Assembly: GCA_014380485.1 (NCBI GenBank)
Contig: JACMJU010000094.1
Coordinates: 1 to 34,091, forward strand
Source of the DNA: Methyloceanibacter sp.
GTDB taxonomy: Bacteria; Pseudomonadota; Alphaproteobacteria; Rhizobiales; Methyloligellaceae
Direction: 5' to 3'
DNA: 34,091 nt
The translations under genes and the position numbers were made by a program. Below, piece by piece: positions 1 through 34,091 of this stretch (the stretch's first letter is position 1; each line of letters opens with the position of its first letter). The notes below the pieces were generated by a model that searched no databases, was not told where the DNA came from, and saw nothing but the letters and a program-made list of their open reading frames with translations.

Positions 1-1
1 C

Positions 2-175
2 CCGGTCCCCGTCGCCTACCACTCCTTCGGCGGCTGGAAGCGGTCCCTGTTCGGCGATCACGCCATCTACGGTCCCGAAGGCGTGCGCTTCTACACGCGG
101 CTCAAGACGGTGACCGCACGCTGGCCGTCCGGCATCCGCGGCGGCTCTGAGTTCAACTTCCCGAGCCTAAAATAG
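2..175 (+). CDS. mmsA: CoA-acylating methylmalonate-semialdehyde dehydrogenase, C-terminal fragment (5' end outside window)
   Basis: Frame 2 reads [57 protein letters not shown], the typical C-terminus of MmsA-type ALDHs. Confidence 0.85.
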
Positions 176-204
176 AAGCTTCAGAGCCGGCCGCGAACTG
201 TCCT

Positions 205-237
205 CGAAGGCGCGTCTTTTCAATGGACGCGCCTTCG
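205..237. terminator. Hairpin between convergent mmsA and HiPIP genes
   Basis: Perfect 12-bp inverted repeat CGAAGGCGCGTC-ttttcaatg-GACGCGCCTTCG in the convergent intergenic region; no strong T-tract after it. Confidence 0.5.
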
Positions 238-266
238 GAGCGAGCTTTGGGATCAAGAAGGATGTC

Positions 267-551
267 TCAGGCAGGCTTGGCCACGAACAACTGGCACCAC
301 CCGGTCGCAGCGATTGGATCTTCCACCACCGTGCATGAGGCGGGCGCCACGAACTGAACGCAGTTCGAGCATTGCAGCCCGTCTTTTGGTTGATCCTGAT
401 ACTTCGCGGCTTCATGCGTAAGCTTCGTCTGCGCCAGCACACTCTGTGCGACCGCGTTCGTCGAGATAATGGCCCCGGCAATCAAAGGTACGCTCTTCAA
501 CAACGAGCGTCGGCAAAGCTGTTTTCTGATTAAGCTGGATGAATCTGTCAT
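267..551 (-). CDS. High-potential iron-sulfur protein (HiPIP) with twin-arginine-like signal
   Basis: From MTDSSSLIRKQLCRRSLLKSVPLIAGAI; mature part AAKYQDQPKDGLQCSNCVQFVAPASCTVVEDPIAATGWCQLFVAKPA with the C-x2-C-x8-C-x12-C HiPIP pattern and GWC. Confidence 0.85.
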   Translation of the reverse strand: MTDSSSLIRKQLCRRSLLKSVPLIAGAIISTNAVAQSVLAQTKLTHEAAKYQDQPKDGLQCSNCVQFVAPASCTVVEDPIAATGWCQLFVAKPA

Positions 552-1156
552 GGGAGGACTCCTTGCCCAGAAAGTGAGTCTAGCCGGAGAAAACCTACTA
601 CTTTCGGTGAAAGTTCCGCACAACCCATCTCCGCCCGAGGCAAAAGGTAGCACGATCTCGGTTGCTGCCGGGAGCCCACGGTCCGGCTCCAGCCGGCGAC
701 CTGGCGCGTTCTCTCCTCATCGCATGCCTTGATGCGAATGAGGTTAGGAATCGACGGAAGTTTGTCTGCCGACACGCAGGTGAGCACTCCAGACTTTTCG
801 GCAGCATCGATGAACAAGGTCGCTGCGCTCTCGGGCATGCCGCCGGCATCGCTCAGATACTTTTCGACCGTCCAAGTGGGATCGAGGCGAATCACCTCCG
901 CCGCAGCGTTGGGGTTGAGCGCCTTCTCCGCCAGTGTCTCGCTGGCCGCGGCGAGCGGCTCAAGGGCTACAACAAGGAAAAATGCCGGTCCGTCCGGGGG
1001 GGGGGACGCGGACCGGCTGACGGACGCGGGGGGATGCGTCCGGGGGGAACAATGTTCGGTCGCGCGCTTATTCAGCCGCGACCAGGCGGACTTTTCCCCG
1101 CGGCCCTCGGTCAAAGCCGAGCGAGGACGCGACCGCCGCATGCATGATCCGCCCAT
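548..1156 (-). CDS. Hypothetical, possibly secreted protein; start uncertain and coding status doubtful
   Basis: Signal-like AFFLVVALEPLAAASETLAEKALNPNAAAEVIRLDPTWTVEKYLSDAGG... but no good start codon; the extended ORF runs through a G10/C10 homopolymer and overlaps the ald 3' end. Confidence 0.35.
   Translation of the reverse strand: MGGSCMRRSRPRSALTEGRGEKSAWSRLNKRATEHCSPRTHPPASVSRSASPPPDGPAFFLVVALEPLAAASETLAEKALNPNAAAEVIRLDPTWTVEKYLSDAGGMPESAATLFIDAAEKSGVLTCVSADKLPSIPNLIRIKACDEERTRQVAGWSRTVGSRQQPRSCYLLPRAEMGCAELSPKVVGFLRLDSLSGQGVLP
1021..1042 (-). terminator. Hairpin just downstream of ald
   Basis: CGGACGC-ggggggat-GCGTCCG inverted repeat about 25 bp beyond the ald stop codon; no T-run, so the terminator function is uncertain. 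Confidence 0.35.
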
Positions 1157-2192
1157 CGCGGATATTGAGTCCGGCGGCGAGGTGCGGATCGCGATCGAAC
1201 GCCGCCAAACCCCGGTCGGCGAGCTTGATCACGAAGGGCAGTGTCGCGTTATTGAGCGCCTGCGCCGAGGTGACGGGCACCGCACCCGGCATATTGGCGA
1301 CGCAGTAATGAATGATGCCGTCGACTTCGAAAGTCGGATCGGCGTGCGTGGTGGGTCGCGAGGTCTCGAAACACCCGCCCTGGTCGATCGACACGTCGAC
1401 GAGCACGGCGCCCCGCTTCATGTGGGGGAGCATGTCACGGCGCACGAGCTTCGGCGCGCTCGCTCCGGCGATGAGCACCGCGCCGATCACCACGTCGGCG
1501 CCGAGCACTTCGGTCTCGATGATATCCATGGTTGACGCGAGCGTCCGCACCCGGCCCTCGAACAACTCGTCGAGCTGACGAAGCCGGGGCAACGACCGGT
1601 CGATGATCGCGACGTCCGCGCCGAGGCCGACGGCCATGCGGGCGGCATGAGTTCCGACGACGCCGCCGCCGAGCACTGCAACTTTGGCCGGGCGAACGCC
1701 GGGAACGCCACCCATGAGCACGCCCCGTCCGCCGGTCGGGCGGCGAAGTGCGATTGCCGCGGCCTCAATTGCCAGACGCCCCGCAACCTCGCTCATCGGC
1801 GCGAGCAGCGGAAGACCGCCGGCAGAATCGGTCACGGTCTCATAGGCGATTGCCGTCGCGCCGGACGCCAGAAGCCCGCGGGCCTGATCCGGATCGGGGG
1901 CGAGATGGAGATAGGTGAAAAGAATCTGATGCGGCTTGAGCCGGCGATACTCCACCGCCTGAGGCTCCTTGACCTTGACGATCATTTCGGCTGCCGCGAA
2001 CACATCTTCCGCGGTGGGAAGAATGCGGGCGCCCGCCTTCGCGTAGGCCGCATCATCGGCAAAGATTCCCGCGCCCGCGCCGGACTGCACCACGACATCG
2101 TGCCCGCGCGCCACGAGCTCACGAACGGAGCCAGGCACGAGCCCAACCCGGAACTCATTGCACTTGATCTCTGTCGGAACCCCGATGCGCAT
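1068..2192 (-). CDS. ald: Alanine dehydrogenase
   Basis: MRIGVPTEIKCNEFRVGLVPGSVRELVARGHDVVVQSGAGAGI..., VAVLGGGVVGTHAARMAVGLGADVAIID nucleotide-binding region, VDVSIDQGGCFETSRPTTHADPTF...YCVANMPGAVP: hallmark Ald motifs. Confidence 0.95.
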   Translation of the reverse strand: MRIGVPTEIKCNEFRVGLVPGSVRELVARGHDVVVQSGAGAGIFADDAAYAKAGARILPTAEDVFAAAEMIVKVKEPQAVEYRRLKPHQILFTYLHLAPDPDQARGLLASGATAIAYETVTDSAGGLPLLAPMSEVAGRLAIEAAAIALRRPTGGRGVLMGGVPGVRPAKVAVLGGGVVGTHAARMAVGLGADVAIIDRSLPRLRQLDELFEGRVRTLASTMDIIETEVLGADVVIGAVLIAGASAPKLVRRDMLPHMKRGAVLVDVSIDQGGCFETSRPTTHADPTFEVDGIIHYCVANMPGAVPVTSAQALNNATLPFVIKLADRGLAAFDRDPHLAAGLNIRDGRIMHAAVASSLGFDRGPRGKVRLVAAE

Positions 2193-2328
2193 GTTGACCT
2201 CCGCAAAAAGGGCCTGTTCTGCTTCCCGAATCATGCCAGAAATCGGGAAAAGATTGTTGGCATTCTCTCGAGTGAAAAGATAGATTCAAGCAGAATAACT
2301 GCGAACAAACACGAAACAACGCTAGAAA

Positions 2329-2817
2329 ATGAAAGAGACAGATTTGGACGCGCTGGATCGCGCGATCCTTGCCGCGCTGCTCGAGGACGGCCGCTTGAGC
2401 CAAGTCGAACTCGCCGAGCGCATTCCGCTCTCCGCGACCGCGATCGCGAGGCGCATCCGCGCGCTCGAGGAAAAAGGAGTCATTCAAGGCTATCAGGCGC
2501 GCATCAGCCGGCAGGCGCTCGGGCTGAGCATCACGGTCATCGTGCAGATCGGTCTCAAGAGTCAGAACGAAGATCTCCTCAAGTCGTTCGAGGAGGCCGT
2601 GGTCAAGGCGCCATCAATCGTCTCCTGTCATTTGATGTCGGGTGAGGACGACTACCTCGTCACCGTCATGGCGCGCGACCTCGCCGATTTCGAGCGCATC
2701 CATAAAGAGCAGCTTTCGCGGCTTCCGGGCGTCGCCCGGCTGAAATCGAGCTTCGCGCTGAGGGATGTCGCCAGCAGATTGCTGCCGCCGTCATGTCTGC
2801 TGCCAACGCGCAAATGA
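2329..2817 (+). CDS. Lrp/AsnC family transcriptional regulator
   Basis: LDALDRAILAALLEDGRLSQVELAERIPLSATAIARRIRALEEKGVIQGYQARI (AsnC HTH) followed by a RAM-like domain; divergent from ald, the classic AldR arrangement. Confidence 0.92.
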   Translation: MKETDLDALDRAILAALLEDGRLSQVELAERIPLSATAIARRIRALEEKGVIQGYQARISRQALGLSITVIVQIGLKSQNEDLLKSFEEAVVKAPSIVSCHLMSGEDDYLVTVMARDLADFERIHKEQLSRLPGVARLKSSFALRDVASRLLPPSCLLPTRK

Positions 2818-3004
2818 TGGCGGCATCACAATGTCGCGAGATACGCGCATCTGAACGGCCTCGGGCGGAGTGTTCGCGGATTGTCTCCCCGTTCCATGCC
2901 GCATCCAATGCTTTAGGCCGAGGCCGGATTGTGACAGACTAACAACGGTGAGGCGCGCTCGCGTTTCATCGTCTCTCGTTCATTACAACGTCGAGGTTCT
3001 CGTC

Positions 3005-4591
3005 ATGTCCCGTACGCCCCTATTCGCCGCCGTCAAGAAAGCGCTTGCCGTTACATGTCAGGATCGCGGTCTCGTCTTGCCGCGTTCGTCGGCGTTGAGC
3101 AGGCGGCGATTGTTGCGGCTCTCCGCCGCCGCTGCCGGCGCCGCGGCGCTGTCTCCTGTTCTCGACTGGAGCGCTTTCGCCAAGGACAAGGCTCCGCCCT
3201 CGATTGCCATTGTCGGTGGCGGAGTTGCCGGGTTGACCGCGGCCTATCGTCTGCAAGCCGTCGGCGTGAAACCGATTCTGTTGGAGGCGAGCAGTCGTTG
3301 GGGCGGACGAATGCTCACCGTCTACGATTTCTACAAGGGCATGTTCTGCGAACTCGGCGGCCTGTTCGTGGACACCGGACATGAGGACTTGAAGACTCTT
3401 GCCGGCGAGCTCGGGGTGGAGCTGCAAGAACTCGCCGGCGAGGGTGAGGGCGAGGACCTCTATTTCTTTGGCGGGAGCTTCCATACGCCTCAGGACATGA
3501 TCGACACGGCAAAGAAGACGGGCGCCTTTGCACCGATTGCCGAGAAGATCGCTGCCGACGCCGAAAAGCTGACCGACAAGGATGAGAATTGGACCTCTTA
3601 TGCCCGCAAGCTCGACCGCATGAGCCTGAAGGCCTATCTCGATCAGTTCCGCGGGCGCGCCGAGGACTGGGCGATCGATCTGCTTGATGTGGCCTATGTC
3701 GGTGAATACGGGCTGGAGACGGAAGAGCAGTCCTGCCTCAACCTCGTGGACTTCATCGCCACCGAAATGGACCAGCCTTTCCGCATTTTCGGCGAGAGCG
3801 ATGAGGCCTTCCGCATCAAGGGCGGCTCCTCCGCGCTCATCAAAGCGCTGGTGTCCGCGCTTGAGACCAAGGCCGACATGCGGTTGGGGCACACGCTGTC
3901 GGCGCTCGACAGCAAGGGCGGCACGATCGTCGCCAGCTTCAATGCGCCAGAGGGCGCACGCTCGGAAAAATTCGATGCCGTGATCCTGGCTTTGCCGTTT
4001 ACCCTCCTACGCCAAGTCAAGGGCCTGGAGCGTTTGAAGCTCGGGTCGCAGAAGATGAAATGCATTCGCGAACTCGGCTACGGGACGAACGCCAAACTCA
4101 TTAACGGCACGACCTCGCGCATGTGGCGAAGTCCCGAGTCGGGCCTGCCTGCGCCATCCAATGGCAGCTTCTATTCCGATCTTGGCTTTCAAACTCTGTG
4201 GGAGGAGAGCCGGGCCCAGCCGGGTGAAGCCGGCGTGATCACCAACTTCCTGGGTGGGAAAGCGGGCCTGGGCGAGGAGAGTGCCGCGCTCGAAACCTTT
4301 CGCTCCGGCCTCGCCAAGATGTTGCCGAAGATGGCCGAAAGTCTCGACCCGACGGCGGTCGCCTCCTTCTTCTGGGCCCGCTATCCCTTCACGCTCGGCA
4401 GCTATGCCGGCGCCAAGCCGGGACAATATACCACCCTGCTGGAGGTGGGGGCGGAACCCGCTCTTGGCGGCCGGCTGCAATTCGCGGGCGAGCATACGAG
4501 CGTTGACTTTCTTGGCTACATGAACGGCGGCGTCGAAAGTGGAAACCGTGCCGCCGCCGCGCTTATCGAGACCCTGGCACTCAAAGATTGA
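3005..4591 (+). CDS. Flavin monoamine oxidase family protein with predicted TAT signal
   Basis: MSRTPLF...ALSRRRLLRLSAAAAGAAAL (TAT-like), IAIVGGGVAGLTAAYRL (FAD-binding GxGxxG), C-terminal LQFAGEHTSVDFLGYMNGGVESGNRAA typical of amine oxidases. Confidence 0.88.
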   Translation: MSRTPLFAAVKKALAVTCQDRGLVLPRSSALSRRRLLRLSAAAAGAAALSPVLDWSAFAKDKAPPSIAIVGGGVAGLTAAYRLQAVGVKPILLEASSRWGGRMLTVYDFYKGMFCELGGLFVDTGHEDLKTLAGELGVELQELAGEGEGEDLYFFGGSFHTPQDMIDTAKKTGAFAPIAEKIAADAEKLTDKDENWTSYARKLDRMSLKAYLDQFRGRAEDWAIDLLDVAYVGEYGLETEEQSCLNLVDFIATEMDQPFRIFGESDEAFRIKGGSSALIKALVSALETKADMRLGHTLSALDSKGGTIVASFNAPEGARSEKFDAVILALPFTLLRQVKGLERLKLGSQKMKCIRELGYGTNAKLINGTTSRMWRSPESGLPAPSNGSFYSDLGFQTLWEESRAQPGEAGVITNFLGGKAGLGEESAALETFRSGLAKMLPKMAESLDPTAVASFFWARYPFTLGSYAGAKPGQYTTLLEVGAEPALGGRLQFAGEHTSVDFLGYMNGGVESGNRAAAALIETLALKD

Positions 4592-4828
4592 GTGTGTCAC
4601 CAAAGCGATGCCTCGGGGTATCCTGGAACGCCTGCGCCATGAGGGATCGACCACGCTTGCGTGTGGTAAACGACGTTTTGGGCCGGAGGGATCGCGTTCC
4701 TTGCTTTCCGGTGGCGCTTGGCCCCGTCCTCGACTAACATTCTCCCGGTCTACCGAGGGGTTGGACAACCTGCCCGAACCCAAATCCGACAAATTGCGCC
4801 TACGCGTCTCGTTTGAGGAGCCAATAGC

Positions 4829-5980
4829 ATGAACCCCACAATTCGTGTCGCAGCAGCCATTATTTTTGTGCTTGCCCTTGGCAGCACCGCTTTTGCCGAG
4901 ATGCCCACAACCATCGGCGAGGGGGAGGGCGAGGTCGGTATCGTCGCCTGGCCCGGTTACATCGAGCGCGGTGAGACCGATAAGAACTATGACTGGGTTA
5001 CCGCCTTCGAGAAGGCGACGGGCTGTAAGGTCAACGTCAAGACCGCAGCCACGTCCGATGAGATGGTGACGCTCATGAACCAGGGCGGATTCGACCTCGT
5101 CACAGCTTCGGGCGACGCCTCGCTCCGCCTGATCGCCGGCAAGAAGGTCCAGCCGGTCAATATCGACTTGATCCCCAGCTGGAAGACCGTCGACGAGCGG
5201 CTCCAGAATGCGCCCTGGCACACGGTCGACGGCGTTCATTACGGCGTTCCCTATGATTGGGGCCCGAACGTGCTCGCCTACAACACCGAGGTGTTCAAGG
5301 AGGCGCCGAAGAGTTGGTCCGTCGTGTTCGTGGAGCAGACGCTGCCGGACGGCAAGAGCAACAAGGGGCGGGTGCAGGCCTATGATGGGCCGATCTACAT
5401 CGCCGACGCCGCTCTCTATCTGATGAAGACGAAACCCGAGCTCGGCATCAAGAATCCTTACGAGCTCAATCCCGACCAGTATGCCGCGGCCCTTGCGCTG
5501 CTTCAGGCGCAGCGGGCCCTCGTCGGCCGCTATTGGCACGATGCCATGGTTCAGGTTGACGACTTCAAGAACGAGGGCGTGGTCGCCTCTTCGTCCTGGC
5601 CGTTCCAGGTCAATCTCCTCTCGAGCGAGAAGAAGCCGGTCGCCTCGACCATCCCCGCGGAAGGGGCCACGGGTTGGGCGGACACGACCATGATGCATTC
5701 CGAGGCCAAGCACCCCAACTGCGCCTATAAATGGCTCGAGCATTCCTTGAACCCCAAGCTACAAGGCGACCTGGCATCCTGGTTCGGTTCGGTGCCGTCA
5801 GTGCCCGCGGCCTGCAAAGGCAACGCGCTTCTGACCGACACGGGCTGCGCCACCAACGGCTTCGACAATTTCGAGCAGATCTGGTTCTGGCGAACGCCCA
5901 CGGCCAAATGCGAGCAGGAAGGCAAATGCGTTCCCTACTCGCAATGGGCCAAGGACTATATTGCCATCCTCGGCAAGTAG
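4829..5980 (+). CDS. ABC transporter substrate-binding protein, spermidine/putrescine type (YdcS/PotD-like)
   Basis: Signal peptide; VGIVAWPGYIERGETDKNYDWVTAFEKATGCKVNVKTAATSDEMVTLMNQGGFDLV...; followed by matching ABC subunits. Confidence 0.88.
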   Translation: MNPTIRVAAAIIFVLALGSTAFAEMPTTIGEGEGEVGIVAWPGYIERGETDKNYDWVTAFEKATGCKVNVKTAATSDEMVTLMNQGGFDLVTASGDASLRLIAGKKVQPVNIDLIPSWKTVDERLQNAPWHTVDGVHYGVPYDWGPNVLAYNTEVFKEAPKSWSVVFVEQTLPDGKSNKGRVQAYDGPIYIADAALYLMKTKPELGIKNPYELNPDQYAAALALLQAQRALVGRYWHDAMVQVDDFKNEGVVASSSWPFQVNLLSSEKKPVASTIPAEGATGWADTTMMHSEAKHPNCAYKWLEHSLNPKLQGDLASWFGSVPSVPAACKGNALLTDTGCATNGFDNFEQIWFWRTPTAKCEQEGKCVPYSQWAKDYIAILGK

Positions 5981-6043
5981 CGCCGACGACATCAGCGGCC
6001 TGGATTTCCTGATCCGGGCCGCTCCCGCGATGGCTAGAGCCCA

Positions 6044-7057
6044 ATGTCGCCTGCCGTTAGATTCGTCAACGTGTCACGCCGGTTCGGCTCGGTCAGGGCC
6101 GTGGACGGCGTCACCCTCGACATCACCGAAGGTGAGTTCTTCGCCATGCTTGGCCCGTCGGGATCGGGCAAGACGACCTGCTTGCGCCTCATTGCCGGCT
6201 TCGAGCAACCCGATGACGGGCATATCGAGATCTTCGGCGAGACGGCCGACGGCGTTCCGCCTTACAAGCGCAACGTCAACACCGTGTTTCAGGATTACGC
6301 CCTTTTTCCCCATATGACGGTCGGCGAAAACGTCGCCTACGGTCTCAGGATCAAGGGCCAGGCCCGCGCCAAACGCGCGGCCAAGGCGAGAGACGCGCTT
6401 TCCATGGTCAAGCTCGCCGGATTCGAGGGGCGCCGCCCGGCGCAGCTTTCCGGCGGTCAGCGTCAACGCGTGGCGCTCGCGCGTGCGCTCGTGAACGGAC
6501 CCAAGGTGCTGCTTCTCGACGAACCGCTCGGCGCCCTTGATCTCAAGCTCCGGGAGCAGATGCAGGAGGAGCTGAAAGCCCTGCAGAAGGACCTTGGCAT
6601 CACCTTCGTCTTCGTGACCCACGATCAGGGCGAAGCGCTGTCGATGGCCGATCGTGTCGCCGTCTTCAACGAAGGCAGAATCGTTCAGGTTGGAGCACCT
6701 TCGTCCGTCTATGAGCGGCCCGAGTCGCGCTTCGTCGCCGACTTTGTCGGATCGTCGAATGTGCTTCCCCCCGCCTTCGCCTCCGGCCATGGCGGCGTTT
6801 CCAAGTGGACGAGCCTGAGGCCCGAGAAGATTGCCGTACACCCCGCGGGCACGGCCGTGCCGGAGAAGCACGCCGCGACCGAGGGCGAGATCAAGATGGT
6901 GAGCTATCAAGGCGCGGTCACAAGGTTCAACGTCGAGGCGGAAAAGATGCGCATTAACGCCGAGGTGCCGGCCGGCGACACCCGTTTCAAACCGGGCGAC
7001 AGCGTGCGGCTCATTTGGCCCAAATCGGCCATGGTCACCATGGAGGAGGGCGCGTGA
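6044..7057 (+). CDS. ABC transporter ATP-binding protein, polyamine type (YdcT/PotA-like)
   Basis: Walker A GPSGSGKTT, signature LSGGQRQRVALARAL, Walker B VLLLDEPLGALD, C-terminal TOBE-like region. Confidence 0.95.
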   Translation: MSPAVRFVNVSRRFGSVRAVDGVTLDITEGEFFAMLGPSGSGKTTCLRLIAGFEQPDDGHIEIFGETADGVPPYKRNVNTVFQDYALFPHMTVGENVAYGLRIKGQARAKRAAKARDALSMVKLAGFEGRRPAQLSGGQRQRVALARALVNGPKVLLLDEPLGALDLKLREQMQEELKALQKDLGITFVFVTHDQGEALSMADRVAVFNEGRIVQVGAPSSVYERPESRFVADFVGSSNVLPPAFASGHGGVSKWTSLRPEKIAVHPAGTAVPEKHAATEGEIKMVSYQGAVTRFNVEAEKMRINAEVPAGDTRFKPGDSVRLIWPKSAMVTMEEGA

Positions 7058-7995
7058 GCCAGGCGGCGATAGCCGAGAGAGGATACGGACCCCTCGACCG
7101 GGTTTCCGACATTTTCTTTGTGCGCCCCAAGCTTCTGACGCTCGTTCTGTTGCTGCCGCCGCTTCTGTGGATCGGGATTGTCTATGTCGGTTCGCTTTTC
7201 GCCCTCCTGTTGCAGAGCTTCTATTCGCTCGACGACTATTCGGGGCTCGTCGTCCACGAATTTACGCTGTCGACCTACGCGCAGCTTCTCGAGGAGGCCA
7301 ATCTCCAGATCATCGTACGCACGGTGACGATGTCGGCGCTCGTTACGATTGGCTGCGTGATCATCGCCTTTCCGATCGCCTACTACGCGGCGCGATACGC
7401 ACGTGGTTGGACCAAGGCGTTCTTCTATCTCGCGGTAATGATGCCGCTGTGGTCGAGCTATCTGGTCAAGGTCTACGCCTGGAAGCTCATCCTGGCCAAG
7501 GAAGGTATCCTGACATGGCTTGCCAAAAACCTGCACCTTTCCTGGCTGCTTGACGGCATCATGGCGCTGCCGGTGATCGGCGGGCCGTCCCTTTCGTTCA
7601 GCTATATCGGAACCTTCCTGGTCTTCGTCTATATCTGGATACCGTACATGATCCTGCCGATCCAGGCGGCGCTCGAGCGTGTGCCCTCCAACTACATCGA
7701 AGCCTCGGCCGATCTCGGCGCCGAACCGCGGCAGACATTCTGGACGGTGATTTTTCCCTTGGCGCTGCCCGGCATCATCGCCGGCTCGATCTTCACCTTC
7801 TCGCTGACGCTCGGCGATTACATCGTCCCGACCATTGTCGGCAATTCACGCCTCATGATCGGACAGGCGGTGTACACTCTGCAGGGAACCGCCGGAAACA
7901 TACCGCTGGCGGCGGCTTTCACCGTGGTCCCGATGGCGATCATGGGCGTCTATCTGTGGATTGCGAAGCGTATGGGGGCGTTCGATGTCCTCTAG
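7054..7995 (+). CDS. ABC transporter permease, polyamine type (YdcU/PotB-like)
   Basis: GTG start overlapping the preceding stop (GTGA); [44 protein letters not shown] permease EAA loop. Confidence 0.93.
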
Positions 7996-8803
7996 CCCGA
8001 ACCGCGCCACGCCGCTCGGCTTGCGTATTTCAGCCATCGCCGGACTCCTGTTCCTGCATCTGCCGCTCGCGCTCATCTTCCTCTACGCCTTCACCACCGA
8101 GGAAAGGAGCTTCCAGTTCCCGCCGCCCGGTTACACCACCAAATGGTTCGGCGTTGCCTGGTCTGAGCGCCCCGATATCTGGCCGCCGCTCTATCTTTCG
8201 CTCAAAGTAGCCGCGATCGCGACCGCGCTTGCGCTCATTTTCGGCACGCTGGCTGCCGCGGCGCTGTCGCGCGCCCGCTTCTTCGGCCGCGAGACGATCT
8301 CGTTGCTTTTTATCCTGCCGATCGCGCTCCCTGGCATCATCACCGGCATCTCGCTGCGCTCGGCCTTCGACATCATGGGTCTCGACTTTTCGATCTGGAC
8401 CATCGTTCTCGGCCACGCCACGTTTTGCATTGTGGTCGTCTACAACAACGCCATCGCGCGGTTCCGCCGGCTATCGGGCAGCCTCATCGAGGCGTCGATG
8501 GATCTCGGCGCCAATAGCTTCCAGACCTTTTGGTATGTGATACTGCCGCAGATCGGGACGGCGCTCCTTGCCGGCGGCATGCTCGCTTTCGCGCTGTCGT
8601 TCGACGAGGTCATCGTCACGACGTTCACGGCCGGCCAGCAATCCACCTTGCCGATCTGGATGCTGTCGGAGCTGATCCGGCCGCGCCAGCGCCCGGTGAC
8701 CAATGTCGTCGCGGTCTTTGTAGTTGTCGTCACGCTCTTGCCGATCCTCGCCGCCTATTATCTGACGCGCGAGGGCGAGCACACAGGCGGGTCGTCGAAA
8801 TAG
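7985..8803 (+). CDS. ABC transporter permease, polyamine type (YdcV/PotC-like)
   Basis: Start overlaps the preceding gene; [48 protein letters not shown]-loop motif. Confidence 0.93.
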
Positions 8804-8834
8804 CCCGCACAACGCTTCACTTGGAGGATCGTCC

Positions 8835-10262
8835 ATGCTCGACACGAAAATGTTGATCGGTTCGAAGTTCGTCACGGGCACCGAGGCGCCCGACGCCGTG
8901 CTCAACCCCAGGACCGAGGCGAAGATTGTCGACCTGCCCGATGCCTCTCCGGCTCAAGTCGATGAAGCGGTGAATGCCGCGGAGAAAGCGTTTCAGTCCT
9001 GGTCGCGCACCACGCCCGCCGAGCGCTCGGGTCTTCTCCTGAAGCTTGCCGACGCGATCGACCGCGAGGCTGAAGCCTTCGCCACGCTCGAAGCGCTGAA
9101 CACCGGCAAGCCGAGGATCCGCATGTTGCAGGACGAGATGCCGGCGGCCTCCGATTGCTTCCGCTTCTTTGCCGGCGCCGTGCGCAATCTGCACGGGGCC
9201 GTGGCCGGCGAATATATGGCGGGCCATACCTCCATGATCCGCCGTGACCCGATCGGCGTCATCGGCTCGATTGCGCCGTGGAACTATCCCTTGATGATGG
9301 CCGTCTGGAAACTCGCCCCGGCCTTGGCCGGCGGCAATACCATCGTCATCAAGCCCTCGGAGCAGACGCCGCTTACGACGTTGAAGCTCGCCAAGACCAT
9401 CGCCGAGATCTTCCCCGAAGGTGTTGTCAATGTCGTGACCGGCCGCGGCGCCACGACCGGGAACGCGCTCATCACGCATCCCAAAGTCGCGATGGTGTCG
9501 CTCACCGGCAGCGTAGACACCGGAAGGAAGGTGCTTCTCGCGGCATCGCCCACGTTGAAGCGCACGCATCTTGAGCTCGGCGGCAAGGCCCCGGTCATCG
9601 TCTTCGACGATGCCGACATCGGCTCGGTCGTCTCCGGTATCAAGGCGTTCGGCTATTACAACGCGGGCCAGGACTGCACGGCGGCGTGCCGGATCTATGC
9701 CGGCAAGAAGATCTACGACAATCTGGTCGCCGACCTTTCGAGCGCCGTGAAGGAGATCAAGTATAATCTGCCGAACGACGACGAGAACGAGATTGGTCCA
9801 TTGATCTCCTCGTCGCAGAAGGCCCGGGTGCAGGATTTCGTCGACCGTGCCGGCAAACATCGCCATATGTCGATCACGGCGGGTGGCAAATCGCCCGGCG
9901 GCAAGGGCTTCTTCTTCGAGCCGACCGTGGTAGCCGGAGCCAAGCAGGATGACGAGATCGTGCGAAAAGAGGTGTTCGGTCCGGTGGTGTCGATCACGCG
10001 CTTCGACGATGTCGACCAGGCAGTGGCCTGGGCCAATGACAGCGACTATGGGCTCGCCTCATCGGTCTGGACCTCCGACATCGGCAAGGGCATGGCCACG
10101 GCCGCGCGGCTTCAATACGGCTGCACCTGGATCAACACCCATTTCATGCTGGTGAGCGAAATGCCGCATGGCGGATTGAAGTTTTCCGGTTACGGCAAGG
10201 ACCTGTCGATGTACGCGCTCGAAGACTACACCGTCGTGCGCCATGTCATGGTGAAGCTGTAA
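8835..10262 (+). CDS. Aldehyde dehydrogenase, gamma-aminobutyraldehyde dehydrogenase type (PatD/YdcW-like)
   Basis: ALDH motifs [71 protein letters not shown]; location at the end of a ydcSTUV-like set supports the specificity. Confidence 0.88.
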
Positions 10263-10298
10263 GGCATCCCACTCGGATTTCGCCGGTCCTGCCCTGCT

Positions 10299-10664
10299 CT
10301 ATTTGGGAGCCTTACGCATCACCCGTTTCAAGGCGGCCAAATCTCTGGCGATGGCTCGCTCCGACGAAGCTTGCATGCGGCGGAAGCGGAGAAGAACGTT
10401 CTTGCCGAGCGGGGTCAAATGGGCGCCGCCGCCGGCCTTGCCGCCCTTGGCCGCCGCAACCAGCGGCTTTGCGAAGCAGGCGTTCATGGTGTCGATGAGG
10501 AGCCACGCCTGCTTGTAGCTCATGCCCATGCGCCGGCCGGCAGCCGCGATAGAACCCGTCTCGCGGATTCCTTCCAACAAATCTGCCTTTCCCGGACCGA
10601 GCGCGATGTCGCGGCCGAGAACGATGCGGAGCCGGGCCACCGGGTCACGTGAATTGGATCGCAT
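10299..10664 (-). CDS. ModE-type winged HTH regulator (HTH domain only)
   Basis: MRSNSRDPVARLRIVLGRDIALGPGKADLLEGIRETGSIAAAGRRMGMSYKQAWLLIDTMNACFAKPLVAAAKGGKAGGGAHLTPLGKNVLLRFRRM: ModE N-terminal domain; no C-terminal MOP/TOBE domain. Confidence 0.85.
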   Translation of the reverse strand: MRSNSRDPVARLRIVLGRDIALGPGKADLLEGIRETGSIAAAGRRMGMSYKQAWLLIDTMNACFAKPLVAAAKGGKAGGGAHLTPLGKNVLLRFRRMQASSERAIARDLAALKRVMRKAPK

Positions 10665-10835
10665 GGGATCGTGTATGACCCACGTTGCGGCCAGGGGCAA
10701 TCCGACCTCGTCTCCACCGCCCGGCGTCCCGGGAGGCGGGAATCTCGAAAAAAGCACCGCGGTGCTTGCTCTCGCGAGTTGTGTCGCCGCCCGTCCCATG
10801 CTTTCTTTCCCCGCCGTCCGGGAGAGAACGCCCGC

Positions 10836-12137
10836 ATGCCGAGCATCAGCCCGCGCCAGCCCAAGGGCAAGCGTGTCAGCTCAGGAGTGTTCGAGAACGT
10901 GGTCAACCCGTTCTGCGGCACGCTTTGCGACGACCTCGTCGTCGAACGGACCGAAGCGGGCCTCAAGGTCGTAAAGAACGGCTGTAGCCAGTCGGTCGCG
11001 GGGTTCGAACGGAAACTGCCTCCGGCCAACCCTTCCGTAGGCGGCAAGGATGTCGCGCTCTCCAAGGCGATCGAGGAAGCGGCGAGGTTGATCGGCAAAG
11101 CCAAGCTTCCCCTCTTTGGCGGCCTAGCCACCGATGTCGAAGGCATGCGCGCGGTAATGGCGCTTGCCGAGCGCGCAAGTGGCGTCGTCGATCACGCCTT
11201 GAGCGAAGCACAATACCGGAATCTCAAGATCCTCCAGACCACCGGCTGGACGACAACGACCCTCGCCGAGACCCGCAACCGGGCCGACCTCATCATCATC
11301 GCCGGCAGCGATATTCATCGGCTCCATCCTCGCTTTTTCGAGAGGATCGTCGCGCCGCCCGCGTCCATGTTCGATGTGACCGCGCCGAAGCGCACAATTG
11401 TGTTCATCGGAAAAGGTCTTGACCGCTCAGGCGCCAAAGGCGCGCATATCGGCGAAGTGGTCACGCTCGCTTGCAACGACGACGCAGCCGGTCACATTGT
11501 GGCACTCCTCAGAGCGCGGCTGCGCGGTTTCCGGGTCACGCCCCCCAAGCGTGGCGGCGTCACCTTGGCCGATATCGATGCGCTCGCCGAACGCTGCCGA
11601 AAGGCGAAATACGGTGTTGTCGTCTGGGCGCCGCCTGCGCTCGACTTTGCCCATGCCGAGCTCGCCGTCGAGCAGTTCACCGGCCTAGTGAAGGACCTCA
11701 ATCAGACCACGCGTTTCGCGGGGCTTGCGCTCGGCGGGGCCGAGGGCGCGGTCACGGCGGCAACCGTGTGCACATGGATCAGCGGCTATCCGCTCCGGGT
11801 GAGCTATGCCAGTGGCGCCCCCGATTACGATCCTTATCGCTGGACCATCGGCCGCATGCTCAAGGACGGCGAGGGCGATGTTCTGCTCTGGATCGCCTCG
11901 ATCTCGCCGAGCCTCGTGCCGCCCCCTGCGAAGGTCCCCACCATTGTGCTCGGCACGCCGGGTCTCGCGCTGACCGCGCCGGCCTCTGTGTTCATCCCCG
12001 TCGGGACGCCGGGGGTCGATCATGCCGGCCGTCTCATCCGTGTCGACAATGTCGTGTCCTTGCCGCTGAAGGACCTCGGCCGGGCGGAGCTTCCATCCGC
12101 CGCCGAAATACTTTCGGCGATCGAAGCCGCTCTTTAG
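10836..12137 (+). CDS. fhcB: Formylmethanofuran dehydrogenase subunit B homolog (formyltransferase/hydrolase complex beta subunit)
   Basis: VNPFCGTLCDDLVVERTEAGLKVVKNGCSQS..., LPLFGGLATDVEGMRAVMALAERASGVVDHALSEAQYRNLKILQTTGWTTTTLAETRNRADLIIIAGSD; directly followed by fhcA. Confidence 0.9.
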   Translation: MPSISPRQPKGKRVSSGVFENVVNPFCGTLCDDLVVERTEAGLKVVKNGCSQSVAGFERKLPPANPSVGGKDVALSKAIEEAARLIGKAKLPLFGGLATDVEGMRAVMALAERASGVVDHALSEAQYRNLKILQTTGWTTTTLAETRNRADLIIIAGSDIHRLHPRFFERIVAPPASMFDVTAPKRTIVFIGKGLDRSGAKGAHIGEVVTLACNDDAAGHIVALLRARLRGFRVTPPKRGGVTLADIDALAERCRKAKYGVVVWAPPALDFAHAELAVEQFTGLVKDLNQTTRFAGLALGGAEGAVTAATVCTWISGYPLRVSYASGAPDYDPYRWTIGRMLKDGEGDVLLWIASISPSLVPPPAKVPTIVLGTPGLALTAPASVFIPVGTPGVDHAGRLIRVDNVVSLPLKDLGRAELPSAAEILSAIEAAL

Positions 12138-12155
12138 GCCGGGAGCCCTCACACC

Positions 12156-13823
12156 ATGCTCATCAAGCTGACCGGCGGCAAAATCTACGACCCCGCCAAT
12201 AATGTGAGCGGCGAGATTCGCGACATCTATGTCGAGGACGGCAAGATCGTCGCGGCCAAGCCGAACGCCCGGCCTGATGCAACCTACGACGTCAAAGGCC
12301 GGATCGTCATGGCCGGCGCCATCGACCCCCACACCCATATCGGCGGCGGCAAGATGACCATCGCCCGCATGCTTTTGCCCGAGGACCACAGAGGCGATCC
12401 GGTGACCCGCACCGAGCTCACCCGTGCCGGCTCCGGCCGCTCCGTTCCCTCGACCCATGTCACCGGCTACCGCTACGCCGAGATGGGCTACACCGCCTGC
12501 TTCGAGCCGGCCATGCTGGCCGCCAATGCACGCCAGGCGCATATGGAAATGGGCGACACGCCCATGGTCGATAAAGGCGCCTTCGTCATGCTCGGCTCCG
12601 ACGATTACTTCCTGCGCCAGCTCGCCGCCAAGAAGGACTTCAATTCCATCAAGGACTACGTGGCCTGGACCATGCATGCGGCACAGGCGATCGCCGTCAA
12701 GGTGGTCAACCCGGGCGGCATTAGCGCCTTCAAGTTCAATCAGCGCAAGCTCGATCTCGACGAGGAGCATGTCTACTACCATGTGACTCCGCGGCAGATC
12801 ATCTTGACGCTCGCGCGCGCGATCCAGGAGCTCGGCGTCACCCATCCGCTTCATATTCATGGCTGCAATCTCGGCGTGCCCGGAAATATCGAAACGACGC
12901 TCGCCACGATTCGGGCCGCCGAGGGTCTGCGCGTTCATATGACGCACACCCAGTTCCTGAGCTACGGCACCGAAGGGGACCGGAAGTTCTCCTCGGGCGC
13001 GGCCCGCCTCACCGAACTCGCCAACAAGACCCCCAACGTCTCGATCGACGTGGGCCAAGTCCTGTTCGGGCAAACCTGCACCGCGTCGGGCGACAGCATG
13101 CGCCAATACGCCATCTCCAAGAGCGCGCATCCCAAGAAGCCTGTCATCATGGATATCGAGTGCGATGCCGGCTGCGGCGTGGTGCCCATTCGCTATCGCG
13201 ACAAGAGCTTCGTCAACGCGATGCAATGGGTGATCGGTCTTGAGACGTTCCTGCTGTTCGACGACCCGTGGCGCATCTTCCTCACCACCGATCATCCGAA
13301 CGGCGCGCCGTTCTTCTTCTACCCGCATCTGATCCGGCTGCTCATGGACAAGAGCTTCCGCGACGACATGTTGCAGAAGATCAATCCCGACGCGCAGGCG
13401 CAGAGCGAACTGCTGAAATCGCTCACCCGCGAATATACCCTCGACGAGATCGCGATAATGACCCGGGCCGGGCCGGCGCGGAGCCTGGGACTGAAGGACC
13501 GCGGTCATCTCGGCGCCGGCGCATCGGGCGACATCACCGTCTATCGCGACAATCCCGATCGCGAGGCGATGTTCGCCACGCCGGAGTTGGTATTCAAGAA
13601 CGGCGAAGTGGTCGTCAAGAACGGGAAGGTGGTGAAGGTGGTGCAGGGCGCAACGCATGTCGCGCGCCCCGACTACGACAAGTCGATCGAGAAGCCCCTC
13701 AACGATTATTTCGACCGCTATCTCACCGTGCGCATGGAGAATTTCAAGCTCGCCGACGAGGAGATAATCGGCGGCGACAACGGCGCCATCATCGTGCAGC
13801 CGACGGCAGCGCGCGCGACCTAG
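12156..13823 (+). CDS. fhcA: Formylmethanofuran dehydrogenase subunit A homolog (amidohydrolase-fold; Fhc complex alpha subunit)
   Basis: GAIDPHTHIGGGKMTIARMLLPEDH, HPLHIHGCNLGVPGNIETTLATI, HMTHTQFLSYGTEG, FLTTDHPNGAPFFFYPHLIRLLMD: FmdA/FhcA signature. Confidence 0.95.
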   Translation: MLIKLTGGKIYDPANNVSGEIRDIYVEDGKIVAAKPNARPDATYDVKGRIVMAGAIDPHTHIGGGKMTIARMLLPEDHRGDPVTRTELTRAGSGRSVPSTHVTGYRYAEMGYTACFEPAMLAANARQAHMEMGDTPMVDKGAFVMLGSDDYFLRQLAAKKDFNSIKDYVAWTMHAAQAIAVKVVNPGGISAFKFNQRKLDLDEEHVYYHVTPRQIILTLARAIQELGVTHPLHIHGCNLGVPGNIETTLATIRAAEGLRVHMTHTQFLSYGTEGDRKFSSGAARLTELANKTPNVSIDVGQVLFGQTCTASGDSMRQYAISKSAHPKKPVIMDIECDAGCGVVPIRYRDKSFVNAMQWVIGLETFLLFDDPWRIFLTTDHPNGAPFFFYPHLIRLLMDKSFRDDMLQKINPDAQAQSELLKSLTREYTLDEIAIMTRAGPARSLGLKDRGHLGAGASGDITVYRDNPDREAMFATPELVFKNGEVVVKNGKVVKVVQGATHVARPDYDKSIEKPLNDYFDRYLTVRMENFKLADEEIIGGDNGAIIVQPTAARAT

Positions 13824-13858
13824 CCACTAATCCCGAACACAGGGCAGGCGTCCCGGGC

Positions 13859-14143
13859 TCAATTCGACGCCTTGGGCGGACGCCCGACGATGTCGAAATC
13901 GGCCTCCTGCAAATGGTATTTCTGCACGACACTCGATGTCTCGGCGAGCGCGCGCTGACAGGCCTCGTGGCCGGCCTGTTTGGTCGCCTCATCGACCGTC
14001 TCGCCGCTCACCACCCGGTCGGCGGTGCCGAAGCAGAGCGCCACGTCTTGAGCATGCGCCGGCCCTGCCGCAAGAGCGAGCGTCACCGCAATAAAGACCG
14101 GCAAGATCACGCTTCGGGTCAAGACGCGCCCCCCTTTCAACAT
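13859..14143 (-). CDS. Small secreted protein of unknown function
   Basis: MLKGGRVLTRSVILPVFIAVTLALAAGPAHAQ signal peptide, then DVALCFGTADRVVSGETVDEATKQAGHEACQRALAETSSVVQKYHLQEADFDIVGRPPKASN. Confidence 0.6.
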   Translation of the reverse strand: MLKGGRVLTRSVILPVFIAVTLALAAGPAHAQDVALCFGTADRVVSGETVDEATKQAGHEACQRALAETSSVVQKYHLQEADFDIVGRPPKASN

Positions 14144-14159
14144 CCGCGAAAATCCCTCG

Positions 14160-14490
14160 TTACCACGCCATTGCCGGGCTTGTCCCCCACCTGCCGGGTG
14201 GGGTGATGGTGTTTCAGCTCGCGACCCCTTAGCAATTTGAAGCGCATGCCCCCACCCCGACGCCGCCTTCGGCGTCGTCGGACCTCCCCACGAGGGGGAG
14301 GTTTGAAGAGACTCATGGCGTGGAACGTTCGTACCTCGCTCTCCCCTTGCGGGAGAGCACGCGCGCCATTTGGCGCGCGGTGAGGGGTAAGCCGCGAAGC
14401 GGCGTCGAACAAATGTAGCCCTCCAACGGTATGACGCACGGCCAAACCTCAAAATCGTGGATGGCCGGCACTTCGGCCGGCCATGACGAG
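14160..14490. repeat. Mosaic of consecutive short palindromes (REP/BIME-like intergenic repeat region)
   Basis: Seven inverted repeats: 14185-14203 (CCCCACC/GGTGGGG), 14258-14277 (CGACGCCG/CGGCGTCG), 14283-14301 (CCTCCCC/GGGGAGG), 14339-14357 (CTCTCCC/GGGAGAG), 14361-14378 (GCGCGCC/GGCGCGC), 14391-14403 (GCCGC/GCGGC), 14461-14484 (ATGGCCGG/CCGGCCAT). Confidence 0.7.
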
Positions 14491-14540
14491 GAAGAGATTA
14501 GGATAGCTCATCAGGCGTGGACACGCCGAGGGCGCTTGGG

Positions 14541-14974
14541 TCAAGCCGCCATCTCCATGAGATCTTCGACGATCGCTGCGAGCACCTTTCGACCCTTCTC
14601 GGCCGAGGCGAGCGTCGGATCGCCGAAACTGCCGGAGGGCGCGTAGTTGGGGGAGGACGGATCGTCGGGCGATAACGGCCCGCGAGAAGGCTCCGTTGGT
14701 GAGAAGGGACAAGGCACGGCCCGAGACATATCGACCAAGCCGGGCGCGATCGCCAGCATCAGCGAGGTCTCGATCTCATCGGCGTGGCTGCCGTAACGCT
14801 GCTCCTGAAGCTGGCGGGCCGTCTTCACGAAACGAGGCCCTGAGAAGACCTTCAAATGCCGAAGCCGCGACGGGTCTGAGGCGGCGCGCATGGCCGCCTC
14901 GACCGGTTTGAGGGTCGAGAGGCCGGTATCGAGAATGAGCACGCGTCGCGCGCCGAATCCTAAGAGCGCAATTC
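14541..14974 (-). pseudogene. Creatininase (creatinine amidohydrolase) family, C-terminal remnant
   Basis: ALLGFGARRVLILDTGLSTLKPVEAA...YGSHADEIETSLMLAIAPGLVDMSRAV...; the N-terminal half of the family is absent, as an in-frame TGA and the ligase 3' end come immediately upstream. Confidence 0.65.
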
Positions 14975-14979
14975 ATGCC

Positions 14980-16563
14980 TCAGTCTACGATCATCGCCGC
15001 GAGCGTCTCCACCCGGTCAGCTTCCGCGGCCGGTTTGTCCCACCTGATGCGGTTGATGCGAGGGAAACGCATGGCGACGCCCGATTTGTGGCGGGTGGAG
15101 CGATGCACCGAATCGAAGGCCACCTCGAACACGAGATTGGGTTCGACCTGGCGGACCGGTCCGAAGCTGTCAACCGTGTGGTTTCTGACCCAGCGGTCGA
15201 GCTCTTTCAACTCCTCGTCGGTGAAGCCGAAATAGGACTTGCCGACCGGCACCAGCTCCTCCTCCCCCGCATCGCCGTCACGCCAGGCGCCGAAGGTGTA
15301 ATCCGAATAGTAGGACGAGCGTTTGCCGCTTCCCCTTTGCGCATACATGAGCACGGCGTCGATGACGAGCGGCGCCCGCTTCCATTTGTACCAATGGCCT
15401 TTGGGGCGCCCGGCGATGTAGGGACTGTCGCGCCGCTTCAGCATGAGACCCTCAATCCCGGTCTCGCGCGCGTCGGCCCATAAAATTTCGAGCTCTTTGA
15501 CCGATGTAAAGTCGATGAGGCCGGAAAGATCGGTGCGGCGCGGAGCATTCCTCTTGTGCCAAGCCTCAAGCCGCGCGCGTCTCGCCACCAAGGGCAGCGC
15601 GCGAAGGTCCTCGCCGCCCTCGAGCAGGATGTCGTAGAGGCGAATATGGGCCGGATGCGACTTGAGCAGGGCTCCGCTGACGGTCTTGCGGTTGAGCCGC
15701 TGTTGCAGAGCATTGAAGGGGGCGACCTCGCCGTCCCGCATGACCAGCAACTCGCCGTCGAGCACCACCCCTTCGGGAAGGGACTCGACCACATCGGGAA
15801 AGGCACCCGAAATATCGTCGCCCGTCCGCGAGAAGAGCCTCCTCTCGCCGCCTTGATGGACGGCCTGCACGCGGATGCCGTCCCATTTCCACTCGGCGAT
15901 GAAGTCCTTGGGTTCGATCGATGGAAGCTCCTTGTCGTCGATCTGATGCGACAGCATCAACGGCCTGAAGGTCGCGCGGCCTTCGACCTCTGGCCGCGGA
16001 CCTTTCGCCGAGAGCCAGGCGAACAATTCCCCATAAGGCGGGCGAAGCCCGTGCCAGACCTCCTCGATATCGGCGAGCGGCACTCCCGACCACTCGGAGA
16101 GAGCCGTCTTGGCGAGACGCGCCGAAACGCCCACGCGCAGCGCGCCGGTCATGAGCTTGAGCAATGCCCAGCGGCCGGTGGCATCGAGCTGGTCGAGCCA
16201 ATTGGCAAGGAGGGCAGGGACCTCGGCGGGCGGTGCCGACTGCAAGGCCTCGACGATGGCGGAGAGCCTCGGCGGTTTGGCGCCCGCGCGACCGCCCGGC
16301 CAGAGCAGCGCGATGGTTTCGGCGGTGTCCCCCACGTAGTCGCGGGAGAGGTCGAACAGCACGGGATCGACGCGCGGTCCGAGCAGATCGGTCAGGATGC
16401 GCCGGAACGGCAGCCTGAAGAACAGGCCGTCGGTCAGCGCGGCAAGCGCGAACCCGCGGTCGGGATCGGGCGTGACCTCGAAATAGTCGGCAAGCAGTCG
16501 CAGCTTGTCGTTGCGCGAGGGCGTGTAGGCGAGCCGGTCGAGAAGCGCGGCGAAAGCCTTCAC
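14980..16563 (-). CDS. ATP-dependent DNA ligase (ligase-associated DNA damage response type)
   Basis: FIAEWKWDGIRVQAV (KxDG adenylation motif), LDGELLVM, EGLMLKRRDSPY, YKWKRAPLVIDAVLMYA; coupled to an MBL exonuclease. Confidence 0.93.
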   Translation of the reverse strand: MKAFAALLDRLAYTPSRNDKLRLLADYFEVTPDPDRGFALAALTDGLFFRLPFRRILTDLLGPRVDPVLFDLSRDYVGDTAETIALLWPGGRAGAKPPRLSAIVEALQSAPPAEVPALLANWLDQLDATGRWALLKLMTGALRVGVSARLAKTALSEWSGVPLADIEEVWHGLRPPYGELFAWLSAKGPRPEVEGRATFRPLMLSHQIDDKELPSIEPKDFIAEWKWDGIRVQAVHQGGERRLFSRTGDDISGAFPDVVESLPEGVVLDGELLVMRDGEVAPFNALQQRLNRKTVSGALLKSHPAHIRLYDILLEGGEDLRALPLVARRARLEAWHKRNAPRRTDLSGLIDFTSVKELEILWADARETGIEGLMLKRRDSPYIAGRPKGHWYKWKRAPLVIDAVLMYAQRGSGKRSSYYSDYTFGAWRDGDAGEEELVPVGKSYFGFTDEELKELDRWVRNHTVDSFGPVRQVEPNLVFEVAFDSVHRSTRHKSGVAMRFPRINRIRWDKPAAEADRVETLAAMIVD

Positions 16564-17573
16564 TGGTCCTCATCCTCGCGGCCGACCAACGCGAGCGCAC
16601 GTCCCTTGCGGCCGGTCATTTGGATGTGATGGAGGAGCGCATCCTCGCGCCCATGCGTGACCCAGACTTCCTCGGCGCCGGTCTCGGCGATGGTCTCGGT
16701 CAGCTCGCGCCAATCGGCGTGGTCGGAGATCACCAGTGGCAGCTCGACGCCCTGCTGGCGCGCCCGCGCCCGTACGCGCATCCAGCCCGAGGCGAAAGCG
16801 GTCACGGGGTCCGGCAGCCGGCGCGACCAGCGATCGGCGATTGCCGAGGGCGGCGCCAGCACGATCTCGCCTTTGAGCTCTTCGCGCTTGGCCCCGGTTG
16901 CGGGTTTGAGATCGCCGAGGCGCACGCCGAAGGACTCGTAGAGCGCACAACAGGCGGCAAGCGCGCCGTGAAGGTAGATCGGGCGATCGTAACCCGCGTC
17001 GCGGAGGAGCACGATCAGGCGCTGGCATTTGCCGAGCCCATAGACGCCGACCACATGGGCACGGTCGGGAAACTGCATGCGCGATTTCAGGAGTTTCGCC
17101 GTCTCCTCGCCGGCGTCGCCATGCTGGAACACCGGCAAGGCGAAGGTGGCCTCGGTGATGAAGAGATGGCAAGGCACAAGCTCAAAGCCGGGGCATGTCG
17201 GGTCGGCGCTCCGTTTGTAATCGCCGGAGACAACGACCCGCGCACCCTTCCATTCGATCAAAACCTGCGCGCTGCCGAGCACATGGCCGGCGGGGATCAG
17301 CGTCACCGCGACCTCGCCGATCGTAATTCTTTCGCCGTAGGCTGCCGCCTGACTGCTGACCTCGGCCGGCGTTCCAAGCCGCGCCGTCATGACCGCGAGC
17401 GTTTCACGCGTGGCGAGAACGCGGGCATGCCCGGGTCTGGCATGGTCGGAATGGCCGTGGGTGACGACCGCGCGTTGGGCGCCGCCATAGGGGTCGATGT
17501 GGAAGCCGCCCGGCCGGCAAAAGAGGCCCTTCCGATCAACCGTGAGCCAAGTGTCGAATCGCTCGGGTATCAT
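16560..17573 (-). CDS. Ligase-associated MBL-fold DNA exonuclease
   Basis: VTHGHSDHARPGHARVLATRETLAVM (HxHxDH-type MBL motif), VVSGDYKRSADPTCPGFE, GLGKCQRLIVLLRDAG; 4-bp overlap with the ligase start. Confidence 0.9.
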   Translation of the reverse strand: MIPERFDTWLTVDRKGLFCRPGGFHIDPYGGAQRAVVTHGHSDHARPGHARVLATRETLAVMTARLGTPAEVSSQAAAYGERITIGEVAVTLIPAGHVLGSAQVLIEWKGARVVVSGDYKRSADPTCPGFELVPCHLFITEATFALPVFQHGDAGEETAKLLKSRMQFPDRAHVVGVYGLGKCQRLIVLLRDAGYDRPIYLHGALAACCALYESFGVRLGDLKPATGAKREELKGEIVLAPPSAIADRWSRRLPDPVTAFASGWMRVRARARQQGVELPLVISDHADWRELTETIAETGAEEVWVTHGREDALLHHIQMTGRKGRALALVGREDEDQ

Positions 17574-17703
17574 TTCCTCCAGCCCTATTGAACAAAGCCC
17601 GTTCTTAGGCGCATCGCCCGGGCTGCGTCGCCCGGCGAAATGCGCCCCCGATAGGGAGTAAATAGGGTGAGTTGCTAGTGAGTGCTAAGGGCTTGAAAAA
17701 TTT

Positions 17704-17730
17704 GCACTGCCGGCCCCGCTCCGGCAGTGC
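17704..17730 (-). terminator. Perfect 10-bp stem hairpin, followed on the minus strand by a T-rich stretch
   Basis: GCACTGCCGG-ccccgct-CCGGCAGTGC; on the minus strand it is followed by AAATTTTTCAAG. Confidence 0.45.
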
Positions 17731-18138
17731 ATGTCATCTTCTGCCACCTCGACGCTCAAGCCGAAACCGGCTCGCCAAGGCGCATCGCCCTCGTGGTCGT
17801 GCATCCTATGTAAGAGGGATGTCCGCGGGTTCCGCGCCCAACAGACTCTCTCCACCGGCAAGAATGACACAACGACGACGGTCCACGCAAACGGGAGTTC
17901 GGTCCCACCCGCTTTTCTTTTTTACTGCCGGCATGCGTTGAGACTTGACCTGCGGCTTTTGCAACACGGCTCGCGGTGCCCATGGATTCGCCTTGCGGCG
18001 ATGTTTGCTACGGCACCCGCTCGGGATTCCATCATTCTTTCATGCCGGTATGGCGGAAGTGTTCGCGCGCGAACCGCGATCGCCCGCCACCGCGAAAAAA
18101 TATTGGTGACGCCGCGGGGCTCGTGGCCCCGAGAAACG

Positions 18139-19365
18139 TCACGGAGTTGCTTGAGTAGCCGCGGGGGCGGCCTCCGCCTCTTGCGGTTTGGCCTCGACCA
18201 CGGGCGGCTTCCCTTGACCGGGCGCAAGCGGCCCGCGCCAAGCCTCGAAGCGCTGCTGCAGCCCCGCGCCGTTCGTATTCCACCACGCGTCGTCGAATTT
18301 GAGCGCCTTCTTGAAGTTGTCCGGCGCGGTGGGAAGGAACGCCGTCATCTCGACGTCGATCGCGGGATGTTTGCCCACGAGAGGAAGGGCCGACTTCCGC
18401 ATCGGACCATAGGCGATCAGTTGCGCCTGCAGCGCGAGGCGCGCGGGCTCGGTGGCAAAGGTGATGAAGCGCAATGCTCCATCCTTGTTCTTTGCGCTCT
18501 TGGGTATGGCCCAAAGATCGAGATCGTAGACTTGGCCGTCCCAGATCACCGCGAACCTCTGGCGGTCGCCGATGAGGGCGCGGAAGAGGCGCCCGCTATA
18601 GCCCGCCGCCATCGTCACTTTCTTCTCCTGGAGCCACGTCATCGGCTCCTCGGCGCGGTCCCACCAAAAGATTTCGCCTTTGATCTTGTCGAGCGCCTGA
18701 AAGGCGCGGTCCGCGCCCGCTTGCGTTGCAAGCTCGCCATAGACATTGGCCGGGTCGACCCCGTCGGCGAGCAGTGCAAGCTCGAGCGTCTGGCGCGGGC
18801 TGTTCGGCAGCGCCCGTTTGCCGGGGAAGCGCTTGGCATCGAGCAGGTCGGCGATCTGCGAAGGAGAGGCCTTGCTAAAGGCCCGGCGGTCGAAGGCAAC
18901 CGCCGTGGACCAGGCGACGCTGGCGACGCCGCAAGGCGAAAGACCGCCCGCGAAGAAGTCCTGTTCCGCGCTCTCTCCCGAGGGGGCAGCGCCGAGGCTC
19001 GAGGGTGATATCGCTTCAAGCAGCCCTTCGTTGCAGAGGGCGTTGAGCGTGGCCGCCGACACGTCCACGACATCGATTGCGGAGTCATCGCCGCCGATCA
19101 GCTCTTTGATCTTGACGAGCGTGCCGTCATAGATCTCGGTCGCGATCCTGGTGCCGGTCTCCTTTGCGAACGGTTCGAAGAAGGCGATCTCCTGCGATTG
19201 ACCGTAGGCCCCGCCCCAAGTGGCGATGTTGAGCGTGTCCTCGGCCAGAGCGCCGGCCGAACCGCTGAAGCCGGCCGCCAGAGCTGCCGCAAGCGCGCCC
19301 CTCCGGCCAAATGCGCCGGCCATCGCCAGCACTCCACGAAGATGACGATTGAGTTGTCCGGACAC
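18139..19365 (-). CDS. Extracellular solute-binding protein (PotD-like)
   Basis: Signal region ALAAALAAGFSGSAGALAEDTLNIATWGGAYGQSQEIAFFEPFAKETGTRIATEIYDG...; WWDRAEEPMTWLQEKKVTMAAGYSGR. No ABC partner genes adjacent. Confidence 0.85.
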   Translation of the reverse strand: MSGQLNRHLRGVLAMAGAFGRRGALAAALAAGFSGSAGALAEDTLNIATWGGAYGQSQEIAFFEPFAKETGTRIATEIYDGTLVKIKELIGGDDSAIDVVDVSAATLNALCNEGLLEAISPSSLGAAPSGESAEQDFFAGGLSPCGVASVAWSTAVAFDRRAFSKASPSQIADLLDAKRFPGKRALPNSPRQTLELALLADGVDPANVYGELATQAGADRAFQALDKIKGEIFWWDRAEEPMTWLQEKKVTMAAGYSGRLFRALIGDRQRFAVIWDGQVYDLDLWAIPKSAKNKDGALRFITFATEPARLALQAQLIAYGPMRKSALPLVGKHPAIDVEMTAFLPTAPDNFKKALKFDDAWWNTNGAGLQQRFEAWRGPLAPGQGKPPVVEAKPQEAEAAPAATQATP

Positions 19366-19401
19366 TGTCGCTTTCTCAGTTGAGAGGCATCTCCCGCGAG
19401 G

Positions 19402-21213
19402 TCAACGCGGTGAAACCTGGGTGGCCTTCGTATTCGTCTGCACCGACCCTTTGCCGAGATCGGGACGGTCTGCCCTCCGAATCATCGGTTGCGTGAGCGC
19501 CCCGCTTATCGAGATCCGGGGCGGGGTCGCCGCGCTGAGCTGCGACGCCTTCAAGGGCGCAGCGTGATTGGCGACGAATAGGCGCCAATCGAGAGTCTGC
19601 TGCCCCAAATTGACGTCACCCGAGCCGGAAATCAACCCACGCCCTGTTTGCATGTTGAATTTCTCACACCAAATATGGCCATCACCGAGGCGACATTCGG
19701 CGTTGAGATCCTCGAACGCGGTAGCGCTGTTGCTGCTCCAACCCTCTCCTTCGAGCGAGCCCGACCCCGCAAATAGGCGGGCAATATCGACCGGAACGGC
19801 TCCGCTACGGGCCTTAATCTTGAATGGACCCTGCAATCCTTGCGTCAGTTCGTCATAATCGCGTCCCTCGGTGGAGAACTCGGCCTTCAACGTGCCCACG
19901 CCGCTAAGGGGGACACGGAGCCCGAGTGGTCCGAGACATCCCTCGATCGGCACATCGGACAATTTCCCCGTGAGTGTGGCCTTGGCGACCGCCCGCGAAA
20001 GATCGAGGCCAATTCGACCCGCTGCCGAGCCGCCGCAGACCTCGAGCTCGCCCACTTCGCTTGCAACCAAACCTTGCCGCGCACTGATGGTGAAACCGCC
20101 GCGCCCAAGCCTGACGGCGGGGGCGGTGATCTCCGCCGCGGAGATGCGCAGATCGGTGTCGAAATAGTTGAGGACGGCTTGATCGGTGAGCGCAACGCTT
20201 ACTGGCGGCACCGCCGGCGCGCCGCTGCCAACATAGGGGTCGAGCACGAGCCGGTCGAAATCAAGCGTGCCATCGATACGCGGGCGCGCGCCGGGGGTGA
20301 CGGCGAGGGCCCCGACCGCGGTGTTGCCGTCAAGCGTGAACGAGCCGTCGTCGACGATCAGCGTCATGCCGTTCCAACGCGCCTTGCCCGAGGCCGAGAG
20401 CCTTTTAAAGCTCTCGCCCTCAGCCAGCGCGATACCGGCCCACCTTGAAAACGCACGGGCGTCCGCCATGTCGGCCTGCATATCGCCTTCGAGTTCAAAT
20501 CCGCTGGTGAATGAGGCCGTGCCGGTGACCGTGGCCGTCACCGGCGTCGAGGTAAAGGCGAATCTCACCGGGAAACTGAGGCCGCCCGCCGTCTCCGCAG
20601 GTACGCCGGAATCGAGGGCAAAGCCCACAGTTTCGTCGCGGAGCACGAAGGAACCGAAACTCGACATCGCTCCGGTGCCCGAGCTTAGATCGAATCTGGC
20701 GTCGACCTTGTCGATCGTTTCTGTGCCCGAAGCGGTTGGCATCCGGAGAGTGCCGCCGCGCACGCGGAGCACGCGGAGCGGCGCGCCCCTTAGGAGATTG
20801 GCGACGCGCGCCTGCAAGGTCTGGTCGGGCCCCATGATCAGGGACGGCGCCTCTTTGAGGATAATCTCAGGTCTGATGAGCCGAACGGCATCGACGCGCA
20901 TGCGGCCGCGGAACAGCGCGGCGAGATCGAGCGAAATTCTGGCGTCGCTCGCGACGATCGATTTCACCATCGGAAGGCGCGAAGCGTTGGTCAGTTCGAA
21001 GCCGCTCTTGATCGCCACATCGGGGAAGTACTGCACCCGCAGCGGCCCGGTCAGCCTGACCTCTCCACCGGTCCACGCGGCGAGCGCGATCGAGGCGCGA
21101 TTGGCAAGTTGAGAAGAATCGCCGAACAGCCGCGGCAAGGTCGCAAGACCGACAAGGAGAAGCGCGATGAGGCCAAGAAGAAGCCATTTCCAATCGATCC
21201 GGCGAGGCTTCAT
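19402..21213 (-). CDS. AsmA family protein
   Basis: N-terminal TM followed by IALAAWTGGEVRLTGPLRVQYFPDVAIKSGFELTNASRL..., C-terminal GLQGPFKIKARSGAVPVDIARLF...; AsmA N- and C-terminal signatures. Confidence 0.85.
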   Translation of the reverse strand: MKPRRIDWKWLLLGLIALLLVGLATLPRLFGDSSQLANRASIALAAWTGGEVRLTGPLRVQYFPDVAIKSGFELTNASRLPMVKSIVASDARISLDLAALFRGRMRVDAVRLIRPEIILKEAPSLIMGPDQTLQARVANLLRGAPLRVLRVRGGTLRMPTASGTETIDKVDARFDLSSGTGAMSSFGSFVLRDETVGFALDSGVPAETAGGLSFPVRFAFTSTPVTATVTGTASFTSGFELEGDMQADMADARAFSRWAGIALAEGESFKRLSASGKARWNGMTLIVDDGSFTLDGNTAVGALAVTPGARPRIDGTLDFDRLVLDPYVGSGAPAVPPVSVALTDQAVLNYFDTDLRISAAEITAPAVRLGRGGFTISARQGLVASEVGELEVCGGSAAGRIGLDLSRAVAKATLTGKLSDVPIEGCLGPLGLRVPLSGVGTLKAEFSTEGRDYDELTQGLQGPFKIKARSGAVPVDIARLFAGSGSLEGEGWSSNSATAFEDLNAECRLGDGHIWCEKFNMQTGRGLISGSGDVNLGQQTLDWRLFVANHAAPLKASQLSAATPPRISISGALTQPMIRRADRPDLGKGSVQTNTKATQVSPR

Positions 21214-21371
21214 GCGTCCCTACCCACCCCGTTCTTGGCGCCGGACCTTCAAGCCGAGGTCCTGACCGTTTTCTGTCGCCATTGAGACCCCGCCTTTCTA
21301 GCCCGAACGCGCCGAGATGGCGAGACCGGCTCCCGTTTTTGTTGTGCAATTGAGCGCCGGGCGAGGCCCAT

Positions 21372-23102
21372 TCAGGGCCTCTCGACGGGTGCGCCAGGAT
21401 CGCCGATAGAGCTTCCCGGCCGGTTTCCCACCATGATCCCGTGAAGCAGGAGAACGGGAGCGAGACTGGCCGCCACGATGGTCAGGGCGGAAAGCCCCGC
21501 CTCCTCGTAACGATAGAGCGAGACCAGCGTGAACACCTGCGTGGCGAGCGTATCGAAGTTGAAGGGTCTGAGCAGAAGCGTCGCGGGGAGCTCCTTCATC
21601 GAGTCGACGAACACGAGGAGCGCGGCGGCGCCGAGCGCGGGCCTGAGCAGGGGCAGATGCACCTTGAACAGCATCTCACTGATCGTCGCGCCGAGCGAGC
21701 GCGCGGCTTCATCGACATTGCGGGACACCTTGCTCAAGCCTGCCTCCACGGCGCCGAGTCCCGCGGCCAGGAAGCGGATGGTGTAGGCGAGCACAATGGC
21801 GAAGGCGGTCCCCGACAACAGCAGTCCCGTGGGAACTCCGAACAGGGACCGGCTCAAGGAGTCGACGAAATTGTCGACGCCTGCGAGCGGAATGAGGAGG
21901 CCGACCGCGAGCACGGTGCCGGGCACGGCGTAGCTGATGGCGGGAAGCGTGCTGGCCGCGTGAACGAGTTTCGAGCGCGTCTGCCGCCGCGCGTAGGCCA
22001 GCACCAAGGCGAAGCCGACCGCAAGAATGGCCGCCGCCGCGGCGAGCAAAAGGCTATTCAACGCGGCTCGCCAAAACGCCGGCGCCAGGCCTGCCGCCAC
22101 ATGGGCGAGCGCATCATGGAGGAGCACGCCCGCCGGGATGAGGAAGCCGAACAACACCGGCACCGCGCAGCCGAGTGCCGCAAGCGCCCCGCGCACACCT
22201 TCGAGCGTATCCTCCGGCAAGCGGCGGTATTTGCCGGTCGTATGGTGGAAGCGGCGGCTGGCCCTCAACGCCCGCTCGAGAACGAGCAATGCGAATACGA
22301 ATAACAGCATGACGCAGGCGATTTGTGCCGCCCCGGCAAGGTTATTGCGATCGAGCCAGGTATCGTAGACGGCGACCGTCAGCGTTCTGACCCCGAAAAA
22401 CTCGACGGCCCCGATGTCGTTCAGCGTCTCCATGAGTGCGAGCGCGACGCCTGCGGCGAGTGCGGGCCTGGCCAGCGGCAGGGCGACTTCCCAGAAAGTC
22501 TGGGCCGAGTTGCGCCCCAGCGTGCGGCTTACCTCCAGGACGCAGACCGACTGGGCGATGAAAGTCGCCCGGGCGGTGATGTAGACATAGGGGTAGAGCA
22601 CCCCGCTCATCACGAGGATGGCGCCGCCGAGGCTGCGGATATCGGGGACCCAATAGCTCCGCGCGTCGCGCCAGCCGAACAGGGCGCGCAAGGCGCTCTG
22701 CACCGTCCCGGAATAATCGAGCAATTCGAGATAGGAATAGGCAATGATGTAGGTCGGGATCGCGAGCGGCAGGAGCAGCAGCCACTGGAAGTAGCGTCGC
22801 CCGGGAAAGCGATACATGGTCACGAGCCAGGCGGTCCCGGTGCCGATCAGGAGACTTAAGGACCCTACTCCCGCCAGCAACAGAAGCGTGCGGCGAAGCG
22901 CTCCCGGGAGCACATTGGCGACGAGATGCGGCCAGGTGTCGCCGCTCGGCTTGAGCGCGATCGCGACGATGGCGAAGATGGGCAGAAGCGAGATCAGCGA
23001 GATGAGGAGCGCCGCCGCCGACCAGCCAACATTGCCGCTTTCCGTGAGGCGGGCCAGCCGCCGGCGCAAAGGAGGCCGCTCGGATGACACCGCTAGAGCC
23101 AT
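21372..23102 (-). CDS. Iron(III) ABC transporter permease, fused double-domain (FbpB/SfuB-like)
   Basis: Two EAA loops: LEVSRTLGRNSAQTFWEVALPLARPALAAGVALALMETLNDIGAVEFFGV and DEAARSLGATISEMLFKVHLPLLRPALGAAALLVFVDSMKELPATLLLRPF. Confidence 0.92.
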   Translation of the reverse strand: MALAVSSERPPLRRRLARLTESGNVGWSAAALLISLISLLPIFAIVAIALKPSGDTWPHLVANVLPGALRRTLLLLAGVGSLSLLIGTGTAWLVTMYRFPGRRYFQWLLLLPLAIPTYIIAYSYLELLDYSGTVQSALRALFGWRDARSYWVPDIRSLGGAILVMSGVLYPYVYITARATFIAQSVCVLEVSRTLGRNSAQTFWEVALPLARPALAAGVALALMETLNDIGAVEFFGVRTLTVAVYDTWLDRNNLAGAAQIACVMLLFVFALLVLERALRASRRFHHTTGKYRRLPEDTLEGVRGALAALGCAVPVLFGFLIPAGVLLHDALAHVAAGLAPAFWRAALNSLLLAAAAAILAVGFALVLAYARRQTRSKLVHAASTLPAISYAVPGTVLAVGLLIPLAGVDNFVDSLSRSLFGVPTGLLLSGTAFAIVLAYTIRFLAAGLGAVEAGLSKVSRNVDEAARSLGATISEMLFKVHLPLLRPALGAAALLVFVDSMKELPATLLLRPFNFDTLATQVFTLVSLYRYEEAGLSALTIVAASLAPVLLLHGIMVGNRPGSSIGDPGAPVERP

Positions 23103-23127
23103 TGCCTGTCCCCTGGCGGGCGTCGCC

Positions 23128-23661
23128 TTAGCTGAGCGCGAGACCGTTCCCGCCGCCCCTGCGCCGTCCGGCCATCAACGCCGCCACGGCGTCCGGCGAC
23201 AGACGCTGGTCGGCTTGGTGAAGCGCGTCGGCAAAGGCGTTGGCGGTCTCCAGCACCGGGTCTACGTGATCCGATCCGGTCAGCGCCAGCGCGCACGCGC
23301 GCATCGCCGGACAGCGATGATGCTGGGATGCCGCGATCAGCGAAATCGCCAAACACTCGTCGGCGCAGAAGCCCGGACAGCCGAACGGAGAGTATGCGAT
23401 CTTGCGCGAGGCCGAGGCACGTACCGCCCGCACGAAGCAGGCAAGCTCGGTCACCGCCCGCCTTGCCCGCTCGGCGCCGAGCGCGCGCGCATACTCATTC
23501 CAGCCGTTCTCCCAACAGGCAATGTCGCCGGTGTCATAGCCTGCGAGCCAGCACCGGAAACCGACCCCGACCAGCCACTCCGCGCCGCATCGGGGCGGAA
23601 CGCGCCCTGACGCTCCGGCCCCGCCGGAAACGTGCCGATCGATCTTCTTATCGAAGCTCAT
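23128..23661 (-). CDS. Cys-rich hypothetical protein encoded within an iron ABC operon
   Basis: MSFDKKIDRHVSGGAGASGRVPPRCGAEWLVGVGFRCWLAGYDTGDIACWENGWNEYARALG...CPGFCADECL...HHRCPAMRAC; sits in the same direction between the SBP and permease genes with short gaps. Confidence 0.75.
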   Translation of the reverse strand: MSFDKKIDRHVSGGAGASGRVPPRCGAEWLVGVGFRCWLAGYDTGDIACWENGWNEYARALGAERARRAVTELACFVRAVRASASRKIAYSPFGCPGFCADECLAISLIAASQHHRCPAMRACALALTGSDHVDPVLETANAFADALHQADQRLSPDAVAALMAGRRRGGGNGLALS

Positions 23662-23671
23662 TCTTGCCCCC

Positions 23672-24718
23672 TCATGAACTCGGACCCTCGTCGAATCCGA
23701 CCTTGTCGACGAGCTCGCTTGCCTTCTTGCGAAGTGCGGCAATGTCGTTGAGCGAGATCGGGTCCGGCTTGAAATCGCCCCACGATTTGACCAGCGGCGA
23801 CCACGGGACGCCTTCCTTCACCGGATATTCGTTGTTCACGTCCGCATAGAGTTCCTGCCCCCGGTCGGAAGCCAAGAACTCGACGAGCTTCACGGCGTTG
23901 TCCTTGTGTGGCGCATGCTTTGCCACCACCGCGCCGGAGACATTCACATGGGTGCCGCGCTCGTCTGAGTTGGGGAAGAGGATGTTGACAGAATCAGCCC
24001 ATGCCTTCTGCTCGGGCGCTTTATCGTTCTTGAGCATCACGCCCATGTAGTAGGTGTTGCCGATGGCGATGTCGCATTCGCCGGAATAGACGCCCTTGAC
24101 CTGAAGCCGATCGTCTCCGGCGGGCTTCCGCGCGAGATTGGCCTTCACCCCTTTCAGCCATTGCTCGGTCCACGCCTCGCCGTGATGGGCGATCATGGAG
24201 GCGATCAGGGCGACGTTGTAGCCGTGTTGGCCCGAGCGGATGCAGATCTTGCCCCGCCATTTTCGATCGGCGAGTTCCTCGTAGGTGATCGACTCCTGCT
24301 TCACCCGTTCCTTTGAGGCGTAGACCACACGGGCGCGGCGCGTCAGGCCGAACCACTGGCCATCTTCGGCGCGATAGGCTTGCGGGATCGCGGCGTCGAG
24401 CGCGGCCGAGCGAATGGGCTGCGCGATGCCGGAAGCGGTCGCTTGCGTGAGATTGCCGATATCGACGGTAAGCAGCACATCGGCAGGGCTGTTTCGTCCC
24501 TCGGCCTGGATGCGCTCGATCAGGCCTTTCTCGGCGAAGATCACATTGACCTTGATGCCGGTCTCTAGGGTGAACTCCTTGAGCAGGGGCTCGATCAGAT
24601 AAGGCTGGCGGTACGAATAGATATTCACCTCGCCAGGACCGGCGGCCTCAGCTTGCGAAGCGGCGAGAACAAGGGAGAGAAGGGCGGGCGCGAGGACGCG
24701 CGCCGGGACAAATCGCAT
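23672..24718 (-). CDS. Iron(III) ABC transporter substrate-binding protein (FbpA/FutA-like)
   Basis: GEVNIYSYRQPYLIEPLLKEFTLETGIKVNVIFAEKGLIERIQAEGRNSPADVLLTVDIGNL...; YSGECDIAIGNTYYMGVML; NEYPVKEGVPWSPLVKSWGDFKPD. Confidence 0.94.
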   Translation of the reverse strand: MRFVPARVLAPALLSLVLAASQAEAAGPGEVNIYSYRQPYLIEPLLKEFTLETGIKVNVIFAEKGLIERIQAEGRNSPADVLLTVDIGNLTQATASGIAQPIRSAALDAAIPQAYRAEDGQWFGLTRRARVVYASKERVKQESITYEELADRKWRGKICIRSGQHGYNVALIASMIAHHGEAWTEQWLKGVKANLARKPAGDDRLQVKGVYSGECDIAIGNTYYMGVMLKNDKAPEQKAWADSVNILFPNSDERGTHVNVSGAVVAKHAPHKDNAVKLVEFLASDRGQELYADVNNEYPVKEGVPWSPLVKSWGDFKPDPISLNDIAALRKKASELVDKVGFDEGPSS

Positions 24719-24857
24719 CTTTCCTCCAATGGCCGGGGTTCAAGGCCTCGGTATCGGATCTATGACTCTGGCGCCCCGACCGCGCGTCAGGGGCCCAATC
24801 CCTCGCTTAGGGCGTCAGCCGAGGCAATGTCAACAAGATTACCTTGATCTAATCGAC

Positions 24858-24874
24858 TTTAGAAATCTTCTAAT
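24858..24874. promoter_or_regulatory. Irr-box (ICE)-like palindrome upstream of the iron transporter operon
   Basis: TTTAGAA-ATC-TTCTAAT, containing the perfect inverted repeat TTAGAA-N3-TTCTAA, in an AT-rich region about 140 bp upstream of the SBP start. Confidence 0.65.
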
Positions 24875-25013
24875 TTTCTCGCCACTAACAATAACCTATA
24901 AAGCGCGATAGAAAAAATAAAGCAAGATGCCAGTAGTATTGGGAGAAATTCTATGGAAGTTCTGTTAGGAGCGAGAGATAAAGCCGGCGGGCCAAGTCAA
25001 AGCGGTGCCGCGC

Positions 25014-26420
25014 TTAGACGGCGGCGCTCGAGGTGAACAGCCGCTCGGCCGGGAAGATCACATCGGCCGAGGTGCCGATGCCCGGCTCGCTCGTCAGCAC
25101 GAGCCGCGCCCGGTTGGCGTCGACCAGAGCCTTGGTCACGGGGAGGCCCAAGCCCGTCCCCGTCTGCTTGCGCGGGGCCGTATCGAGCTGGTGGAAGGGC
25201 TGCATGGCGAAGGCAATCTCGTCTTTGGTCATGCCGACGCCGTTGTCGCGCACGCGCACGCGAAGCTCGCCGGCGATCATCGTGCCCGACACGATCACCT
25301 GACCGCCTTCCTTGGTGAACTTGATGGCGTTGGTGAGAAGATTGAGGAGGATCTGTTTGAGCCGCCGCGGATCGGCGACGACGGTGGGCAGATCGGGCGC
25401 GAGCGAAGTTCTGAGCAGAATGCGCGCGCGCTTGGCGAGCGGCTGCAGGCTGGCGGCGCAATCCTCGACAATCTCCGGTACCTCGACGGCGGTGAAATTA
25501 AGCTCGAATTTGCCCGCCTCGATCTTGGAGATATCGAGGAGGTCGTTGAGCAGGGAGAGCGCATAGAGCCCGCTATGATGAATGTCCTCGACATAGCCCT
25601 TATAACGCTCACTGCCGATCTGGCCGAAGCGCTCCTGAAGCATCAGCTCGGCGAAGCCGATGATCGAGTTGAGCGGGGTGCGGACCTCGTGGCTGACTTT
25701 GGCGAGGAAGTCGAGGCGCCCGGATGCGGCGTTCGGCTCAAGCCTTGGCACCAGCGCCGGCTCGGGCGATACCGGCTCGGGCTCAGATGACGCCGGTGCC
25801 GCCGATGACGCGGGCATCGTCTCCGCATCGTGATCGAGGCTCGCCTGGTCGATCAAGCGCAGGAGCTTGATGTCCTGCTCGGCGTCAAGAACGCGCACGT
25901 CGAAGGCGACCTTCACGCGCCGCCGCGAGCGGGTGAGCGCATCGAGGGGCGCGCTTCGTTCGGAGCCTTCGTGGGTCAGGACGGTGCCTTCAGCGAGGAT
26001 CGCACCGAGACCCCCGGCCTCGATGAGCTCGGCGGTCGAGGGATAGCCGAAGGCAAAGGCGAAAGCGGAATTGGCGTGGGTGAGGGTGCCCGCGGCGAGA
26101 ATGCCGACGGCTGCTTGCATCGCTTCGAGGAGAATGTTCAGGCTTTGCGGTGTGAGAGCAAGCTCCGGCCCTCGCTGCGTACGCGAGACGCCCTGAGCCG
26201 GGCCCGGAATTGTCCGGCCCTCGAGCGCGCGGGCAATGTGCTCGAGAGCCTCGCGGTCCCCACTCGGCTCTTCGATGCGCCTGTTCATTCTGAGGTCGGC
26301 CTCGCGGCCCCAATAATATGCGGCGGGAGAGAGCTCATTCAGTCGCCTTGGCGCCAGGATTGGGCTACCGCCATACGCCGCTTTCGCCCCAGCCATCGGG
26401 CGTTTGCTCGACTCATCCAC
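25014..26420 (-). CDS. PAS-containing sensor histidine kinase without apparent TM segment
   Basis: H-box LDFLAKVSHEVRTPLNSIIGFAELM; N-box LNLLTNAIKFTKEGG; G-box VRDNGVGMTKDEI...GTGLGLPVTKALVDANRARLVLTSEPGIGTSADVIFP. Confidence 0.92.
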   Translation of the reverse strand: MDESSKRPMAGAKAAYGGSPILAPRRLNELSPAAYYWGREADLRMNRRIEEPSGDREALEHIARALEGRTIPGPAQGVSRTQRGPELALTPQSLNILLEAMQAAVGILAAGTLTHANSAFAFAFGYPSTAELIEAGGLGAILAEGTVLTHEGSERSAPLDALTRSRRRVKVAFDVRVLDAEQDIKLLRLIDQASLDHDAETMPASSAAPASSEPEPVSPEPALVPRLEPNAASGRLDFLAKVSHEVRTPLNSIIGFAELMLQERFGQIGSERYKGYVEDIHHSGLYALSLLNDLLDISKIEAGKFELNFTAVEVPEIVEDCAASLQPLAKRARILLRTSLAPDLPTVVADPRRLKQILLNLLTNAIKFTKEGGQVIVSGTMIAGELRVRVRDNGVGMTKDEIAFAMQPFHQLDTAPRKQTGTGLGLPVTKALVDANRARLVLTSEPGIGTSADVIFPAERLFTSSAAV

Positions 26421-26521
26421 TAAATTTAGGCGAATTCGACATTTTGCCTAGGCCGAAACCGGAAACTTCGTTTTCAGGGCTAAAAAAGTGCTGACAGGAC
26501 GCTCAAAGGGCTTGCCTTATC

Positions 26522-26549
26522 GCACTGCAACAATTATATTGCAGTGCAA
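26522..26549. promoter_or_regulatory. Palindromic TGCA-rich operator upstream of phasin (PhaR-like candidate)
   Basis: GCACTGCAA-caattata-TTGCAGTGC perfect 9-bp arms, overlapping the second palindrome TTGCA-G-TGCAA (26539-26549). Confidence 0.5.
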
Positions 26550-26628
26550 CAAACGATGCGGCAGCCTTTTCTTCGGATGGGACAAGCCGCTTTCCCTGGC
26601 GAAGTTAACCCAAGCAGAGGTGCTGATC

Positions 26629-27120
26629 ATGAGCGAGACCTTTTCTCCCCAAGCCGCCGCCGATCTGGCGCGCGAAAATTTCCGCAAAGCCGCCAAAGAG
26701 TTCGAGTCTTTCAAGCTCGACACGACCGTACCCGAGAGCGTGCGCGCTCTCGCCGAGAAGACCGTGAACCAGAGCCGCGAGGCCTATGAGCGCGGCAAAG
26801 ACGCTCTCGAAGAGTCCATCGATGCGCTCGAGCGGTCCTTCGACGCCGCCGGGCAGGGCGCCACCGCCTTCAATCGCAAACTCATCGACCTTGGGCAGCG
26901 CAATCTCAATTCCGTCTTCGACCTCGCCAAGAGCTTGGCCGGCGCCAAGAACCTGGCCGAGATCGTCGAGCTGCAATCGGCCTTCATTCGCCGCCAGTTC
27001 GACGTGTTTGCCAGTCAGGCGAGCGAGATCAGGGCGCTGACCAGCAAGATTGCCGCCGACACGACCGAGCCGATCAAGAGCCAAGTGACCCGCTCCTTAG
27101 ACTCGATTAAGAAGGCGTAA
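26629..27120 (+). CDS. Phasin family protein
   Basis: KLDTTVPESVRALAEKTVNQSREAYERGKDALEESIDALERSFDAAGQGATAFNRKLIDLGQRNLNSVFDLAKSLAGAKNLAEIVELQSAFIRRQFDVF: phasin. Confidence 0.93.
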   Translation: MSETFSPQAAADLARENFRKAAKEFESFKLDTTVPESVRALAEKTVNQSREAYERGKDALEESIDALERSFDAAGQGATAFNRKLIDLGQRNLNSVFDLAKSLAGAKNLAEIVELQSAFIRRQFDVFASQASEIRALTSKIAADTTEPIKSQVTRSLDSIKKA

Positions 27121-27180
27121 CGACCCGTTCTCGGCCTTTGGCCGCCGATGGGATCGCAAGACCTACACGGGGTCGCGCGC

Positions 27181-27212
27181 AAAAAGGCCCGGGGCACACC
27201 CCGGGCCTTTTT
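27181..27212 (+). terminator. Rho-independent terminator after the phasin gene
   Basis: AAAAAGGCCCGGGG-caca-CCCCGGGCCTTTTT. Confidence 0.93.
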
Positions 27213-27338
27213 CATGAATCGCGGCACTCTCCGATTTTCGGCTTTATTCAGACCTCCGCCCGCAAATAAGGGGCCGAAGGCCCGGCTTGCAACGCGTGCT
27301 TCCTCCGCTTAGTTTCGCCTCGAAGCGTTGGAGAATAT

Positions 27339-27415
27339 GCCGCCGTAGCTCAGCTGGTTAGAGCGCTTGACTGTGGATCAAGAGGTCGGCGATTCGAATT
27401 CGCCCGGCGGTACCA
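27339..27415 (+). tRNA. tRNA-His (GTG anticodon), CCA encoded
   Basis: GCCGCCGTAGCTCAGCTGGTTAGAGCGCTTGACTGTGGATCAAGAGGTCGGCGATTCGAATTCGCCCGGCGGTACCA folds as a cloverleaf; anticodon loop CTGTGGA. Confidence 0.96.
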
Positions 27416-27458
27416 ACTCTACCAATCACCCCTTCCGCAGATCAAATTAGAGAGCGGC

Positions 27459-27478
27459 AGCTTGTCGTAAAACAAGCT
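27459..27478. terminator. Hairpin downstream of tRNA-His
   Basis: AGCTTGT-cgtaaa-ACAAGCT; no T-tract, weak support. Confidence 0.3.
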
Positions 27479-27512
27479 ACCGCGCTTCGCGACTGCTCAG
27501 TGTTCAGGCGCG

Positions 27513-27740
27513 CTAGCAGCGGGCGCACCAGCATCTGTTCGGCCTGCACACCCAGGTGAAGCCCGGCGGGCAATGCTTGCCATATCCGACGCAGGCGGCC
27601 TTCTCGATCAGCGAATAGTTCTTGACCGCTTCGGGCAATCCCGCCGTTCCGGCAGCGGTCGTTGCTTCAGCCTTCCACGACAACAAGCCCCCAACGAGCA
27701 GGGCCGCTACAACTGCCACGGCAATTCCCAATCTGCGCAT
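27513..27740 (-). CDS. Small secreted Cys-rich protein
   Basis: MRRLGIAVAVVAALLVGGLLSWKAEA signal, C-terminal CVGYGKHCPPGFTWVCRPNRCWCARC with six Cys. Confidence 0.65.
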   Translation of the reverse strand: MRRLGIAVAVVAALLVGGLLSWKAEATTAAGTAGLPEAVKNYSLIEKAACVGYGKHCPPGFTWVCRPNRCWCARC

Positions 27741-27874
27741 TCGATTCCTCCTGGTTCACTCTCCCTGAAGCGACAATCTCATCTTCTCTCGCAGCCAGCC
27801 CAAGCCGGCGGATAGGGACGACAGCGCAACGCGCGCGATCACGGCACGCAGGATGCGGCGGGCGGCGGGTTGGT

Positions 27875-28165
27875 TTAGCGTGACGGGGTCAACGCCCAAG
27901 CGGGGGCGGGCTTGTCGATGCCGGGTCCGGGAATCGGGATGGAATTGCCGTAACTGGAAATGAACTCGCTATCGCTCTTGCCGATAAAGGGCAAAGCGAG
28001 CGAACTTCCCTTGGTATAATCCTGCGTCAGGAACTGGTTGGCCGGAGAGGTGAATTGGCTCGACCCGTCCTCGAGTGTCGCCTTTTCGCCCTGAATTTCA
28101 AAGGCGTGCGCCGGGGCCGCAGCCGCCAAACCGCACAAAACCAGCACCAATCCGAGATATTTCAT
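27875..28165 (-). CDS. Small secreted protein of unknown function
   Basis: MKYLGLVLVLCGLAAAAPAHAFEIQGEKATLEDGSSQFTSPANQFLTQDYTKGSSLALPFIGKSDSEFISSYGNSIPIPGPGIDKPAPAWALTPSR; clear signal peptide. Confidence 0.65.
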   Translation of the reverse strand: MKYLGLVLVLCGLAAAAPAHAFEIQGEKATLEDGSSQFTSPANQFLTQDYTKGSSLALPFIGKSDSEFISSYGNSIPIPGPGIDKPAPAWALTPSR

Positions 28166-28318
28166 AGCATCCCCCGAAGCCGCTCTTGCGTCAGCCGAAG
28201 CAGACGATACCGCGTTATCGCCGGCAGAGGAAGGGCGCAAAGACGGCAAGAATGAGGAAAGCGCCTCGCTCCGCCGTCTGTTCCATAATGCCGGAAGCGC
28301 TGGTACAAGCCTTCGCCG

Positions 28319-29443
28319 ATGGCCCCCCGCATCCTCTATGTCGTCACCGAGGACTGGTACTTCCTGTCGCATCGTCTGCCCATGGCCCGCGCGGCGAAGG
28401 AGGCGGGCTATGAGGTGCATGTCGCGACAAGGCTGAAGGACGACAGCGCGGCCATCGAACGGGAAGGCTTCGTGCCTCATGCGCTGTCCTGGAGCCGGGG
28501 CAGCCTCTCCCCCGCAGGGAGCCTCTCTGCCATCATCGCGCTTCGCCGTCTGCTTCGCGCGTTACGGCCTGCCATCCTTCACAATATCGCCCTCAAGCCG
28601 GTCCTGCTCGGCACCGTGGCGAGCCTCGGTCTTCCCGCGCTCGCCGTCGTCAATAGCGTGACCGGACTGGGCAGTCTTTTCATCGGCGAGGCCGGGGTAA
28701 GCGAGTCTGCCCGCAAAATGGTGCGCCTGGCCCTTTCACGCCTGGTAAGACGCAAGCGCAGCCGCACGATCGTACAGAATCCCGACGATCGCGCCTTCGT
28801 CATCGGCCTCGGCGCGGCGCCCGAGACCGTCGTGCTCATTCCCGGTTCCGGCGTCGACACCAAACATCTTACCCCGCTGCCCGAGCCGCCGCCGCCGGTG
28901 ACCGCCGCCTATGTCGGACGCATGCTCGCCGACAAGGGCGTGCTGACGCTGATCGAGGCGTTCGCGCTCCTCGAAAAGCGCGGCACAGCGCTCCAACTCC
29001 TGCTTGCCGGCGACTGCGACAGGGAGAATCCGGGATCGCTTGCACCCGAGCAGCTCCGCGAATTCGCAAGTCTATATGGCGTTCAATGGGTCGGCCATGT
29101 CACCGACATCAGGGAGGTCTGGGCTCGCGCCCATTTTGCCGTGCTTGCCTCCCGTCGCGAGGGGCTGCCGAAGAGCCTGCTTGAGGCGGCGGCCTGCGGG
29201 CGCGCAATGGTGGCGACCGACGCGCCTGGCTGCCGCGAGATCGCCATTGAGGGCGAGACCGCGCTCACCGTGCCCGTCGACAATACCGAAGCATTGGCCG
29301 ACGCCATGGCCAAGCTCGCCGGAGACCCGGGCTTACGAAGGCGATTTGCCGCCAATGCACGTCGCTTGGCCGACAACAAATTCTCGGCCGAGGCCATCGG
29401 CCGCCAGACCGTCGCCCTTTACGATGAGCTGATCGCCCGCTAG
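28319..29443 (+). CDS. Glycosyltransferase family 4 protein
   Basis: ILYVVTEDWYFLSHRLPMARAAKEAGYEVHVATR; C-terminal ASRREGLPKSLLEAAACGRAMVATDAPGCREIAIEGETALTVPVDNTEALADAM. Confidence 0.93.
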   Translation: MAPRILYVVTEDWYFLSHRLPMARAAKEAGYEVHVATRLKDDSAAIEREGFVPHALSWSRGSLSPAGSLSAIIALRRLLRALRPAILHNIALKPVLLGTVASLGLPALAVVNSVTGLGSLFIGEAGVSESARKMVRLALSRLVRRKRSRTIVQNPDDRAFVIGLGAAPETVVLIPGSGVDTKHLTPLPEPPPPVTAAYVGRMLADKGVLTLIEAFALLEKRGTALQLLLAGDCDRENPGSLAPEQLREFASLYGVQWVGHVTDIREVWARAHFAVLASRREGLPKSLLEAAACGRAMVATDAPGCREIAIEGETALTVPVDNTEALADAMAKLAGDPGLRRRFAANARRLADNKFSAEAIGRQTVALYDELIAR

Positions 29444-30375
29444 GCGGCGGCACCGTTTTCGGAACGCATCATTTTGATGATCCCGTCGCGGGTGGCGATG
29501 ACGGGACGCCAGCCTAGCCCCAAGAGCTTCGAGGCGTCGACGACGAAGCTGCCCGAGATGCGCTCCCATTCCGCCTCCCTGCCGAGAGACCGCATCAGCC
29601 GCTTGACCGCTCCGAGCGGCATTGTGACGAGGTGCGGGGAGCGTCCAAGACCTTCGCGCATGGCGGCGACGAGATCGGCCACGCTGATCGGCTCGGCATC
29701 GGCGGCGAGGAATGTCTCGTTCGCGGCCTTTTCCGCGCCGAGCACAAGCGAGATCGCCGAGACCAGATTGTCGAGGGCGAGCAGGGAACGGCGATTGTCG
29801 AGTCCGGCGAAGGGAAGCGGCATCGGCGTCCTGGCAAGCGTGGCAAGCGCCGCGATATTGCCCTTGACTCCCTTGCCATAGACTACGGCGGGACGGAGCA
29901 CGGTGAAGGGAACCCCGCTCGCGGCGAGAAGCCGTTCGCCCTCGAGCTTGGCGCGTCCGTAAGAGTCGGTGGGGGCGGGCGCGTCCTTCTCGCCGATGGG
30001 GCGCTCGGCCGACAACCCGGCCTGGGCCCGCACCGAAGAGAGGAACACGAAACGCTCGACCTTGCCGCGTGCGGCTTGGGCAAGCTCACCCACGGTCTCG
30101 GCATTGATCCGGGCATAGAGCGCGTCAGGCAACGCGCCGGGCGCGTGCGCAATGCCGGCGAGATGGGCGACATGCGTGACACCGTCGAGAAGCGCCGACC
30201 AGTCGTTGTGCTGCGCGAGATCGGGCATGGCCACGCGCTCGACGCCGTTCGCGGCCGGGATCGCCGCGAGATCGCGGGCGGCCGCCCTGACCTCCCATCC
30301 CTCCTTGGCCAGAGCGGTGGTCAAGCGCTTGCCGATAAATCCGGAGGCGCCTGTTATGAGCACGCGCCCCTTCAT
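29440..30375 (-). CDS. NAD-dependent epimerase/dehydratase (SDR; WbpV/WreQ-like 4-reductase candidate)
   Basis: MKGRVLITGASGFIGKRLTTALAKEGWEVRAAARD; YGRAKLEGERLL (YxxxK); AVVYGKGVKGNIAALATLARTPMPLPFAGLDNRRSLLALDNLVSAI. Confidence 0.87.
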   Translation of the reverse strand: MKGRVLITGASGFIGKRLTTALAKEGWEVRAAARDLAAIPAANGVERVAMPDLAQHNDWSALLDGVTHVAHLAGIAHAPGALPDALYARINAETVGELAQAARGKVERFVFLSSVRAQAGLSAERPIGEKDAPAPTDSYGRAKLEGERLLAASGVPFTVLRPAVVYGKGVKGNIAALATLARTPMPLPFAGLDNRRSLLALDNLVSAISLVLGAEKAANETFLAADAEPISVADLVAAMREGLGRSPHLVTMPLGAVKRLMRSLGREAEWERISGSFVVDASKLLGLGWRPVIATRDGIIKMMRSENGAAA

Positions 30376-30376
30376 C

Positions 30377-31390
30377 TCAACGGCCTTTGGCCAGAGCGAA
30401 CAGCATCAGGCCGGTGGTCAGCAAACCGAGTCCAAGGCACAGGAGATCGACAGTCGGCGACCGGGCCAGCACCGTCGCGATCGCCAAGCCGACGAGCAGA
30501 ATTTGCAGGAGGAGCACCCGCGCCGTAACCTGCTTCACGCTCAAGCCGGCCGTCACCGCGCGCTGGTAGAAATGGGTGCGGTGCGCGGAAGAAATCCGTT
30601 CTCTGGCGCGGATGCGGCGGAACAAGGTGAGCGTCGCGTCGGCCACCGTATAGAGCGACAGCAATATAGCCGCGACGAGATGGGCTTTCGCCACGAAGAT
30701 CAGCATGAAGGCGAGGCAGAGGCCGATCGGCAGACTGCCGGCATCGCCGAGAAAGATCTGAGCCGGGTGCTTGTTGAAGATCGCGAAACCGAGCGTGGCG
30801 CCAAGGAGGGCGAGCGCCAGCAACCCAACGGTGGCGGGCACGGCGCCAAGCGCGTGCAGGATGGCGATGCCAAACGTCATGGGCACGACCTGCACCACCG
30901 TCATCCAGTCGAGCCCATCGAGGAAGTTGACGAAGTTTACGAACCCGACCGTGGCGAGCACGAGCAGCGCCCGCTCCACGACCTGCGGCATCAGGCCGGG
31001 GAACAGCTGGAAGCCCTGAGGCAGGCTAAGGATCAGGATCACGGCCGCGAGAGTCTGGCCAATCAAGCGCCATGAGACGGGAAGCGTATGGAGATCGTCG
31101 ATCGCGCCGAGAATGGTGAGGGCGGCAGCGATAGCGAGGACGGGGAAGAGGCTTGGCACGGGCTCCGGCGCCCAAATGACGGCGCCGAGCGCCGAGCCGG
31201 CCAAGACCGACAGCGTGACCGCGAGGCCTGCGCCCTGCGGGGTCGCGATCTTGTGCGATGACCGCGCATTCGGCTGCGCCAACAGGTAGCGCGCGAGCAC
31301 CGGCTTCAACATGAGGATCAGGAGGGCCGAGAGGCCCGCGCACCCCGCCACCAGAATGGCGGCCCACAACGCCGGCTGAGCGAGCTGCAT
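30377..31390 (-). CDS. WecA/WbpL-like polyprenyl-phosphate sugar-1-phosphate transferase
   Basis: Multipass; NARSSHKIATPQGAGLAV, AIDDLHTLPVSWRLIGQ, FVNFVNFLDGLDWMT, IFNKHPAQIFLGDAGSLPIGLCLA, SSAHRTHFYQRAV. Confidence 0.92.
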   Translation of the reverse strand: MQLAQPALWAAILVAGCAGLSALLILMLKPVLARYLLAQPNARSSHKIATPQGAGLAVTLSVLAGSALGAVIWAPEPVPSLFPVLAIAAALTILGAIDDLHTLPVSWRLIGQTLAAVILILSLPQGFQLFPGLMPQVVERALLVLATVGFVNFVNFLDGLDWMTVVQVVPMTFGIAILHALGAVPATVGLLALALLGATLGFAIFNKHPAQIFLGDAGSLPIGLCLAFMLIFVAKAHLVAAILLSLYTVADATLTLFRRIRARERISSAHRTHFYQRAVTAGLSVKQVTARVLLLQILLVGLAIATVLARSPTVDLLCLGLGLLTTGLMLFALAKGR

Positions 31391-31395
31391 GCCCG

Positions 31396-33366
31396 CTAGT
31401 GAAGCGTACGCGAGGCGGGCTGCCACTCGCCCTTGCCGGCGATCTCGGGCCCGCTCCTCGCCGGCACGTAGCCCTCGACCGTTGACCGCAACAGCTCCTG
31501 CATCTCCGCCTCGTCCAATCGTTGGATCGCGTCCTCGAGGCGCTCCAAAACCGCGGCGAGGTCCCCGAAGGCCACGATCGGCTCGGAGTTCTTGAAGATG
31601 CGCGGATGACTGGTGCCGGTCGTGTTCTCGCCGATCAAGAGCTCCTCATAAAGCTTCTCGCCGGGCCGCAGCCCCACATAGGCGATGGCGATATCGCCGT
31701 CGGGATGCTTCTCGTCGCGCACCTCGAGGCCGGACAGGCGGATCATGGTGCGCGCGAGATCGTCGATCTTGACCGGCGTACCCATCTCCAACACGAACAC
31801 CTCCCCGCCGGTCGCCATCGTGCCCGCCTGGATGACGAGCTGGGCCGCCTCGGGAATGGACATGAAGTACCGGATCACCTCGGGATCGGTCACGGTCACC
31901 GGACCTCCGGCCTTGATCTGGTTGCGAAAGAGCTTGACCACGGAGCCGGACGAATCGAGCACATTGCCGAACCGGACCATGGTGAAGATGGTGGCGGTGC
32001 CGCGCTCCTGAGCGAGCGCCTGGAGGATCTGCTCGGCCAGGCGCTTGCTCGCGCCCATGATATTGGTCGGACGCACCGCCTTGTCGCTGGATACGAGCAC
32101 GAAGCGCTCGACCCCGAGCTCTTTGGCGACCTCGGCCACGATCAGGGTGCCGAAGGTGTTGTTCTGCAAGCCGGCGAAGGGGTTCATCTCGACGATGGGA
32201 ACGTGCTTATAGGCGGCGGCGTGATAGATCACTTCAACACCCTGCTCTTGAACGATGCGGGCCACGAGTTTGCGGTCGAGCACCGATCCGAGCACGGCGA
32301 CGACGGTGGTGGGGGAGGTGGAAGGGCCGCTCTGCCCCTCTTCCTGCAAACGCCGCTTGAGGTCTTCGATGTCCATCGAGATATCGTAAAGCGCGACCTC
32401 GGACAGATCGAACAGCACCAGCGTCTTCGGTCCCAGTTTGACCAGCTGGCGCGTGAGCTCCGAGCCGATCGAGCCGCCTGCCCCCGTGATCATCACCACC
32501 TTGCCCTGGACGTTGGCGGCTAGAAGCTCGAGATTGGGCGTGACCGGGTCGCGGCCGAGAAGATCCTCGACATCGATCGGCCGGAGGTCGCTCACCTGGA
32601 CCTCGCCCGAAGCGATCTCCTCGAGCGCAGGCAGCGTCTTCACCACGACCGGAAACGCCTCCAGCACCTTGAGTGCAATCCGGCGCTCGCCGCGTAGCGC
32701 CGAAGGCGTGGCCAGCAGCACCTCTTTCACATCCTCGTCGGCGATGACCTTGCCGATCTTCTCCGGTCGGAGCACCTTGACGCCATGTACCAATTGGCCG
32801 GCAAGGGAAGGATTGGAATCGATGAAGGCGACGGTCTTGTAGCCGCCGGTCTCGTTCAGCGCGCGTAAGAGTTGAATGCCGATGGTTCCAGCGCCATAAA
32901 TGATGACGGACTTGCGCTCGTCGAAGCTCGCGGGCTTGTGTTGCGGCGCGGCCGAGAGCAGCACCGCCCCCGCCCATTGCCGGCTGACCCGGATAAGCAG
33001 CGCCGCGATCAGGGCATAGATCACAATGGCCGAGCGCGGGTGGTCCTTGACGCCGCTCATCAGCACGGCGAGCGCCCACAACACCGCGGCGATGAGCACG
33101 GCGATATAGATGCGGGCGGTGCCCTCCGGGCCAATGAAGCGGGTCACGAGCTTGTAGAGCCCGCGCACATAGAACACGAAGACGCCGATGATCGGCGCCA
33201 CCGCCATGACCAGCCACTTGTCGAGGCTCCCTGGCACATAGAGCCGGCTGAGCCTTAGCGTATAGGCCGCCCACACCGCGAGGCTCAGCAGCACGATGTC
33301 GTTGATGATCAAGACGACCCGCTTGAACCAACGGGGACGCTCGATCAGCCAGACGGCAAGACGCAT
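31396..33366 (-). CDS. Polysaccharide biosynthesis protein, FlaA1/CapD/WbpM-like nucleotide-sugar 4,6-dehydratase
   Basis: N-terminal TM region, KVVMITGAGGSIGSELTRQLVKLGPKTLVLFDLSEVALYDI, AAAYKHVPIVEMNPFAGLQNNTFGT, YVGLRPGEKLYEELLIGENTTGTSHPRI. Start at MRLAVWLIERP; the 885-aa ORF extension is not coding. Confidence 0.94.
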   Translation of the reverse strand: MRLAVWLIERPRWFKRVVLIINDIVLLSLAVWAAYTLRLSRLYVPGSLDKWLVMAVAPIIGVFVFYVRGLYKLVTRFIGPEGTARIYIAVLIAAVLWALAVLMSGVKDHPRSAIVIYALIAALLIRVSRQWAGAVLLSAAPQHKPASFDERKSVIIYGAGTIGIQLLRALNETGGYKTVAFIDSNPSLAGQLVHGVKVLRPEKIGKVIADEDVKEVLLATPSALRGERRIALKVLEAFPVVVKTLPALEEIASGEVQVSDLRPIDVEDLLGRDPVTPNLELLAANVQGKVVMITGAGGSIGSELTRQLVKLGPKTLVLFDLSEVALYDISMDIEDLKRRLQEEGQSGPSTSPTTVVAVLGSVLDRKLVARIVQEQGVEVIYHAAAYKHVPIVEMNPFAGLQNNTFGTLIVAEVAKELGVERFVLVSSDKAVRPTNIMGASKRLAEQILQALAQERGTATIFTMVRFGNVLDSSGSVVKLFRNQIKAGGPVTVTDPEVIRYFMSIPEAAQLVIQAGTMATGGEVFVLEMGTPVKIDDLARTMIRLSGLEVRDEKHPDGDIAIAYVGLRPGEKLYEELLIGENTTGTSHPRIFKNSEPIVAFGDLAAVLERLEDAIQRLDEAEMQELLRSTVEGYVPARSGPEIAGKGEWQPASRTLH

Positions 33367-33515
33367 GAAGGGCCACCCCGAACCGGTCTCAAGAGCCGGA
33401 CTATCTTCGCCCGCGCGACGAATGAGTGCGTCGCACCATAACCGAAGCCTGCCGGGAACGGAAGTGAGCGCCCGCCGAGGATTGACAGGCGGGAGAAGGC
33501 ACTTGCGGGTCGCGC

Positions 33516-34091
33516 CTAACCGAGGATCAGCACATGGAGGCGGCGCGGGCCGTGAGCGCCGCGCACGATGGTCTGTTCGATATCCGCCGTCCGCGACGGC
33601 CCGCTGATGAGGTTGACGCTGCGCGGCAGCGGCCCATCGCCGAAGATTGCCCGTATCCGGTCCCAGGCCTCTTCGTAAGAACCGACAATGTCGGAAGCGG
33701 CGATGAGGACGGTGTGAGCCTCCGGCAGGAAGTTCAGAGAGGTCGGGTTGTCTGGACCGGAGATGAGGAACAAGGTCCCGGTCTCGGCCGCGGCGGCGAC
33801 GGCCCGCGACAGCGAGGCGCGATCGCCCGCTTCGGCCCCCCCAAATGAGCGCTCGATGTCCCATGCCTCGCGCCAGGGAAGGGCGGCAAGGACGGGGTCG
33901 GCGCCCATGCGCAGCCGGGGCGGTAAATTGCACGTGCCGAGATAGGATGCGATCGCGCCGACCGCCTCCTTCGGTGTGGCCACCCGTTTCACATCGGCGC
34001 CTTGTTTTGCCAGCATATCGATGACCAGGCCCACACGCTCCGCGCTGCTGCACTTGGCGCGCGCGGGAATTGGCCCTCGCGGGTGACGAGG
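33516..34091 (-). CDS. LutC/YkgG-like LUD domain protein, 5' end outside window
   Basis: PRHPRGPIPARAKCSSAERVGLVIDMLAKQGADVKRV..., TGTLFLISGPDNPTSLNFLPEAHTVLIAASDIVGSYEEAW..., LISGPSRTADIEQTIVRGAHGPRRLHVLILG. Confidence 0.9.
   Translation of the reverse strand, partial: PRHPRGPIPARAKCSSAERVGLVIDMLAKQGADVKRVATPKEAVGAIASYLGTCNLPPRLRMGADPVLAALPWREAWDIERSFGGAEAGDRASLSRAVAAAAETGTLFLISGPDNPTSLNFLPEAHTVLIAASDIVGSYEEAWDRIRAIFGDGPLPRSVNLISGPSRTADIEQTIVRGAHGPRRLHVLILG

Follow-up and report, generated by a model that had tools for sequence, protein, structure and literature searches.

A conserved cysteine-rich protein family encoded beside iron-uptake genes as a probable, overlooked component of the internal iron-starvation response in Alphaproteobacteria

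The window, that is, the whole stretch of 34,091 nucleotides that was analysed, carries on its minus strand a short operon in which the gene for a small cysteine-rich protein lies between the genes for an iron(III) substrate-binding protein (SBP) and an ABC permease. In the direction of transcription, the features of this region are the following:

24858–24874, minus strand: Irr/ICE-like operator dyad ATTAGAAGATTTCTAAA, with one mismatch to TTTAGAA-N3-TTCTAAA and a core that is unique in the assembly
24828–24833, minus strand: likely −35 box TTGACA; the ICE core lies 25 bp upstream, a spacing kept in most of the loci compared
24805–24810, minus strand: tentative, weak −10 element CTAAGC, proposed because TAAGC is conserved in nearby relatives
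24733–24751, minus strand: conserved leader hairpin CCGAGG-CCTTGAA-CCCCGG, immediately before the Shine–Dalgarno sequence of the SBP gene
23672–24718, minus strand: FbpA-type Fe(III) SBP, which opens the operon and whose Tyr-Tyr pair (GNTYYMG) aligns with FbpA
23128–23661, minus strand: cysteine-rich gene of 177 codons plus stop, with an ATG start and no match in Pfam, NCBIfam or PDB
21372–23102, minus strand: fused two-unit ABC permease, matched twice by BPD_transp_1 and FbpB-like by position and partner
19402–21213, minus strand: AsmA-family gene, directly after the permease

The three reading frames of the operon share the minus strand and are separated by only 10 bp (SBP to cysteine-rich gene) and 25 bp (cysteine-rich gene to permease), which bears out the short gaps given in the preliminary description of this DNA. 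Its assignment of the operon to iron(III) uptake is likewise upheld by the SBP, whose best relative in PDB is Mannheimia FbpA (1q35, E 2.6e-109). Canonical FbpABC/FutABC operons have the gene order SBP–permease–ATPase. The present operon has the same kind of flanking SBP, with a permease of the fused two-unit BPD type, but an apparently soluble cysteine protein is encoded between the SBP and the permease, and an adjacent ATPase gene is lacking. No ATPase gene adjoins the operon: the next gene on the same strand after the permease is AsmA-like, and the ABC ATPase observed elsewhere in the window (6044–7057, plus strand) lies beside a different SBP. A further extracellular solute-binding protein (SBP_bac_8; 18139–19365, minus strand) is encoded downstream of the AsmA gene, and a tRNA gene (Rfam RF00005, 70.5 bits) is located at 27339–27412 on the plus strand. 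No imelysin is encoded in the part of the window around the cysteine-rich gene.

The encoded protein had been described as having about 178 residues; it is present and is 177 residues long. It contains nine cysteines, at positions 25, 37, 49, 75, 95, 99, 103, 117 and 123, and the motifs CPGFCADEC, HHRCPAMRAC and the Trp/Gly-rich WLAGYDTGDIACWENGWNEY, all of them as quoted earlier. Conservation marks the gene as real rather than a chance open reading frame, because its homologues are 65–82% identical within the genus and recognisable ones occur across the class. The nearest relatives are from Methyloceanibacter. Homologues occur in 26 of the 30 genomes searched from the family, in 135 of 398 from the order and, with the profile, in 52 of 385 from the class. 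Three family queries gave no match in annotated plasmid records.

The earlier statement that no family can be assigned agrees with the database searches. The single protein has no meaningful match in Pfam, NCBIfam or PDB (in Pfam, none up to an E value of 1), and an alignment of 56 family members matches these databases at chance level, except for weak matches to DUF6628. Matches to alpha-catenin in PDB, with E of about 1, were rejected as chance. The Pfam family DUF6628 (PF20333) is matched weakly by four of the 56 members (best E 0.0021), and its curated profile cut-off is not reached by the 177-residue protein. In a profile–profile comparison (hhalign) of the family with eight DUF6628 proteins, the probability was 95.4 with E 1.8e-8 over 127 columns, and DUF6628, whose function is unknown, can therefore be regarded as a distant relative. 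In addition, there is one place in genome G419 that is matched by both profiles. The DUF6628 proteins share with the family the helix-1 Arg, the P-x-C element and the Glu later in the motif; those found here are without the C99/C103 and C117/C123 sets. Distant members of the family itself carry the motif YHQPCCPCLGxDE. The bacterioferritin-associated ferredoxin Bfd (Fer2_BFD) is likewise small, cytosolic, cysteine-containing and iron-regulated, but it shows no sequence match: the Fer2_BFD profile matches neither the single protein nor the 56-member alignment. The family may have been described before: the gene of Rrp1 in Rhizobium leguminosarum, reportedly located before the imelysin gene irpA and expressed in a RirA-dependent manner, would occupy a position resembling that of the family.

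In near relatives, the order SBP–cysteine-rich gene–permease is fixed, so the conservation of neighbourhood that had been proposed as a check is indeed observed. Many other homologues are the first gene of an operon encoding an imelysin (Peptidase_M75), a di-haem oxidoreductase (DHOR) and a second imelysin. Among 135 immediate neighbours at 68 distant loci, we counted 19 imelysins, 7 SBPs and 5 permeases, and no other protein family came near these numbers. At one locus (L051) both arrangements meet in one direction: an SBP, the family gene, a gene grouping with those of imelysin operons, a DHOR and a second imelysin. An iron marker lies within 3.5 kb of 40 of 72 family genes and is lacking for the remaining 32, this being a raw count without a genome-wide background; some homologues lie a few kb from bfr/bfd. 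On a quick tree, whose details are left unsure by long branches, SBP linkage and imelysin linkage each changed at least four times on starred branches, and the coupling to iron loci therefore looks recurrent rather than inherited once. Imelysin/EfeB-type operons (PA4370–4373-like) have been tied to iron uptake, and the parts of that work considered here describe imelysins and EfeB homologues but not the cysteine-rich protein (PMC3143127); many homologues lie directly upstream of an imelysin–DHOR–imelysin set.

These neighbourhoods bear on the role that had been proposed for the protein in serving the transporter. A dedicated ABC-transporter accessory, docking on the cytosolic side of the permease and gating or coupling transport, would fit the place between the SBP and permease genes, invariable in near relatives, and extra cytosolic partners are conceivable given that the ATPase gene is not directly next; it is nevertheless quite unlikely, as many homologues are solo or belong to imelysin/DHOR operons, with SBP and permease genes absent within 3.5 kb. 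The idea of a family specific to the ABC transporter was dropped on account of the imelysin-linked and solo homologues, and the restriction of the role to the transporter does not hold for homologues that accompany imelysin operons or stand alone behind Fur-type sites.

The dyad upstream of the SBP gene, TTAGAAATCTTCTAA, has one mismatch to the search pattern TTTAGAA-N3-TTCTAAA, which we take to be the Irr/ICE consensus. Dyads with up to three mismatches occur at 34 of 37 SBP-linked loci, against a mean of 0.62 in mononucleotide shuffles searched with this pattern; since these loci are related, the count does not represent 37 independent events. Such a dyad is present at 15 of the 26 imelysin-linked homologues, against 0.57 expected. 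In most loci the dyad ends 25 bp before TTGAC, an activator-like position; published descriptions of the ICE give an imperfect inverted repeat of 21 bp that is rich in AT and required for positive control of hmuT and hmuR (PMC3836376, PMC5599777). A generic sigma-70 scan returned no full-consensus promoter, and the TTGAC box is evident only by comparing loci. The leader hairpin, in the form CC[GA]GGG-CCTTGAA-CCC[CT]GG, recurs in most of the Methyloceanibacter-like loci, where two of its positions show paired changes (G-C to A-U), and has no match in Rfam.

The assembly encodes Irr, with 213.9 bits to the IrrA equivalog against a curated cut-off of 150. At the level of sequence, the operon thus combines an ICE-type dyad upstream with an Irr-encoding genome, as expected of a member of the Irr/ICE regulon. 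The ICE core occurs a single time in the 1.88-Mb assembly, at the position given above, and the only other sites with up to two mismatches (L134 and L135; G000 C84 and C108) lie by a cysteine desulfurase gene and by an NfuA-like gene, which suggests a link between Irr and Fe-S assembly. Were the regulon to include Fe-S assembly, as the position of these sites before the two genes implies, the protein could be an assistant of haem or Fe-S assembly that is co-expressed with iron uptake and passes iron, e.g., to Suf or to the ferrochelatase step. We regard this as very unlikely, no homologue lying beside suf/isc genes in the sampled neighbourhoods.

Outside the order, the regulatory picture is of another kind. 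Irr/ICE-like sites are found in Hyphomicrobiales, and homologues outside it have Fur-like dyads instead: 14 of 21 class-level homologues, often solo, carry near their start a dyad that resembles a Fur box, against 0.15 expected, a count that is partly post hoc because the pattern was composed after those upstream regions had been viewed. Two kinds of putative iron-regulator site on one family are the strongest functional evidence that we have. The repeated linkage to iron loci and the Irr/ICE-like and Fur-like sites thus give good sequence support for a role of the family in iron-regulated iron physiology; the link to iron supposed in the preliminary description turns out to be stronger than it had assumed. 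The family thus appears real and conserved, is probably iron-regulated and is without an assigned function.

As regards the residues, all 81 tabulated rows keep R36 and E102, 78 of them keep Q113, and E28, W38 and W50 hardly vary in the alignment of 56 rows. The most conserved cysteine is C95 (65 of 81 rows). C99 and C103 are mostly confined to Hyphomicrobiales, and C117 and C123 occur mainly in the SBP-linked branch, plus a small branch linked to aldehyde dehydrogenase. C95, C99 and C103 are all absent from three of four aldehyde-dehydrogenase-linked members and from some imelysin-linked paralogues. The term "cysteine-rich" is consequently true of the 177-residue protein and not of the family, in which the cysteine set varies, R36 and E102 being the sole universal residues. 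In one clade without C95, which it has lost, a CAxC pair lies some 10 residues upstream, and this fits a shifting set of thiol ligands. It should be noted that paralogues by aldehyde dehydrogenase and/or DUF779 genes (L046, L047, L058 and also L043) form one clade (99*), and that L046, L047 and L058 have a second copy, in divergent orientation, that heads an imelysin operon.

The paralogues without C95, C99 and C103 still keep R36, E102 and Q113, so that the conserved function may not need thiols. Their sequences count against thiols being essential throughout the family, and the variable cysteine set counts against a simple reading as a cysteine-rich Fe-S protein; both observations speak for a cytosolic thiol-redox protein or a sensor/adaptor of the low-iron response that binds no iron and protects or regulates other proteins under iron scarcity or oxidants. 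Solo copies behind Fur-like sites agree with such a protein, as does the identity of the universal residues, which are Arg and Glu, with Gln nearly so, and not Cys or His of the ligand type, but the cysteine-dense motifs in most branches, including DUF6628 (PxCC...E), and the CAxC near the lost C95 speak against it. We consider this explanation possible but less than likely, and rank it close behind iron handling.

The N-terminus of the protein has low hydropathy and no hydrophobic stretch, and AlphaFold2 with seven sequences gave an all-helical model of very low confidence (pLDDT 43), which together suggest a soluble, cytosolic protein. The reading that we favour, with a probability of roughly 0.45, is that the gene product, from an unnamed alphaproteobacterial family and part of the iron-starvation regulon, is soluble, helical and probably cytosolic and handles iron. 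Under low iron, apo-Irr would bind the upstream ICE and activate transcription from the TTGACA promoter. Least certain are the subsequent steps, in which the protein might bind iron or an Fe-S cluster via thiols around P-x-C95-x3-C99-x2-E102-C103, with R36 and E102 forming a conserved pair of structural or ligand residues, and might accept, reduce or buffer the iron newly delivered to the cytosol. Metal binding through the C95/C99/C103 region and E102 is possible. A broader version would see in these proteins an undescribed class of iron acceptor/reductase or iron chaperone of the cytosol that serves several unrelated uptake routes (FbpA-type ABC and imelysin/di-haem), with thiols swapped between lineages and the Arg and Glu fixed; it seems to us doubtful.

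Taken together, the cysteine-rich family is probably an internal component of the iron-starvation response that has been overlooked, because its genes repeatedly adjoin iron-uptake genes and follow putative iron-regulator sites. To our knowledge, the fate of Fe(III) after FbpABC-type importers have passed it to the cytosolic side is poorly understood, and a widespread, unannotated protein that is probably co-regulated with iron-uptake systems and repeatedly re-linked to them is a concrete candidate for this step. A named set of genes with putative operator sites is now open to direct tests, and the family would also offer a lead on the function of DUF6628.
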